Source of the DNA: an uncultured Prochlorococcus sp.
GTDB taxonomy: Bacteria > Cyanobacteriota > Cyanobacteriia > PCC-6307 > Cyanobiaceae
Assembly: GCA_902560875.1 (NCBI GenBank)
Contig: CACENO010000008.1
Span: 1-64,000, forward strand
DNA length: 64,000 nt
Direction of reading: 5' to 3'
Positions 1 to 64,000 of the stretch are shown here, piece after piece (the stretch's first letter is position 1; every line of letters starts with the position of its first letter). A model generated the notes under the pieces. That model had not been told where the DNA came from, searched no databases, and saw only the letters and a program-made list of their open reading frames with translations. The translations under genes and the position numbers were made by a program.

Positions 1-204
1 CAATAAGCTTTCTATATTACTTTGTAGATCAATACATATCCTTTTCTCTGGATAAATAGGTTTCCAAAATCTTCTGAATGATAATTTTCTAATAAGGTAA
101 TCTGGATTTTTGATTACTTGGTAAGTAAAAATAATTATAAAAATAGCTAATAAAAACTTAAAACACTTAATGTTGTAAAAAAATAATTTTTTTAAAAAAT
201 TCAC
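1..204 (-). CDS. Unidentified N-terminally membrane-anchored protein, partial (3' end beyond window)
   Basis: An uninterrupted 68-codon frame starts with GTG at 204, only two bases after the TGA of the upstream DUF1995 gene, and runs off the left edge. The product begins MNFLKKLFFYN, then has a hydrophobic segment at about residues 17-31 (FKFLLAIFIIIFTYQ), followed by a basic stretch with RRFWKPIYPEK. This looks like a signal anchor or uncleaved signal with a soluble domain behind it. The tight spacing suggests it is the last or a later gene of the dapF-desulfurase-DUF1995 run. I do not recognise the family and too little is present to assign a role. The start could differ, but no ATG lies nearby in frame. 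Confidence 0.55.
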   Translation of the reverse strand, partial: MNFLKKLFFYNIKCFKFLLAIFIIIFTYQVIKNPDYLIRKLSFRRFWKPIYPEKRICIDLQSNIESLL

Positions 205-206
205 TT

Positions 207-836
207 TCAAATAAGATCTTCCATAATTGTTTCAGGGTTGGGCTTATTTTCGTAATTCTGAGCTAATCGATATCCATCATCGTATTTTTTAAAAAGTTTC
301 CAATTGTCAGGATGAATATGTAAAAGTGCTCCTTCCGATAGGGGCTCCAACCAATAAGTATTTAGCCATTTTGATATAAAACCCTTACGCCTCTCTCTAC
401 CAACACTACCTACCCCGACAGCAAAATCCTCTAATTTTCCATTAAACATAATAATTAAGTCTTTATGTATATCGCAAATAGATTCATATTGATCGTAATC
501 ATAATGTTGAGGAGAAAGAGCTACAAGACACTTTTCTTCTCTATTAATTATTTTATTATTTAAATAATCAGTGAACGAAAAGATTTGATTTGCTAAATCT
601 GAAGCATCTCTTTTAGCTAGAGCAGTAGCACCAGCATCTGGACAAAGCAATATCACATTAGAATTAATACTATTGAGATTCCTAACGAGTCTTATAACTA
701 TAGGCATTAAACGCAGCCCCTCAAACTTAAGATTGATTGAGAGTCTCTTATCGTTACCCTCTAGAATTAATTTTTCTAATGATTTGATAATCTGAATTTC
801 TGATTCTTTTAAATCTGAAGGCAAGTAATTGATCAT
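207..836 (-). CDS. DUF1995 family protein
   Basis: A 209-residue soluble protein starting MINYLPSDLKESE. The overall pattern, an early helical region, a middle with LLCPDAGATALAKRD at about 62-77, and a C-terminal part with LEPLSEGALLHIHPDNW, fits the DUF1995 family of cyanobacteria and plastids, to which plant LPA3, a photosystem II assembly factor, belongs as far as I recall. The biochemical activity is unknown. It sits seven bases after the cysteine desulfurase and two bases before the partial gene at the window edge, so it is probably cotranscribed from dapF. A photosystem-related role is an inference from the plant relative only. Confidence 0.7.
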   Translation of the reverse strand: MINYLPSDLKESEIQIIKSLEKLILEGNDKRLSINLKFEGLRLMPIVIRLVRNLNSINSNVILLCPDAGATALAKRDASDLANQIFSFTDYLNNKIINREEKCLVALSPQHYDYDQYESICDIHKDLIIMFNGKLEDFAVGVGSVGRERRKGFISKWLNTYWLEPLSEGALLHIHPDNWKLFKKYDDGYRLAQNYENKPNPETIMEDLI

Positions 837-843
837 GTTCTTA

Positions 844-2046
844 TTAATTTTGGTTATCGGAGGATACTTTATCTATACATTTAATAAGGATAGCAGGAAT
901 TTGATAAATTGCATGTTCATCTAACCAGGGCCCTAGAGTAAATCTTAGCCCTGATTGCCTCCATTCTTTTTCTAAACCAATTGATTTCAAGACTTCACTA
1001 TCAAGTAATTTCCCAGAATTACATGCAGTACCACTACTTGCAGAGACACCATATTTTGATAATTCCATAACAACTCTGGACCCATTAAGTGGTCTATTAG
1101 AGGTAATGTTCCCTACTAACATAGATATATGATTAAATAATCTATTACTTGGATGTCCTGTAAAACGAAGATTATCTATATTTTTAAGTTGCTCATATAA
1201 ATCCTTTGTATATCTCAGAACTCTTGTATGTTCAAACAAATATTTAGAATTATTGTCTAAGTGAGAATATCCTAATTCAAGTGCTAATGCCATTCCTCCT
1301 ATTAAAGAGACTGGTTGTGTTCCAGATCGATAACCATTTTCCTGCCCACCACCTGTAATTAATGGCGCTAGCTTAATTTTATCCCTCTTACAAAGTAGGA
1401 ATCCAATACCTTTAGGACCTTGAAATTTATGAGAGGATCCACTTAATAAATCGACTGGTATTTCATTCCAATTAATTTTTTTGTGGCAAATTATTTGAGT
1501 AGCATCAGTATGAAATAATATATCTCTCTCATTACATAATTTTCCTATTTTTGCTATTGGTTGGATAGTACCTATTTCTCCTTGTGCCCAAGCTATTGAT
1601 ACAAATTTTGTCGGAGGACTTAAGAACTCATCTGCTCTATCAAAAAGAATCTCTCCATAGTTATTTACAGGCCAATATGCTATATCCCACCCATAATCTT
1701 TAAGGATATTAGCAGCAGAAATAACAGAAGGATGTTCTACAGATGAAATGACAATACGAGATGGGGGAAGATTCTTAAGTGGTCCTATAATTCCTAAATG
1801 ATTAGATTCTGTAGATCCTGAGGTAAAAATTATATCGCTAATATTAGATCCTAAAATATTACATATACTCTTACGACTTCTTTCTAATGATTCTGAAGCC
1901 TTAATACCCTCATAATGAATACTTGATGGGTTTCCCCAACAGTTAGCTTCAATTTGGAGAATCCTTTTTAAAACTTCACTTCTGATTGGCGTAGTAGAGG
2001 CACCATCAAGGTAAATTTGCTTATTTTTCTCTAGGGGATACACCAT
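844..2046 (-). CDS. Cysteine desulfurase (NifS/IscS family)
   Basis: A 400-residue PLP-dependent class V aminotransferase-fold enzyme that would release sulfur from cysteine as an enzyme-bound persulfide for Fe-S clusters or other sulfur acceptors. Visible are the N-terminal YLDGASTTP start typical of NifS proteins, SGSTESNH near residue 76, the PLP-lysine motif SGSSHKFQGPKG near residue 203, and the sulfur-accepting cysteine in SASSGTACNSG near residue 340. The gene lies five bases behind dapF and seven before DUF1995 and is likely cotranscribed with them. No scaffold (IscU/SufU) gene is adjacent. Which of the cyanobacterial desulfurase paralogs it is cannot be decided from this window. Confidence 0.88.
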   Translation of the reverse strand: MVYPLEKNKQIYLDGASTTPIRSEVLKRILQIEANCWGNPSSIHYEGIKASESLERSRKSICNILGSNISDIIFTSGSTESNHLGIIGPLKNLPPSRIVISSVEHPSVISAANILKDYGWDIAYWPVNNYGEILFDRADEFLSPPTKFVSIAWAQGEIGTIQPIAKIGKLCNERDILFHTDATQIICHKKINWNEIPVDLLSGSSHKFQGPKGIGFLLCKRDKIKLAPLITGGGQENGYRSGTQPVSLIGGMALALELGYSHLDNNSKYLFEHTRVLRYTKDLYEQLKNIDNLRFTGHPSNRLFNHISMLVGNITSNRPLNGSRVVMELSKYGVSASSGTACNSGKLLDSEVLKSIGLEKEWRQSGLRFTLGPWLDEHAIYQIPAILIKCIDKVSSDNQN

Positions 2047-2051
2047 AAAAA

Positions 2052-2915
2052 TTATTTAAGTCTATTTAATTCAATTTGTCCAATATATACAAGTTCTGCT
2101 GGACCTTTCATAAATATATTAGAGTCTTTTGATTTCCAACTGATATCTAAAACTCCCCCTGGAAGTTTTACAGAGGCTTGACTTTTACATAAACCCAAAA
2201 GATGAGTTACTGCTAAGCATGCACAAGCACCTGTTCCACATGCAAGTGTTGGTCCACATCCTCTTTCCCAGACTAATACTTCGAGATATTCATTGGAGAC
2301 TATATTTACAAAATGAACATTGGTATTAGATGGAAATGCACTATGCTTTTCTAATAAACTTCCCCAAGAATTAAGCTCTACATTGTTAAGATCACTGGTA
2401 TATAATACTAGATGAGGATTTCCCATTCCTACTGCATATATATCATGACTTTGTTCATTTAGTTCAATAACAGCAGTTGGCAAGCCAAATTCTCCTTTTT
2501 TTAATGTTGTAGGGATATTGTCAGGATTGAAATTTGGAGTTCCCATATCAACAGTTATCAATGCCTGTGAATCTACAGATGCCTTTATATTTCCTGCCAA
2601 TGTGTCAATTGATATTAATTTATCGTGATTAATTCTTTTATTTTGGAAGAGAAATTGAATCATACATCTTATTCCATTACCACACATCTCAGCCTCAGAC
2701 CCATCCGAATTAAAAATTTTCATTATGAAATGATCTTCTTTTTCTGTTGATATGGCAAAAACTATTCCATCAGCTCCTATGCCAAATCGTCGATGGCATA
2801 TCTGGCGAATCAATTGTGGATTTGCCATGAGACTTAGATGAGTCGATTTATTCTCTTGAACATCAAAGACGATAAAATCATTGCCTAAGCCCTGATACTT
2901 GCTGAAAATGTCCAT
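2052..2915 (-). CDS. dapF: Diaminopimelate epimerase
   Basis: A 287-residue enzyme converting LL- to meso-diaminopimelate, the last-but-one step to lysine and a direct precursor for peptidoglycan cross-links. The two catalytic cysteines of the family are visible in AEMCGNGIRC (about residues 75-84) and LACGTGACACL (about 225-235), and the N-terminus FSKYQGLGNDFIVFD is characteristic. Length matches the family. It appears to be the first gene of a minus-strand run with the cysteine desulfurase and DUF1995 gene, diverging from leuS across a 138-bp gap. Expected to be cytoplasmic. Confidence 0.96.
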   Translation of the reverse strand: MDIFSKYQGLGNDFIVFDVQENKSTHLSLMANPQLIRQICHRRFGIGADGIVFAISTEKEDHFIMKIFNSDGSEAEMCGNGIRCMIQFLFQNKRINHDKLISIDTLAGNIKASVDSQALITVDMGTPNFNPDNIPTTLKKGEFGLPTAVIELNEQSHDIYAVGMGNPHLVLYTSDLNNVELNSWGSLLEKHSAFPSNTNVHFVNIVSNEYLEVLVWERGCGPTLACGTGACACLAVTHLLGLCKSQASVKLPGGVLDISWKSKDSNIFMKGPAELVYIGQIELNRLK

Positions 2916-2980
2916 CCCTACTGGTTTGTTATTAAATGTGCTAACTACAATTTAATTAAAAATGAGCAAAATAGGCATAT

Positions 2981-3009
2981 TTGACTAATAAAACAATTGT
3001 ACTTAAAAA
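2981..3009 (+). promoter_or_regulatory. Candidate sigma70-type promoter of leuS
   Basis: TTGACT at 2981-2986 and TAAAAA at 3004-3009 are separated by 17 bases, 44 bases ahead of the leuS GTG. The spacing is ideal and the -35 nearly consensus, but the region is AT-rich and such matches arise by chance. No start-site data are available here. Confidence 0.35.
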
Positions 3010-3053
3010 CTTTCCTTTGTTATGCCACGATCAATAGATAGAGTTTCTCAGAC

Positions 3054-5669
3054 GTGAAGCAAAACAAAACCATCAATAACAACTCTGAAAACTTCATAGA
3101 GGTATACAACCCTAGTGAAGTAGAAGCCTATTGGCAAAAGCACTGGAAAGAAACTGGTTTAGATGCCACTCCAGCCCCTAATAAAGGCCAAAAGCGTTTT
3201 TATGCCTTATCAATGTTCCCTTACCCATCGGGATCCTTACATATGGGACATGTAAGGAACTACGTAATAACCGATGTAATAGCAAGGATCCAAAGAATGA
3301 GAGGCTATGCCGTTTTGCATCCAATGGGCTGGGATGCATTTGGGTTGCCAGCTGAAAATGCAGCAATAGAAAGGGGGATAGACCCAAAAGTCTGGACCGA
3401 CCAAAATATATTTCAAATGAGATCACAATTAATGAAACTAGGACTTTCAATTGACTGGGAAAGAGAGCAAAGTACTTGTAATAGTGACTACTATTGTTGG
3501 ACTCAATATATATTCCTTGAATTATTTGAAGCTGGACTTGCATACCAAAAAGAAGCAACTGTTAATTGGGACCCAATTGATAAAACAGTTTTGGCCAACG
3601 AGCAGGTTGATGCTGAAGGTAGATCATGGAGGTCAGGTGCAAAGGTAGAACAAAAGAAATTAAAACAGTGGTTTTTAAGGATTACAAATTATTCCGATAA
3701 ATTAATAAGTGATCTTAATGAACTAGTTGGCTGGCCAGAAAAAGTCAAAACAATGCAGTTAAATTGGATAGGCAAATCAGAAGGTCTAGAAATTAATTTT
3801 GACATATTAGGAATTAAAGATATAAATATTAGGGTGTATACAACTAGACCAGATACTTTGTATGGAGTAACCTATATTGCTTTATCACCAGATAATAAAA
3901 TTCTGGATCACTTAATCAACAAAGATAATAAAAAAAACTTAGACAACTTCAGAAATTCATTAGCATTACATAAGAATAAAGATAGGGAAGAGAACGATAT
4001 AGATAAGAAAGGAATAAAACTAGATCTAAATGCTATCAATCCTGTAAATGGAGATAAAGTTGAGTTATGGATATCAGACTATGTGCTTTCTGATTATGGT
4101 ACCGGAGCAGTAATGGGAGTGCCATCTCATGACAAACGGGACTATATTTTTGCACAAAAATATAATATCAAAAGGAAACCGGTAATTAAACCTATCAAAA
4201 ACAATGTGGATTACAAAGAAGATTCAGTATGGACAGGCGAAGGAATATTATTTAATTCAAACCAATTTAATGGAATAGATAATAATATTGCAAAAAAAGA
4301 AATTATTAAATTGGCAGAATCAGAAGGTTGGGGAGAATACAAGATTCAATACCGACTAAGGGATTGGCTAATTTCTAGGCAAAGAAATTGGGGGTGTCCA
4401 ATACCGATAATACACTGTAGAGAATGTGGCGCTGTAGCTGCACCTAAAGATCAACTGCCTATAGAATTAAAATACGAAGTGATCTCAAATAAAAACGATT
4501 CAAGAGAATCACAAACAAATATAAATTGCCCAAAATGTGGAAAGTTATCAACCTTAGAATCCGACACAATGGACACATTTATGTGTTCTTCTTGGTATTT
4601 TCTTAGATTTGCAGATCCAAATAATAAAAGTAAACCATTTAATAAAGAGTTGATAGATGACTGGTTGCCTGTAGACCAGTATGTCGGTGGTATTGAGCAC
4701 GCAATTCTACATTTATTATACTCAAGATTTTTGACTAAAGCACTAAAAGAAAGAGGTCTAGTTGGGATTAATGAACCATTTAAAAAACTTTTAACGCAGG
4801 GTATGGTTCAAGGAATTACATATAAGAACCCAATCAATGGTAAATATATCAAATCTACGGATATCAAGGATATCAATAAGCCAATAGATCCGACAACTGG
4901 TCAAGACCTTGATATTCTCTATGAAAAGATGTCAAAGTCAAAATATAATGGAGTTGACCCTTCAGAAGTAATTATGAAATATGGAGCTGATACGGCGAGG
5001 ATGTTTATTCTATTTAAAGCCCCACCAGAAAAAGATCTTGAATGGGATGATGCAGATGTAGAAGGACAATATAGATTTATTCAAAGAGTATGGAAGCTTA
5101 TACATGAATACATAAACTTGTACAATTGCAAGATAAATAATTATAATCAAGACGAATCGAAGAATAAAGAATATAGCCAAATTGACAAAGATCTACGAAG
5201 ATCAATACATATAGCAATAAAAAATATAAGTGAGGACCTCAGTCAAGAAGCCCAATTTAATACCGCAATTTCTGAACTTATGAAATTATCAAATTGTATG
5301 AACGAAAATATTAATAAATCTATTAGCGAAAACGTTGCAAATGAGTCAGTATCAGTACTTGTAAGACTTCTAGCTCCTTTTGCACCTCACCTTTCAGAGG
5401 AGCTATGGAATAAACTTGAAGGAAATGGTTCTGTACATTTGAGCCCTTGGCCTAAGCATTGTAATAAAGCCCTAGAAGTGGATTCAATAAACTTAGTAAT
5501 CCAAATAAAAGGAAAGGTAAGAGGACATATAAATGTCCCAATAAATCTAGACAAGGAAAAATTGGAGCAAATTGCAGTTAATAGTGATATAGCAAAAAAA
5601 TGGTTGCAGGGAAAAGATCCAACTAGGGTAATCGTTGTCAAAAATAAACTTGTCAACCTAGTGCCATAA
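3054..5669 (+). CDS. leuS: Leucyl-tRNA synthetase
   Basis: An 871-residue class I aminoacyl-tRNA synthetase charging tRNA-Leu. The HIGH-type signature reads HMGH at residues 63-66 within YPSGSLHMGHVRNY, and the KMSKS signature is at 625-629. Between them lie the CP1 editing domain (TTRPDTLYGVTY, about residues 262-273, and GTGAVMGVPSHD near 350) and a zinc-like pair of CxxC knuckles (CREC near 462, CPKC near 490). The start is a GTG at 3054; no closer ATG gives the expected N-terminus. Its 3' end meets pgi head-on with a six-base gap, leaving no room for separate terminators. Cytoplasmic housekeeping gene. Confidence 0.97.
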   Translation: MKQNKTINNNSENFIEVYNPSEVEAYWQKHWKETGLDATPAPNKGQKRFYALSMFPYPSGSLHMGHVRNYVITDVIARIQRMRGYAVLHPMGWDAFGLPAENAAIERGIDPKVWTDQNIFQMRSQLMKLGLSIDWEREQSTCNSDYYCWTQYIFLELFEAGLAYQKEATVNWDPIDKTVLANEQVDAEGRSWRSGAKVEQKKLKQWFLRITNYSDKLISDLNELVGWPEKVKTMQLNWIGKSEGLEINFDILGIKDINIRVYTTRPDTLYGVTYIALSPDNKILDHLINKDNKKNLDNFRNSLALHKNKDREENDIDKKGIKLDLNAINPVNGDKVELWISDYVLSDYGTGAVMGVPSHDKRDYIFAQKYNIKRKPVIKPIKNNVDYKEDSVWTGEGILFNSNQFNGIDNNIAKKEIIKLAESEGWGEYKIQYRLRDWLISRQRNWGCPIPIIHCRECGAVAAPKDQLPIELKYEVISNKNDSRESQTNINCPKCGKLSTLESDTMDTFMCSSWYFLRFADPNNKSKPFNKELIDDWLPVDQYVGGIEHAILHLLYSRFLTKALKERGLVGINEPFKKLLTQGMVQGITYKNPINGKYIKSTDIKDINKPIDPTTGQDLDILYEKMSKSKYNGVDPSEVIMKYGADTARMFILFKAPPEKDLEWDDADVEGQYRFIQRVWKLIHEYINLYNCKINNYNQDESKNKEYSQIDKDLRRSIHIAIKNISEDLSQEAQFNTAISELMKLSNCMNENINKSISENVANESVSVLVRLLAPFAPHLSEELWNKLEGNGSVHLSPWPKHCNKALEVDSINLVIQIKGKVRGHINVPINLDKEKLEQIAVNSDIAKKWLQGKDPTRVIVVKNKLVNLVP

Positions 5670-5675
5670 ATTGAT

Positions 5676-7280
5676 TTATACGATTTTCTTTATTCTTAAT
5701 GTTGTGGGTATGCCCCAATCGCCTTCTACAATATATTGATTATTATTATTAGTTAAATGCCTAGAGATCCAAAAAATTGATTCAATTGAGCTATTCTCAA
5801 TATCATCTTGCAGTTCCTTAAGTGAACTAAAATTACCATCTGATAAAGAAGATATGATCTTATTTTTTAATGTTAATATTTCTGCTGCTGCCTTCTTCCC
5901 TGCCTCAACACCAGGCTGATTATATGCATTGATATCAATAAGTTCAGAATAAAAACCAACTGCTCTTTCAAATAAAGCTATTAATGCACCTAATGTTGAC
6001 TCGTCTAATTGTTTAATAGTGATTGATACACTTTGCTTAGAACTATCTGATAACGCTTTGCGCGTGCCTTGTAAGAAGCCTGAAAGATATTCACCTGGAT
6101 TTCTATCATCGATTGTTTTGATATCCTTATTGTCGGAAAGAACCTCAATAAACGTTACAAAGAAATTATCAATTCCATCTCGCAGTTGTTGAACATATGC
6201 ATGTTGATCAGTAGATCCTTTATTCCCATAGACTGAAATTCCCTGAAAGACATTAATTCCTTGTCTATTTTGCTTTTTACCAAGGGACTCCATTACCAAT
6301 TGCTGTAAATATCGACTAAATACTTCCAACTTATCTCTATAAGGAAGTACAACCATATCCCTTGTTCCCCTACCAGCACCAGAGAAGAACCAAGATGAAG
6401 CTAATAATGCCGCTGGATTATCCCGAAAGACCCTATTTCTTGTTAATTGATCCATGCTACTCGCTCCATTGAGAAATTTTCTAATGTCACAACCAATAAA
6501 AGATGCTGGTAGAAGTCCAACAACACTCGTGATACTTGTTCTACCACCTACCCAATCAGGCATATCAAAGCGTTTTAACCAATTTTGTTTTGAAGCTTTA
6601 ATATCAAGTGGACTTTCTTGCATAGTTATTGCAACAGCTTGTTCAGGCCAGCTATATCCATTTTGTTCTAATCTCTCTCTTGCCTGGTCCATCGCTATTT
6701 GAGGTTCGGGTGTCCCTCCTGATTTGCTAACTGTGATAAATAATGTGGTAGATAAATTCTCATTCAGTTCATTTAATACAGAATAAATACCATCTGGATC
6801 TACATTATCAATGAAGTGCAGAGATAGTTTAGCGCCTCTATTCCTTAACGCTCTATCAATTAATATAGGGCCTAAACCACTTCCACCTATACCAATCCAA
6901 AGGACATCAGTAAAGGGGTTCCCTCTTGAATTAGTAATTAAACCTCTTGCTACTTTGTTACCAAATTCCTCAATATCCTCTATCTCATTCTGGATTTTAT
7001 TTTTTAATTCTTCATTTGGTGCAATATTAGGATTTCGTAACCAATAATGTCCTACTTGCCTCTCTTCATCTTTGTTTGCTATTGATCCTGACTCTAAATC
7101 TTCCATTGCATCGAAGACAATTTGAAATCTTTCTTCGATTTTTACGAAATCTGAGTCTGAAAAATGCATCCTACTGATATCTAACCAAAACTCAAGATCC
7201 TTGTTATACCAAAGCAGATCACAAAATCTCTGCCATTGAGTCTCTGTGTTGCGTAAGGTGAAGTCTGGAATGCTCATCAT
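5676..7280 (-). CDS. pgi: Glucose-6-phosphate isomerase
   Basis: A 534-residue enzyme interconverting glucose-6-phosphate and fructose-6-phosphate, linking the Calvin cycle, glycogen and the oxidative pentose phosphate route. Supporting motifs are GIGGSGLGP (about 133-141), SKSGGTPEP (about 186-194), WVGGRTSITSVVGL (about 246-259), the QQLVMESLGKK signature and the catalytic-histidine region GSTDQHAYVQQ. Two consecutive ATG codons begin the frame (MMSIPDF); either may be used. It converges on leuS and stands alone, with a 154-bp AT-rich gap to the M61 peptidase gene behind it. Confidence 0.96.
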   Translation of the reverse strand: MMSIPDFTLRNTETQWQRFCDLLWYNKDLEFWLDISRMHFSDSDFVKIEERFQIVFDAMEDLESGSIANKDEERQVGHYWLRNPNIAPNEELKNKIQNEIEDIEEFGNKVARGLITNSRGNPFTDVLWIGIGGSGLGPILIDRALRNRGAKLSLHFIDNVDPDGIYSVLNELNENLSTTLFITVSKSGGTPEPQIAMDQARERLEQNGYSWPEQAVAITMQESPLDIKASKQNWLKRFDMPDWVGGRTSITSVVGLLPASFIGCDIRKFLNGASSMDQLTRNRVFRDNPAALLASSWFFSGAGRGTRDMVVLPYRDKLEVFSRYLQQLVMESLGKKQNRQGINVFQGISVYGNKGSTDQHAYVQQLRDGIDNFFVTFIEVLSDNKDIKTIDDRNPGEYLSGFLQGTRKALSDSSKQSVSITIKQLDESTLGALIALFERAVGFYSELIDINAYNQPGVEAGKKAAAEILTLKNKIISSLSDGNFSSLKELQDDIENSSIESIFWISRHLTNNNNQYIVEGDWGIPTTLRIKKIV

Positions 7281-7434
7281 TTTATTTTTCTATTAATATT
7301 TTAGTCATCACTATCTATTTCTAGTCATGGATAAAGCAAATTTGGTTAAAATTTAATACTCAAGATATTTTTGATTAGGGAAAGGAAAGTACGATTCTAG
7401 ATATACAAAAAAGAAACTTAGTAAAATTTATTAT

Positions 7435-9132
7435 TCAAATAATACTTTTCCATGAATTTCTTACTTTTATACATTGCTCACTAACCAGTTCTACAGGATG
7501 CAAATTCCATTTTGCTTCTTGCTGAGAAATCGGCTTAATTAGAACTTCTATTATTTTACCATTTCTAGAAACAAGAATTTTATTTAATTTATTTGGAATT
7601 AAAAACTGATCTACTTCTTTTGAGTTGTTAATTCTAAAGCAATTAATTGCTATTATCTCATCACTAACAATAATACCTGCATCCATTGCTGGACTATTCT
7701 TAATAGCTCTATTTACAATTACTGATCCACTATTATCATCAAGACACAGTCCAGAATGAACATATTCAACCTTAGACTGTTCTAGTGTAAAACCTATCAT
7801 TGCTAATATCTTATCTAAATCTATACTATCAGGTATATCTAACCACTTATTTACCTCTTTATATAATTTAAGATCTATCTTTTTAATTAAAGACATTATA
7901 TCGGACCTTGAATAACCTAAATTAGATGTACCAAATTGATTCCATGATTGTCTTAATAATGATGAAAGTGAAGAATTGAGTGTTCTTAATTTAATATCTA
8001 AACACAAAGAAAATATGGTGCCAAGACGATAATAACTAACCTGACTATTTAGACTTGCTTTTGACGATTTATATAATTTAATCCAGGCCTCCCTAGAGCT
8101 ATCTGTTAATGATTGAAATTTTCTACCTGGCGTGTTAAGTAAAAAAGTTATTTCTTCAGATAAATCTTCAAGAAGTTCGTTATAACTAGACAGTCCTGCT
8201 ATGAATGGAATTGTTATATCAAAATAACTGGTAATACCTTCTGCAAACCAAAGATTCTCACTGATTACTATATTATTATAGTCATATACCATAAACTCCT
8301 TAGGACGCAGCCTTCTAATATTCCATTGATGAAAATATTCATGTCCTATTAATTGTAGGAACTTCCTATATCCATTTTTAGATAAGAATTTGTCCCAGCC
8401 ATACTGTAAAACAGAAGAATTATCATGTTCTAATCCTCCATAGGCTTTATCTAACATGTGTAGAACAAATGTGTATTTATCCTGTGATGGAGGATCTTCA
8501 CCAAAGATCTTACAAGTAGCATTACAGATAGAGCTGATATCAGAAATAAAGTCATTAGGCCAACCTGTTGGTGGTATACCTATAGTCAGAATTTTATGAT
8601 TAAAATCTCGCACTTTAAAACTACTTAAATTAAAATTTCCTGCATGCAAAGGAGCATCTACTAACTCATCATAATTCGAAGCATTAAAGTATCCATCAAA
8701 TTCAAGAGGCATATATACTTTCCATTCCTTTGAACATTTGACATTTATTCTATACAATGAGTACCTATGCTCTGAGACAAGCATGATAGCTGCAGATAGG
8801 CAAAGCGAACAAAAATTAGGTTCTAGATAACAGGTTCTAACAGTTAGATTTCTAGCTTCAATGATATATTTAAGATTAAGCTCATTCTTAGTTTGAAGAG
8901 AGATATCCCACATATTAGTAGATGATCTATTTAAATTAAGAGGTCTACCATTCTGGAACAATTTTATATCATATAAAAATTGAGAATGATCTCTAACTGT
9001 ATATGAACCAGGTGTCCAAATTGGAAGAGATAATTCTTGTGAATTTGATTTAGGGATCCATACGATGGAAACTTTAATCTCTTGTGTATTTGGTTGAGAT
9101 AAATCAATTTCGACATCAACCAGATCTTCCAT
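7435..9132 (-). CDS. M61 glycyl-aminopeptidase-like metallopeptidase with PDZ domain
   Basis: A 565-residue protein whose N-terminal beta-rich part (SLPIWTPGSYTVRDHS near residues 36-51) and zinc site match peptidase family M61. The HExxH motif is HEYFH at about residue 264, followed by QWNIRRLRPKEF, and the third zinc ligand glutamate is probably in ENLWFAEGITSYFD some 30 residues on. A C-terminal PDZ-like segment contains SPAMDAGIIVSDEIIAIN near residue 480. No signal peptide is visible, so it is probably cytoplasmic. Substrate unknown. It diverges from purN across 129 bp and is monocistronic as far as can be seen. Confidence 0.87.
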   Translation of the reverse strand: MEDLVDVEIDLSQPNTQEIKVSIVWIPKSNSQELSLPIWTPGSYTVRDHSQFLYDIKLFQNGRPLNLNRSSTNMWDISLQTKNELNLKYIIEARNLTVRTCYLEPNFCSLCLSAAIMLVSEHRYSLYRINVKCSKEWKVYMPLEFDGYFNASNYDELVDAPLHAGNFNLSSFKVRDFNHKILTIGIPPTGWPNDFISDISSICNATCKIFGEDPPSQDKYTFVLHMLDKAYGGLEHDNSSVLQYGWDKFLSKNGYRKFLQLIGHEYFHQWNIRRLRPKEFMVYDYNNIVISENLWFAEGITSYFDITIPFIAGLSSYNELLEDLSEEITFLLNTPGRKFQSLTDSSREAWIKLYKSSKASLNSQVSYYRLGTIFSLCLDIKLRTLNSSLSSLLRQSWNQFGTSNLGYSRSDIMSLIKKIDLKLYKEVNKWLDIPDSIDLDKILAMIGFTLEQSKVEYVHSGLCLDDNSGSVIVNRAIKNSPAMDAGIIVSDEIIAINCFRINNSKEVDQFLIPNKLNKILVSRNGKIIEVLIKPISQQEAKWNLHPVELVSEQCIKVRNSWKSII

Positions 9133-9261
9133 GAATTGGAATTATTTATATAGCAAATATATTCGATAATCTATTTGCTTCCGTAGAATGTTAATTAAAA
9201 ATAATGTTAGAATGTCTAAAAAAATTAATGCGTGTTAATATTTAGATAACAAATAAGAATA

Positions 9262-9948
9262 ATGACACAACAAAAATATCCATTTGCTAACAAAGTGAAT
9301 GAAAACTTTAACGCCCTTGTCTCTCCTATTATTGAAGAGCCCTTAAGATTCACTCCTAAACTTAAATTAGGCGTACTAGCCTCAGGACATGGATCCAATT
9401 TTGAAGCTTTAGTTAAGTCCACAATTAATGGTCAGCTAGATGCAGATATCGAATTATTAGTAGTTAATAACTATGAATGTGGTGCCATTAGAAAAGCTAA
9501 AAAGCTACAAATAGACTATAAAATTATTGACCATCAAAAATATAAAACACGTAAAGAATTCGATATCTCGATTGTTAATGCCTTCAAAGATAGAGATGTT
9601 GAAGGAATAGTAATGGCTGGTTGGATGAGAATAGTTACATCTTCAATTATAAATGAATATAAGGATAGGCTTGTGAATATTCATCCATCATTATTACCAA
9701 GCTTTCGTGGAATTAATGCTATTGATAAAGCTTTAAATGAGAATGTATGTATAAGTGGATGTTCTGTACACATAGTAAATGAGGAAGTAGATTCCGGCCC
9801 AATACTAATTCAGGCAGCTGTCCCAGTCAAAAAAGGCGAGAAAAGAGATGAGTTGCATAATAGAATACAAGAAATGGAACATATAATTTTACCGCTAGGT
9901 GTTTCTATCGCTGCTGATAATTGGAGAAATAATAAGCCTTATGGATAA
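9262..9948 (+). CDS. purN: Phosphoribosylglycinamide formyltransferase
   Basis: A 228-residue folate-dependent enzyme that formylates GAR in purine biosynthesis. LGVLASGHGSNFEALV at about 36-51 is the GAR-binding loop and NIHPSLLPSFRGI near residue 140 carries the catalytic histidine; a following asparagine/aspartate region EEVDSGPI is also conserved. The reading frame has an N-terminal extension of roughly 30 residues ahead of the usual family start; the conserved domain begins at KLGVLASG. Its last ten bases overlap the 3' end of argC on the opposite strand, so the two transcripts must run into each other. Confidence 0.94.
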   Translation: MTQQKYPFANKVNENFNALVSPIIEEPLRFTPKLKLGVLASGHGSNFEALVKSTINGQLDADIELLVVNNYECGAIRKAKKLQIDYKIIDHQKYKTRKEFDISIVNAFKDRDVEGIVMAGWMRIVTSSIINEYKDRLVNIHPSLLPSFRGINAIDKALNENVCISGCSVHIVNEEVDSGPILIQAAVPVKKGEKRDELHNRIQEMEHIILPLGVSIAADNWRNNKPYG

Positions 9949-11045
9949 AATCCAGTTAATGGTAATCCAGTTTCCTGAGGCAAATCTGCCATTAAATTAA
10001 GATTTTGTACAGCTTGTCCAGCTTGTCCTTTGATCAAATTATCAATAGCAGACATCAATATAATCCTGCCAGTTCTGGAATCAACCTGAACAGAAAGAAA
10101 GGCCTTATTTGTATTTCTAACCCACTTTGTTGCGGGGTATGTGCCCACTGGTAATACCGAAATTGTAGGATGGTTTCTATATACTGTTTCTAACACTGTT
10201 CTACAATCTTCTGCAGTAAGCCCTGGATCTCTAAGCCTTCCATAAACTGTAGAAAGCAGGCCTCTTACCATTGGGACTAAATGAGGTGTGAATTGCACTT
10301 CTATCTTTTTTCCAGCCACTTCAGTTGCTTGTTGTTCAATTTCAGATGTATGTCTATGTCCAATAACTCCATAAGGATTTATAGACTCTGAAGATTCCGC
10401 AAATAACATACTTTGTTTAGCTGTCCTTCCTCCACCAGAAGTGCCTGTTTTTGCGTCAATTATCAATCCATCATTTTCTACTAGGCCCTGTTTTAAAAAT
10501 GGTAGTAAAGGTAAAAGACTTGCTGTTGGGAAACAACCTGGACAAGAAACAATCCTTGATTTACTAATCTTTGATGGATTCCATTCAGAAAGACCATAAG
10601 TAGCTTCTAAACACAATTCCCTATCCTCACGTTTAAATTCTTCGGCCTCCTTAACATATGTTTGTTTCCAATGATCAATCAATCTGTATCTATAGTCAGC
10701 TGAAAGATCAATAACACGTATATTTTTACTTAAGAGTTCAGGTACTAATTTACTTGCCAAACCATTTGGTAGACTTAATATTGCAAAGTCTGATGAGGTA
10801 GCAATTTCATCAGCACTAAATTTATTTACTGTAGGGTCATCAGGTAACTCTAGGAAAGGACATAAGGAATTCCATTTTTTTTTAGCACTCTTTTCACCAA
10901 CGAGATAACTTATCTTGAAATATGGATGATCTTTTAGAAGTCTTATCGATTGCAAACCTCCGTATCCTGATGCCCCAACAATTGCAACTCTATGAGCAGG
11001 CTTATCATTCTCTGGAAGAGATGTTGTTCTTGTTGTGTTTACCAT
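9939..11045 (-). CDS. argC: N-acetyl-gamma-glutamyl-phosphate reductase
   Basis: A 368-residue NADPH-dependent enzyme of arginine biosynthesis. The Rossmann start AIVGASGYGGLQSIRLL lies at about residues 21-37 and the catalytic cysteine is in SCPGCFPTASLL near residue 168. GTSGGGRTAKQS and GHRHTSEIEQ are further family blocks. A roughly 18-residue leader precedes the Rossmann fold; an internal start is possible but none is favoured by a ribosome binding site. It overlaps the 3' end of purN and diverges from ribBA across 76 bp. Confidence 0.95.
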   Translation of the reverse strand: MVNTTRTTSLPENDKPAHRVAIVGASGYGGLQSIRLLKDHPYFKISYLVGEKSAKKKWNSLCPFLELPDDPTVNKFSADEIATSSDFAILSLPNGLASKLVPELLSKNIRVIDLSADYRYRLIDHWKQTYVKEAEEFKREDRELCLEATYGLSEWNPSKISKSRIVSCPGCFPTASLLPLLPFLKQGLVENDGLIIDAKTGTSGGGRTAKQSMLFAESSESINPYGVIGHRHTSEIEQQATEVAGKKIEVQFTPHLVPMVRGLLSTVYGRLRDPGLTAEDCRTVLETVYRNHPTISVLPVGTYPATKWVRNTNKAFLSVQVDSRTGRIILMSAIDNLIKGQAGQAVQNLNLMADLPQETGLPLTGFYP

Positions 11046-11121
11046 TCCACTCTCCTATACCAATTGATCGTACTTGCGTAGATAATGAGTTAAAGCCATT
11101 GAACAGCCAGGGTCAATAAAA

Positions 11122-12804
11122 TTGAACACAGAGGATTCCAAAGATATCCAATTTGACGAAATAGCTGACGCTCTAGCAGCTATCCGTAATGGAGAATGCG
11201 TAGTTGTAGTAGACGACGAGCGCAGAGAAAATGAGGGAGATCTTATATGTGCCGCTGAATTTGCCACTCCAGAACAAATTAATTTCATGGCTACAGAGGC
11301 TAGAGGGCTAATTTGCTTGGCTATGCAAGGGAGTCGCCTTGACCAACTTGATCTTCCTCTAATGGTTGATCAAAACACGGATGCTAATCAAACAGCATTT
11401 ACTGTAAGCATTGATGCGGGCCCAGAATATGGAGTATCTACTGGGATATCAGCAGAGGATCGAGCTAAAACAATACAAATAGCGTTAAACCTAGAGACCA
11501 AACCAAAAGATTTAAGAAGACCAGGTCATATCTTCCCACTTCGTGCGAGGAATGGTGGGGTATTAAAAAGAGCTGGTCATACAGAAGCAGCTGTTGACCT
11601 ATCAAAATTGTCAGGCCTTTTACCAGCAGGGGTGATCTGCGAAATCCAAAATGCTGATGGGTCAATGGCAAGATTGCCTCAATTACAGGAATATGCCAAA
11701 GAATGGGGACTAAAGCTAATTAATATAGCTGATTTAATAAGATATAGACTTGAGAATCAAAGGTTTGTACATAAGAAGGCAACTGCAAACTTACCAAGCT
11801 TATTTGGGGGATTTAATGCTATTGGTTATAAGAATGAGATAGATGGATCTGAGCATGTAGCTTTAGTAAAAGGAAATCCTGGATCACTAAAAGAACCTGT
11901 ATTAGTAAGGATGCACTCTGAATGCCTAACAGGAGATGCTTTTGGCTCACTTAGATGTGATTGCAGACCACAATTAGAAGCCGCATTATCAAGAATAGAA
12001 CAAGAAGGCGAGGGAGTTGTAGTTTATTTAAGGCAGGAAGGTAGAGGAATAGGACTTATAAATAAATTAAAAGCATATAGTCTTCAAGATACAGGATTAG
12101 ACACAGTCGAAGCAAATGAAAAATTAGGATTTGCGGCTGACTTAAGAAATTATGGTGTGGGAGCTCAAATACTGACTGACTTAGGAATACACAGATTAAA
12201 ATTACTAACGAATAATCCTAGAAAAATTGCAGGACTAGGAGGCTATGGCTTACAGGTGGAGCAGCGTGTACCTTTAGTAATATGTCCCGGGGATCACAAT
12301 GCAGCCTATTTAGCTGTTAAAAAAGAAAAACTTGGTCATTTAATGGAGGAGAATTATAATATTAGCAACAATAGACTCGCTAGTTATGTAGTTATATTTT
12401 GGGACGGTTTAATTAGTGAGCAAAAACAAAAAGAATATTTTCAAAAGGCTGAAGATGTTGCTGCTAATCATAATTTGTCTTTAACCAAAGAAAGATCAGC
12501 AAGGCTATTAGCATTATGGGGTAACCCTAAATTCGTTTGGATAATCAAGTCCAAAAGTACTGATCCTGAAATAGAAGGAGATTTGAATATAAAAAGTATT
12601 GAATCATTTCTAGTCTCAATATCTAATTGGGAATCGACAACTAGAGTTGGCCTACTTCGCACAGAAAAAGAACAACAACTTATTCATCCCTCACAGAACC
12701 TAATGAACGAATCACGCAGATTAGATCAACTAAAAGAAAAACATTCATCACATCTTGAAGGGTGGGAAAACCAACCAATTACGTATATGATTATCTGGTC
12801 ATAA
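11122..12804 (+). CDS. ribBA: Bifunctional DHBP synthase / GTP cyclohydrolase II with C-terminal extension
   Basis: A 560-residue riboflavin-biosynthesis enzyme. Residues about 10-215 form the 3,4-dihydroxy-2-butanone-4-phosphate synthase ([19 protein letters not shown]), and about 230-420 the GTP cyclohydrolase II, with the zinc cysteines in [16 protein letters not shown] and the loop [11 protein letters not shown]. The last roughly 140 residues, after [19 protein letters not shown], extend beyond the classical RibBA length and show no motif I recognise. The start is TTG at 11122; no ATG occurs before the conserved domain. It diverges from argC and converges on the cyclophilin gene. Confidence 0.94.
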
Positions 12805-12851
12805 TGAAGATCTAACAAATAAGTTATATACCTCTATTTACTTTATGCAAT

Positions 12852-13292
12852 CTAAGTACTAATAGTAACTTTAATAATTCTACTTCCATTCTTGAGTGCT
12901 AAAACAACATCCATATTGTCGGTATGTCCAAATACAGTATGAACTCCATCAAGATGCGGTTGAGGTTTGTGAACAATAAAAAATTGACTTCCACCTGTAT
13001 TAGGTCCCGCATGTGCCATAGAAAGTGAACCGGAAATATGCTTCTTACTATTGATTTCACAATCTATTTGATAACCAGGACCACCTGTACCAGGAACACC
13101 CCTTTCTCCTTCTCTAGAGTTGGGGCATCCACCTTGTGCCATAAAACCATCTATTACTCTATGAAAAGTTAGACCATCATAGAAGCCCTGATTTACGAGT
13201 TTTTCAAAATTAGAAACTGTGTTAGGAGCATCCTCCATGAACAATTCAAGTTCTATTAGACCTGATTCTGTCTCCATCAATGCCTTTTTCAC
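12852..13292 (-). CDS. Cyclophilin-type peptidyl-prolyl isomerase
   Basis: A 146-residue single-domain cyclophilin. The family blocks [16 protein letters not shown] (about 48-63), [19 protein letters not shown] (about 87-105) and [11 protein letters not shown] (about 112-122) are present, including the active-site Arg, Phe and Gln positions. No signal peptide is seen, so it should act on protein folding in the cytoplasm. It converges with ribBA. A 102-bp AT-rich gap separates it from murQ upstream, so it may have its own promoter. Confidence 0.93.
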
Positions 13293-13394
13293 AAGAAGTA
13301 AGCAAAGTCAAATTATAGCTCTACAGGAAAGGAATAGCAATCTAATAAAAGAATTAAACCGATAACATATCAATTAGGGTTTTAAGAATGGATA

Positions 13395-14315
13395 TTAATA
13401 TATATGTCCTAATTCTAGAAGTGAATTTCTAATATTATTTTTATTTTCATATAAAAGTTTCCTTGATTCATTAAGGTTTAAATCTGTAATTGCCATGATT
13501 AGTGCTAATTTAACAGAACCTTCACTTTCCTTGAGCAAACTCTTACCAGTCTCTCTATCTACATTAGCAACATCCAAAAGGATTCTTAAGGCTCTATCCA
13601 ATAATTTTTCATTTGTAACAGCAACATCAACCATTTTATTCCCAAATACCTTGCCGAGTTTGATCATAGTTATTGTTGAAATTATATTCAATGCCATCTT
13701 TGAGGCTGTACCAGCCTTAAGTCTTGTTGATCCAGTTAACAATTCTGGTCCTGTTATTAACCTAATATCGATATCTGCTGCAATTTCCACTTGAACCTTT
13801 GGAACACAGGAAATTGAGATAGCCAATGATCCATTCTTAATAGCATATTTTAATGCTGACAATACATACGGTGTTGTCCCTCCTGCTGTAATGCCTATAA
13901 GACAATCTTCTCTGGAAAAGGATCTAGAATTAAGATCTTTAATTGATAAGTTTTCATCATCCTCAAGGGATTCAGAACTTTTAATTAATGAAGAATAACC
14001 ACCTGCAATGATTCCTTGGACAAAATCAGGATCTGTACAAAAAGTGGGTGGACATTCTGCTGCATCAAGTACACCTAATCTTCCTGAGGTACCAGCCCCT
14101 ATATAGAATAGTCTTCCTCCATTCTCTAATCTATTTACAATAAGATCAATAGCCTGAGTGATTTCAGGAATAGCTTTAGACACTGCAATTTGTGGGTGAA
14201 TGTCTTCTTGTGAAAATAACTCAACTAGTTGTTCTGTTGATAAAGTATCGAGATGTTCACTCTTGTAATGACTTTGTTCAGTTAGGAGTCCACTTCGATC
14301 TTCTAACATCTTCAT
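13395..14315 (-). CDS. murQ: N-acetylmuramic acid 6-phosphate etherase
   Basis: A 306-residue SIS-fold enzyme that cleaves the lactyl ether of MurNAc-6-P to GlcNAc-6-P, a peptidoglycan-recycling step. GAGTSGRLGVLDAAECPPTF (about 73-92) is the family signature and contains the sugar-phosphate loop; ITAGGTTPYVLSAL and GSTRLKAGTASKMALN are also diagnostic. Length is normal. Neighbouring genes upstream (DUF3110, dnaJ, dnaK) lie close on the same strand, with only 16 bases to DUF3110, so it may be read as the tail of that run. No MurNAc kinase or PTS gene is in the window, so the source of the substrate is unclear. Confidence 0.93.
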   Translation of the reverse strand: MKMLEDRSGLLTEQSHYKSEHLDTLSTEQLVELFSQEDIHPQIAVSKAIPEITQAIDLIVNRLENGGRLFYIGAGTSGRLGVLDAAECPPTFCTDPDFVQGIIAGGYSSLIKSSESLEDDENLSIKDLNSRSFSREDCLIGITAGGTTPYVLSALKYAIKNGSLAISISCVPKVQVEIAADIDIRLITGPELLTGSTRLKAGTASKMALNIISTITMIKLGKVFGNKMVDVAVTNEKLLDRALRILLDVANVDRETGKSLLKESEGSVKLALIMAITDLNLNESRKLLYENKNNIRNSLLELGHIY

Positions 14316-14331
14316 TATTTTAAAATCTTAT

Positions 14332-14739
14332 TCATAATAATCCTTCTAGCTTTTTTCGTATCTCATCTAAGGAATTATTTGTATCTTCTTCCTCTTGTTT
14401 ATTCATTGAATTATCACCTTCCTCATTTTTCCAGGAAGATGTATCTCTATTATTTTCAGGCGGAACCAACAAGAGTCTTTCCTCATCTGTATTAGGGACA
14501 AATCCCTTTTCTACAAAACGACATTCATAACCTGACTGTTCACAAAACATTTCGATATCTACGCGATCAATAGTTTCAATGGTTGGACGAGGAAAATCCT
14601 GGGCTTCAAGTAACAAGCAATATCGCTCGGCATCATCTTGATTCTCAAACATTAAAACAATAGTTTTTCCATTTAATTCAATGGAATGAATACCTTCACT
14701 TTCTTTGCCAGAATCAAATAATAATACGTGAACAAGCAT
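14332..14739 (-). CDS. DUF3110 domain protein
   Basis: A 135-residue protein beginning MLVHVLLFDSGKESEGIHSI. The N-terminal 90 residues (NGKTIVLMFENQDDAERYCLLLEAQ and GYECRFVEKGFVPN) fit DUF3110, a family I associate with cyanobacteria and plants. The C-terminal 40 residues are low-complexity and acidic, rich in Asn, Glu and Ser. Function unknown. It is placed 41 bases behind dnaJ and 16 ahead of murQ on the same strand; the persistent company of the chaperone genes would hint at a folding-related role, but that is inference. Confidence 0.72.
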   Translation of the reverse strand: MLVHVLLFDSGKESEGIHSIELNGKTIVLMFENQDDAERYCLLLEAQDFPRPTIETIDRVDIEMFCEQSGYECRFVEKGFVPNTDEERLLLVPPENNRDTSSWKNEEGDNSMNKQEEEDTNNSLDEIRKKLEGLL

Positions 14740-14780
14740 TTTAAATAGTTCTATAATTTAACGAGGATTTTTTCATTATT

Positions 14781-15725
14781 TCATAGTTCTTCTTTCTCAT
14801 CAGATATTTCCTCAAGTCTTCTATATAAGGCTTCTTCTGCATCGCTTAAATCTTTAGGAGTAATTATTGCTATTTCCACGAACTGATCTCCAGTACGACC
14901 ATCATATTCTATGCCTCTTCCCTTTAGTCTAAGCAACCTCCCACTTGATGACCTTGGTGGAACCTGAAGAGTTACTGTTCCAGATAATGTAGGTATATCT
15001 ATTGCACAGCCCAATACGGCTTCATGTGGCAGAAGTTCTAAACGATAAAGAACCCTTAGTCCATCAATTCTAAGTCCTTCATCTGTTTGGACTCTTAATT
15101 GAATAAAATGATCTTTTCCACCAGGTGCAACTCCAGCCAATCTCAGGCGCCAACCATCTCCAGCTAATGGAGGAGTCTGCACTTCAACTATCTTGTTATC
15201 TGTAAGTTCTAGCTCAACATTTGTTCCAAAAAGAGCTTCGTCTGGTGTTAATTCAACCAAACTCTCTAAATCATCCTGGACTTGAACTGGCGGTGGCGAG
15301 GTAGTAGATGGAGTTGGCCACTCTCTTTCAAAATCGGTGTAAAAATCACCTTCATTTTGATCTAAGTATTCTGATGCTTCTTCATCTGGTAATTCTTGTT
15401 GTATTTGATCTGTTGAAACAGATCTAACACCAAGAACAACATCCAAATACGTCTCAAAGGGAGGGAACTCCTCAAGAAATGGATCCTGATTTGTATAATT
15501 AAACTTATTTGAATTTTCCCATTCAATTCTTTTTCTTGGATCACTTAAAACCGCATAGGCTTCATTAATTAATTTAAATCTTTCCTCTGCATGTATGTCA
15601 TTTACATTTAAATCTGGGTGCCATTTTCTAGCTTCCCTACGAAAAGCGCGTTTTAGTTGATCTTGATCACTTTCTGGCGTTAGTCCTAATAAAGACCAAT
15701 AATCTAGGTTATCTATTGAAGTCAT
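14781..15725 (-). CDS. dnaJ: DnaJ-type co-chaperone without zinc finger (CbpA-like)
   Basis: A 314-residue J-protein. The J-domain spans about residues 6-70 with the HPD tripeptide in ARKWHPDLNV. A long acidic, low-complexity linker follows (about 80-155), then a DnaJ C-terminal substrate-binding region with LTPDEALFGTNVELEL, LRLAGVAPGGKDHFIQLRV and GRLLRLKGRGIEYDGRTGDQ. The four CxxCxGxG zinc repeats of type I DnaJ are absent, so this is type II. Its start lies 17 bases inside the dnaK reading frame in another frame, implying coupled translation and a dedicated DnaK partner. Confidence 0.9.
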   Translation of the reverse strand: MTSIDNLDYWSLLGLTPESDQDQLKRAFRREARKWHPDLNVNDIHAEERFKLINEAYAVLSDPRKRIEWENSNKFNYTNQDPFLEEFPPFETYLDVVLGVRSVSTDQIQQELPDEEASEYLDQNEGDFYTDFEREWPTPSTTSPPPVQVQDDLESLVELTPDEALFGTNVELELTDNKIVEVQTPPLAGDGWRLRLAGVAPGGKDHFIQLRVQTDEGLRIDGLRVLYRLELLPHEAVLGCAIDIPTLSGTVTLQVPPRSSSGRLLRLKGRGIEYDGRTGDQFVEIAIITPKDLSDAEEALYRRLEEISDEKEEL

Positions 15726-17703
15726 TGTCCCAAGGATCTAAATCTCTACGATTAAAGTTTTCCCTTCCATATGGTCTTCTATTTGGATCATCCCAAGGAT
15801 CATCTTCCCAATAGTCATCTGAAAAAAGTTCATCTTTTAAAGAGCCAAAGGTATTTTTTATTCCTTGCAAAGGATTACTATCCTGTCTTTTTTCTGCTGA
15901 CAACCTTCTATTTAAACCGAATAGTGCCTCTTGAAGAGACGAGGATGCTAATTCTAATTCCTGTAGATCATTTTCTTCCAACATATCTTCTACATCTCGT
16001 ATAGCCACTTCTACAGAACGCTGCTGTCTTTCTGCTCCGTAAGGACCAAGTTCTAATGCAGCATCTCTTAACCTTCTTTCTGCTTGAGCTACAAGAGTAA
16101 GTGCACTATTCCTTTGTTCAATTGATGCTCTCTTTCTTCTGTCTTCTACTGCTTTTAATTCTGCCTCCTGCAAAAGACGTTGAATTTCATCTTCATTAAG
16201 ATTGGAACCTCCTTGAATATTCACAGATTGCTTACGTCCAGTTGTTCTATCGGTTGCACTAACCTCCAATAAACCATTTGCATCAATATCAAATGCAACT
16301 TGAACCTGCGGGACACCTCGTGGAGCAGGAGGTATACCAGACAAACGAAATTTACCTAAGGATTTATTATCAGCAGCCAATTGTCGTTCTCCTTGCCAAA
16401 CATGTATTTCCACTGAAGATTGATTTGCTTCGGATGTACTAAAAACATCTGATTGCCTTACAGGGATTTGCGTATTTCGAGGAATAAGTACCTTCATCAA
16501 ACCTCCTATTGTTTCTAACCCTAATGAAAGTGGTGTTACATCATTTAGTAATAGATCCCTTAATTCCCCAGTAATTATTCCAGCCTGAACTGAGGCTCCT
16601 ACAGCCACAACTTCATCTGGATTTACAGATTGACAAGGAGGATTGGGAACTAATGTTTTAACTAATTGCCTAACCATAGGCATCCTTGTACTTCCGCCTA
16701 CTAAAACAACTTCATCAACATCCTCCACAGCCCAACCTGAATCACTTAAGACAGTTTGTACAGGTACTAATAGACGATCTAAAAGATCCTTACATAGATC
16801 TTCAAAAGTAACCCGGTCAATATTAGTTTCGATATGCAGTGGGCCTTCTGAACCAGTTGCAATAAAAGGAAGAGAGATTGGAGTGCTTTGCACTCCTGAT
16901 AATTCCTGCTTAGCCTTTTCAGCTGCTTCTGTAAGTCTCTGAAGAGCTTGCCTATCTCTACGCAAATCTAAACTATGTTTTTCAAAAAAAGAACTTGAAA
17001 GCCAATCAACAATTCTTTGATCAAAATCATTCCCTCCTAACTGTGTATCACCACTTGTTGCTTTCACATCAAAAACACCATTTGCAACTCTCATGAGGGA
17101 AACATCAAAAGTTCCTCCACCTAAATCAAAAACCAGTACACGTCGAGCAGAACTTTTATCAAAACCGTAAGCAAGTGCTGCTGCCGTAGGTTCGTTCAGA
17201 ATTCTTTCAACATTAATACCTGCCAATCTTGCTGCATCTCTTGTTGCCTGACGTTGAGCATCATTGAAATAAGCAGGAACTGTGATTACAGCCGCCTCTA
17301 CAGTTTCCCCTAAATATGTCTCAGCATCGTCTACAAGTTTACGAATAATGCTTGCAACAAGCTCCTCAGGGGCATACTCCCTTTCTGTAACTGGACAACC
17401 AATGCGTATATTTCCTTGATCATTTGCACGAACGTTATAAGGAACGGTCAATGTGTTGTCTTCTAATTCATCCCAATTCCTGCCTACAAAGCGCTTTAAG
17501 TTTGAAAAGGTATTTCTAGGACTGAGAACAAGTTGTCTTCTAGCAAGTTGACCTACCAAAAGCTCTGATTCTTTTGTATACCCAACAACAGATGGAGTTG
17601 TTCTACTACCTTCCGAATTGGCAATAACGACTGGCCTGCCTGCCTCAAGGACACCAACTACAGAGTTGGTTGTGCCAAGATCAATTCCAACAATCCGACC
17701 CAT
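15709..17703 (-). CDS. dnaK: Chaperone DnaK (Hsp70), DnaK1-like
   Basis: A 664-residue Hsp70. The nucleotide-binding domain starts [17 protein letters not shown] and shows [29 protein letters not shown] and [12 protein letters not shown]; the substrate-binding domain follows from about residue 380 ([11 protein letters not shown]). The C-terminus is unusual: after a helical lid it ends in a tail rich in Asp, Trp, Arg and Asn with two DPWD units instead of a common bacterial Hsp70 ending. It resembles the cyanobacterial DnaK1 type in being linked to a zinc-finger-less DnaJ. It diverges from pstC; I see no CIRCE-like inverted repeat upstream. Confidence 0.93.
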
Positions 17704-17845
17704 GTCCTGATTTATTGAAACCCTACGGTAACGGCACTTACAAAAAGTCCCAAGGAGTTTTGTGTAGTGATGCCCACATTATTAATTAATTCATCATGAA
17801 AAGAGTTCATGGCATTAGTTTTATAAAGATACTGCTCATTGAAAA

Positions 17846-18796
17846 GTGAGAAATGGCCAGTCAAGCAAATTCCTGCTTAGGCAAAGGCCTTTATCAGAAA
17901 GGTTAATAGACAATGGCTTTAAGAGATTAGCCATTGCAATGGCTGCAATGGTTGCAATAGTTCTGATTTCTATTTTTCTTGTAATCTTTCTAGGCGCATC
18001 AGAATCTATTCACCGATACGGACTCAAATTTCTAGTTATTTCTGAATGGAACCCAGTAACCGACGAATATGGAGCTTTTACTGCTATATATGGAACAATT
18101 GTGACATCAATAGCATCTATATTAATTGCCCTCCCACTAGGAGTAGGCACATCAATTGTCATAACAGAAGATATCTTACCTTCTAAATTAAGGGACTTAA
18201 TTGGTTTGATGGTTGAACTTTTGGCAGCTATTCCATCTGTAGTACTTGGGCTGTGGGCAATATTTGTTATGGAACCATTCTTAAGACCACTTCTATTAGG
18301 TTTACATACAAATTTTGGCTGGATTCCTTTTCTAAGCACAGAACCAATAGGGCCAGGTATGTTACCAGCTATTCTAATTCTTGTGATAATGATACTACCA
18401 ATAATTACATCAATATCGAGAGATTCACTAAAACAAGTACCAAATAAACTTAGGGAAGCTGCCTATGGAATTGGGGCAACTAGATGGGCCACAATTATTA
18501 ATGTAATACTTCCTGCAGCGATTTCTGGCATAACAGGAGGAGTTTTACTAGCACTTGGCAGAGCAATGGGAGAGACAATGGCTGTAACAATGATAATAGG
18601 AAATTCTTTTAGCTTTAATTGGTCGCTACTTGCACCTGGAAACACTATTTCAGCCATGCTAGCCAACCAATTTGGCGAGGCAGATGGCAGTCAAGTTTCT
18701 TCACTTATGTACGCTGCATTAATACTAATGATCCTTACTCTAATAGTTAATATTTTAGCCCAATTAATTGTAAAAAAAATGCGTCTTAAATATTAA
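17846..18796 (+). CDS. pstC: Phosphate ABC transporter permease PstC
   Basis: A 316-residue integral membrane protein of the high-affinity phosphate importer, with about six hydrophobic segments beginning at residue 31 (AIAMAAMVAIVLISIFLVIF). The ABC permease loop EAAYGIGATRWATIINVILPAA near residue 210 contacts PstB. The chosen start is GTG at 17846, giving MRNGQSSKFLL and the usual basic N-terminus. First of three genes: pstA starts two bases after its stop. pstS, the periplasmic binding protein, is not next to it. No convincing Pho box was seen in the 142-bp gap to dnaK. Confidence 0.94.
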   Translation: MRNGQSSKFLLRQRPLSERLIDNGFKRLAIAMAAMVAIVLISIFLVIFLGASESIHRYGLKFLVISEWNPVTDEYGAFTAIYGTIVTSIASILIALPLGVGTSIVITEDILPSKLRDLIGLMVELLAAIPSVVLGLWAIFVMEPFLRPLLLGLHTNFGWIPFLSTEPIGPGMLPAILILVIMILPIITSISRDSLKQVPNKLREAAYGIGATRWATIINVILPAAISGITGGVLLALGRAMGETMAVTMIIGNSFSFNWSLLAPGNTISAMLANQFGEADGSQVSSLMYAALILMILTLIVNILAQLIVKKMRLKY

Positions 18797-18798
18797 TC

Positions 18799-19722
18799 AT
18801 GAAAAATATATCTAAGAAACAAAAAAGTAAATATGAGAATCTATACTACCATCCTTATAAGAAAAATAATATTAAAGATAAGTTACTTACATCTATTAGC
18901 ATATTATTTTCAACAATAGCTATATTACCCCTTGTTCTCGTTTTAGCATATATATTAATTAAAGGAGGTTCACTATTAAGCTATGATTTGTTAACCAATT
19001 TACCTGAACCACCAGGAGATGACATTATTAGCGCAGGTGGAATAGGTAATGCAATTATAGGCACTCTAATTATAACTATAATAGCAACATTTATATCTGT
19101 ACCAATTGGTATTGGTGGAGGAATATACCTTGCAGAATATTCCAAGGGAGCTTTATTTTCCAAATTCATTAGATTCGGAACCAATGTACTATCTGGTGTT
19201 CCTTCAATTATTGCTGGAGTTTTTATTTATGGAATAATAGTCTATACAAAAATAATATTTGGCAGTAATTTTAGTGCAATTGCTGGTGGCATGGCACTAT
19301 CAATTCTAATGATCCCAACTGTCATAAAAACAACCGATGAAGGGCTTAAATTAGTATCTCAAGAGTTGAGAAAAGGGGCATTAGGTGTTGGAGCATCTAA
19401 ATTCGTAACCATCACTCAGATCACACTACCAGCTGCGATTAATCCAATAGCAACAGGCATATTATTAGCTATCGCAAGAGCTGCGGGAGAAACGGCTCCA
19501 CTTATTTTTACAGCTTTATTCTCATTTTATTGGTCCTCAAGCCCACAATCTATTCTTGAGCCAATTGCATCATTATCAGTTCTTATATATAACTTTGCTA
19601 TAGAGCCCTATAAAGCTCAAAATGAATTGGCCTGGGCGGCATCCTTTATACTAGTCTTACTGCTATTATTTCTAAACATACTTTCCAAATGGCTTAGCAA
19701 ACGTACAAACCTGGAGACCTAA
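18799..19722 (+). CDS. pstA: Phosphate ABC transporter permease PstA
   Basis: A 307-residue permease partner of PstC, starting two bases after it. Hydrophobic segments begin at about residue 32 ([20 protein letters not shown]), and the coupling loop reads [25 protein letters not shown] near residue 195. [25 protein letters not shown] is typical of PstA. pstB follows four bases after the stop. The N-terminal 25 residues are very Lys/Asn/Tyr-rich and cytoplasmic. Confidence 0.94.
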
Positions 19723-19726
19723 ATTA

Positions 19727-20566
19727 ATGAATTATACAGATAAAGCCAAAGGAATTGAAAATCAAATTGATATTCCAAATAGTGACAAAGTAGCAATTAG
19801 CATGCAAAATGTATCGATCAAATACAATAGCCAAACTGCAGTTAAAAATGTATTTTGTGATATTCCCAAAGGCAAGGTTACAGCTCTAATTGGTCCTTCC
19901 GGCTGCGGCAAGTCAACAATTTTAAGAGCTATCAATAGAATGAATGATCTTATTTCCGGATGTTCTTTAACAGGGAAAATACTTTTCGATGGATATGATT
20001 TATACAACAAACAAATAGATCCAGTTGAAGTTAGACGCAGGATAGGGATGGTTTTCCAACAACCAAATCCATTTCCAAAAACTATTTATGAAAATATTGC
20101 ATTTGGAGCAAGAATAAATGGCTTCACAGGAAACATGGATGAACTAGTAGCGAATTCACTTAAAAGGGCGGCGTTATGGGGTGAATGCAAAGACAAATTA
20201 AAAGAAAGTGGCTACTCACTTTCTGGTGGTCAACAACAAAGACTTTGTATAGCAAGGACGATAGCAATAGAACCTGAAGTTATACTTATGGATGAACCTT
20301 GTTCAGCATTAGACCCTATTTCTACGTTAAAAATTGAAGAAACTATGCATGAGTTAAAGAAAAACTATACATTAATAATAGTTACCCATAATATGCAGCA
20401 AGCTTTGAGAGTTAGTGATTACACGGCATTCTTCAATGCTGAAAAAATAGATTCATCTAAATCAGGTAAAGTTGGCTATCTTGTTGAATTCAATCAAACA
20501 AATAAGATCTTCAATTCACCCAAACAAAAAGTTACAAAAGATTATATAACAGGTAAATTTGGTTGA
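19727..20566 (+). CDS. pstB: Phosphate ABC transporter ATPase PstB
   Basis: A 279-residue ATPase energising PstCA. Walker A is GPSGCGKST (about 56-64), the Q-loop region reads [20 protein letters not shown], the ABC signature is [16 protein letters not shown] (about 165-180) and Walker B is [13 protein letters not shown]. The N-terminus has an extension of about 25 residues before the ATPase fold; a later ATG (MQNVSIKYN, residue 27) is a possible alternative start. Last gene of the pst run; a 59-bp gap follows before the opposite-strand tRNA-Ser. No phoU follows. Confidence 0.95.
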
Positions 20567-20625
20567 TATAAAAAAGTATTTTATTTAAATTGATTAGTTT
20601 AGATTAGAACAATTAAATACTAAAA

Positions 20626-20712
20626 CGGAGAGGGAGGGATTCGAACCCTCGATAGAGTTGCCCCTATACAGCATTTCCAGTGCTGCGCCTTCGACCGCTC
20701 GGCCACCTCTCC
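20626..20712 (-). tRNA. tRNA-Ser (anticodon GGA)
   Basis: Reading the minus strand gives an 87-nt class II tRNA. The acceptor arm is GGAGAGG paired with CCTCTCC plus discriminator G; the anticodon arm is CAGCA-CTGGAAA-TGCTG with anticodon GGA; the long variable arm of serine tRNAs is present (TAGGGGCAACTCTA); the T arm is GAGGG-TTCGAAT-CCCTC. CCA is not encoded. It would read UCC and UCU codons. Confidence 0.97.
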
Positions 20713-20721
20713 AATGTATTT

Positions 20722-20749
20722 ATTTTATAAAATCTAGCAGAACATGCAA
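20722..20749 (-). promoter_or_regulatory. Candidate promoter of tRNA-Ser
   Basis: On the minus strand TTGCAT (20749-20744) and TAAAAT (20727-20722) are 16 bases apart, and the tRNA 5' end at 20712 is nine bases downstream of the -10 box. The geometry fits a start just ahead of the mature tRNA. Confidence 0.5.
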
Positions 20750-21056
20750 CAAATAATTTGAATAGTGAACACACATACGCAAGGATGTAAACATGTAGCT
20801 CAAAATAGTTTTCTAAAGAATAAAAATAAAGGCTTATGCTCAAATTCAAACATTTACACTAAATGAATTAACTTTATTGCCAGCCATAAATATTTAGATA
20901 GAATCTCAACTCTAAGTACTAAAAGACTTTAATCAATATAAGCTAACAAAAATCAATATAATAATGCTACAATTAGATATCTTAAATTTAGACAATAGCT
21001 TAAACTTAATTAAGATTTGGTTTCTTAGCCAATTATCTAATTTCAACTTTAATATT
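20750..21056. other. Intergenic gap, no gene seen
   Basis: AT-rich spacer between the tRNA-Ser promoter and the phosphatase gene. Only very short frames occur; an in-frame ATG at 20964 would extend the downstream gene by 31 non-conserved residues (Leu/Asn-rich) and is judged unlikely. No strong hairpin or repeat was noticed. Confidence 0.5.
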
Positions 21057-21956
21057 ATGCATCAAACTATTTCGTCTATAGCTGCAAAAAAAGCTGGATT
21101 AGAGCTTGATAGTATTAAAAATTTATCTGATGTCTCTAGAAAAGCAGTAGAGCTTGGCGGAAGAATACTTATGGATCATTATGGCAAATTAACTAATATA
21201 AAGAACAAAGGCAGGTCAGGAGATCTTGTTACAGAGGCAGACCTAGAGTGCGAAAGTGAAATTATTAAACTACTGCAAAGAGAAACACCAGAAATTTCTA
21301 TAATCGCAGAAGAAACAGGTACTAAAGATAGGGGGGGTAATTTATCCTGGTGTTTAGATCCATTAGACGGGACAACTAATTTTGCTCATTCATACCCTTT
21401 GTTTGGAACATCCTTAGGCCTAGTTTGGAATGATATGCCTCTATTAGGAGCAATCTCTGTACCATTTATAAATGAGATTTATTGGGCAGCTCCACAGATA
21501 GGTGCATACTGCAATCAAGAATGCATTCAAACCTCTAATTGCAAATCACTTATCGACTCACTTCTAGTTACAGGATTTGCATATGACAGATTTACCATAG
21601 AAGACAATAATTATTCAGAATTCTGTTGGATGACACATAGATCGCGAGGGGTTAGGAGAGGAGGTGCAGCAGCTATTGATCTTGCATTTGTAGCAGCAGG
21701 TCGTTTAGACGGATACTGGGAAAGAGGGCTCTCAAAATGGGACTTAGCGGCTGGAGTGGCTATTGTTGAAATTGCGGGTGGATTTATAAGTGACTATCCA
21801 TCAGGTAAATTTGATCTGAACAATGGGAGAATCCTCGCCTGTACTCAAGGTATTAGTTGCCAAATGAAGAAAGAACTAGAAAAAGTCAGGCCATTAGATT
21901 GTCACTTATACGGGGCAGAAAAAACTATAGAATCTCTAAATTCAAAGAGGAGTTGA
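21057..21956 (+). CDS. Inositol monophosphatase family phosphatase
   Basis: A 299-residue metal-dependent phosphatase of the IMPase/FBPase superfamily. The metal-binding motifs are visible: EADLECESEIIKLL, IIAEETGT, WCLDPLDGTTNFAHSYP and, near the C-terminus, WDLAAGVAIVEIAGG. The start is placed at ATG 21057 (MHQTISSIAAKK); the frame is open further upstream to 20964, but that extension is low-complexity. Substrate could be myo-inositol-1-phosphate, histidinol phosphate, PAP or another small phosphate. hisZ follows after one base, and its ribosome binding site (AGAGGAG) lies inside the end of this gene, which makes a histidinol-phosphatase role worth testing. Confidence 0.87.
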   Translation: MHQTISSIAAKKAGLELDSIKNLSDVSRKAVELGGRILMDHYGKLTNIKNKGRSGDLVTEADLECESEIIKLLQRETPEISIIAEETGTKDRGGNLSWCLDPLDGTTNFAHSYPLFGTSLGLVWNDMPLLGAISVPFINEIYWAAPQIGAYCNQECIQTSNCKSLIDSLLVTGFAYDRFTIEDNNYSEFCWMTHRSRGVRRGGAAAIDLAFVAAGRLDGYWERGLSKWDLAAGVAIVEIAGGFISDYPSGKFDLNNGRILACTQGISCQMKKELEKVRPLDCHLYGAEKTIESLNSKRS

Positions 21957-21957
21957 A

Positions 21958-23136
21958 ATGGCACTCCAACCAGCATCAGGTGCAAAAGATTTAAATCCTC
22001 AGCAGGTCGAAGAAAACACTTACCTGAGTAGAAGGCTCTCAAAAATATATAAACTTTGGGGGTATGAAGAGGTTTCACCTCCAACGGTGGAAAGATTAGT
22101 AACATTAAATGCAGGGGGAGCAATAGAATTAGAGGACATAGTAAAGATTGTTGCTGACGAGCCTCTTGGTCTAAGACCTGAAATGACAGCTTCCATAGCA
22201 AGAGGAGCCAGTACAAGGCTTAACCAAGTAACCCAACCTCTTCGTTTATATGCAACTGGAAATGTTTTTGAAAAACGCGAGTCTGCAGAAGGAGGTGTAT
22301 GTATAGAGGAGCATCTTCAATGCGGTGTTGAGTTGCTAGGGATAAAAGGAATAAGCGCAGAGATTGAATTATTAACCCTACTTCTAGAAGCAATGGATAA
22401 TTTAAATTTATCTAACTCTAATAAACCAATTCTTCTAATAGGTCACACATCAATAATTGATTTAATAATGGAAGAAGTTGGAAAAGATGAACGTGAAGCA
22501 GTAAGAAACTATTTGATAGACTTTGATCGCCATTCGCTAGAAAATTTTAAATTTAATAGCAGATCAATACAAGAAAGAATTTTAAACCTTCTCGATTATC
22601 GAGGGTACCCAACAGAAGTAATTAGAAAGTTAGAAGACCAATACTCAAATAACAATGTTCTAAATAACATAAAGAGACTATTTAGCATGGTTGAACCTAT
22701 GGCATCAGATCATGGAATTAGACTCCAACTTGATCCTACATTTATGCCACACTTTGAACTCTATAATGGAATTGTTTTTCAACTTATATGCCAAGGAAAT
22801 AGCTCACCAGTTGTAATTGCGAGAGGTGGAAGATATGATGGAGTATTAGAACATTGTGGAGTAAATGCAAATAAAGCAGCAGGGTTAGGATTTAGTTTTG
22901 CAATAGATAAAATAAGAGAACTAAAAAATAATGATAGAAAGATTACGGACTCACAAACAAAAGTTTTAGTTACATACAGCAAAAATAAAACCCTTGAGGA
23001 AGCGTTTACAAGATTAAATTATTGGCACCAGAAGGGGGTAGTTGCACAAATAGAACTAAAACCATTTCATAATAAAGATGAAGCATATTTATCATGCAAC
23101 TCAAATAACTCTTTCCAAATAGATTGGTTATCTTAA
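21958..23136 (+). CDS. hisZ: ATP phosphoribosyltransferase regulatory subunit (HisRS-like)
   Basis: A 392-residue class II synthetase-like protein. It has the HisRS catalytic scaffold: SGAKDLNPQQVEENTYLSRR at the start, VTLNAGGAIELEDIVKI, LGLRPEMTASIAR (motif 2 area) and VIARGGRYDGVLEHCG (histidine A-like block). It lacks a clear C-terminal anticodon-binding domain of full HisRS, and the length matches HisZ, which activates the short HisG in histidine biosynthesis. Translation is probably coupled to the preceding phosphatase. A divergent HisRS is the alternative, but the absence of the usual histidyl-tRNA synthetase motif 2 wording argues for HisZ. Confidence 0.83.
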   Translation: MALQPASGAKDLNPQQVEENTYLSRRLSKIYKLWGYEEVSPPTVERLVTLNAGGAIELEDIVKIVADEPLGLRPEMTASIARGASTRLNQVTQPLRLYATGNVFEKRESAEGGVCIEEHLQCGVELLGIKGISAEIELLTLLLEAMDNLNLSNSNKPILLIGHTSIIDLIMEEVGKDEREAVRNYLIDFDRHSLENFKFNSRSIQERILNLLDYRGYPTEVIRKLEDQYSNNNVLNNIKRLFSMVEPMASDHGIRLQLDPTFMPHFELYNGIVFQLICQGNSSPVVIARGGRYDGVLEHCGVNANKAAGLGFSFAIDKIRELKNNDRKITDSQTKVLVTYSKNKTLEEAFTRLNYWHQKGVVAQIELKPFHNKDEAYLSCNSNNSFQIDWLS

Positions 23137-23285
23137 CAACCTCTAACAAGAGAAGGCAGGAGAACTAATGTATCACCTGTAATTATTAAGCACTTTAAAA
23201 ATTATAGCTTGGTACGGGGAACACAACCAAAATGAGTAGAAAGCTTAGACTCTTATTTAGTAAGATATGAAATAAAAGATTTACC

Positions 23286-25193
23286 ATGTCAGTTCTAGAA
23301 GAAGGTCAAATCAAGATCCATACTGAGAATATATTTCCAATAATTAAAAAGGCAGTTTATTCTGATCATGAGATATTTATAAGAGAACTTATTAGTAATT
23401 CTGTCGATGCTATAAGCAAAAGGCGTATGGCATCAATGGCCGGTGACTGTGAGGATAGTGAAGTGGGAAGGGTTCAGATAAAGATAGATAGGGATAAAAA
23501 AACTTTGACAATTTCTGATAATGGAATTGGAATGAGTACTGATGAGGTAAAAAAATATATAAACCAGGTTGCTTTTTCAAGTGCCTCTGAATTCCTAGAA
23601 AAATACAAAAAGGAAAGCGAAGGGATAATCGGACATTTTGGCCTTGGTTTCTACTCAAGCTTCATGGTAGCAAAAAATGTAGAATTAATAACTAAATCTG
23701 CAATAAATAATGTTAACTCTGTGAAATGGACTTGTGATGGTTCTCCCAATTTTACTATTGTAGAAACTTCTAGAGACGAGATAGGTACAGACGTAATACT
23801 CCATTTAATGGAGGAAGAATTGGAATATTTAGAGCCCTCTAGAATAAAAACATTAATTACTAAATATTGTGACTTTATGCCAATCGAAATCCAATTAGAA
23901 GGAGAAGTTATTAATAAGATGGATCCTGAATGGAGAAAAAATGCTAAAGAGTTAGAGGATAAAGACTACATTGAATTATATAAATATCTATACCCATTTC
24001 AGGGAGATCCTCTTCTGTGGGTACATTTAAATACAGATTACCCATATAATCTTCAGGGTATTTTATATTTTCCAAAAATTACAGGTAGAGCTGATTGGGA
24101 GAAGGGCGAAATCAAACTTTACTGTAACCAGGTATTCGTAAGCGATTCAATTAAAGAAGTAGTTCCTAAATACTTGCTACCTCTTCGTGGAGTTATAGAT
24201 TCGCCAGATATTCCATTGAATGTCAGCAGAAGTGCTCTCCAAACTGATAGAAGAGTTAGGTCTATAGGTAACTTTGTCGCCAAAAAAGTAGCTGACAAAT
24301 TAAAAGAGGTAAAGAAAGAAAAACCAGATTTTTACTCAGAAATATGGGAATCTATTGCACCATTTGTAAAGATAGGAATTATGGAAGACGATAAATTCGC
24401 AAATCAAGTAGAAGATATAATCTTATTTAAATCGTCAATCAATGGATCGGGTGAACTAACAGATCAAGATGATGTAATACGTTCAAAGGATAATGTTTAT
24501 ACAACAATAAAAGGTTATACAAACAGAATCAAAGATGAAAACAAAAAAAGAATACTATATTGCACAGACGAAATTTCACAATCATCAGCACTTAATTTAT
24601 GGAAATCACAAGGTCAAGAGATATTAAATGCTGAGACTGTAATAGACACACAATTTATTCCTTGGCTAGAAGAAAGACATGAAGATATTACCTTTCAACG
24701 TGTAGATTCAGAGTTGGATGACAGTCTCAAGGAAAAAGAAACAGAAATTGCTGATAAAGATGGAGAAACAAAATCTGGAGGCCTACAAGCACTAATTAAA
24801 GAATCACTCAATAACGATAAAGTGACGATTCAGGTTCAATCATTAAAAAGCGCAGATGCACCACCTGCGATAATACTATTACCTGAACAAATGAGGAGAA
24901 TTAATGATATTGGAGCATTAATGGAACAGCGATTACCCGGTTTGCCTGATTTTCACGTACTACTTGTCAACATAAGGCATCCGCTAGTAAATGGGCTAAT
25001 CAAATTAAAATCTGGCTCAGTTCTAGTTAATTCAACAGATAATTCATCTACAGACCTCCTATCAAAAGAATTAGCCATCCATATTTACGAAATGGCAAAA
25101 CTTGGAGTTGGGGGGCTAAACCCCAATGAGATAGGCGAGTTTCAATCTAAAACATCAGACCTAATGGCTAGACTGCTTGAAAAATCCTTGTAG
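23286..25193 (+). CDS. htpG: Chaperone HtpG (Hsp90)
   Basis: A 635-residue Hsp90. The GHKL ATPase motifs are visible in order: LISNSVDAISK (about 38-48), ISDNGIGMSTDE (about 77-88) and GHFGLGFYSSFMVA (about 115-128). The middle domain contains LPLRGVIDSPDIPLNVSRS with the catalytic arginine, and the C-terminal dimerisation part has QMRRINDIGALM. Length is normal for bacterial HtpG. It has a 149-bp leader gap after hisZ and is probably its own transcript; rpmB follows 63 bases downstream. Confidence 0.96.
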   Translation: MSVLEEGQIKIHTENIFPIIKKAVYSDHEIFIRELISNSVDAISKRRMASMAGDCEDSEVGRVQIKIDRDKKTLTISDNGIGMSTDEVKKYINQVAFSSASEFLEKYKKESEGIIGHFGLGFYSSFMVAKNVELITKSAINNVNSVKWTCDGSPNFTIVETSRDEIGTDVILHLMEEELEYLEPSRIKTLITKYCDFMPIEIQLEGEVINKMDPEWRKNAKELEDKDYIELYKYLYPFQGDPLLWVHLNTDYPYNLQGILYFPKITGRADWEKGEIKLYCNQVFVSDSIKEVVPKYLLPLRGVIDSPDIPLNVSRSALQTDRRVRSIGNFVAKKVADKLKEVKKEKPDFYSEIWESIAPFVKIGIMEDDKFANQVEDIILFKSSINGSGELTDQDDVIRSKDNVYTTIKGYTNRIKDENKKRILYCTDEISQSSALNLWKSQGQEILNAETVIDTQFIPWLEERHEDITFQRVDSELDDSLKEKETEIADKDGETKSGGLQALIKESLNNDKVTIQVQSLKSADAPPAIILLPEQMRRINDIGALMEQRLPGLPDFHVLLVNIRHPLVNGLIKLKSGSVLVNSTDNSSTDLLSKELAIHIYEMAKLGVGGLNPNEIGEFQSKTSDLMARLLEKSL

Positions 25194-25256
25194 GTTAAAA
25201 TAGTTTGTTATCATTAAGCCTTAGCTAGATTTCTAGCGTTTAAGCAGGATTGAAAA

Positions 25257-25493
25257 ATGTCAAGGGTATGCCAACTCACAGGTACAAGAGCTAACAATGG
25301 CATGGCTGTTAGCCATTCTCATATCAGGACTAAAAAATTACAGCAAGCCAACCTGCAACAGAGGCGTCTTTGGTGGGCCGAAGGCAATAAATGGGTAAAG
25401 TTAAGGGTAACAACAAGAGCTCTTAAGACTATCCAAAAAAAGGGACTAGGGCCTTATGCAAAATCTCTAGGTGTAGACCTAAATAAAATTTGA
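25257..25493 (+). CDS. rpmB: 50S ribosomal protein L28
   Basis: A 78-residue basic protein with the L28 pattern [21 protein letters not shown] and [23 protein letters not shown] split over residues 37-60. Length matches the family. A GCAGGATTGAAAA sequence lies just before the ATG. It stands between htpG and a 268-bp gap that leads to ggpS; the cysteine at residue 5 without a full CxxC set suggests a zinc-independent form. Confidence 0.95.
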
Positions 25494-25667
25494 GAAAGAT
25501 CAACTAGACATAAATTAATTAATTACATATCATAGAATTAGTTTTACTAACAAAATACACATAAAATTTACTTTCAAATTGAATTACCGAATTAAATACT
25601 ATTAGCCAACTTTGCATTAATTCATTATATTAATTCTCTTATCAGGTAACTACCATTTAAATGTATA

Positions 25668-25687
25668 AATTATACAGTCGTATAATT
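25668..25687. promoter_or_regulatory. 20-bp palindrome upstream of ggpS, candidate operator
   Basis: AATTATAC and its exact reverse complement GTATAATT flank the 4-bp spacer AGTC. The element ends four bases before the TTGACA of the candidate ggpS promoter, a position used by regulators that bind just upstream of, or overlap, the -35 box. It is also possible that it is chance symmetry in AT-rich DNA. Confidence 0.45.
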
Positions 25688-25691
25688 ACAA

Positions 25692-25746
25692 TTGACAAAA
25701 TACAATTTCTAGTAAAGGCTAATCTAAGGCTTTATAAATTGCCTTA
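25692..25746 (+). promoter_or_regulatory. Candidate ggpS promoter -35 box and leader hairpin
   Basis: A consensus TTGACA lies at 25692-25697. No good -10 box is found at 17 bases (weak TAAAGG at 15, TAATCT at 22), so the promoter may need an activator. Within the presumed leader, TAAGGC (25725-25730) and GCCTTA (25741-25746) can pair around a 10-base loop, directly ahead of the AGGAG ribosome binding site at 25751-25755. Confidence 0.35.
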
Positions 25747-25761
25747 AATAAGGAGAATCTG

Positions 25762-27258
25762 ATGAAAGTCGAAGATGGAAAAAGTAATTTTGTAATCCTC
25801 TACCACAGGACTCCTTATGAAGAAACCTTTAATAATTCAGGAGAAAGGGAATGGAAAGATCATAAAAGTCCTAATGGAATTATTCCTACGTTAAGAAACT
25901 TATTTCTTAGTAAAAGGGATGGTACATGGATCGCTTGGAGACAGGTAGAAGAAATTAAGGGCAACAAAGATGAAAGAATAGAAATGAATAAACCTGCAAA
26001 ATTTACATTAAGGAGGATCCCTTTAGAAGAAGAAGAAGTGACTAGCTTTTATCACGTAACCTCTAAAGAATCTTTTTGGCCAATATTACATACTTTCCCA
26101 ACTTACTTTGATGTGAACAATGCAGATTGGAAAATATTTGAAGAAGTCAACCGAAGATTTGCAAATGCTGCTTGTATAGAAGCAGGCAAGAATGCAATTG
26201 TATGGGTACATGATTATAATCTATGGCTTGCACCTGCTTTTATTAGATTACAAAGACCCGACTTGAAAATTGCTTTTTTTCATCATACACCATTTCCTGG
26301 GAATGATGTGTTTGCAATTCTTCCTTGGCGACATCAAATAATTGAAAGCCTACTCAGTTGTGATTTGGTAGGTTTTCATATACCAAGATATACAGAGAAT
26401 TTTGCAAGAGCAGCCAACAGCTTAGTAGGAGCAACAAGAGGTCCCAAAAAACCGGTAGATGACAAATTTATAGCAGTTGGTAGTGCATTAACAGAGCCTA
26501 AAGACACTCCATGGTTGAGTCACGCTGGTAAGAAGATCGCCCTAATTTCATCACCTGTTGGCACTTCACCAGATGTTATTCAAAAGTTAATTAATGATCC
26601 AAAAGTACAACGATATTCTCAGGAAATAAAAGACGGTACTAAGAAAGGAAGAAAGTTAATCCTCTCAGCAAGTAGAGTAGATTATACAAAGGGTAATGAA
26701 GAACTACTTCTTGCTTTTGAAAGATTACTAGAGAAGAGAAAGGATCTCCATGGCGAAGTGGTTTTGATGATTTCTTGTGTTGCAGCAGCTTCAGGAATGA
26801 AGATCTATGAGGACACTCAAAGATCTATAGAAGAAATGGCAGGTAGAATTAATGGGCGTTTTAGTCTTATTGATTGGGTACCTATAAGAATTTCAACAAG
26901 AAGAATACCCTACGAAGAAATGATTGCCTGGTTTATTGAAGCGGACATTTGTTGGATTACACCTCTCAGAGACGGTCTGAATCTAGTTGCAAAAGAATAT
27001 GCAGCAGCTAGAAAAGGAAGGGATGGGGTACTAGTACTGTCAGAATTTACAGGAGCATCTGTTCTCTTAAATGGCGCTGTATTAACAAATCCTTATTCAC
27101 ATAGAAGAATGGATGAAGCAATTGAAGAAGCGATTTCTATGAAAGAAGAAGAGCAGATTCTTAGAATGAAGTCTATGACAAGTGCTGTGGAATCATATAC
27201 CGTCAAAAACTGGGCTGATGATCAAATTAAATATCTAGAAGGCTCCCATGATAGTTAA
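25762..27258 (+). CDS. ggpS: Glucosylglycerol-phosphate synthase
   Basis: A 498-residue GT20-family glycosyltransferase that joins ADP-glucose to glycerol-3-phosphate, making the precursor of the compatible solute glucosylglycerol. Length and blocks match Synechocystis GgpS as I remember it: VILYHRTPYEE, SPNGIIPTLRN, FYHVTSKESFWPILHTFP, VWVHDYNLWLAP, FFHHTPFPGND, SRVDYTKGNEEL and ITPLRDGLNLVAKEY. The start is fixed by AGGAG six bases upstream. Trehalose-6-phosphate synthase is the related alternative, but the uptake genes behind it fit glucosylglycerol. The matching phosphatase (GgpP) is not in the window. The last 11 bases overlap ggtB. Confidence 0.88.
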   Translation: MKVEDGKSNFVILYHRTPYEETFNNSGEREWKDHKSPNGIIPTLRNLFLSKRDGTWIAWRQVEEIKGNKDERIEMNKPAKFTLRRIPLEEEEVTSFYHVTSKESFWPILHTFPTYFDVNNADWKIFEEVNRRFANAACIEAGKNAIVWVHDYNLWLAPAFIRLQRPDLKIAFFHHTPFPGNDVFAILPWRHQIIESLLSCDLVGFHIPRYTENFARAANSLVGATRGPKKPVDDKFIAVGSALTEPKDTPWLSHAGKKIALISSPVGTSPDVIQKLINDPKVQRYSQEIKDGTKKGRKLILSASRVDYTKGNEELLLAFERLLEKRKDLHGEVVLMISCVAAASGMKIYEDTQRSIEEMAGRINGRFSLIDWVPIRISTRRIPYEEMIAWFIEADICWITPLRDGLNLVAKEYAAARKGRDGVLVLSEFTGASVLLNGAVLTNPYSHRRMDEAIEEAISMKEEEQILRMKSMTSAVESYTVKNWADDQIKYLEGSHDS

Positions 27259-28525
27259 AAATATGAGAAGAAACATATATATTTTTATCGTAATAATATC
27301 TATCTTATCGACTGGCTTTGTACGTAGTTTAAACCTCAAAAGTCCTGAAATAATTAATATATTAATGCCCGCACCATTTGCTGAATCAACTGAAAATTTA
27401 GTAGAGACATTCAATAAAGAGAACCAAGGTAAAGTTAAAATAAAAATAACAAAAGGTCCCAGAGAAACAGAGTCAGTGTCTGACTTGGCAATAAGCAGTC
27501 TTCTTTTGGGGAATAGTCCATTCGATATTCTCTTAATTGATGTAACATGGTTGCCAAAATATGCAGCTGCAAATTGGCTCACGCCTCTAGATGAATTAAT
27601 CAAAAGAGAGGACTGGGATTCATTGGCAACTGGAGCAAAATTAGGAAATACCTACAAAGAAAAAATATATAGATGGCCTTTTACTGCAGACATGGGACTT
27701 CTTTATTGGAGAAAAGATCTTATGAAAACTCCCCCAAAAACGCCAGCTGAGCTAATAGCTATAAGTAAAAAGCTGAAAGAAAATCACTCTGTAAAATATG
27801 GTTACGTATGGCAAGGCAGACAATATGAGGGTCTTAGTTGTGTATTTCTAGAAGTCATTAATGGTTTTGGGGGTAATTGGCTTAGTGAATCTAACGATGT
27901 TCAATTGACAAGCAAAGAAGCATTAAATGCAGCTAAATGGCTAAGAGAGCTGATTACTTCAGGCGCAAGTCCTGCTTCTGTTACAAATTTCTCTGAGAAT
28001 GAAGCCCTACAAATTTTTCAAGCAGGGGATGCAGCATTTATGAGAAATTGGCCATATGCATGGGCAGAATTACAAAAAGAAGAAAGTTCTATTAAAGGGA
28101 AAGTGGGAGTAACTACTATGGTTTCCGAAAAGAATGTTCAACCAACATCAACACTTGGAAGCTGGGGCTTTTCTATTCTTAAACAGTCAAAACATAAAGA
28201 ATTAGCCTATGAGGTAATTAATTACCTAACCTCAAAAGATGCTCAAAAAGAATTATATCTGCAGTATGGTTATACGCCTACTATGCAGCAAATTTATAAA
28301 GATAACGATAAAGAGCTTATAAATTCCGCTAATATCCTTAATGAATTAAGCAATGCATTGTCAATTGCCAAGCCAAGACCAGAAACACCGCTGTATGCTC
28401 AAATAAGTGATGTTCTGCAACGTCAATTAAGTTCTATCTTAACAACAGACAAACCAATACATGAAGCATTAGAAATAGCTAATGATAAAACCAAGATCAT
28501 ACTAAAATCAGCAGGAAATATATGA
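27248..28525 (+). CDS. ggtB: Glucosylglycerol ABC transporter, solute-binding protein
   Basis: A 425-residue family 1 extracellular binding protein. An N-terminal hydrophobic segment (NIYIFIVIISILSTGFV, about 9-25) acts as signal or anchor; there is no clear lipobox cysteine. The mature part has the sugar-binder pattern: INILMPAPFAESTENLVETF, DILLIDVTWLPKYAA, TADMGLLYWRKDL, GDAAFMRNWPYAWAEL and LGSWGFSILKQS. The ATG at 27248 overlaps the end of ggpS and has AGAAGG before it; ATG 27263 is an alternative. Expected in the periplasm delivering glucosylglycerol, and possibly sucrose or trehalose, to GgtCD. Confidence 0.85.
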   Translation: MIVKNMRRNIYIFIVIISILSTGFVRSLNLKSPEIINILMPAPFAESTENLVETFNKENQGKVKIKITKGPRETESVSDLAISSLLLGNSPFDILLIDVTWLPKYAAANWLTPLDELIKREDWDSLATGAKLGNTYKEKIYRWPFTADMGLLYWRKDLMKTPPKTPAELIAISKKLKENHSVKYGYVWQGRQYEGLSCVFLEVINGFGGNWLSESNDVQLTSKEALNAAKWLRELITSGASPASVTNFSENEALQIFQAGDAAFMRNWPYAWAELQKEESSIKGKVGVTTMVSEKNVQPTSTLGSWGFSILKQSKHKELAYEVINYLTSKDAQKELYLQYGYTPTMQQIYKDNDKELINSANILNELSNALSIAKPRPETPLYAQISDVLQRQLSSILTTDKPIHEALEIANDKTKIILKSAGNI

Positions 28526-29394
28526 TTTACGCCTTACTAATATTACCTGCATTAGTACTAATATTTATTGTTTTTGGATTCCCAATAATTAGGTACTTTT
28601 GGCTTAGTATACATGCTTCATCAGTACTAACAGGGCTTACGGCGACTCCTAATTATGGGGCAAACTGGATAAGATTGTTGAATGATGACCGCTTCTGGCT
28701 AGATACAATTCAAACCATAAGGTTTACAATGTGCTCTGTACTAATTGAAATAGTATTAGCTATAGTATTCGCATTAATTTTAAATCAAAATTTCAGAGGC
28801 AGAGGCTTAGTTAGATCTCTAAGTATCCTTCCTTGGGCTCTCCCAACAACAATTATGGCATTAGGTTGGCGATGGATATTTAATACTCCATACGGACCAA
28901 TTGAAAGAATAGTATCAATCTTTTCAACAAATTCTATAAACATATTATCCAACCCAAATATTGCTTGGATAGCTACTGTTTTTGCCGATATCTGGAAAAC
29001 TACCCCTTTTATAACGTTAATAATATTAGCAGGATTACAGACAATACCAACTGACTTATACGAAGCCTTCAAGTTAGAAAGTGGAGACAAGTTAAAATCT
29101 TTTTTCAATATAACTCTTCCATTACTTCAGCCATATTTAATTATTAGTATTATCTTTAGGTTAGCGCAAGCTTTTGGTGTTTTTGATCTTATACAAGTTC
29201 TTACATTAGGAGGTCCTGCAGGTTCAACAGAAAGTATTGGTCTCTACGCTTATCTAAATGCAATGAGATTCCTAGACTTTGGCTATAGTGCAACAATTAT
29301 ATTTTTTAGTTTTATTCTGCTTTCCTTGTTCTGCATTCTCGCTTGGTTATTGATAAATAAAATCAGAGATAAATATCAAAGGAACATGCTATGA
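28522..29394 (+). CDS. ggtC: Glucosylglycerol ABC transporter permease
   Basis: A 290-residue MalF/UgpA-type permease with about six membrane segments, starting IYALLILPALVLIFIVFG. The coupling loop reads LYEAFKLESGDKLKSFFNITLPLLQ near residue 180. It starts within the stop of ggtB (ATGA overlap) and ends the same way with ggtD, so the three are translationally coupled. Assignment to glucosylglycerol rests on adjacency to ggpS. Confidence 0.86.
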   Translation: MIYALLILPALVLIFIVFGFPIIRYFWLSIHASSVLTGLTATPNYGANWIRLLNDDRFWLDTIQTIRFTMCSVLIEIVLAIVFALILNQNFRGRGLVRSLSILPWALPTTIMALGWRWIFNTPYGPIERIVSIFSTNSINILSNPNIAWIATVFADIWKTTPFITLIILAGLQTIPTDLYEAFKLESGDKLKSFFNITLPLLQPYLIISIIFRLAQAFGVFDLIQVLTLGGPAGSTESIGLYAYLNAMRFLDFGYSATIIFFSFILLSLFCILAWLLINKIRDKYQRNML

Positions 29395-30206
29395 AAAAAA
29401 ACTACCTATTAATTACTGCATTACTTATGTGGTCATTGGCTCCATTCCTTTGGCAAGTTTATACATCTTTTAGTACTCCAGAGGCACTTATAAATCCTTT
29501 GTTGAAAGTCGGCAATCGATGGACATTGGAAAATTATATTCAGGTTATAAATTCAGAGCCACCTTTTTGGAGATATTTAATTAATAGTACAATTGTTGGA
29601 ATAAATGCTACCTTAATTACTTTAATACTTGCTATACCCTCAGCCTATGCAATAAATAAAGTTAAAAATAAAATAGCTCAAAGTTTAAAGGTTTTATTAC
29701 TTCTTGCCTCCTTATTCCCTTATGTTCTTTTGTTTTTGTCTTTATTAGAAATTGCTAGAAAATTTAATTTAGGCAATAGCTTAATTACCCTAAGCATTCC
29801 TTATGCAGCACTTTCATTACCCTTAGCAATATTGTTACTATCTTCGGCGTTCAAAGATTTACCAAAAGATTTAGAAGAGGCTGCAATTATTGAAGGTATT
29901 GGTATGTTCCAAAGAATCAGGTGGATTCTTATTCCTTTGATAGCACCAGCAACTGCTAGTACTGGAATTATAGTATTTTTGTTCACTTGGAATGAGTATC
30001 CAATAGCCTTAACTTGGATAAGTAATATAGATTTAATTACATTACCTGTTGCTATTGCAAGAATAGCAGGCTCCTCTGTTTATTCTATTCCTTATGGGGC
30101 CTTTGCTGCAGCAACTGTCCTGGGAGCTATTCCTCTTATGCTAATTGTTCTCTTGTTTCAAAAGCAAATCATCTCAGGCTTAACTCAAGGTGCAATAAAA
30201 GGATGA
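29391..30206 (+). CDS. ggtD: Glucosylglycerol ABC transporter permease
   Basis: A 271-residue MalG-type permease. Hydrophobic segments start at residue 5 (LLITALLMWSLAPFLWQVY), and the coupling loop is LEEAAIIEGIGMFQRIRWILIPL near residue 161. A C-terminal helix is followed by SGLTQGAIKG, the usual MalG-like ending. Four-base overlaps join it to ggtC and ggtA. Confidence 0.86.
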   Translation: MKKNYLLITALLMWSLAPFLWQVYTSFSTPEALINPLLKVGNRWTLENYIQVINSEPPFWRYLINSTIVGINATLITLILAIPSAYAINKVKNKIAQSLKVLLLLASLFPYVLLFLSLLEIARKFNLGNSLITLSIPYAALSLPLAILLLSSAFKDLPKDLEEAAIIEGIGMFQRIRWILIPLIAPATASTGIIVFLFTWNEYPIALTWISNIDLITLPVAIARIAGSSVYSIPYGAFAAATVLGAIPLMLIVLLFQKQIISGLTQGAIKG

Positions 30207-31174
30207 CATTAACTATAAGTAAAATAAGCAGGAGAATTAATCAGAATTGGATTATTCGTGATTTAAGTTTTCAAGTTAATAAAGGAGAATGTTTAGCCCT
30301 TCTAGGACCTAGTGGATGTGGGAAAAGTAGTACCCTGAGATTAATAGCTGGATTGGATAGCCCCAATGAAGGCAAGGTTTATATAAATGATCAAGACGTT
30401 ACAGATATTCCCCCTGTAGAACGCCGGATTGGAATGGTCTTTCAAAGCTACGCACTTTTCCCTCATTTATCAATTTTTTCTAACTTAGCTTTGGGACTAA
30501 AGGTAAGAGGAGTTTCAGAAAAACAACAAATAGAAAGAGTATCATCTATCTTATCTGTAGTTCAACTAGAGCACCTTTCAAATAGATTGCCATCAGAACT
30601 TTCTGGTGGTCAGAGGCAAAGAGTTGCACTCGCAAGAGCTTTATTAAGAGACCCTCATGTATATCTTTTAGATGAACCCATGAGTAATTTAGATGCACAA
30701 TTGAGAGAAGAACTAAGACCAGAACTACGTCGTTTGATACTAAAAGGTTCTCAACCTGTCTTATATGTGACCCATGACCAACAAGAAGCAATGGCTATGG
30801 CAGATAGAATTGCAGTACTCAAAAATGGAGAATTAGAACAAATAGGAACACCATTAGAACTATACAAGGACCCAAAATCTTTCTTTGTTGCAAGCTTTAT
30901 CGGAAGACCTCAAATCAATAAATTGCCGATAAAAAATAATATAATCAGTGCAATTAGGCCAGAAAGCATATATATAGATAGCAATGGTATCTCATGCAAA
31001 GTTATTGAAACAGAATGGTTAGGAATGAATAAATTAGTCTTTCTAGATTCAAATATTGGTAACATTAGAATGATCTGCGCTTCAAATATTAAAATAAATG
31101 AGAAGTTGTCCATTTCATGGGATAAATCAGAAGAACTTCACTTTGATGCAACTTCAGAAAAGCGATTGACTTAA
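30203..31174 (+). CDS. ggtA: Glucosylglycerol ABC transporter ATPase
   Basis: A 323-residue MalK-type ATPase. Walker A is [12 protein letters not shown] (about 33-44), the signature is LSGGQRQRVALARALL (about 132-147), Walker B is VYLLDEPMSNLDA, and the switch histidine is in LYVTHDQQEA. The C-terminal regulatory (TOBE-like) domain is shorter than in E. coli MalK. In Synechocystis ggtA lies apart from ggtBCD, as far as I recall; here it closes the operon, overlapping ggtD by four bases. A perfect AT-rich hairpin follows its stop. Confidence 0.87.
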   Translation: MTLTISKISRRINQNWIIRDLSFQVNKGECLALLGPSGCGKSSTLRLIAGLDSPNEGKVYINDQDVTDIPPVERRIGMVFQSYALFPHLSIFSNLALGLKVRGVSEKQQIERVSSILSVVQLEHLSNRLPSELSGGQRQRVALARALLRDPHVYLLDEPMSNLDAQLREELRPELRRLILKGSQPVLYVTHDQQEAMAMADRIAVLKNGELEQIGTPLELYKDPKSFFVASFIGRPQINKLPIKNNIISAIRPESIYIDSNGISCKVIETEWLGMNKLVFLDSNIGNIRMICASNIKINEKLSISWDKSEELHFDATSEKRLT

Positions 31175-31194
31175 AACTGCAGAGAATACAAAGG

Positions 31195-31214
31195 AATATT
31201 TTATAGAAAATATT
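31195..31214 (+). terminator. AT-rich hairpin after the ggt operon
   Basis: AATATTTT and AAAATATT form a perfect 8-bp stem around ATAG, 20 bases after the ggtA stop, followed by ATTTATTATTTC. The stem has no GC pair and would be weak, so termination is plausible rather than sure. Confidence 0.4.
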
Positions 31215-31266
31215 ATTTATTATTTCACCAAGACATTTCTATTAGTTGATAATCTAAGATTCCTCT

Positions 31267-31575
31267 ATGCATGAACTTTCTCTTGGAACGTGGTTTATAC
31301 ATATAGCCACATTATTTGAGTGGTCATTAGCTATCATTCTTATTGGTCGCTTAGGCAAGTCATCTAATAATGCTGGATTAACTTGGCTAGCAATCGCAAT
31401 GCTGCCTAACCTCGCAAGTGCCATGGCAGCAATTACATGGCACATCTTTGATAACACAGAAGCACTAAAAGGCTTAGTTGTACTACAGGCAGCTCTAACG
31501 ACATTTGGAAATACTTGTTTGGCTCTTGCAACTTGGAACCTCTTCAGGCAAGAACGTAAGGAGTCATCAGTATGA
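31267..31575 (+). CDS. DUF2499 (Ycf49-like) membrane protein
   Basis: A 102-residue protein with three likely membrane segments, beginning MHELSLGTWFIHIATLFEW. HELSLGTWF and MAAITWHIFDN are typical of the DUF2499/Ycf49-like family conserved in cyanobacteria and algal plastids; function is unknown. Its stop overlaps the start of the DUF3593 gene by four bases (ATGA), and psaK follows, so the three are probably one transcript. The start ATG has no strong ribosome binding site. Confidence 0.78.
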   Translation: MHELSLGTWFIHIATLFEWSLAIILIGRLGKSSNNAGLTWLAIAMLPNLASAMAAITWHIFDNTEALKGLVVLQAALTTFGNTCLALATWNLFRQERKESSV

Positions 31576-31904
31576 CTTTCATTGAAAATTCTCTAGATGT
31601 CCTGGCAGGCGTAGACCCAAGTCCTTTCTTTGTCCTTTCTCTTATCCCCTACCTGTTTTTTTTGTACTGGGCCCGAAAAACCTCATCAATTCCTAAAATT
31701 GCTTTCTGGGGCTTCTGCATGACGCTACTTTTTGTCTTCATGACAATAATTTTTGCGATTATTGCTAAACAGGTTTATGGAGGTGAGCTCACAGACATAG
31801 ATCCGCTACATGGAGCTGCAGAGGCCTTTTTGACAGTAAGCGACGCACTAGTTGTAGTGGGCTTTTTTAGCTTTCGCCAACAGAGAGTAGTGAATAACTC
31901 TTAA
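31572..31904 (+). CDS. DUF3593 membrane protein
   Basis: A 110-residue protein with three predicted membrane segments (FVLSLIPYLFFLYWARKTS; IAFWGFCMTLLFVFMTIIFAII; ALVVVGFFSFRQQR at the end). DPSPFF near the N-terminus and YGGELTDIDPLHGAAE in the middle loop look conserved and fit DUF3593. Unknown function. Translationally coupled to the DUF2499 gene; psaK begins 49 bases downstream. Confidence 0.75.
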   Translation: MTFIENSLDVLAGVDPSPFFVLSLIPYLFFLYWARKTSSIPKIAFWGFCMTLLFVFMTIIFAIIAKQVYGGELTDIDPLHGAAEAFLTVSDALVVVGFFSFRQQRVVNNS

Positions 31905-31953
31905 GAGGCAATAAATCTTTTTGCTGAACAGCAGTTAATGCAGGAAAATAACT

Positions 31954-32232
31954 ATGTCGCTTACGGTGTCCATGATCTCGTCCTTATTGGCAGCAGCAGA
32001 CCCAGCAACTTTCTCTTGGTCCCCAAAATGTGCTGTGGTAATGATTGCTTGCAATGTACTTGCTTACGCAATTGCCAGAGCAAATATTGCCAGGCCTAAT
32101 GAAGGATTTGAAATTCCAAACTCCCAATTCTTTGGTGGTATGAGCCATGCTTCAGTCGTGGCTGCAAACGCTTTAGGACATGTCTTGGGAATAGGTTCAA
32201 TCCTTGGTCTTGCAGCCAGAGGGGTTCTCTAA
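31954..32232 (+). CDS. psaK: Photosystem I subunit PsaK
   Basis: A 92-residue two-helix subunit at the edge of photosystem I, where it helps attach antenna. Helix 1 is about residues 24-41 (KCAVVMIACNVLAYAIAR) and helix 2 about 66-86. The loop between them, ARANIARPNEGFEIPNSQFF, and GMSHASVVAANALGHVLGIG are the PsaK signature. AGGA precedes the ATG at 31954; ATG 31972 (MISSLLAAADPAT) is an alternative start. The 3' end shares a hairpin with the opposite gene. Confidence 0.94.
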   Translation: MSLTVSMISSLLAAADPATFSWSPKCAVVMIACNVLAYAIARANIARPNEGFEIPNSQFFGGMSHASVVAANALGHVLGIGSILGLAARGVL

Positions 32233-32250
32233 TTCAGTCAAATGAATTAG
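32229..32250. terminator. Shared hairpin between psaK and the flavoprotein gene
   Basis: CTAATTCA pairs exactly with TGAATTAG around GTCAAA, and TTTCTC follows on the plus strand. It contains both stop codons (psaK TAA at 32230, opposite TAA at 32249), so it can serve both convergent transcripts. Confidence 0.55.
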
Positions 32251-33479
32251 TTTCTCTGCCTTCCTAATACGTATGGCAAAAGCCTGAGGCCATAACGTTC
32301 AAATTTGTAATCAAAGAGCAACGCGCTGATTCCTTCAGCGCTAGCTTTTGATGACAAGCCATTTATCAGGTCCAACAACCGTTTATCAGCCTTTTCATCT
32401 GATAAACCTAACCAAGTTTTTCGAGCAATTCGATTAGAAATCAGCCAGCGCCATCCAAGGTGCTGGCTTACTTTTTTTGAATAATATTTATTGAGGCTTT
32501 TTATATTAGATTGACTTAAAGATTTAGCATGCAATTTATCAAATATATTTGATAATATTTCTGCGCTAGCCAAAGCATAACGAATACCTTCTCCTCCTAG
32601 CAAATTGGCTGTACTAATAGTATCTCCAACACCAAAAATCCTTCCAACAAAATGGTTTTCATGCCTTTTAATACTTGTGTTAATACTGCCTCCATGTTTA
32701 TCCAAAACCTTCATTTCAGATAATTCATACTCATTAATAAGTCTTTTCAAAGACTGCATATTTGAGAGGCCTTTCTTAAATAATTTATTAGGTGGATGAA
32801 CTCGGCATACACCAACTTTCAACTGATCATTTGCCATGGGAAAAATCCATCCATAACCATGTGTTATTAATTTTGATCCCAGAAAAAATGTAATTTTATT
32901 TGACCAGATATTTGATGTATTTCTATTAGCTTGAAGTATCCATTCGACTCCTGACCCTGTTAATAAGTTATGCCCTCTACTGCTAGGTATAGGTTTTGCA
33001 AATTGCTGTGGACCTATCAATGAACGTTTATGACCTGTTGCATCAACTAAATAATCTACTCGTAAATTCTTGACTTTGCCGTTAGGATCACGTAATTCAA
33101 CATCAACATAATATTCAGTTTGAAAGGATTTAAGAACACTCCATCCAAATAGTGCTTTAACACCTGATTTAACAGCTGCATCCCAAAGAATCTCTCTTAA
33201 CTTGGAGAAATCCAACACAGCTCCCAAATTACTGCTATTAATCCAACTATGTGATACTCCAAGAGGATCATAAATCTTCCATTCATTCCAGTATTTAGAT
33301 ACAGCTTGAATAGGAATAGAATTTGAAGAGATACTATTAATTGGAACTACTGCACTAGAAAAAGAATCTTTTCTAGCATTGCAAAGTCTTTCAACAATTA
33401 CAACTTCTATTCCACTATTAGCAAGTCTTTCTGATAAACGACTACCAGCTGGCCCTGCACCAGCAATAAGAACTAACAA
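32247..33479 (-). CDS. Geranylgeranyl-reductase-family flavoprotein oxidoreductase
   Basis: A 410-residue FAD-dependent oxidoreductase. The dinucleotide-binding start is LVLIAGAGPAGSRLSERLA (residues 2-20), with a second conserved block DYLVDATGHKRSLIG near 142 and the FAD pyrophosphate region VGDTISTANLLGGEGIRYALASAE split over about 275-298. This is the layout of the geranylgeranyl reductase/lycopene cyclase-like group, not of ChlP proper, whose wording differs. Substrate unknown; a carotenoid, prenyl-lipid or quinone is likely. It ends in the hairpin shared with psaK, and dxs, which makes isoprenoid precursors, lies eight bases upstream on the same strand. Confidence 0.75.
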   Translation of the reverse strand: MLVLIAGAGPAGSRLSERLANSGIEVVIVERLCNARKDSFSSAVVPINSISSNSIPIQAVSKYWNEWKIYDPLGVSHSWINSSNLGAVLDFSKLREILWDAAVKSGVKALFGWSVLKSFQTEYYVDVELRDPNGKVKNLRVDYLVDATGHKRSLIGPQQFAKPIPSSRGHNLLTGSGVEWILQANRNTSNIWSNKITFFLGSKLITHGYGWIFPMANDQLKVGVCRVHPPNKLFKKGLSNMQSLKRLINEYELSEMKVLDKHGGSINTSIKRHENHFVGRIFGVGDTISTANLLGGEGIRYALASAEILSNIFDKLHAKSLSQSNIKSLNKYYSKKVSQHLGWRWLISNRIARKTWLGLSDEKADKRLLDLINGLSSKASAEGISALLFDYKFERYGLRLLPYVLGRQRN

Positions 33480-33487
33480 GATTTTTT

Positions 33488-35431
33488 TTAACCTTTAATT
33501 GATCCTGCCGGTGATGATGAACCTGAACTTATAAATGCATCATTTTTATTAAAACTAAATCTCTCAAGAATTTGATTAGACATCTGTTCGGGCGTAAGGC
33601 CTAATTCTTCCTTGCTCTGCTGTGGACTTGCGTGATGAACCAATTTATCTGGAATTCCTATCCGATGAGTAGGAATTAAGAGATTTTGATCAATAAGAGA
33701 TTCAATGACAGCAGACCCAAAGCCTCCTGGGAGTGCTCCTTCCTCCATAGTGACAATTTTTCCAATTCTCCTGGCAAGGGGGTGTATTAATGCTTGATCA
33801 AGAGGCCTTAAAAATCGAGCATTGATAACGGCAGAACTAACTCCAGATTCTTTTAGTAGTTCAGCTGTTTTAACCGCTGGTGCGACCATAGAACCATATG
33901 CAACTATTAACAGGTCATTTCCTTCAATTAATAATTCACCCCGTCCAATTTTTAATGGGTCCCATCCTTCCTCCATCAAAGGAACTCCTTCTCCTGAACC
34001 CCTTGGGATACGTAAAGCAATTGGTCCATCGTGATTTAAAGATGTCACTAACATCCTTTGAAGTTCTGCCTCATCTTTAGGTGCCATCACTGTGAAGTTT
34101 GGAACTGACCGTAAATAACTGATGTCATATTGTCCTTGATGTGTAGGCCCATCTGCACCAACAATGCCAGCTCTATCAAGAACGAAAGTGACAGGTAACT
34201 TCTGAATACCAACGTCATGAATTAATTGGTCATATGCCCTCTGCAAGAAAGTGCTATAGATAGCCACCACAGGCTTCAACCCCTCACAACTCATCCCAGC
34301 AGCAAGAGTTACAGCATGCTGCTCTGCAATTCCAACGTCAACGTATTGGGAAGGTACAGCCTTTTGCAAAAGATCTAATCCAGTGCCTGTGGCCATAGCT
34401 GCCGTTATTCCAACAACCGTTGAATCCTGTTCACATAATCTGACCAGGGTCTGGCCAAAGACCTTGCTATAACTAGGAGGTTTAGGTGTCTTAGATGGAC
34501 GAGATTTACCTGTAGTTAAATCAAATGCTGATTGTGCGTGATAACCAACTTGGTCTGCTTCTGCATATGGATATCCCTTCCCTTTTTTTGTAACTGTATG
34601 GACTAATACTGGACCTCCTACTCGGTGAGCGGCATTAAATGTTCTAACCATTTCAGCAATATCATGTCCATCTATTGGGCCCATATAGGTAAAACCAAGT
34701 TCCTCAAAAACAGCACCGAGCTTTGGAACAGCAAGTCTTCTCATGCTGCCAGTTAGTGACTTGTACTCGGCTGGAAGCTCTCCGCCCATAAAAGGAAGAT
34801 TTTTAACACTTTCCTCAACACTGTCTGAAATGAACTTCATCGGAGGACTAACCCTCATCCGATTCAAATAACTTGATAAGGCGCCTACAGGAGGCGAGAT
34901 AGACATGTCATTGTCATTAAGTACAACAACGAAAGGGGTATCAGGAAGATGTCCCGCATGATTAATGGCTTCTAACGCCATACCTCCTGTAAGTGCACCA
35001 TCTCCAATTACAGCTACACACTTAAATTTTTCATTACGTTTATCACGAGCAATTGCCATCCCAAGTGCGGCTGAAATAGATGTGCTTGCATGGCCAGCAC
35101 CAAAATGGTCGAACCTGCTTTCTGAACGCTTTAGATATCCAGCGACGCCTTTTTGTTGGCGAAGAGTGTCAAAAGATTGATACCTCCCCGTTAGGAGTTT
35201 GTGAGGATATGCCTGATGTCCAACATCCCAAACGACCCTATCGACATCTAGATCAAGTGTTTGATATAAAGCAATGGTTAGCTCTACAACGCCAAGTCCT
35301 GGCCCTAAATGTCCGCCGCTGGTTGAAACAACCTGCAGATGGCGCTCCCTAATCTGACAAGCAACATCCTCCAGCTCAGCCGTTGAAAGACCATGGAGCT
35401 CGTTCGGATGGGTTAAATCGCTTAAACGCAT
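33488..35431 (-). CDS. dxs: 1-deoxy-D-xylulose-5-phosphate synthase
   Basis: A 647-residue TPP enzyme that condenses pyruvate and glyceraldehyde-3-phosphate, the entry to the MEP isoprenoid pathway feeding carotenoids, chlorophyll phytol and quinones. TPP-binding [18 protein letters not shown] with [10 protein letters not shown] lies near residue 150-185, and [14 protein letters not shown] and [13 protein letters not shown] are typical. ATG 35431 is preferred because AGGAAGGGA precedes it and [12 protein letters not shown] is the normal start; the frame is open 15 codons further up. The next gene on this strand is the flavoprotein eight bases on. Confidence 0.96.
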
Positions 35432-35548
35432 TCCCTTCCTAATCCACTCGATCAATCTAAGAGGTTTAGTCCACACTTAGGGGGTTATTGCTTAATAACT
35501 AATGCAATGTTGAAAACAACAAACATGTGATATTGCCAGAATGCCCTA

Positions 35549-37090
35549 ATGGAAGACTATTTACAAAAGATTCTTAGAGCTCGCGTTTATGACGTAGCAG
35601 TCGAAACGCCTCTTGAATTGGCAAAAAATCTTAGTAACCGCTTCAAGAATCAAATCTTGCTTAAGCGAGAAGACCTACAGCCTGTTTTCTCCTTCAAACT
35701 GAGAGGTGCTTATAACAGAATGTCTCAGCTAAATAAATCAGAATTAGAAAAAGGAGTTATCGCTTCTAGCGCAGGTAATCATGCGCAAGGCGTTGCACTA
35801 AGTGCTTTATATCTAAAATGCAGGGCTGTAATAGTAATGCCGATAACTACACCTGCAACAAAAATAAACGCCGTACGAGGCCATAAAGCAGAAGTTGTAC
35901 TTCATGGAGACACCTATGACGAGGCTTACCAGGAAGCAATCAGACTAAGCAACCTAGAAGGCCTAACGTTTATACACCCATTTGATGATCCAGAGGTAAT
36001 TGCAGGCCAGGGGACAATTGCCTTGGAAATCCTTCGTCAATCTGAAAGACTCCCTCATGCGATTTATGTAGCAGTTGGAGGAGGAGGTCTTATTAGTGGA
36101 ATAGCAGCCTATATAAAAAGTTTATGGCCACAAATTGAAGTTATTGGAGTTGAGCCAAAAGATGCAGCAGCAATGACTATGTCTTTAGAAGCCAATAAAA
36201 GAGTAGAGCTAAAGGATATTGGACTTTTTGCAGATGGGGTAGCAGTGAAAAAAGTTGGTAAAAATACTTTTGATTTGACAAGAAAATATGTTGATTCAAT
36301 GGTAACAGTAAACACTGATGAAATTTGCGCCGCTATTAAAGATGTATTTGAAGATACTCGTTCAATACTTGAACCAGCAGGTGCTCTTGCCATAGCTGGA
36401 CTAAAGTCAGATATCAATAAGCGAGGTTTAGTTGGTAAAGACCTTATAGCTGTAGCTTGTGGGGCAAATATGAATTTTGACAGACTTAGATTTGTAGCAG
36501 AAAGAGCTGAAATTGGAGAAGAAAGAGAAGTAATGCTTTCCGTTGAGATTCCTGAAAAAGCAGGAAGTCTAAGGAAACTGTGTGAAGTATTAGGCACTAG
36601 AAATCTAACAGAATTTAGTTATCGAATGTCCAGCAATACAACCGCTCAAATATTTATGGGTGTTCAAATACAAGATCCAGAGGATCGCTATGTACTTATT
36701 CAAGAGTTAAGCAATTCAGGGTTCAAAAGCCTTGACCTGAGTTCTGATGAATTTTCAAAGATGCATTTGAGACATATGGTCGGAGGACGATTGCCAATAA
36801 CCTCAAATATCAACTCTTTAGTGACTTCAAAAGAGCTCCTTTATAGATTTGAATTTCCAGAAAGGCCAGGTGCCTTAATGAGGTTTGTTAATACACTTAG
36901 ACCAGAATGGAGTATTAGCATCTTTCACTATCGAAATCACGGAGCAGATGTTGGAAGAATTGTTGTAGGAGTACTAGTACCAACAGAAGAAATAAATTCT
37001 TGGAATAATTTTCTTAAAGAACTTGGCTATAAAAGTTGGGACGAAACCAATAATCCTGCGTACAAACTCTTTTTAGGTGCACAAACCTGA
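35549..37090 (+). CDS. ilvA: Threonine dehydratase (biosynthetic)
   Basis: A 513-residue PLP enzyme deaminating threonine to 2-oxobutanoate for isoleucine. The PLP lysine is in FSFKLRGAYNRM (about 47-58), the substrate loop is SSAGNHAQGVA, and GGGGLISGIAAYI is the phosphate loop. Two C-terminal ACT-like regulatory repeats follow (PEKAGSLRKLCEVL near 335 and PERPGALMRFVNTL near 430), so the enzyme is the feedback-regulated long form. Divergent from dxs. Confidence 0.95.
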   Translation: MEDYLQKILRARVYDVAVETPLELAKNLSNRFKNQILLKREDLQPVFSFKLRGAYNRMSQLNKSELEKGVIASSAGNHAQGVALSALYLKCRAVIVMPITTPATKINAVRGHKAEVVLHGDTYDEAYQEAIRLSNLEGLTFIHPFDDPEVIAGQGTIALEILRQSERLPHAIYVAVGGGGLISGIAAYIKSLWPQIEVIGVEPKDAAAMTMSLEANKRVELKDIGLFADGVAVKKVGKNTFDLTRKYVDSMVTVNTDEICAAIKDVFEDTRSILEPAGALAIAGLKSDINKRGLVGKDLIAVACGANMNFDRLRFVAERAEIGEEREVMLSVEIPEKAGSLRKLCEVLGTRNLTEFSYRMSSNTTAQIFMGVQIQDPEDRYVLIQELSNSGFKSLDLSSDEFSKMHLRHMVGGRLPITSNINSLVTSKELLYRFEFPERPGALMRFVNTLRPEWSISIFHYRNHGADVGRIVVGVLVPTEEINSWNNFLKELGYKSWDETNNPAYKLFLGAQT

Positions 37091-37130
37091 TAGTCGCGGT
37101 ATTTTGATTTAGCCAGTCATTAGGCCTCAT

Positions 37131-37664
37131 ATGGCCAAAGTATCTCCTATAAACACTTCAATCCCTGACAACGATGTCTCCCTGCCAGCAAAGCTTGAGG
37201 CAATCCTCTATCTCAAAGGGAGGCCAATTTCGCTAAATGACATGGCAGAACTTTCTAAAGAATCTCGTGCTGAAGTAGAACAAGCATTGCTAGCACTCAT
37301 GGCTGGTTATGCGCAAAGAGATACTGCTCTAGACATCCAAGAACAAAATGGCCTTTATAGCCTTCAATTACGTAAAGGCCTAGGCGAATTAGTTCAAAAC
37401 CTTTTGCCAGTGGATCTATCCTTAGGGACCTTAAGAACTCTTGCTACCATTGCTCTAAAGAAAAGGATTCTGCAGTCAGATTTAGTTGACCTAAGAGGGT
37501 CTGGAGCCTATGACCATATAAAAGAATTAGTTTCTCAAAACTTTATTGAACGAAAACGCCAAAGCGAGGGAAGATCATATTGGTTGACTCTTTCAGAAAA
37601 ATTTCACAGAACATTTTCTGTATTACCTGATATAAGTTCTATTGAAAACAAAAAAGCTGCCTAG
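37131..37664 (+). CDS. scpB: Segregation and condensation protein B
   Basis: A 177-residue protein with two winged-helix units, starting LPAKLEAILYLKGRPISLNDM. ALDIQEQNGLYSLQLR and the second-domain block ATIALKKRILQSDLVDLRG match ScpB, the subunit that binds ScpA-SMC. scpA is not in the window. It follows ilvA by 40 bases and precedes the YggT gene by 23. Confidence 0.88.
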   Translation: MAKVSPINTSIPDNDVSLPAKLEAILYLKGRPISLNDMAELSKESRAEVEQALLALMAGYAQRDTALDIQEQNGLYSLQLRKGLGELVQNLLPVDLSLGTLRTLATIALKKRILQSDLVDLRGSGAYDHIKELVSQNFIERKRQSEGRSYWLTLSEKFHRTFSVLPDISSIENKKAA

Positions 37665-37687
37665 AATTCATTCAAATTCAGATCATT

Positions 37688-37981
37688 ATGGAAATTCTCG
37701 CAACGTTTTTACAGGTTCTAACTCAGACACTGGAAATCTATTCATTAGTCTTGATTATCAGAGTGCTTTTAAGCTGGTTTCCGAATCTTGACTGGAGCAA
37801 TCCAGTTTTAAGCAGTATCAGCTCTATAACAGATCCATACTTAAATGCTTTTAGAGGGATAATTCCAGCAATTGGAGGTTTAGATATTTCACCAATACTT
37901 GCCTTTATTGCTTTGAATTTAATTCAGCAAGTGCTTGGTACAGCTGCATTATCAGTTTTTAGTACAGCCATGAATTACTAG
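37688..37981 (+). CDS. YggT/YlmG family membrane protein
   Basis: A 97-residue protein with two hydrophobic segments around the conserved SLVLIIRVLLSWFPNLDWSN and ITDPYLNAFRGIIPAIGGLDISP split over residues 21-72. This is the YGGT pattern; family members affect membrane or nucleoid organisation and, in plastids, cytochrome b6f biogenesis or nucleoid distribution. Same strand as scpB. Converges on the MazG-like gene across 111 bp. Confidence 0.85.
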   Translation: MEILATFLQVLTQTLEIYSLVLIIRVLLSWFPNLDWSNPVLSSISSITDPYLNAFRGIIPAIGGLDISPILAFIALNLIQQVLGTAALSVFSTAMNY

Positions 37982-38092
37982 CCTGTCAAGACTCAATAAT
38001 TGGCAAGCAGCTTAAAAATTACTTCAATTTGTACAAACTTTTACATAATATTTTCAAGAATTAGAACTACATTTTTTATTTGATTTGTTTCT

Positions 38093-38422
38093 TTATCTAT
38101 TGTCTCCATCCCCTGATATAAGACCTTTCTTTGACCGATTCTCTAGTTTTTTCAGGTTGGAATCTGCAACATCCTCTAAATCAAAGCCTAGTTCACGACT
38201 TAATTGAGCGACGTACCAAAGAACATCCCCCAACTCAAGTTTGATGGCATCTTTTGCAATTTGATCAAAAACACCATTTTTATCACGTATGACTTTTTTC
38301 ACCTTTTCTGCAACTTCTCCTGCTTCTCCAGCTAGGCCAAGTGTCGGATACACAGGGTTGTTACCAACATTGGGGTACAAAGCAGTTTGACGTGCTTTGT
38401 TTTGGTACTCATTTAGATTCAT
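38093..38422 (-). CDS. MazG-like nucleotide pyrophosphohydrolase
   Basis: A 109-residue all-alpha NTP pyrophosphohydrolase-like protein. The metal-binding glutamates of the family are in GLAGEAGEVAEKVKKVI (about 29-45) and the ExxxD motif in IKLELGDVLWYVAQL (about 61-75). It is the short single-domain type. Likely removes non-canonical or excess NTPs; substrate not predictable. It diverges from pyk with only 44-65 bases between starts. Confidence 0.85.
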   Translation of the reverse strand: MNLNEYQNKARQTALYPNVGNNPVYPTLGLAGEAGEVAEKVKKVIRDKNGVFDQIAKDAIKLELGDVLWYVAQLSRELGFDLEDVADSNLKKLENRSKKGLISGDGDNR

Positions 38423-38466
38423 AATGGAAAATCAGAATTATTCGAGGCACTAACTTTGACAAGGAA

Positions 38467-39924
38467 ATGGTTTGTCCTGAAACGTCAATGGTTCGTTTAA
38501 TGCCTGAAGTTGACCTGACAAGAAGGACAAAGATTGTCGCCACTATTGGCCCCGCGACAGAAAGTTCTGAACGCATAAAAGAGCTTGTAAAAGCTGGTGC
38601 TACAACCTTTAGGCTTAATTTCTCACATGGTGACCACAGTGAACACGCAAAGAGAATTGAAACAATACGGCAAGTTGCCAAAGAACTAGACGTTCACATT
38701 GGGATACTTCAGGATCTTCAAGGGCCCAAAATAAGACTTGGTAGATTTAAGGATGGCCCAATTACTCTTTGTTCTGGGGATAAATTCTCACTAACTTCAA
38801 AAGATGTTCCTTGTGACAAACATATAGCGACCGTTACATATGAAAAATTAGCGGATGAAGTTACAGAAGGAAGCAAAATTTTGCTTGATGATGGACGTGT
38901 CGAAATGAAGGTAATCTCTATAAATCAAATAGAACAAACTCTTTGCTGTACTGTAACAGTTGGAGGAGTTTTATCTAATAATAAAGGTGTAAATTTCCCA
39001 GATGTTCAACTATCAGTAAAGGCCCTAACGAAAAAGGATAAAGAAGATTTAGTTTTTGGACTTAACAAAGGAGTCGATTGGATCGCTTTAAGCTTTGTAA
39101 GGAATCCAGAAGATATGTATGAGATAAAAGAATTAATTAAGAATCACGGATTTAATACCCCAGTTGTCGCAAAAATAGAAAAATTTGAAGCTATCGATCA
39201 AATAGATGCAATCATTCCTTTATGTGATGGCGTAATGGTTGCGAGAGGAGATCTTGGCGTTGAGATGCCAGCAGAAGAAGTCCCATTGCTACAAAAAAGT
39301 CTTATTAGCAAGGCAAATAGTCTTGGGATACCAATTATTACGGCAACACAAATGCTTGATTCAATGGCTTCATGCCCTAGGCCTACTAGAGCTGAAGTCA
39401 GTGACGTAGCTAACGCAATTCTTGATGGAACAGATGCCGTAATGCTTTCTAATGAAACAGCAGTAGGCGATTATCCAGTAGAAGCTGTTATGACAATGGC
39501 TACCATTGCCAGAAGAATTGAAAGAGATTATCCACAACGACCTATAGAAAATAATCTTGCAAGTACTATTCCTAATGCAATAAGTGCTGCAGTAAGTAGT
39601 ATTGCAAAACAATTGAATGCTGCAGCAATCCTCCCTTTAACTAAAAGTGGAGCAACCGCTCATAATGTAAGCAAATTCAGGCCTGCAACCCCTATATTAG
39701 CAATTACAAATGAACTAAGTGTTGCAAGAAGATTGCAATTAGTGTGGGGGGTCACACCACTTTTAATATCTGACCAAGAATCAACCTCTAAAACTTTTCA
39801 ACTAGCAAATGAAGCAGCTCAAAAAATGAAAATATTGAAAGAAGGTGACCTGGTTGTCGAAACTGCGGGGACCCTCACAGGTGTAAGCGGATCAACAGAT
39901 TTAATAAAGGTTGGATATGTCTAG
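38467..39924 (+). CDS. pyk: Pyruvate kinase
   Basis: A 485-residue enzyme (as drawn) making ATP and pyruvate from PEP. TRRTKIVATIGPATESS, FRLNFSHGDH, LQDLQGPKIRLG, GVMVARGDLGVEMP and TATQMLDSM are diagnostic. The start is uncertain: ATG 38467, 38488 and 38500 are in frame, and the conserved part begins at the last (MPEVDLTRRTKI). AAGGA at 38461-38465 is too close for 38467 but well placed for neither of the others. The C-terminal domain is complete but lacks a long extra extension. It overlaps the permease frame. Confidence 0.94.
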   Translation: MVCPETSMVRLMPEVDLTRRTKIVATIGPATESSERIKELVKAGATTFRLNFSHGDHSEHAKRIETIRQVAKELDVHIGILQDLQGPKIRLGRFKDGPITLCSGDKFSLTSKDVPCDKHIATVTYEKLADEVTEGSKILLDDGRVEMKVISINQIEQTLCCTVTVGGVLSNNKGVNFPDVQLSVKALTKKDKEDLVFGLNKGVDWIALSFVRNPEDMYEIKELIKNHGFNTPVVAKIEKFEAIDQIDAIIPLCDGVMVARGDLGVEMPAEEVPLLQKSLISKANSLGIPIITATQMLDSMASCPRPTRAEVSDVANAILDGTDAVMLSNETAVGDYPVEAVMTMATIARRIERDYPQRPIENNLASTIPNAISAAVSSIAKQLNAAAILPLTKSGATAHNVSKFRPATPILAITNELSVARRLQLVWGVTPLLISDQESTSKTFQLANEAAQKMKILKEGDLVVETAGTLTGVSGSTDLIKVGYV

Positions 39925-41146
39925 GAAGTTATCTCTCACCGAAACGGTGACAATGGCAATCATAACTCTTAAATCAAATAGACTTAGAAGTGCACTTACA
40001 ATGTTAGGGATTGTTATAGGTAATGCCTCTGTAATAACACTTGTAGGTGTTGGGCGTGGCGCTCAAAATTTAGCTAAGAATCAACTCAGTAATCTTGGCG
40101 CAAATGTTCTGTTTGTTGTACCTGGAAATAACGATACGAGGAGAAGAGGAGTAGCTTTTCCAAAGACTCTAGTCCTGGAAGATGCTTATGCAATTGCAGA
40201 GCAAGTTCCTACAGTTAAAAGAGTCGCACCTCAAATAACATCTAGCGAAGTAGTCCAATTTGAATCAAAAAGTTCAACAAGTTCAATCTCAGGTGTAACA
40301 CCAAATTTTCTACCTGTAAGAAGTTTTGATATCTCCAATGGCAGATTTATAAATCAAAATGACGTCAACTCAGCAAGGAATGTAGTTGTAATTGGTCCTG
40401 ACTTAAAAAAGAAATTATTTCCATATAGTGAAGGTATTGGGAAAAATTTAAGGATAAAAGACCAATCATTTCAAGTTATTGGGATCATGTCTCCAAAAGG
40501 AGCAGTATTTGGAAACAATCAAGATGAAAATGCATACATACCTTTGTCAACTATGGTTAGTCGTCTTACAGGAAGAGATCCAACTTATGGAGTAACTCTT
40601 AGTTTTATAAGTGTAGAAGCTAAAAATGGTAAAAGCACTAGAGCTGCAAAATTTCAAATCACAAACTTATTAAGACAGCGTCATAAAATAATTAGAGATG
40701 ATGATTTCGCTGTTCGTTCTCAGAAAGATGCACTCCAAATTGTTACTACAATTACAGGTGGCCTTACTTTAATGTTAGCAGCAATTGGTGGTGTTTCACT
40801 TTTGGTCGGTGGGATAGGAATAATGAATATAATGTTAGTTTCCGTAAGTGAACGTACCGAAGAAATTGGACTCAGAAAAGCTCTTGGAGCCCGCTCATCA
40901 GATGTTCTGACACAATTTCTTGTTGAAGCTTTAATTTTATCTAGCGTTGGCGGAATACTAGGTACAACATTAGGATTAGGAGCAGTCACAGCAGTTTCAT
41001 TAATTACACCATTACCAGCAACGATAGGCATAAAAGTAGTAATAACAACAGTTTCACTTTCAGGTTCTATTGGACTGATTTTTGGAGTTCTACCTGCAAG
41101 AAGAGCTTCGAAACTTGATCCAATTGTTGCCCTAAGAAGCCTTTGA
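39917..41146 (+). CDS. MacB/FtsX-type ABC transporter permease
   Basis: A 409-residue protein with the MacB layout: one N-terminal membrane helix after an amphipathic start (MAIITLKSNRLRSALTMLGI), a large periplasmic MacB_PCD domain (about 60-270), and a C-terminal FtsX domain of three helices with the LVSVSERTEEIGLRKALGA block. Start at ATG 39917 (MSRKLSL), just inside the end of pyk; a TTG at 39911 is also in frame. No ABC ATPase gene is adjacent, so its partner must be elsewhere. Function may be export or envelope stress. Confidence 0.85.
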   Translation: MSRKLSLTETVTMAIITLKSNRLRSALTMLGIVIGNASVITLVGVGRGAQNLAKNQLSNLGANVLFVVPGNNDTRRRGVAFPKTLVLEDAYAIAEQVPTVKRVAPQITSSEVVQFESKSSTSSISGVTPNFLPVRSFDISNGRFINQNDVNSARNVVVIGPDLKKKLFPYSEGIGKNLRIKDQSFQVIGIMSPKGAVFGNNQDENAYIPLSTMVSRLTGRDPTYGVTLSFISVEAKNGKSTRAAKFQITNLLRQRHKIIRDDDFAVRSQKDALQIVTTITGGLTLMLAAIGGVSLLVGGIGIMNIMLVSVSERTEEIGLRKALGARSSDVLTQFLVEALILSSVGGILGTTLGLGAVTAVSLITPLPATIGIKVVITTVSLSGSIGLIFGVLPARRASKLDPIVALRSL

Positions 41147-41352
41147 AAAGGTTATATTCTTTAATTTAGTTTATTAAATAGTTTCCTTAAAATAGCTAAA
41201 CAACTATAAAAAATATTTATTAAAGAATCTGTAAATTCTGTGTTCCTGTTGTTTTTAGTAGAAATTGATCACCAATCAGTTTCATATTTGTCTTGAGGTC
41301 CAGGCAGTTGGGAGTCAAATCCATTTACAATCAGCAAAACTAGTATTTTCAG

Positions 41353-43272
41353 ATGAATCAGAGATGGCGTCTAATAGCTCTATGGCTGCTACCAATAGGC
41401 ATGATTCTGCTTATTGGATGGCAAATTTTAGGAGGCTCAAACGTAAATAAAGGTTTTAGCAGTACAACTACGGCAGTTCAAACAAAGAATGCTGCAGTAT
41501 CGAGGATGAGTTATGGAAGGTTTCTTGACTATGTAAATGCAGGAAGAGTAACTTCTGTAGATATATATGAAGGCGGGAGAAACGCCGTTGTAGAAGCTAT
41601 TGACCCAGACCTTGATAACCGTGTTCAAAAAATTCGAGTTGATCTTCCTGGTCTTGCACCAGATTTAATTAGCAGATTAAAAGAAGAAGGTATTAGCTTT
41701 GATATTCATCCAGCAAAGACAGCACCTCCAGGGTTAGGGATACTAGGAAATCTTCTTTTCCCTTTGCTTTTGATTGGTGGTTTGATTTTGCTCGCGAGAC
41801 GATCAAACTCAATGCCAGGAGGTCCTGGTCAAGCAATGCAATTTGGAAAGACCAAAGCAAGATTTGCTATGGAGGCAGAAACTGGAGTTAAATTTGATGA
41901 TGTTGCTGGTGTATCAGAAGCAAAACAGGATTTACAAGAAGTTGTAACTTTCTTAAAACAACCAGAAAGGTTTACCTCCGTTGGTGCTCAAATTCCTAAA
42001 GGTGTGCTGCTTGTAGGGCCACCTGGCACAGGTAAAACTCTTTTAGCAAAAGCCATAGCAGGAGAAGCAGGAGTTCCTTTCTTTTCTTTATCTGGTTCTG
42101 AGTTTGTTGAAATGTTTGTAGGTGTTGGAGCAAGTAGAGTAAGGGATCTTTTCAAAAGAGCCAAAGAAAATAGTCCCTGTCTGATATTTATAGATGAAAT
42201 AGATGCAGTTGGCAGACAAAGAGGAGCAGGAATTGGTGGAGGGAATGATGAACGTGAACAAACACTCAATCAATTGCTCACAGAAATGGATGGATTTGAA
42301 GGGAATAGTGGCATTATTATTATTGCTGCGACAAATAGGCCAGATGTTCTTGATTCTGCCCTTATGAGACCAGGCCGATTTGATAGGCAGGTAATGGTAG
42401 ATGCACCAGACATAAAAGGGAGGCTATCAATATTAAAAGTACACTCAAAAAATAAAAAATTGACAGAAGATCTGTCATTAGAAAGTATAGCCAGAAGGAC
42501 GCCAGGATTTACAGGTGCAGATCTCGCGAATTTACTTAATGAAGCCGCAATTCTTACTGCTAGGAGAAGAAAAGACGCTATTAGTTTAAAAGAAATAGAT
42601 GATGCAGTTGATAGAATTATTGCTGGAATGGAAGGCCAGCCACTGACAGATGGAAAATCAAAAAGATTAATTGCGTATCACGAAGTTGGACATGCCCTAA
42701 TAGGAACTTTGTTAAAGGCACATGACCCTGTACAGAAGGTAACTGTTATTCCAAGAGGTCAAGCAAAAGGCCTTACCTGGTTTGCACCAGATGATGACCA
42801 AATGCTAGTAAGTAGAGCACAATTAAAAGCAAGGATAATGGGCGCTTTAGGAGGACGTGCCGCAGAAGACGTCGTATTTGGTAGAGAAGAAGTCACAACT
42901 GGAGCTGGTGGTGATATACAGCAAGTTGCCTCCATGGCTCGCCAAATGGTTACAAAGTTTGGAATGAGTGACCTAGGACCAGTTTCTTTAGAAGGTGACA
43001 GCCAAGAAGTTTTTCTAGGAAGAGATCTGATGACTCGATCTGATATCTCTGACGCAATATCACGCCAAATAGATGAGAGAGTAAGGGATATGGTAAAACT
43101 TTGCTACAAAGAGACAAGAAAAATTGTTGAAGAAAATAGAGAAGCTATTGATAAGATTGTTGAGGTATTAATTGAGAAAGAAACTATTGATGGTGAAGAG
43201 TTTAATAATATATTATCAAAATTTACAAGTATTCCAAATAAAGAGAGATACGTTCCTGCAGTATCAAATTAA
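41353..43272 (+). CDS. ftsH: ATP-dependent zinc metalloprotease FtsH (photosynthetic type)
   Basis: A 639-residue membrane AAA protease. Membrane helices are at about 8-25 and 129-147. Walker A is GPPGTGKT near residue 222, Walker [14 protein letters not shown], the second region of homology [12 protein letters not shown], and the zinc site HEVGH at 443-447. The lumenal domain ([20 protein letters not shown]) resembles Synechocystis FtsH2/Slr0228, the protease of damaged D1; that paralog call is from memory. It is close to psb29, whose product is needed for FtsH accumulation in other phototrophs. Ends against clpP with a shared hairpin. Confidence 0.95.
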
Positions 43273-43280
43273 TATTTGTT

Positions 43281-43318
43281 ATAAGTAGTTTGATTTCTGA
43301 AGAAAGAAATCAACTTAT
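43281..43318. terminator. Hairpin between convergent ftsH and clpP
   Basis: TTGATTTCT (43290-43298) pairs exactly with AGAAATCAA (43305-43313) around GAAGAA, and ATAAG/CTTAT extends the stem after a small bulge. AT-rich tails follow on both sides, so it could end both transcripts. Confidence 0.6.
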
Positions 43319-43347
43319 ATTATTTATTTCTTAAGATTAATATAAAC

Positions 43348-43938
43348 CTAAACCGGATTAACAGGACGCTTAGTTAAAACGCTGTCAATTAATCCATACT
43401 TAACTGCCTCAACGGGAGACATAAAAAAGTCTCTATCTGTATCTTCCTCTATTGTTTTAATTGGTTGCCCTGTTCTATCTGCAAGTTCATTGTTTAGTCG
43501 AGATTTTAAGAAAAGAATTTCATTTGCCTGTATCCGTATATCACTTGCCTGTCCACGTGCTCCACCTAATGGCTGGTGAATCATTATTCGTGAATGTTGA
43601 AGGCTACTTCTTTTACCTTTAGCACCTGCACAGAGAAGAAATGCTCCCATGCTGGCGGCCAATCCTACACAAACCGTATGAACATCTGGCTTGACGTGCT
43701 GCATAGTATCAAATATGCCTAAACCGTCATAAACAGAACCTCCTGGAGAATTAATATATAAATAAATATCCTTTTCTGGATCTTCAGCCTCTAGGAACAA
43801 AAGCTGCGCAACTATTCGATTTGCCGAATCATTAGTTACTGGTTCGCCTAGGAAAATAATTCGTTCTCTAAGGAGACGAGAATAGATATCAAAAGCTTTT
43901 TCACCTCGGCCTGACTCTTCAATGACAATGGGGATCAT
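43348..43938 (-). CDS. clpP: ATP-dependent Clp protease proteolytic subunit
   Basis: A 196-residue serine protease subunit. The catalytic serine is in [11 protein letters not shown], the histidine in [11 protein letters not shown], and the aspartate is in the C-terminal [11 protein letters not shown] block. Start chosen at ATG 43938 ([13 protein letters not shown]), the usual N-terminus of this cyanobacterial ClpP class; the frame is open 19 codons further up to 43995. Cyanobacteria have several ClpP paralogs plus ClpR; this one has the full triad. It converges on ftsH and diverges from psb29. Confidence 0.94.
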
Positions 43939-44020
43939 TTTGTCTTTGATCGGTTTACACGATCTTAACGACGGCAAGCGTACAGCTATGGTCAATTAAG
44001 AATTAGATCTTACTAGTCAA

Positions 44021-44674
44021 TTGAGTGAAAGACTTACAATTGCTGACAGCAAAAGGGCTTTCCATAAAGCTTTCCCGTTCGTCATTCCACCTATATATAG
44101 GCGTGTAACAGACGAGTTACTTGTCGAACTTCATTTGCTTAGCCATCAGAAGAGTTTTAAGGTGAACCCCATCTTTGCCGTTGGGCTCAGTGAAGTATTT
44201 GACTCTTTTACTCGTGGTTACAGACCAAATAAACATTTAGAGGAACTATTTGATGCTTTGTGCAAAAGCAATGGTTTCGATCCAGCGTCTATCAGATCTC
44301 AATCTAAAAAAGTGCACGCCACATTTCAAAATAAATCTCTAATAGATATAGAAAATTGGCTTACCAGAAAAAAGGAAGGTAGCCAAGAGAACTCAGGCAA
44401 AGAATTTGATGAACTTTTAAATTGTGGAGATCATTATACGAGGCTCATTACAATAGGCCATGCTTCAATAATTAATGGAATACAAGATGAAAAACAAAGT
44501 CACGATAAAACTAAGGAAATAGTCAAAGAAATCTCTTCTTTATTAGGCTATTCATCAAATCGTGTAGATAGGGATATAAGTCAATATTCACATAATCTTG
44601 AAAAGGTTTCTCAGGCCTTGGAATTAATTAAAGAGTCAATTAAACGTGAGAGAAAAAAAAGGGAGGAAAGTTAA
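44021..44674 (+). CDS. psb29: Photosystem II biogenesis protein Psb29/THF1
   Basis: A 217-residue mainly helical protein starting SERLTIADSKRAFHKAFPF. RVTDELLVELHLLSHQKSF and GLSEVFDSFTRGYRP are typical of Psb29/THF1, which supports photosystem II repair and stabilises FtsH complexes in Synechocystis and plants (established for the family). A C-terminal coiled-coil-like region (about 180-217) ends in a Lys/Arg/Glu tail. Start codon is TTG at 44021; no ATG lies before the conserved domain. Confidence 0.9.
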   Translation: MSERLTIADSKRAFHKAFPFVIPPIYRRVTDELLVELHLLSHQKSFKVNPIFAVGLSEVFDSFTRGYRPNKHLEELFDALCKSNGFDPASIRSQSKKVHATFQNKSLIDIENWLTRKKEGSQENSGKEFDELLNCGDHYTRLITIGHASIINGIQDEKQSHDKTKEIVKEISSLLGYSSNRVDRDISQYSHNLEKVSQALELIKESIKRERKKREES

Positions 44675-44706
44675 ATTAAAAATATAGAACTTACAATCCA
44701 AATAAT

Positions 44707-44844
44707 CTATTTATCACTTCTTCGCTTATCTTTGAAATCTATGTAAGATAGATATGCCACTGAAATAGTAACAAATATGAGGAGAGTTAAAGCAATAACA
44801 CTTAAAAGTGCATTTGTAGTGATTTGGCCAAAATCAAAGTCCAT
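44707..44844 (-). CDS. 45-residue single-helix membrane protein behind petM
   Basis: A short frame of 45 residues, MDFDFGQITTNALLSVIALT at the start, with one membrane helix (about 12-32) and a charged tail (YIDFKDKRRSDK). It starts six bases after the petM stop on the same strand, which makes cotranscription likely. The tail pattern YLx3D(F/W)(K/R)D(K/R)RR reminds me of the NDH-1 subunit NdhP, but this is from memory and unverified. A small cytochrome b6f or NDH-1 partner would fit the context. Confidence 0.65.
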   Translation of the reverse strand: MDFDFGQITTNALLSVIALTLLIFVTISVAYLSYIDFKDKRRSDK

Positions 44845-44849
44845 AAGCC

Positions 44850-44951
44850 TCAGATGTCTATAGAACCATCACCATTTCTGCCCCAAACAACCATGGCAAT
44901 TGAGATGGTAAATACAGCAGCTAGTGCCGCCCAAGCAAATGTGAACAACAT
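44850..44951 (-). CDS. petM: Cytochrome b6f subunit PetM
   Basis: A 33-residue single-helix protein, [20 protein letters not shown] followed by [13 protein letters not shown]. The helix and the VWGRNGDG ending identify PetM (subunit VII), which stabilises the cytochrome b6f complex in thylakoids. It is too short for ordinary ORF calling. It diverges from clpS across 66 bp containing a 12-bp palindrome. Confidence 0.9.
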
Positions 44952-44972
44952 GGCAGGATAAATTAGTTGACC

Positions 44973-44984
44973 AGCCTATAGGCT
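44973..44984. promoter_or_regulatory. 12-bp perfect palindrome between petM and clpS
   Basis: AGCCTATAGGCT is fully self-complementary and lies 22 bases before the petM start and 34 before the clpS start, directly after a TTGACC that could be a clpS -35 box (44967-44972). It is a possible operator for one or both genes; chance is not excluded. Confidence 0.35.
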
Positions 44985-45017
44985 AGACCAAGGATACACG
45001 TCACTACATCAATAGTT

Positions 45018-45314
45018 ATGGCGTTCTCAAAACCAAGTACAGGAACAGTACTAGAAAGGGAAAAGCAAACTGCTCGCTATCCAGAAGCTCGTGTAATTGT
45101 TCTAGACGATAACGTCAATACATTCGAGCATGTGGTTAGCAGTCTTTGGAAGATCATTCCAGGCATGACAGAAGAGCGCGCTTGGGACCTCGCACACAAA
45201 GTTGACAGAGAAGGCTCAGCAGAAGTATGGCGAGGTCCTTTAGAACAAGCAGAGTTATACCATCAACAATTATCTGGCCAGGGCCTAACAATGGCTCCCT
45301 TAGAACTTTGCTGA
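45018..45314 (+). CDS. clpS: ATP-dependent Clp protease adaptor ClpS
   Basis: A 98-residue N-degron adaptor that delivers substrates to ClpC/ClpAP. VIVLDDNVNTFEHVVSSLWK (about 27-46) contains the conserved acceptor pocket Asp/Asn residues, and AWDLAHKVDREGSAEVW is the second conserved block. A 25-residue tail before the domain is flexible. It lies near clpP but is divergently arranged; a hairpin follows its stop. Confidence 0.94.
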   Translation: MAFSKPSTGTVLEREKQTARYPEARVIVLDDNVNTFEHVVSSLWKIIPGMTEERAWDLAHKVDREGSAEVWRGPLEQAELYHQQLSGQGLTMAPLELC

Positions 45315-45340
45315 AAGCTAATCCAAATATGAATTAGCTT
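45315..45340 (+). terminator. Hairpin after clpS
   Basis: AAGCTAAT and ATTAGCTT form a perfect 8-bp stem around a 10-base loop, starting right after the clpS TGA; AAAATATATT follows rather than a T-run, so it may be a processing or weak termination signal. Confidence 0.45.
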
Positions 45341-45377
45341 AAAATATATTCACCAAAGACTAAGAATCTAAGTTCCT

Positions 45378-45674
45378 ATGGGTCGAACTGTCAGGACTCA
45401 CAGCACATATATAAAGGGGCTAATGCCATGGTTGTTAGAACTGTCAAAGGACAAAAAGGTTCAGACAGTTACTCCAGGCGAAATCAGAAAAACCAATGGG
45501 AGATCAGAGCAATTAATAATTAAGGTCTCTACAACAATTCAAGGAGGATTTAAACTGCTTGCCAGAAAAGGCAATAGCGTACAAGAAGTATTTGTTGTGA
45601 CGTCTGCAGGGAAAGAAGAATTATCCTTAAGTATTAAACAAAGTAGACCTTATGGTAAAAGAGATAAAGAGTAA
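45378..45674 (+). CDS. DUF2103-like conserved protein
   Basis: A 98-residue basic protein starting MGRTVRTHSTYIKGLMPWL. VQTVTPGEIRKTNGRSEQL and TIQGGFKLLARKGNSVQEVF fit, as I recall, the cyanobacterial DUF2103 family, described as a putative metal-binding protein; no cysteine is present here, so a zinc role is doubtful. Function unknown. It starts 63 bases behind clpS and marks the end of the conserved block; the orphan region begins after it. Confidence 0.6.
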   Translation: MGRTVRTHSTYIKGLMPWLLELSKDKKVQTVTPGEIRKTNGRSEQLIIKVSTTIQGGFKLLARKGNSVQEVFVVTSAGKEELSLSIKQSRPYGKRDKE

Positions 45675-45696
45675 ATTAAACTATAGAATTTATCAT

Positions 45697-45831
45697 TCAA
45701 TCCAGATTTGTTGATAATGAAGAAAATTCAGGGATTTGATCATTAGCTAGTGATTCAATTAAATCTCGAAGCATTTCTTCCTTCACTGCATTCATAGCTT
45801 CATCGATATCTGATAATTCCTTTTGATACAT
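45697..45831 (-). CDS. 44-residue acidic protein, unknown
   Basis: A short frame, MYQKELSDIDEAMNAVKEEM then LRDLIESLANDQIPEF, forming one amphipathic acidic helix with a Ser-rich end. No membrane segment or motif I recognise. A TATAAT on the minus strand (45856-45851), inside a 15-bp palindrome, lies about 20 bases upstream of the ATG. The helical composition looks protein-like and not like translated noise, but no second member was available for comparison. Confidence 0.45.
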   Translation of the reverse strand: MYQKELSDIDEAMNAVKEEMLRDLIESLANDQIPEFSSLSTNLD

Positions 45832-45969
45832 TTAATCAACAAATAACTATATTATATAGTATTGGGCTTTTTCCCTGTCAGCAGCTACATTAAGCAGGCG
45901 AAACAAAATATTTAGAATCTTTTCATATTGCTAGGATTGAGTTTCTCTAAATCTCGGATAAATTAAAAT

Positions 45970-46173
45970 ATGATCATAAGCATTTTATTAGAGCTTATCT
46001 TAACTAATATTGTGAAGGCACACGATGAAAATAAAATTCAAAATATTTGTAGATACAAAAGGAATGAAACCTTATGCATAAGAACATATAAGAGTTTGCC
46101 AAACGTTTTATCCACTAAGATCGAAGACCAAAAGCCAATACAAATCAAGGTAATTCCGTATAATCCAAGATAA
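45970..46173 (+). CDS. 67-residue exported protein with paired cysteines
   Basis: A small protein with an N-terminal hydrophobic segment (residues 2-15) that reads like a short signal peptide, then H18-D19, C27 and C36-I37. The two cysteines could form a disulfide in the periplasm. The spacing of I-S-I-L, H-D, C and C-I is identical to that of the longer protein encoded head-on at 46222..46647, so I regard the two as related. The frame cannot extend upstream because a TAA lies two codons before the ATG. It ends near where the longer relative continues for another 60 residues, so it may be a short or truncated member. Function unknown. Confidence 0.5.
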   Translation: MIISILLELILTNIVKAHDENKIQNICRYKRNETLCIRTYKSLPNVLSTKIEDQKPIQIKVIPYNPR

Positions 46174-46221
46174 TAAAACCTTCTTCTAATGACCATTTTA
46201 AAAGTACTAATCAAGAGGAAG

Positions 46222-46647
46222 CTACATCTCACAATAATCAGAAATAAGATTGAATTCAAACCGCTCTTTTGGAAAAAACCAATTATTCCATTGATTATTT
46301 TCTCGAGTTGTATTTAACATCCTTTTTTTACAGTTAATGGCCACGTAAAGAATTTGACCATTACTATTTACTGCCTTTGTAATATGGTTGTCTCCTCTAG
46401 ACCTCCAAGTTTTCCAATTGAGTTTTAATGTTCCATAGCTCCGCAAGTATGACATTCCATATAGACTATTAGTATTTTTTTTAATACAACCCGAATAATC
46501 TTTACCACCTAGACATAGATCATGCAGTTCTAACTTATCATGTGAATTTACTTCCAATTGAGGATAAACAAAAGTCAGGATTGAAATAAAAGTGATAATT
46601 TTTTTATTTAAATATCTAAATGAATGCATAATCAACAAGAGATTCAT
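46222..46647 (-). CDS. 141-residue exported protein with conserved cysteines, unknown
   Basis: A small protein with a signal-peptide-like N-terminus (basic NKK at 14-16, hydrophobic 17-29) and a mature domain with H36-D37, C45, C54-I55 and two further cysteines (VAINCKKRM and the terminal DYCEM). It is rich in Asn, Trp and Lys. ATG 46647 is drawn; ATG 46629 (MHSFRYLNKK) is equally good. It converges on the 67-residue relative across 48 bp. I recognise no family; a secreted or periplasmic role is inferred from the signal. Confidence 0.6.
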   Translation of the reverse strand: MNLLLIMHSFRYLNKKIITFISILTFVYPQLEVNSHDKLELHDLCLGGKDYSGCIKKNTNSLYGMSYLRSYGTLKLNWKTWRSRGDNHITKAVNSNGQILYVAINCKKRMLNTTRENNQWNNWFFPKERFEFNLISDYCEM

Positions 46648-46682
46648 TAAACAATCTTATTAAATAATTAGAAATAAGCGTA

Positions 46683-46952
46683 TTAAATCTCATAGTTATC
46701 TTCAAATTCTTCTAAAAACCTTTTATAATCCTTATATAAATTATCAGTTTGGTCTGTAAACCCCTCTGTATCATACAAAGAGTTTAAAAGTAAATAAGTG
46801 CCCTTGGTGGGTTCAAAAGCAATTCGATATTCAGTTTGTATGTCCTCTTCCTGAATATCGTTAATAATGGCTGTAACCAACTCCACCTTTTTCATGGCCT
46901 GAGATATCTGATGTTCAAGCTCCTTGTTTAACTTCCTTCTTTTCCGTGCCAT
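46683..46952 (-). CDS. 89-residue charged protein, unknown
   Basis: A soluble protein with a very basic start (MARKRRKLNKELEHQ), a helical first half (QAMKKVELVTAIINDIQEE) and an acidic C-terminus (LYKDYKRFLEEFEDNYEI). The charge split between ends resembles small nucleic-acid or ribosome associated proteins, but no motif confirms this. Same strand as the exported protein, 35 bases upstream of it; the two may be cotranscribed. Confidence 0.55.
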   Translation of the reverse strand: MARKRRKLNKELEHQISQAMKKVELVTAIINDIQEEDIQTEYRIAFEPTKGTYLLLNSLYDTEGFTDQTDNLYKDYKRFLEEFEDNYEI

Positions 46953-47232
46953 AACGGTTACTTATAATGCACAATCTCCATTCTAATCTCTATAGATAAA
47001 TTAACTATTGCAAATAGAAAAATAGATATTTTTTTTATTATTGGGAATATTGTGTCTAAAATTTGTTTTATAGAAGTTTAATTTTGAAAAATTTAGGCTC
47101 TAATGAAAAGCAATTAATTAGACAATGCTAAAATTATATGACTCCTCTATTCTCTTATTGCTAGAATCTAGTTAAACCTTCACTAATATTGTTTACGAAA
47201 CTGATATACCAACCAATCCAAGAGCATCTCTA

Positions 47233-47571
47233 ATGAATAAGAAATCTACAAAATCAAACTTGCCATGGTGGGTAGAACTACTGTTTGTTCAAGTTGGATT
47301 GCCAGATAACTGGCTTAGAAGCTTTCTTAAAACCAGAAAGAGAACTATTTATCATCTAAAGAGTAACAAAGAGTATGTCTTTACTACTGTTCTATTACTT
47401 TTAACATTGGCATACATCAATCCATTAATAAAGCAAGCAAGTACTAAAAATAACTGCATCAAAAACTCTGAAAGAATTGTAAAGCTATATTCAAGTTCAG
47501 ACAGTAAGCTTATCGAACAAGAATTAGACGTGCTTGGTACTCACTTCTGCAATGGTGGAACTTTAAGATAA
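47233..47571 (+). CDS. 112-residue protein with one membrane helix, unknown
   Basis: A basic, tryptophan-bearing N-terminus (LPWWVELLFVQVGLPDNW) precedes one membrane helix at about 49-64 (YVFTTVLLLLTLAYIN). The C-terminal 45 residues carry C76 and C107-like cysteines (NNCIKN and THFCNGGT) and would be periplasmic or lumenal. The stop is two bases from the end of the convergent glycosyltransferase gene. A 280-bp gap with no gene lies upstream. Function unknown. Confidence 0.6.
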   Translation: MNKKSTKSNLPWWVELLFVQVGLPDNWLRSFLKTRKRTIYHLKSNKEYVFTTVLLLLTLAYINPLIKQASTKNNCIKNSERIVKLYSSSDSKLIEQELDVLGTHFCNGGTLR

Positions 47572-47573
47572 AT

Positions 47574-49271
47574 TCAATTTCTACTCCCATTTATTTTAAC
47601 AAGGAGCCAACTTTTATAATTAGATAAAACTATAAATTTATTATAGTTATTTGATATTTCTAGGTTAACATTTCTTTTGTGTACGATTGCAAAACTTTTA
47701 TTTGGCAGCGATTTTATTTGACCTTTAAAATGCTTAGACTTTGGAAGATAATATTGCATTAAAGTTTTTGTTTTGCCATTCATATTTACAATATAAATTG
47801 AATTATTATTGATAATTGAAGAAACAAAAGGATCGGTTACAAACGATTTTATTTCTTTATTCGGATTACCCATATGACCAAAGGAATATGCAAAAGAGAG
47901 GGTCACAGTTTGTACAAAAGATAAGAATGTAAATAGATATACAAATTTTTTATTAGAAATATTTTTTAGAAATAAAAGAACTCCAACCAATAAATATAAA
48001 ATTGCAAGAGGGATAAATACATTAATGATTTGGATAGAGTTAGATGCATTAAAGAAATTTGTAAAATTAAAGAATTCCTCTAAAGATAAAAACAGGATGA
48101 TAGCACCTACAAAAGTAAATATAAAAGAGTATTTAACTGGACTATATAAGGTTATATGCTTATATATTGATTCTAGTATGATTACAGAGTATAATGAAAT
48201 AAATGGATAAAGAATTAAAGCATAATGTGCATATTTGGTAGAGACAAAAGTAAGAGAGATAAATATAAATAGAGGAGACAACAGAATATATTTTAATTTA
48301 TTTATATCGCTAAAACTCACAGGCTTTATACTTATTAAGCTCAAAGGAAAAGCCAGGCAAAGAATACTAGTTGGGTAAAAGAATAAAGTTTTATAAAGTC
48401 TAAAGCCCACGACCTTATCTTTAGCGAAACCTAAAAGAGTAGAAATAGAATCAAAGCCATACTTGTTTAGGGAGAATATTAATGATAAAGCAAATGGGGA
48501 AATTCCAATAAGAATTCCAAGGAAAAAATAGAAAAGCTGTAGCTTATTTATCCTGCTCCTATTCTTATAGATATGGGGCAAGAGGGCCAATAAAGGCAGG
48601 AATGCCATTACACTTCTCAAAAAAAATGCTATAGAAAGAAATAGCCCTGAAATAAACGAATAAAAATAGATATTAGGATAATTCCTACTAATAGAAGTAG
48701 ACTTAATAATAGAAAAATAGAACAATAATATAAAGAATATATAAGGAATATCAGGGCTAGCATATCTACTATATTGCATCCATAGAGGCATGCATGGAAG
48801 TAAAATAGAAGCTAAAAGAGAAAAGGGTTGAGAAACAAATAGCCGCGAAATATAATACATTATAATAGAACAACCAATTGAAAAGATTCCACTAGGGAAT
48901 CGGGCTGAAAATTCACTGATTCCAAGATATTTTGTACTTAAAGCAATTAACCAATAGCTACCAACAGTTTTATGATGTGCACTATCAAAAGGTGTAAACC
49001 AATCATTTAGATCTAGTATTAATCTTGCTCGTCCTGCATATAAGCCCTCATCATGAGCAATAAGGCTCTGTGAGGAATCATTCCAATAGCCAAAGAAATA
49101 AGCAATCCCCGTATATAAAATTATAATTAATATGTTAATATTATTATTTTTTTGTATCCAGCTTATAAATGTTGAATAAAAATGCTTGAAAATAATAAAT
49201 GCTTGTACCGTTTTTGAAATAATACTAGTTTCATAATTTTTTGAAGTAGAAGTATCTTTCAAATTCAACAT
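47574..49271 (-). CDS. GT39-like (ArnT/PMT type) membrane glycosyltransferase
   Basis: A 565-residue polytopic protein with around eleven hydrophobic segments. The first periplasmic loop has the acidic catalytic-type pair in AHDEGLYAGRARLILDLNDW (about 72-91) followed by HKTVGSYWLIAL, the pattern of dolichyl- or polyprenyl-phosphate dependent glycosyltransferases that modify lipids or proteins. A soluble C-terminal tail follows from about residue 490. Acceptor unknown; lipid A-like or glycoprotein targets are possible. The composition is extremely Ile/Phe/Ser/Asn-rich and the gene sits among orphans, suggesting acquired or fast-evolving cell-surface function. Confidence 0.8.
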   Translation of the reverse strand: MLNLKDTSTSKNYETSIISKTVQAFIIFKHFYSTFISWIQKNNNINILIIILYTGIAYFFGYWNDSSQSLIAHDEGLYAGRARLILDLNDWFTPFDSAHHKTVGSYWLIALSTKYLGISEFSARFPSGIFSIGCSIIMYYISRLFVSQPFSLLASILLPCMPLWMQYSRYASPDIPYIFFILLFYFSIIKSTSISRNYPNIYFYSFISGLFLSIAFFLRSVMAFLPLLALLPHIYKNRSRINKLQLFYFFLGILIGISPFALSLIFSLNKYGFDSISTLLGFAKDKVVGFRLYKTLFFYPTSILCLAFPLSLISIKPVSFSDINKLKYILLSPLFIFISLTFVSTKYAHYALILYPFISLYSVIILESIYKHITLYSPVKYSFIFTFVGAIILFLSLEEFFNFTNFFNASNSIQIINVFIPLAILYLLVGVLLFLKNISNKKFVYLFTFLSFVQTVTLSFAYSFGHMGNPNKEIKSFVTDPFVSSIINNNSIYIVNMNGKTKTLMQYYLPKSKHFKGQIKSLPNKSFAIVHKRNVNLEISNNYNKFIVLSNYKSWLLVKINGSRN

Positions 49272-49512
49272 GCAAGTAAATTGGTTAATAAGTAAATGGA
49301 ATAATGACAGTAAAAATGAATTATAAGTTATAGAGATTGGGATAATATTCTTATTTTATTAGCTTATTCGCATTCGCCAAGAGGGTCAAATGATAATTTG
49401 TAACACATCATTCGCATCTAAAGGTGTAGGAATATTTTGAAAAGTATCAAAAATTATCGATAGCCTAGAGTTTATGTTGAAAAGAAGCTATCAACAGATA
49501 AAGGAGAATTCG

Positions 49513-49668
49513 ATGTTAACAACCACAACACGCCTCAAGCTTGAAAATATAATTATCAGACTATCAGAGGGCAACCAAGTGTCACTAGAAGAACGTCTGG
49601 AATTACATAAGTTTGCGAGGCGTTTTCCTGTAATAGCCTCAAAAATTAATAAAAACTTGAGAAATTGA
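49513..49668 (+). CDS. 51-residue basic helical protein, unknown
   Basis: A small soluble protein, MLTTTTRLKLENIIIRLSEG followed by NQVSLEERLELHKFARRFP. The ATG at 49513 is supported by AAGGAG at 49501-49506, the best ribosome binding site in this region, so a 13-codon upstream extension is rejected. It reads as two helices separated by a short loop (GNQVS). I recall similar short proteins with a VSLEER core in marine picocyanobacteria but no function. A hairpin follows 20 bases after the stop, making it a compact single-gene unit. Confidence 0.7.
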   Translation: MLTTTTRLKLENIIIRLSEGNQVSLEERLELHKFARRFPVIASKINKNLRN

Positions 49669-49688
49669 TGTCCAGCCTCAAAATTCAA

Positions 49689-49718
49689 TAAGCACAGAGT
49701 CTAGATTAGACCTGCTTA
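49689..49718 (+). terminator. Hairpin after the 51-residue protein gene
   Basis: TAAGCA pairs with TGCTTA and GTCTA with TAGAC around the loop GAT, with an unequal internal loop (CAGA opposite C). ATATTTGTTT follows. The two-part stem and position support termination. Confidence 0.5.
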
Positions 49719-49798
49719 ATATTTGTTTAGAAATAATTTACTTTAAAAGGAATATAATTCTATTCTTATAATATAAAAATTGTTACATGTATAATTCA

Positions 49799-49825
49799 TT
49801 ACAATCCTCAGGATTTTGCTATAAT
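49799..49825 (+). promoter_or_regulatory. Candidate promoter with palindromic spacer
   Basis: A perfect TATAAT (49820-49825) stands 15 bases behind TTACAA (49799-49804). The spacer holds AATCC-TCA-GGATT (49803-49815), an inverted repeat that could bind a regulator between the boxes. It would drive either a short RNA or the gene at 49922. Confidence 0.4.
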
Positions 49826-49831
49826 GATAGT

Positions 49832-49890
49832 AGCCAGCTTCTCTTTTAAGCAAAAAAGGAATAGTTTAAATAGCCATATTCCTTTTCTTT
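49832..49890 (+). ncRNA. Candidate short RNA or leader ending in a hairpin
   Basis: From the start expected behind the TATAAT box (about 49832), the sequence soon reaches a 10-bp stem, AAAAGGAATA (49854-49863) with TATTCCTTTT (49877-49886), then CTTT. If this hairpin terminates transcription, a transcript of about 60 nt results; if not, it is the 5' leader of the 99-residue gene at 49922. No known Prochlorococcus sRNA motif (for example the Yfr1 core ACTCCTCACAC) is present. Confidence 0.3.
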
Positions 49891-49921
49891 CTGAGTTTGG
49901 TGAATTCAATCAATTTATCCA

Positions 49922-50221
49922 ATGAATGTACCGCCACCAGAAGGAAGATTATGTCAGGAATGTCGCAACACGATAACGTTAAATCTATTTAGACTAAATA
50001 GCCAAAAATGTAGATATTGTGAGGATGACCTTCCTATACCAGAAAGACTTATTCAAGTTAATAGTGTAAATTTAGAAGTAGAACAAATTACAAGCCATAC
50101 GGCATTAGATGAAATTAGTGAACAACCTAAAATTATAGAATTTCAAGAAATTAATACAATACAAGAGAATAATCTAAAACATGATGATAATGATCAAACT
50201 CCTAAAGAGGAATCAGACTAA
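49922..50221 (+). CDS. 99-residue zinc-ribbon-like protein with acidic tail
   Basis: The N-terminal 36 residues carry two CxxC knuckles, CQECRN (16-21) and CRYCEDD (about 32-38), the spacing of a small zinc ribbon. The remaining two-thirds is low-complexity, acidic and Asn/Gln/Glu-rich, probably disordered. The start MNVPPPEGRLC is proline-rich. No further catalytic motif is visible. Such proteins can bind nucleic acid or other proteins, but nothing specific supports either. The 253-bp gap upstream contains the hairpins and promoter described separately. Confidence 0.55.
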   Translation: MNVPPPEGRLCQECRNTITLNLFRLNSQKCRYCEDDLPIPERLIQVNSVNLEVEQITSHTALDEISEQPKIIEFQEINTIQENNLKHDDNDQTPKEESD

Positions 50222-50329
50222 TTCTTAATTACAGCTTGCTTATATATATCATTTATCTCTTTAAACTATCAATACCTCCTTGAAAAATCATGGCATTCTA
50301 CTCTATAATTCTATTAATTAATAACTACC

Positions 50330-50539
50330 ATGTTATATAAGAATAAATTAAAACTCAAGATTCTATCTTTATGGTTAGTAGTCCTTGGAAACACAATGTG
50401 GATCATCAAGGGCTTATTTTTTATAAATAAACAAATTTCAAGTAACTATTTTCAAATTGAATTAGTAATTCTTTCAGCTATTATTTCAACAATTATATGT
50501 TGGGTAATAGCTCCAAGACTACCAAAAAATATTATCTAA
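50330..50539 (+). CDS. 69-residue protein with two membrane helices, unknown
   Basis: A basic N-terminus (MLYKNKLKLK) precedes helix 1 (about 11-31, ILSLWLVVLGNTMWIIKGLF) and helix 2 (about 43-61, IELVILSAIISTIICWVIAP). The ends are basic, so both termini are probably cytoplasmic. No ribosome binding site is obvious. It stands 108 bases after the zinc-ribbon gene. No family recognised. Confidence 0.45.
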   Translation: MLYKNKLKLKILSLWLVVLGNTMWIIKGLFFINKQISSNYFQIELVILSAIISTIICWVIAPRLPKNII

Positions 50540-50605
50540 TAAATATGTGAATAGTTAAATAGATTAAATTATAGATTCAATCTTTTCCTATGTAAAATAG
50601 TTGAA

Positions 50606-50725
50606 TCAACCTGATTCTTTATTCTTTTCTAATATCAGGTATTTTTCACTCCTGGCTATCTTGCCATCAAATCTTACGACCCATTCTTGTGCTTTGACCT
50701 TATTTTTTTTAGATTCTTCGCTCAT
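50606..50725 (-). CDS. 39-residue charged protein, unknown
   Basis: A short frame, MSEESKKNKVKAQEWVVRFD then GKIARSEKYLILEKNK. Alternating hydrophobic and charged residues suggest a small beta-rich domain (EWVVRFDGKIA). The opposite-strand frame over the same bases is Leu/Ile/Ser-rich and less protein-like. No ribosome binding site is visible, so the call is tentative. Confidence 0.4.
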   Translation of the reverse strand: MSEESKKNKVKAQEWVVRFDGKIARSEKYLILEKNKESG

Positions 50726-50941
50726 TTCTGTTAAACTACTATTGAATATTATACACATCACTTTGAAAAAAATACAAAAAATGAATTTTATACAATGACC
50801 CTTTTGAAATTGGTGATGATTAACGATTATATAAGTTGATTTTAAAATAAAATTGGTCTCATAATGCTAATAGTTAGCTTATGATATGGATATTAGGGTA
50901 TGACCCTTGCAATACAATAAACCTAATTTTAAAGAAATATC
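50726..50941. other. Intergenic region before the DUF1350 gene
   Basis: No gene seen. ATGACCCTT occurs twice (50795-50803 and 50900-50908), the second within AGGGT-ATG-ACCCT (50895-50907), a 13-bp inverted repeat about 35 bases ahead of the DUF1350 start. These may be regulatory; the evidence is weak. Confidence 0.35.
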
Positions 50942-51667
50942 ATGAATCAATGGAAAAATATTAACAACATCTACTTCAGGTGGCCAAAGAAGCCGATCGC
51001 ATTAATAGAAATGATTGGAGGAAGTTATCTTTCAGTAAATCCGATTCTTAGTTACAGAAGGCTCTTTAATAGTATGTTAAACAATAATATAGCTGTGCAT
51101 AGTTATTTATATGTTCCTAGCTTTGATCACCAATCACAAGCAAATGAAGCATGGAAAGGCTTCCGAATGTGTAGAGAGATTATAAAAAGAGAAAGAGAAT
51201 TTTATAATAAGCCATATAGGGTTGGCCATAGTCTTGGTTGTAAATTACATCTATTATCACCAGATGGAGGTAGAAATAGTAAAGGCCTAATAGCTATAAG
51301 TTTTAATAATTATAGCGCAAAACAATCTGTACCTCTAATAGGACAAATTGCTCCTCAATTAGGAATATTTACTGAATTTAGTCCAAGTCCTAATGAAACT
51401 TTAGATTTAATTAGCCAGCATTATATTCAAACCAACAACTTAGTTATTCAGTTCGATAATGATGATCTGGATGAGAGTCAAGTCCTCAACAACTTATTAA
51501 AAAAGAGACAAGATTATAAATCAAATATATTATATATGAATGGAAACCACCTAACTCCAGTTAGTACTGGAGTTAGAAAAAAGATATTTGGAAATTTGTC
51601 AAAGGATATACATAGAATTAAAAATTTAAACAAATTGATTTCAGTAATATATAATTTTGTTCGATAG
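50942..51667 (+). CDS. DUF1350 alpha/beta-hydrolase-like protein
   Basis: A 241-residue protein with the DUF1350 layout: an N-terminal strand with IALIEMIGGSYLSVNPILSYRRL, and the nucleophile elbow-like YRVGHSLGCKLHLLSPD (about 93-109), where GHSLG matches GxSxG. The C-terminal block ILYMNGNHLTPVSTG would supply the histidine. Members occur in cyanobacteria and plastids; substrate unknown. It converges with acs, the stops being one base apart. Confidence 0.75.
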   Translation: MNQWKNINNIYFRWPKKPIALIEMIGGSYLSVNPILSYRRLFNSMLNNNIAVHSYLYVPSFDHQSQANEAWKGFRMCREIIKREREFYNKPYRVGHSLGCKLHLLSPDGGRNSKGLIAISFNNYSAKQSVPLIGQIAPQLGIFTEFSPSPNETLDLISQHYIQTNNLVIQFDNDDLDESQVLNNLLKKRQDYKSNILYMNGNHLTPVSTGVRKKIFGNLSKDIHRIKNLNKLISVIYNFVR

Positions 51668-51668
51668 T

Positions 51669-53645
51669 TTAATCCCTTAATTTATCCAAAACAGATCTGT
51701 CTTCCAAAGTACTAGTATCACCACTTACCTCTTTCCCAGAGGCAAGTGCTCTTAGAATCCTTCTCATTATTTTACCACTTCTCGTTTTAGGCAAAGAATC
51801 AGTAAAGCGTATTTCATCCGGTTTAGCTATAGGCCCAATTTCATTACTTACGTGTGAACGCAATTCTCTAAGAAGAGATTCATTCTCTTCTCTACCAATC
51901 TCTAAGGTTGCAAAAGCGACTATGGATTCACCTTTTAATTCATCTGGTCGGCCTACGACAGCTGCTTCTGAAACAGCAGGATGACTAACCAAAGCTGACT
52001 CAATCTCCATTGTCCCCAATCTATGTCCTGAAACATTTATTACATCATCTACTCTTCCCATAACCCAGAAGTAACCGTCAGAGTCTTGCCGAGCTCCATC
52101 TCCTGCAAAATATATATAACTTCCATCTTTAGGTCGCAAGTATTCCCAATAGCTCTCTCTAAAACGTTGAGGGTTTCCATGAACTGTTCTCATCATTCCA
52201 GGCCAAGGATTACGAATGGCCAAATATCCACCTTGACCAGGATCTACTGATTCACCACTAGAATCAACAATATCAGCAACAATTCCAGGCAAAGGAAGTG
52301 TTGCTGAGCCTGGCTTAGTAGGAGTTGCACCAGGTAATGGACTTATCATTACTCCTCCAGTTTCTGTCTGCCACCAAGTATCAATTATTGGACATTTATT
52401 ACCACCTATTACTTCCCTATACCACATCCAAGCCTCTGGGTTAATAGGTTCGCCAACAGTTCCAAGTAATCTTAAGGTGCTCATATCGTACTTAGAAGGA
52501 ATATCTTTTCCACTTTTCATAAATGCCCTAATAGCCGTAGGAGCTGTATAAAAAATAGTTATTTTATGTTTCTCAATCAGCTCCCAAAAAGCACCAGGGT
52601 TTGATGGCCTAGGCGCCCCTTCATACATAACAGTCGTTGCTCCATTGGACAGAGGTCCGTAAACGATATAGCTATGTCCAGTAATCCAACCAACATCAGC
52701 TGTACACCAATAGATATCATCCTTGCGAATATCAAAAATCCATTTAAAAGTTAAATGAGCCCATAAGTTGTATCCCGCAGTTGTATGGACAACACCCTTT
52801 GGTTTTCCTGTTGAACCAGATGTATAAAGAACAAAAAGACGGTCTTCGCTATCCATATGTTCTGCCAAACAATCTTCTGATTGTTCAGAAACAATTTCTT
52901 CCCACCATTTATCACGTTTTGGGTCCATATAAATATTTTCTTTAGTGCGCTTTACGACTATTACTGTTTTTACACTTGGACAAGCGCCATCCTTCAGCGC
53001 AACATCTACAGCAGGCTTAAGGGAAACAGGCTTGTCCTTCCTAAACCCTCCATCAGCTGTTATGACAGCTTTTGCCTGACCATCAACCAATCGATCACGC
53101 AATGCTTCTGAGGAAAAACCACCAAACACAACTGAATGAGGAGCTCCTATTCGGGAACAAGCAAGCATTGCTATTGCAGCTTCTGGAACCATTGGCATAT
53201 AGAGCGCTACTAAATCACCTTTTCCAATGCCCTGAGATTTCAGAGCATTAGCAGCTTTACAAACTTGTGAATGAAGTTGTCTGTATGTAAATCGCCTTAC
53301 ATCCCCAGGTTCTCCTTCCCAAATAAGAGCATATTTATCAGCATTTGATCCTTCTAGGTGGCGGTCTAAGCAGTTGAAAGAAATATTGGTTTTCCCTCCC
53401 TGAAACCACTTGGCGAAAGGTGGATTACTCCAATCCAAAACTTGTTGAAATGGATGAAACCAATGCAATTCCTTTCGTGCTGCTTCCCCCCAAAACTTGT
53501 CAGGATCAGCCGTTGCTAAATCAACTAATTGTTGATATTCAGCCAAACTACCAATTTGAGACTTAGAGGAAATTTCCTGGGAGGGCTTAAACACCCGTTC
53601 CTCTTGCAAAACAGACTCAATGGTTACGGTGGGGTCCGAAGACAT
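51669..53645 (-). CDS. acs: Acetyl-CoA synthetase
   Basis: A 658-residue AMP-forming enzyme activating acetate to acetyl-CoA. The adenylation motif is [20 protein letters not shown] (about 275-294), followed by [10 protein letters not shown] and the hinge/motif A8 block [20 protein letters not shown]; the C-terminal catalytic lysine is in [15 protein letters not shown], the usual acetylation target. Length is normal. It converges on the DUF1350 gene and diverges from the HAD gene. Salvage of acetate by this mostly autotrophic cell is implied. Confidence 0.96.
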
Positions 53646-53731
53646 AGAAAAACGACCATTTATTTATTGCATTCAAGCTATTTCAAGCCAACCTGGCACG
53701 CTTATTAAACGAAACATTTTAAATTTGGCTA

Positions 53732-54409
53732 ATGGAGCTTCCAAAAGCATGTCTTTTTGATTTAGATGGTGTATTACTCGATAGTGAGAAGCTTCATGGA
53801 GAAGCATGGTCAAATACAGCTTCCAAATATGGAATAACTCTTAAGACCTCTCAATTAATGCTTTTAAAAGGAAGGCGAAGGAAAGAATGTGCTGAATTAA
53901 TCATTGGCTGGATAAAAAGACCAATTACGGTTCAAAACCTTTTAGCTATTCATGAGCCTATTTCAAAAGGATTAATGTTAAATGTAGAAGCTATCCCTGG
54001 AGCAGAAGAGATAATTTATTGGTGTTATAATAACGGAATAAAACTCGCATTAGTATCAAGTAGTACTTCTAGTTCAATAACAATTAAAAGTAGACACCAT
54101 CAGTGGTTAAAATTAATTAAAACAAGAGTTCAAGGAGATGATAAGGAACTTAGGGAAGCGAAACCGGCTCCAGATCCTTATATATTGGCTGCTAATAAAT
54201 TAGGGTTAGAGCCTAAAGATTGCTGGGCAATAGAAGATTCAGAATCTGGGAGCATTTCAGCACTCGAAGCTGGGTGTCAAGTATGGATACTTAATCGTAA
54301 TTTCAAGAAGAACAAAACATATGAACGTATGTCATCATTAGCTAATCCCTATGATATTGATCAATTAAGTGAGGTACTTATGAAATTGAAAGACGGATTA
54401 GAATTTTAA
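53732..54409 (+). CDS. HAD-family phosphatase (CbbY/beta-PGM-like)
   Basis: A 225-residue HAD hydrolase. Motif I is LFDLDGVLLDSE (about 8-19) with both aspartates, motif II LVSSSTSSS, the motif III lysine in AKPAPDPYILAANKLGL, and motif IV CWAIEDSESGSISALEAG. The helical cap between about 17 and 80 fits subclass I. Substrate is probably a sugar phosphate. Its stop overlaps the polyprenyl synthase stop on the other strand by four bases. Confidence 0.88.
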   Translation: MELPKACLFDLDGVLLDSEKLHGEAWSNTASKYGITLKTSQLMLLKGRRRKECAELIIGWIKRPITVQNLLAIHEPISKGLMLNVEAIPGAEEIIYWCYNNGIKLALVSSSTSSSITIKSRHHQWLKLIKTRVQGDDKELREAKPAPDPYILAANKLGLEPKDCWAIEDSESGSISALEAGCQVWILNRNFKKNKTYERMSSLANPYDIDQLSEVLMKLKDGLEF

Positions 54410-55377
54410 TAAAGTCTACTTAGAACAAAGTCTGGCAATTCTAATAATGCCCTTCGTGAAGGAGAATCTGGTAACCACCTGATAGCTTCCCTAGATTCAG
54501 TGGCAAATTTTTCGGCCAAAATTCTTGTCCTTTGAATAGCACATGAACTTCGAACAATGCTTAATGCCTCTTCAAGATCACCTTCTACTGAAAATTCACG
54601 TTCTATAAGTATTCCAAGACTTGCATTTTCCTCTAGAGCAAATAAAGCTGGAGCTGTTAGATACCCACTTGCCAAATCACTTGCAGCTGGCTTGCCTAGT
54701 TGTTCTTCATCCCCTATGAAGTCAAGAATGTCATCCACAACCTGAAAAGCTAATCCCAATTGTCTTCCAAAGAAATTAAGTGATTTTAATTTGTCTTCCG
54801 ACTGATCACTTAATACACCAGCCGCTTGTGCGCTATTGGCAATAAGAGAAGCTGTCTTGCAATAACTCTTCTCCAAATAGGTATCCAATTCTTGTCCAGA
54901 GTCATAACGATATAAGCCCTGCTTAACTTCTCCATCTGCAAGATCCATAATAACCCTGCTGAGAAGTTTGACCACATCAAGATTGTCCAAATTAGCTAAA
55001 TGCCAACTGGCTTGTGCAAATAAAAAATCACCTGCAAGGACAGCTACGCGATGGTTAAAACGGCTATGAACAGTTGCCACACCTCTACGAGTTGAAGCCT
55101 CATCAACAACATCATCATGGACAAGGGACGCCGTATGAATCATTTCAGTTATTTCCGCCAGTCTTCGATGACGCGGAGAAAGACTGCCATCAGTAGAAAG
55201 GGCCCTAGAAATTAATAAAACGATCCCTGGTCTCAATCTCTTTCCACCAGCACTAAAAAGATGTTCAGCAGCTGCTTGGAGAATTGGATGCTCTGCTCCT
55301 ATAAGACTGCGAAGATCAGCCACTAAGGTTTCAAGATCCAATTCAACCGGCTGTAGCAGCTCAGTGACAGTGGCCAT
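54406..55377 (-). CDS. Polyprenyl (solanesyl-type) diphosphate synthase
   Basis: A 323-residue trans-prenyltransferase. The first Asp-rich motif is SLVHDDVVDEAS and the second is QVVDDILDFIGDE, with AGGKRLRPGIVLL near the start. Small residues before the first Asp motif suit a long-chain product such as solanesyl diphosphate, the side chain of plastoquinone-9; octaprenyl is the alternative. ubiD, also in the plastoquinone route, lies 4 kb away. AGGAGGA precedes the ATG. Confidence 0.9.
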   Translation of the reverse strand: MATVTELLQPVELDLETLVADLRSLIGAEHPILQAAAEHLFSAGGKRLRPGIVLLISRALSTDGSLSPRHRRLAEITEMIHTASLVHDDVVDEASTRRGVATVHSRFNHRVAVLAGDFLFAQASWHLANLDNLDVVKLLSRVIMDLADGEVKQGLYRYDSGQELDTYLEKSYCKTASLIANSAQAAGVLSDQSEDKLKSLNFFGRQLGLAFQVVDDILDFIGDEEQLGKPAASDLASGYLTAPALFALEENASLGILIEREFSVEGDLEEALSIVRSSCAIQRTRILAEKFATESREAIRWLPDSPSRRALLELPDFVLSRLY

Positions 55378-55399
55378 TAGATTCCTCCTTATTACAATC

Positions 55400-56203
55400 C
55401 TAGGAGAAACAGGCCTTAGGAAGTAGGGAAACGAGTTGAACCTCTGAAAAACTTCCTAAATAATTTTCAGCCTTTTGGTTAAATCCAGAGGGGTCAGAGG
55501 TAACACAAAATTTTGTATTGGACATGGAATACGGTCTCATTTCAGAGTGTTTTGAATGACCTAGATATCTATCAAGCTGTTGCGCCAAGCCAATTGCTGG
55601 ATCTATTAAACGAATTTCCTTAGGAATTAATTCTTTCAAAAGAGTTTCTATTAAGGGATAGTGGCTGCAACCAAGTATCAATTCTTCAATATTTTGATCA
55701 AGGAGTGGAGTGAGGTATTTAGTCGCAATCCTTCTTATTTCATCATATTTGTATATTCCATCTTCAATTAAAGGCACAAATGCTGGGCAGGATTGCTGAA
55801 AAACAGATATTCCAGGATTTAGAGATTTTATATGAGACTTATATGTATTAGAAGCTGTAGTAGCAGGAGTAGCTAAGATACCTACTCGAGTTTGTGTAAT
55901 CATTCCACACGCTGAGTCAATCAAACCAAAAACAGGCAACCCAGAAACATCTCTAACAACATCAAAAGCAAGGGAATTTGTTGTATTACAGGCAACTAAT
56001 ATTGCTGTTACACGCTGACTACATAACCACTCAGTAATTTCTTTAGCTATTTCGCGGATTTCCGAAGGCCTTTTCTCTCCGTAAGGGACTCTTGCAGTAT
56101 CCCCCAAATATATACAGTCTATATTTCCATGACGTTCCAAGACTCTCCTTAGGACGGTAAAGCCTCCAATCCCACTATCAAAAAGGCCTAGCCGAAAAAT
56201 CAA
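55400..56203 (-). CDS. murI: Glutamate racemase
   Basis: A 267-residue enzyme making D-glutamate for peptidoglycan. FDSGIGGFTVLRRV, DTARVPYGEK and the two catalytic cysteines in LVACNTTNSLAF (about residue 73) and ILGCSHYPLIET (about 184) are all present. It overlaps the amidase gene by four bases (ATGA), so two cell-wall genes are translationally coupled, one for precursor supply and one for cleavage. The next gene on this strand is the polyprenyl synthase, 22 bases on. Confidence 0.95.
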   Translation of the reverse strand: MIFRLGLFDSGIGGFTVLRRVLERHGNIDCIYLGDTARVPYGEKRPSEIREIAKEITEWLCSQRVTAILVACNTTNSLAFDVVRDVSGLPVFGLIDSACGMITQTRVGILATPATTASNTYKSHIKSLNPGISVFQQSCPAFVPLIEDGIYKYDEIRRIATKYLTPLLDQNIEELILGCSHYPLIETLLKELIPKEIRLIDPAIGLAQQLDRYLGHSKHSEMRPYSMSNTKFCVTSDPSGFNQKAENYLGSFSEVQLVSLLPKACFS

Positions 56204-57291
56204 CGGGCCTCCTTCAAATACAAAAGAATTCCTTTTGAGATTGCAAATGCAAGATTTTTACGATGAGAAAATTTTGCGAGTCTAGAGGCATCAAGTCGGC
56301 CAGTTAAAAATCCTGTCTCAACAAGTACAGCGGGCATTATGGTCCTTCTTATAACAAAAAATCGCCCGCGTCTAACACCACGGTCAGGGCTCCCAGGGGA
56401 TACTTTAAGAATCTCATTCTGAATAAAACTTGCTAGCTTGAACCCTCTAGAACCTGCGAAATAAAAAGTCTCTATCCCATTGACATCTCTTCGAATACCT
56501 CTTGATGCATTTGCATGAACACTTACGAAGGCATCTGCTCCAAGCTGGTTTGCTTTTGCAACCCGGGGTGGAAGATCTAAATCTATTTCTGATCTTCTTG
56601 TTAGATAAATGTTTACCCCTCTTTGCTCAAGAATTCTAGAGATCTGAAGAGAAATATCTAAAACCACATCTGTTTCACGAATTCCTCTGATGCCAACTGC
56701 TCCTGAATCAGGTCCTCCGTGGCCAGGGTCAATGACAACTCGAAAACGACCTTTAGGAACAATAGGTAAATCTGAAATTCTTGATGGAATTGATCCAGTA
56801 TTTCTGGTTAAAAGTTTTGTGGGCCTATTAGGCGGTCTGATTAGATTTCCTTCCCCAATTCTCTTAAGCCCCTTAAGTGGAATATCTACAAAATCTAAAT
56901 GCCATAGATCAGGCTTCACTCCCTCTAACTTGAGGTTGGAAGGATCCAAAGAAATAGAGGATTTAAATTCAACTACAAATCTAGTGATTCCTTTAGAAGG
57001 TTTTCCAAGGCGAATTTCTTTTATAGGTCCAGTACCAGAAAGAGCACGAGGTCGAATAAGTTCACCAGGAAAATCGATCCAGACCCGATCACCTTTAAAA
57101 GCATCTGATGATTGGAAAAACACCTTTGGCTCAATCCCTTTAGAGGTTCTCAACTTCAAGACACCACTTCTTTCCAAGGTCCAAGCAGCCAAAGAACTAG
57201 AGGCTTTGGCGGGCAATTCTGAAATCAGAAAAACTGCATTAGAAGCAAAAGCCACGAAAAAGGCACAAAATAGTGACTTGCCACTAAACAT
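56200..57291 (-). CDS. N-acetylmuramoyl-L-alanine amidase with AMIN domain
   Basis: A 363-residue envelope hydrolase. A signal peptide (LFCAFFVAFASNAVFLIS, about 6-23) leads to an AMIN-like localisation domain (about 35-140) and an Amidase_3 domain with the zinc ligands in VVIDPGHGGPDSGAVG (about 184-199), RETDVVLDIS and SVHANASRG, and the C-terminal glutamate in AVLVETGFLTG. It would cut septal peptidoglycan in the periplasm. Overlaps murI by four bases; the nitrilase-like gene is four bases upstream. Confidence 0.92.
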   Translation of the reverse strand: MFSGKSLFCAFFVAFASNAVFLISELPAKASSSLAAWTLERSGVLKLRTSKGIEPKVFFQSSDAFKGDRVWIDFPGELIRPRALSGTGPIKEIRLGKPSKGITRFVVEFKSSISLDPSNLKLEGVKPDLWHLDFVDIPLKGLKRIGEGNLIRPPNRPTKLLTRNTGSIPSRISDLPIVPKGRFRVVIDPGHGGPDSGAVGIRGIRETDVVLDISLQISRILEQRGVNIYLTRRSEIDLDLPPRVAKANQLGADAFVSVHANASRGIRRDVNGIETFYFAGSRGFKLASFIQNEILKVSPGSPDRGVRRGRFFVIRRTIMPAVLVETGFLTGRLDASRLAKFSHRKNLAFAISKGILLYLKEAR

Positions 57292-57295
57292 AAAG

Positions 57296-58117
57296 TCAAA
57301 AAAGTTCAGGTTTTCTATGCTTTAAACATGGCATCTGTTCACGAATTCGACCTACATGAGAAGAATCAACAGGAGCAATAGAGGCCCCTGGCAATACCCC
57401 TGCATCTGCCAGAACTGTTCCCCATGGATCAATCACCATTGAATGTCCATGACTATGTCGACGTTCATAATTCAATCCTGTTTGAGCTGGTGCAACAACA
57501 TATGCTGTGTTCTCGATTGCTCGTGCTTGCAGTAAAACCTGCCAATGATCCTTACCAGTAAAGGCGGTAAAGGCGGCGGGAATCAAAAGTAATTCCGCTC
57601 CATGGTCAGCTAAATATCGGTAAAGCTCAGGGAAACGGACGTCATAACAGATTGAGAGGCCCACTTTGCATAAACCAGGGACATCTACTACTGGAGGTAC
57701 ATTTTCGCCAGGAACAATTGTGGATGATTCCCGATAGGTATTGCCTTCTGGAAGATCAACATCAAAAAGATGTATCTTGTCGTACCTTGCAAGAAGTTGG
57801 CCATCTCGTCCATAAAGTTCTGCGCGATTAAGAGTGCGTCGTCCATCTCCTACAGGAACCGGGAAACCACCTCCAAGCAATACAACTTGATAGCGCCTTG
57901 CCATCGTGACTAAGAAACGACTGCACTGTTCAGCCAGTGAAGATGAAAGATTTAAACGCTCCTGATCGTCACCTAAAAATGCAAAATTTTCTGGCAGCCC
58001 AATAAGCTCAGCCCCACGACGAGCGGCAAGTTCAATCTGCTCTTCAGCAGAAGAAAAATTGACCTCAGGCTGCGAGGTGCTCTTTAGCTGCACAGCGGCT
58101 GCCAGGAAGTCAGACAC
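57296..58117 (-). CDS. Nit1-like carbon-nitrogen hydrolase
   Basis: A 273-residue nitrilase-superfamily enzyme. The Glu-Lys-Cys triad is visible: glutamate in LIGLPENFAFLG, lysine in RYDKIHLFDVDLP and cysteine in GLSICYDVRFPELYRYLA. That last wording is typical of Nit1/Nit2, which hydrolyse deaminated glutathione or omega-amides in metabolite repair. No signal peptide. It lies 32 bases behind comB and four before the amidase, a continuous minus-strand run with unrelated functions. Confidence 0.88.
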   Translation of the reverse strand: MSDFLAAAVQLKSTSQPEVNFSSAEEQIELAARRGAELIGLPENFAFLGDDQERLNLSSSLAEQCSRFLVTMARRYQVVLLGGGFPVPVGDGRRTLNRAELYGRDGQLLARYDKIHLFDVDLPEGNTYRESSTIVPGENVPPVVDVPGLCKVGLSICYDVRFPELYRYLADHGAELLLIPAAFTAFTGKDHWQVLLQARAIENTAYVVAPAQTGLNYERRHSHGHSMVIDPWGTVLADAGVLPGASIAPVDSSHVGRIREQMPCLKHRKPELF

Positions 58118-58149
58118 AAGGTTGATTCGTAGAAAACTACTTTAAGAAA

Positions 58150-58881
58150 TCATGCGGCACTGATCACTCCCGGTTCCACTTGCGTTGGAACAACGTGAAG
58201 AGTGTCCAACTGAGAGCAACAAGTAAAGTCTGCATCGTGATTACCAAGCCCCGAAAGCCTTCTTCCATGACTTGCAGTTCGCAAGCAGGCCTCTATTTCA
58301 TTGCTCCATTGATTCCATAGAGCTAATGCTGCTATTAATTCATCATTAATGATATTTATCTTATCTTCTGCATGGTCCAAAAGGAATGACGCTAGGGAAC
58401 CAGCGGCAAGAGAATCTTCCAAAGAATACGAGCCTTCCCAACCACTTCCAAGAATAAATAATTGAGAAGTTTCACAACTCAGAATCTTCTCTGCAACTGC
58501 CTTCCTATTCGGAAGCGCCAAGGTATATAAATTTCTTGCTTTTCTGGCAGCTTGCAAAGACCTGGTGCCATTAGTTGTACTCATAAAAAGCCTCTTCCCT
58601 GAAACCAATTCAGGGACAACATCAATAGGAGAATTCCCCAAGTCAAAGCCTTTTATGCGTTTACCACCTCTTTCACCAACCAAGACCCTAGAAGTCTTAA
58701 GCCATTCATCTGATCTTCGTTTTAGCTTATCTAAATCAGCAAAAGTCTCTACAGCCTCTGCGCCATTATTCAAAGCGCATGCAATTGTGGTAGTAGCACG
58801 CAATACATCAATTACAACAGCTGCTTCAGGCTCCTGACCTTGAGGAAAATCATCAGCCACATGAAAATAAGAAAGTTCCAT
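58150..58881 (-). CDS. comB: 2-phosphosulfolactate phosphatase family protein
   Basis: A 243-residue protein of the ComB family, named for 2-phosphosulfolactate phosphatase of methanogen coenzyme M synthesis. [20 protein letters not shown] (about 22-41), [33 protein letters not shown] and [18 protein letters not shown] are the family blocks. Cyanobacteria do not make coenzyme M, so the true substrate is another phosphate ester, possibly sulfolactate-related. Divergent from ubiD across 65 bp. Confidence 0.85.
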
Positions 58882-58946
58882 TTGAAAAATTCACTGAATC
58901 AGTGCATCACAGTAACTACATCAACTAGCAAATCCTGCTAAAACAT

Positions 58947-60509
58947 ATGAACTTGCTTAGTCCTGTACCAGCATCACGTGACATGAGAGATTTTATTGCC
59001 CTTCTGGAAAAACGTGGGCAATTAAAAAGAATCCAAGCGGAAGTAAACACAGACCAAGAGATAGCAGCAATAAGTGACAGAGTGCTGTCACTAGGAGGTC
59101 CAGCACTCTTGTTTGAGAATGTCAAAGGATCAAAAATGCCTGTAGCGGTAAATCTTCTAGGCACAATGGAAAGAGTCGTTTGGAGTATGGGACTCGAGAA
59201 GGCAGAAGAATTAGAAAAGTTAGGGGAAAAGCTTGCATTACTCGAACAACCAAGACCACCAAAGGGGTTCAAAGAAACAAAAAAATTCGCAAAAGTTTTT
59301 TGGGATCTAATCAAAGCACGTCCAGATATAGATCTACTTCCTCCTTGCCACCATAAAGTCATCAACGAAAATGCATTAAATCTCAATGAACTTCCACTAA
59401 TTCGTCCATGGCCAAAAGATGCTGGTGGCGTAATCACATTAGGACTTGTCATAACAAAAGATCCCGAAACAAAAGTGCCAAATGTTGGCGTTTACAGGTT
59501 GCAACTTCAATCAGCAAAAACAATGACTGTTCACTGGCTCAGTGTTAGAGGAGGAGCCCGTCATCTACAAAAAGCCGCTGAGTTAGGGCGAAAGTTAGAA
59601 GTCGCAGTAGCCATTGGTGTACACCCATTACTAGTAATGGCTGCTGCAACACCAATACCAGTACAACTAAGTGAATGGCTTTTTGCTGGGTTATATGCAG
59701 GTGAAGGTGTTCGGCTGACTAAATGTAAAACTATTGATTTACAAATACCTAGCCATAGCGAAGTTGTTCTTGAAGGAACCATCTCACCTGGAGAAGAATT
59801 ACCTGATGGTCCGTTTGGTGACCACATGGGCTTTTATGGAGGCAAAGAGAACTCACCACTTATTCGCTTCCACTGCATGACTCATAGGAAGGATCCTATT
59901 TTTCTTACAACTTTTAGTGGTAGGCCTCCTAAGGAGGAGGCAATGTTAGCCATAGCTCTAAATAGAATATATACACCAATTCTTCGTCAACAAATACCGG
60001 AAATTTTAGACTTCTTTCTACCAATGGAGGCACTCAGCTATAAGTTAGCTGTTATTTCAATCAAGAAAGCCTATCCAGGTCAGGCCAAGAGGGCTGCCAT
60101 GGCGTTTTGGAGCGCATTACCACAATTTACCTACACAAAATTCGTCATAGTTGTTGATTCGACTATTAATGTTCGTGATCCTCGTCAGGTGATATGGGCA
60201 ATTTCAAGTTTAGTCGACCCTCAACGAGATCTCTTCCTCTTAGAAAATACCCCATTTGACACCCTAGATTTCGCGAGCGAAAACATAGGGTTAGGGGGAA
60301 GGATGGCTATCGATGCAACAACCAAAATTGGACCAGAAAAAAAACATGCATGGGGTGAACCCTTAAAGCGTACTGAAGATATTGAAGAAAGAGTTGATGC
60401 GAGGTGGGATGAATTAGGTCTAAACGATCTAAGAAAAGAAGAAGTCGACCCGACATTGTTTGGATACGTTATGGAAGAACTACTTCAAAAGGGAACCAAA
60501 AGAGACTAA
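58947..60509 (+). CDS. ubiD: UbiD-family decarboxylase
   Basis: A 520-residue prenylated-FMN dependent decarboxylase. MRDFIALLEKRGQLKRI, LPLIRPWPKDAGG, NVGVYRLQL, VAVAIGVHPLL and ELPDGPFGDHMGFYGG are family blocks, including the N/R and acidic residues that hold prFMN and metal. In cyanobacteria the homolog is thought to decarboxylate the prenylated 4-hydroxybenzoate on the way to plastoquinone. The start ATG 58947 is drawn; ATG 58983 (MRDFIALL) is an alternative. No ubiX in the window. Confidence 0.9.
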   Translation: MNLLSPVPASRDMRDFIALLEKRGQLKRIQAEVNTDQEIAAISDRVLSLGGPALLFENVKGSKMPVAVNLLGTMERVVWSMGLEKAEELEKLGEKLALLEQPRPPKGFKETKKFAKVFWDLIKARPDIDLLPPCHHKVINENALNLNELPLIRPWPKDAGGVITLGLVITKDPETKVPNVGVYRLQLQSAKTMTVHWLSVRGGARHLQKAAELGRKLEVAVAIGVHPLLVMAAATPIPVQLSEWLFAGLYAGEGVRLTKCKTIDLQIPSHSEVVLEGTISPGEELPDGPFGDHMGFYGGKENSPLIRFHCMTHRKDPIFLTTFSGRPPKEEAMLAIALNRIYTPILRQQIPEILDFFLPMEALSYKLAVISIKKAYPGQAKRAAMAFWSALPQFTYTKFVIVVDSTINVRDPRQVIWAISSLVDPQRDLFLLENTPFDTLDFASENIGLGGRMAIDATTKIGPEKKHAWGEPLKRTEDIEERVDARWDELGLNDLRKEEVDPTLFGYVMEELLQKGTKRD

Positions 60510-60554
60510 ATACATCAGGTTCTGCAAAGTCTTAAAATCAAAAAGTAAATTGAA

Positions 60555-61892
60555 TTGTCGACATTGAGCGTTAATACCTTCAATCAATCGTCGAGAGAAC
60601 TTCATCCAGGCGGTTCCTTGTCAGGAGAAATTCAAGTCCCAGGTGATAAATCAATTTCTCATAGAGCCTTATTGTTTGGTTCTATTGCTGAAGGCTTAAC
60701 AACGATTGACGGGCTTTTGCCGTCAGAAGACCCTCTAAGTACGGCTTCTTGCTTACGTTCTATGGGAGTACAAATTAGTCAAATTGTGAGCGGACAAAAA
60801 ATTCAGATAAATGGAGTTGGTTTAGATGGTTTAAAAGAGCCTGAAGAAATACTCAACTGTGGAAACTCAGGGACCACTATGCGTCTGCTTATGGGTTTGC
60901 TGGTTGGAAAAGAAAACCGTCATTTCGTTTTAACCGGAGACAAATCTCTCAGAAGTAGACCTATGGAAAGAGTTGGCCACCCTCTCAAGTTAATGGGAGC
61001 AGAAATAAAGGGTAGGTCTAAAGGCAATCTGGCTCCTCTCTCGATTTATGGCAGGAAGCTTCATGGTGCTGTCATAGGGACCCCAGTTGCCAGTGCTCAA
61101 GTCAAATCAGCAATCCTGCTAGCAGCTCTAACAGCATCAGGGAAAACTACAGTTATAGAACCAAAACACTCACGAGATCATAGTGAAAGGATGCTAAAGG
61201 CTTTTGGAGCAAACCTTCAAGTAGGTGGAGAAATGGGACGACATATCACTGTTTCACCAGGGTCAATTTTAAAAGGTCAATCAATAGTTGTACCAGGTGA
61301 TATAAGCTCAGCTGCTTTTTGGCTTATTGCAGGATCCTTTATCCCAGGGTCAGAAATAACTATAAATAATGTAGGTCTTAATCCAACAAGAACTGGAATA
61401 TTAGAAGTAATGAAAATGATGGGTGCAAAGTTTGAGGTATTTAATAAGAGAGACGTAACAGGTGAGCCAGTTGGTGATATCAAGGTTTTTTATAGCCATG
61501 GATTAAAAGCATTCACTATCGATGCCGAAATTATTCCGCGACTAGTAGATGAAGTACCAATACTTTCAGTTGCCGCCTGTTTTTGCGATGGAAAAAGTCA
61601 AATAAAAGATGCAAGTGAACTAAGAGTTAAAGAAACAGATCGTTTAGCTGTAATGGCAAGACAACTTTCATCAATGGGAGCAGATATAAAAGAAACCCCA
61701 GACGGTCTTACGATTCAAGGTGGAAACAAGCTAAAAGGTGCAAAGTTGGATAGTGAAACAGATCATCGAATAGCTATGAGCCTAGCCATTGCTGCCTTAT
61801 TAGCGGAAGGTAATTCCACTCTTTCCAGGAGTAATGCATCTAATGTTTCTTATCCAAATTTTTGGGAACATTTTGAGCTACTAAGAAATTAA
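60555..61892 (+). CDS. aroA: 3-phosphoshikimate 1-carboxyvinyltransferase (EPSP synthase)
   Basis: A 445-residue enzyme of the shikimate pathway adding PEP to shikimate-3-phosphate. [56 protein letters not shown] and [16 protein letters not shown] are present; the Gly-96 region (NCGNSGTT) has the class II-like wording with later residues. The start is TTG at 60555; a second TTG is at 60564, no ATG in front of the domain. The next gene starts one base after the stop. Confidence 0.95.
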
Positions 61893-61893
61893 G

Positions 61894-62826
61894 TTGGTTA
61901 CGCCTAAGTGTCCATTAGGAGATTTATCTTTTAAGCAAAATAGAGACGGAAGTATATCCTTCAGAAATAATTTTTATAATGAGAACTTTAATAGTTCAAT
62001 AGGTCCAAGGAAAGAAGCCCTAAAAAAATTTGTTGTCCCTTCTGAAATTGAAAGATTTGAACAAGATCATGAAATAAAAATATTAGATGTATGTTTTGGT
62101 GTTGGCTACAATTCGGCATGCCTAATAGAAGCTATGAATATACAATCGATTAAAGTTCATATTTGGGGTCTAGAAATAGACCGTAGGCCTGTAGATATTG
62201 TGGCAAATAATCTAGAATTTATTAATTCTTGGTCTAATGATGTTCAGCAAATTTATAAATCGATAAAAAGAGAGTCAAAGTGGAGTAACTCGAAAGGGAG
62301 TGGCAAAATACTCTGGGGAGATGCAAGAGAAGAAATTAAAAAAATTCAAAAAGATATATATTTCGACCTAATATTTTTAGATCCATTTTCACCAACTAAA
62401 TGCCCTATGTTATGGAGTGAGGAATTTATCAAAAGGCTAACTATGAGATTAGTGAAAGGCGGAAGATTGATAACTTATTCTACAGCAGCAGCAATAAGAG
62501 CAAGCCTGAGAAGATCAGGAATGGAAATAAGATCGATAAAACCGATTAGAGAAGAGAGAAAGAGTTGGAGTACTGGAACAATTGCAATATCACCAAAAAA
62601 TAACTTACAAATAAAGAATCATTCTAAAAGCTGGAAAAAATTAAATATGATGGAAGAAGACCATTTATTGTCTAAAGCTGCTATTCCATATCGTGATCCT
62701 TCCGGGACAGCAACTTCTGTAGAAATTCTAAAGAGGAGGCAACAAGAACAAATGAAAAGTCAATTGAAAAGTTCAAAAGAATGGAAACAAAGATGGAGAG
62801 AGGCATTACCCTCATTTAACGATTAG
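61894..62826 (+). CDS. MnmC-like tRNA methyltransferase (MnmC2 domain only)
   Basis: A 310-residue SAM-dependent methyltransferase fold protein. LDVCFGVGYNSACLIEA is motif I, WGLEIDRRPVDIVANN follows, and LIFLDPFSPTKCPMLWSEEF is the characteristic MnmC2 block (in E. coli, a DxFxPxxNPxMW pattern). It lacks the FAD domain (MnmC1) of the bifunctional enzyme. The probable role is methylating nm5s2U to mnm5s2U in the wobble position of tRNA. Start TTG 61894, one base after aroA, so coupled. C-terminal 45 residues are highly basic. Confidence 0.8.
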   Translation: MVTPKCPLGDLSFKQNRDGSISFRNNFYNENFNSSIGPRKEALKKFVVPSEIERFEQDHEIKILDVCFGVGYNSACLIEAMNIQSIKVHIWGLEIDRRPVDIVANNLEFINSWSNDVQQIYKSIKRESKWSNSKGSGKILWGDAREEIKKIQKDIYFDLIFLDPFSPTKCPMLWSEEFIKRLTMRLVKGGRLITYSTAAAIRASLRRSGMEIRSIKPIREERKSWSTGTIAISPKNNLQIKNHSKSWKKLNMMEEDHLLSKAAIPYRDPSGTATSVEILKRRQQEQMKSQLKSSKEWKQRWREALPSFND

Positions 62827-62850
62827 ATTTCTTTAAGACGAAGATTCTTC

Positions 62851-64000
62851 ATGCTTGCCATCGCAATCTTGGCTGCTGGGAAAGGAACCAGAATGAAGAG
62901 CAGCCTTCCAAAAGTTCTTCAGCCATTAGGAGGTAAAAGCCTTATTGAAAGAGTTCTTGCCAACTGTAATCAATTCGACTGTGATCGAAGATTTCTTATA
63001 GTTGGCCACCAAGCAGATGCCGTAAAAAACAAATTAAGCCATATATCAGGCTTCGACTATGTTCTACAAAAACCCCAGAAAGGTACTGGTCATGCTATTC
63101 AACAATTACTACCGGAAATGCAGAGCTTTGAAGGAGAACTGGTTGTTTTAAACGGCGATGTGCCCTTGCTTAAACCGAAAACAATAGAAAAACTTGTTAA
63201 TATGCACAGAGAAGCAAAAGCTGATGTAACATTTCTTTCTGCAAATCTAAAAGACCCAAAGGGATATGGGAGAGTTTTTGCCGATGACAAAGGTAGAGTA
63301 AGTGAAATAATTGAAGATAAAGATTGTAATAAAAAACAATTGCAGAACTGTCTTACAAATGCAGGTATTTACTGCTTTAATTGGAAAAAACTCAAAGAGA
63401 TTCTACCAAGTTTAAGCAGTAAGAATAATCAAGGTGAATTTTATTTAACTGAAACAATAGGAATTTTAAATATTGCATTGCACTTAGAGGTAGAGAACTC
63501 TAATGAAATCTTTGGGATTAATGACTTTGACCAGTTATCCAAATGTGAAAATCTTCTTCAAAATCAAATACGTAATTATTGGATGATGAATGGAGTTAAA
63601 ATGATTGATCCTCTAAGCTGCACGTTTAGCGAAGAATGTGATTTTGGTAAAGATGTAACTATCGAACCCCAAACACATTTTAGAGGCAAATGTTATATTA
63701 AAGATGGGTCACATATTGGTCCAGGTAGTTATATCCAAAATTCTACTATAGGTAAACATAGCAAAGTCATTTTTTCTGTATTAGAGAACTCAGAAATAGG
63801 CAACAATGTATCAATTGGTCCATATGCACATTTGAGACCAAAATCTAATATTGGGAACAGATGTAAGATTGGTAATTTCGTAGAGATAAAAAATAGTACT
63901 ATCAACCATGAATCAAAGATCAGTCATTTAAGTTATGTAGGTGATTCAGATATTGGTACAAATGTAAACATTGGAGCAGGAACAATAACTGCTAATTTTG
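62851..64000 (+). CDS. glmU: Bifunctional GlmU: GlcNAc-1-P uridyltransferase/acetyltransferase, partial
   Basis: At least 383 codons of an open frame that continues past the right edge. The uridyltransferase domain starts LAIAILAAGKGTRMKSSLPK with the nucleotide loop, and has QKGTGHAIQQ and LNGDVPLLKP. After about residue 245 the left-handed beta-helix acetyltransferase hexapeptides appear (TIEPQTHFRG, HIGPGSYIQN, SIGPYAHLRP, NIGAGTITAN). It makes UDP-GlcNAc for peptidoglycan and lipids. Start ATG 62851 follows the MnmC-like gene by 24 bases. The last visible hexapeptide region normally lies shortly before the active-site histidine and C-terminus, so most of the gene is present. Confidence 0.93.
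   Translation, partial: MLAIAILAAGKGTRMKSSLPKVLQPLGGKSLIERVLANCNQFDCDRRFLIVGHQADAVKNKLSHISGFDYVLQKPQKGTGHAIQQLLPEMQSFEGELVVLNGDVPLLKPKTIEKLVNMHREAKADVTFLSANLKDPKGYGRVFADDKGRVSEIIEDKDCNKKQLQNCLTNAGIYCFNWKKLKEILPSLSSKNNQGEFYLTETIGILNIALHLEVENSNEIFGINDFDQLSKCENLLQNQIRNYWMMNGVKMIDPLSCTFSEECDFGKDVTIEPQTHFRGKCYIKDGSHIGPGSYIQNSTIGKHSKVIFSVLENSEIGNNVSIGPYAHLRPKSNIGNRCKIGNFVEIKNSTINHESKISHLSYVGDSDIGTNVNIGAGTITANF

Follow-up and report, generated by a model that had tools for sequence, protein, structure and literature searches.

Two small genes that converge in a 64,000-nucleotide stretch of uncultured Prochlorococcus DNA (the whole of which is here called the window) encode proteins, P0001 and P0002, whose resemblance is shown by profile comparison to be genuine homology, confined to a 26-residue module that follows the signal peptide. 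The pair is also shown to consist of old, vertically inherited convergent genes, each of which is separately conserved. Family membership and synteny are well supported; as to function, we infer, with a probability of roughly 0.55, that the module is a lineage-specific, disulfide-stapled alpha-hairpin used for docking. The module is new, unnamed and of modest size, and it is in wide use within one lineage.

Organization and conservation of the gene pair

The window belongs to a fragmented source genome of 1.36 Mb with 74% completeness. An ORF check of the window confirmed the coordinates and translations of both genes, and thereby the two convergent ORFs reported in the initial annotation (Table 1). 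P0001 comprises a predicted signal peptide (residues about 1-17), a C-x8-C module (about 18-42), a linker and a C-terminal PIQIKVIPY signature, while P0002 comprises a predicted signal peptide, a C-x8-C module, a linker and a C-terminal LysM-associated domain. The N-terminal hydrophobic stretch of each suggests that both proteins are exported, and comparison with orthologs indicates that the true start of P0002 may be Met-7 or near it. No convincing terminator common to the convergent genes was found between P0001 and P0002.

Table 1. Features of the convergent pair and its surroundings (window coordinates), and tautomerase genes found at the corresponding position in other genomes (coordinates of the respective loci)
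Feature	Position	Strand	Basis
ClpS-like gene, syntenic flank	45018..45314	+	sequence, synteny
DUF2103 gene, syntenic flank	45378..45674	+	PF09876 match of L030 ortholog, synteny
44-aa 'DEAMNAIKEEM' ORF, syntenic flank	45697..45831	-	synteny
Short gene P0001, 67 aa	45970..46173	+	orthologs, residue conservation
P0001 C-x8-C module (C27, C36)	46018..46104	+	module profile E 1.3e-10, P0001 being among the 20 rows of that profile
PIxIxVIPY C-terminal signature, second conserved block of short family	46132..46170	+	ortholog conservation
Long gene P0002, 141 aa	46222..46647	-	orthologs
P0002 C-x8-C module (H36, H42, C45, D50-Y51, G53, C54)	46462..46545	-	profile, conservation
P0002 C-terminal domain, about residues 69-141 (C106, C139)	46225..46443	-	LysM-protein homology, AF2
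89-aa 'KKRRKL' protein, syntenic flank	46683..46952	-	synteny
112-aa 'LPWWVELLFVQIGLPD' membrane protein, syntenic flank	47233..47571	+	synteny
MIF-type tautomerase genes	L033:5764-6102, L035:6181-6519, L036:6124-6471, L040:6040-6378, L136:1607-1945		

The order ClpS, DUF2103, DEAM ORF, short gene, long gene (the latter two convergent), KRRK and WWVE is present in the window and in 17 other genomes, these showing either the full order or an order that stops at contig ends. At two loci (L046 and L048) the long gene is missing and the short gene still lies between DUF2103 and KRRK, an arrangement that is also observed in genomes of 1.6-1.7 Mb of genus g18. Searches at an E value of 0.001 retrieved the short family from 114 of 400 family genomes, some of the weakest matches being other module carriers; P0001 belongs to this family, since it combines C-x8-C with PIxIxVIPY and lies at the DUF2103/KRRK locus. 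The short gene is kept in most highly streamlined Prochlorococcus genomes sampled, and this retention suggests that it matters for a photosynthetic organism that ranks among the most abundant.

In five genomes a MIF-type tautomerase gene, which is missing from this position in the window, is situated between the convergent genes (Table 1), the copy in L035 matching PDB 2xcz with an E value of 4.6e-33. In genome G026, a Cys-rich module protein (L041:4841-5332, minus strand) is encoded divergently from the short gene, and the long gene is located on another contig (L042).

Homology confined to the mature N-terminal module

The gapless register on which the initial annotation was based is present, H18-D19/C27/C36-I37 of P0001 corresponding to H36-D37/C45/C54-I55 of P0002. 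A pairwise BLASTP alignment of the two proteins returned an E value of 0.002 for one comparison (6 of 24 positions identical), which is not significant for a single pair picked from all protein pairs in the 64 kb window. Orthologs of both proteins are present across the picocyanobacteria. They were represented by one alignment per family, of 15 long proteins (A1) and 17 short proteins (A2), and the profile-profile comparison that had been suggested as a check proved significant: hhalign of A1 against A2 yielded an E value of 1.4e-7 and a probability of 94% over 35 columns, which run from the last part of the signal peptide through the Cys region. With the signal peptides removed, the mature regions matched with an E value of 4e-4 over 26 gapless columns that start at the predicted mature N-terminus, and none of 300 column-shuffled controls of these mature profiles attained the real score (best shuffled score 23.6, real score 25.8).

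A held-out test, in which a module HMM built from one family only was run against 2166 ORFs, was consistent in both directions. The long-only HMM recovered the short proteins L046 (E 1.4e-4), L044 (0.007), L047 (0.017) and P0001 (0.11), several short orthologs ranking just under the long family with few false matches, while the short-only HMM recovered long proteins from 6e-5, with P0002 at 0.003. Since P0001 itself scores only 0.11 with the long-only HMM, it is a weak member and the case rests on its family.

Of the shared residues that had first drawn attention to the pair, the cysteines are those that hold up across orthologs. C-x8-C is kept in 17 of 18 short proteins (C27/C36) and in 15 of 17 long ones (C45/C54), and the supposed His-Asp part of the register does not extend to the short family, in which H18 occurs in 2/18 and D19 in 1/18 proteins; a mature N-terminal His is typical of the long family alone (H36, 13/17). 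The shared ISIL, which is not conserved across both families, and the shared Ser-Leu (S61 in 2/17 and L62 in 1/17 long proteins) are coincidences. In the ortholog alignments the Cys pair is lost jointly and never singly (short protein L038, long proteins L044 and L047), and the short protein of G001 (L037/L176) has C-x5-C in place of C-x8-C. The working register is thus C-x8-C, often in the form C-x2-A-x-DY-x-GC. P0002 fits the consensus of A-x-DY-x-GC[VI] with H-x2-C (through H-x2-C and DY-x-GCI) and P0001 (NICRYKRNETLCI) does not; the latter joins the module superfamily through profile comparison only, and its family, in which the His, DY and Gly that mark the main module class are absent, is to be seen as a divergent branch.

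Beyond the module, profile comparisons find the second halves of P0001 and P0002 unrelated. The proposal that the short protein equals the long one minus its second half must consequently be abandoned: the short family has its own PIxIxVIPY block (P56 and I57 in 17/18 each, I59 and V61 in 16/18 each, P63 in 15/18), and the second half of the long protein is a separate, LysM-associated domain. Residues 69-141 of P0002 are aromatic-rich, with a conserved Trp and invariant C106 and C139 (17/17), and the same domain constitutes the C-terminus of LysM-repeat proteins of 200-500 aa (L050-L065, L073, L075-L078). Matches to the A1 profile were obtained in 376 of 400 family genomes, and in 244 of the 251 good-quality ones. 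AF2 models this domain with a pLDDT of about 90 as a beta-sheet, of which YGPLxINW is the first strand, plus a C-terminal helix; no Pfam or NCBIfam model matched it, and a fold search of P0002 gave no PDB match at an E value of 0.001 or better. No phage or IMG/VR viral relatives of P0002 were found, so that a phage origin is unsupported.

Module carriers and proposed role

Module-profile searches retrieved carriers from 52 of 151 family genomes. For the collection scan alignment A3 was used, A1 being too diverse. A third protein with the same Cys register, as anticipated if a family exists, was found in the source genome itself (G000:C17, L049:5118-5603, minus strand; 161 aa, with an extra C-x2-C in its second half), and further carriers exist elsewhere. 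At least six exported-protein architectures carry the module, namely those with PDZ, Cys-rich 'CPxGYAYIGxGxC', 'RGKYGRYI', TPR-containing, LysM-associated and short PIxIxVIPY parts, and H-x2-C is common among the PDZ and Cys-rich carriers. The module is N-terminal in 60 of 67 distinct carriers, internal in six and C-terminal in one, although one of the internal six, L132, belongs to the short family and probably has its start placed too far upstream. A class-wide search matched 12 of 194 genomes, all within the picocyanobacterial family, to which the module superfamily is shown by these searches to be restricted in the genomes sampled. Literature searches retrieved no description of the module, and an exoproteome paper (PMC5839243) offered no usable link to module proteins.

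Seven carriers (L103, L107, L109, L116, L118, L125 and L127) are exported proteins that combine the module with a single PDZ domain and lack a protease domain, and neighbouring sets of two or three different module genes occur at L120 (G161:C35), L130 (G021:C1), L131 (G149:C24) and L129 (G036:C49).

As judged by profile membership, P0001 and P0002 are distinct members of this module superfamily, which is the second of the two options left by the initial annotation. Its notion of one small exported family in inverted arrangement holds for the N-terminal two-Cys region, the convergent orientation and the predicted export, and fails for the unrelated second halves. Comparison of modules gave E values of 7e-17 for long against Cys-rich, 5e-14 for long against PDZ and 2e-7 for long against short. 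Of these modules the long one is nearest to that of the short protein, ahead of PDZ (2e-5) and Cys-rich (1e-4), so that the module alone may have undergone an old local duplication.

In the role that we propose, the two module cysteines would form a disulfide following export, and two short helices would thereby be stapled together as an alpha-hairpin. The disulfide is favoured by the loss or retention of the Cys pair as a unit, which is the best evidence available, and the hairpin architecture is suggested by the AF2 model of P0001, the weak sequence matches to pectinesterase inhibitors (PMEI) and the non-significant PMEI and BWI-2c fold matches described below. As a portable docking tag, the hairpin would deliver different cargo domains to a shared partner in the envelope, or bring them to one another. 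The cargo of the long protein would be its LysM-associated domain, which elsewhere follows peptidoglycan-binding LysM repeats, so that this protein probably acts at the cell wall; the short protein would carry only its PIxIxVIPY tail, likely a beta-strand or peptide ligand, and could be a minimal adaptor or a competitor at the docking site. A more specific version, which we advance very tentatively, is that the tag recruits many exported proteins (PDZ, wall-binding and Cys-rich) to one envelope receptor, access to which is regulated by the short gene product as a minimal soluble form.

The main rival to the docking tag holds that the signal peptide and stapled hairpin together serve as a ready-made leader from which new exported proteins arise, without any common partner, copies having been fused to new coding sequence at gene birth and the hairpin aiding folding or shielding the mature N-terminus. 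Such a secretion leader would account for a module that is directly N-terminal in 60/67 carriers and for the very diverse domains downstream of it; however, at least five larger proteins have the motif internally or C-terminally with no adjoining signal peptide, and DYxGC is conserved across architectures beyond what a leader would need, which makes this a serious minority explanation. It appears unlikely that a metal is bound by the mature N-terminal His, His-x2-Cys and Cys of the long protein and of most other carriers: although H36 and H42 (13/17 and 12/17) of the long family and the frequent H-x2-C of PDZ and Cys-rich carriers agree with metal binding, most short-family members are without both His, paired Cys loss is the expectation for a disulfide, and Cys pairs of exported proteins are usually oxidised.

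The other option of the initial annotation was that an entire gene was duplicated long ago in inverted orientation and that the short copy then decayed. The adjacent, convergent position of the genes and a short module slightly closer to the long one than to the other classes tested would agree with it, but no inverted DNA repeat remains, homology stops at the module, and the short gene is not a decaying duplicate because it carries a conserved C-terminal signature of its own and outlives the long gene in the 1.6-1.7 Mb genomes; decay being excluded on these grounds, we consider such an origin highly improbable. Hardly any weight is left for chance resemblance of two unrelated small exported proteins, for which the weak pairwise BLASTP result and the coincidental His-Asp, ISIL and Ser-Leu identities could be cited, in view of the profile-profile E value of 1.4e-7, the shuffling control (0/300) and the reciprocal held-out HMM matches.

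A lineage-restricted module that has been shuffled ahead of many exported proteins marks a common, unstudied part of the Prochlorococcus and Synechococcus envelope. It gives a name-able domain to unnamed secreted proteins, and the LysM-associated domain serves as an anchor for placing them.

Predicted fold and comparison with known systems

AF2 models P0001 as a helix (residues 2-27), a turn and a second helix (33-41), with C27 ending the first helix, C36 inside the second and no further helix beyond this hairpin, while the module region of P0002 is of low confidence. Fold-search matches of P0001 were non-significant, with E values above 1, the top one being BWI-2c (PDB 2lqx, E 4.3), and PMEI 1x8z was also among them. 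As the initial annotation had stated, neither protein belongs to a recognised family: no Pfam family fits P0001 or P0002, and when the sequences of both families were searched against Pfam, NCBIfam and PDB, no family could be assigned. Matches to Reovirus_bridge, Gln_amidase and Rieske were rejected as sporadic and below cut-off. Weak PME_inhib matches were seen for 6 of 15 long members, which match TIGR01614 (best E 2e-4) below its curated cut-off; membership was rejected at 19 bits versus a cut-off of 35.95, over residues 8-54 only.

In plant PMEI, the N-terminal hairpin is formed by a C-x8-C disulfide across two short helices. The module has the same C-x8-C spacing as this hairpin (TIGR01614, PDB 1x8z), the fold match of P0001 being non-significant, but it is bacterial, spans 26 residues, is followed by differing second halves and does not lead into a four-helix bundle; the pectinesterase-inhibitor bundle was rejected, as in the AF2 models the C-terminal domain of P0002 is beta-rich and P0001 has no more helices. 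Alpha-hairpinins have two disulfides that derive from two C-x3-C motifs. The alpha-hairpinin BWI-2c and the module are both small, disulfide-stapled helix-turn-helix structures, that of the module being predicted; the single Cys pair of the module, as opposed to two disulfides, places it outside the alpha-hairpinin class. The AxDYxGC[VI] pattern also resembles the helix A/B junction of TPR helix pairs, and some module carriers contain TPRs in addition, but the module is a single predicted hairpin, without repeat and without a TPR Pfam match on it. Another comparison concerns the picocyanobacterial LysM-repeat wall proteins, to whose C-terminal domain that of P0002 is homologous; P0002 differs from them in that no LysM repeat was matched in it or its orthologs and that it carries the Cys module instead.
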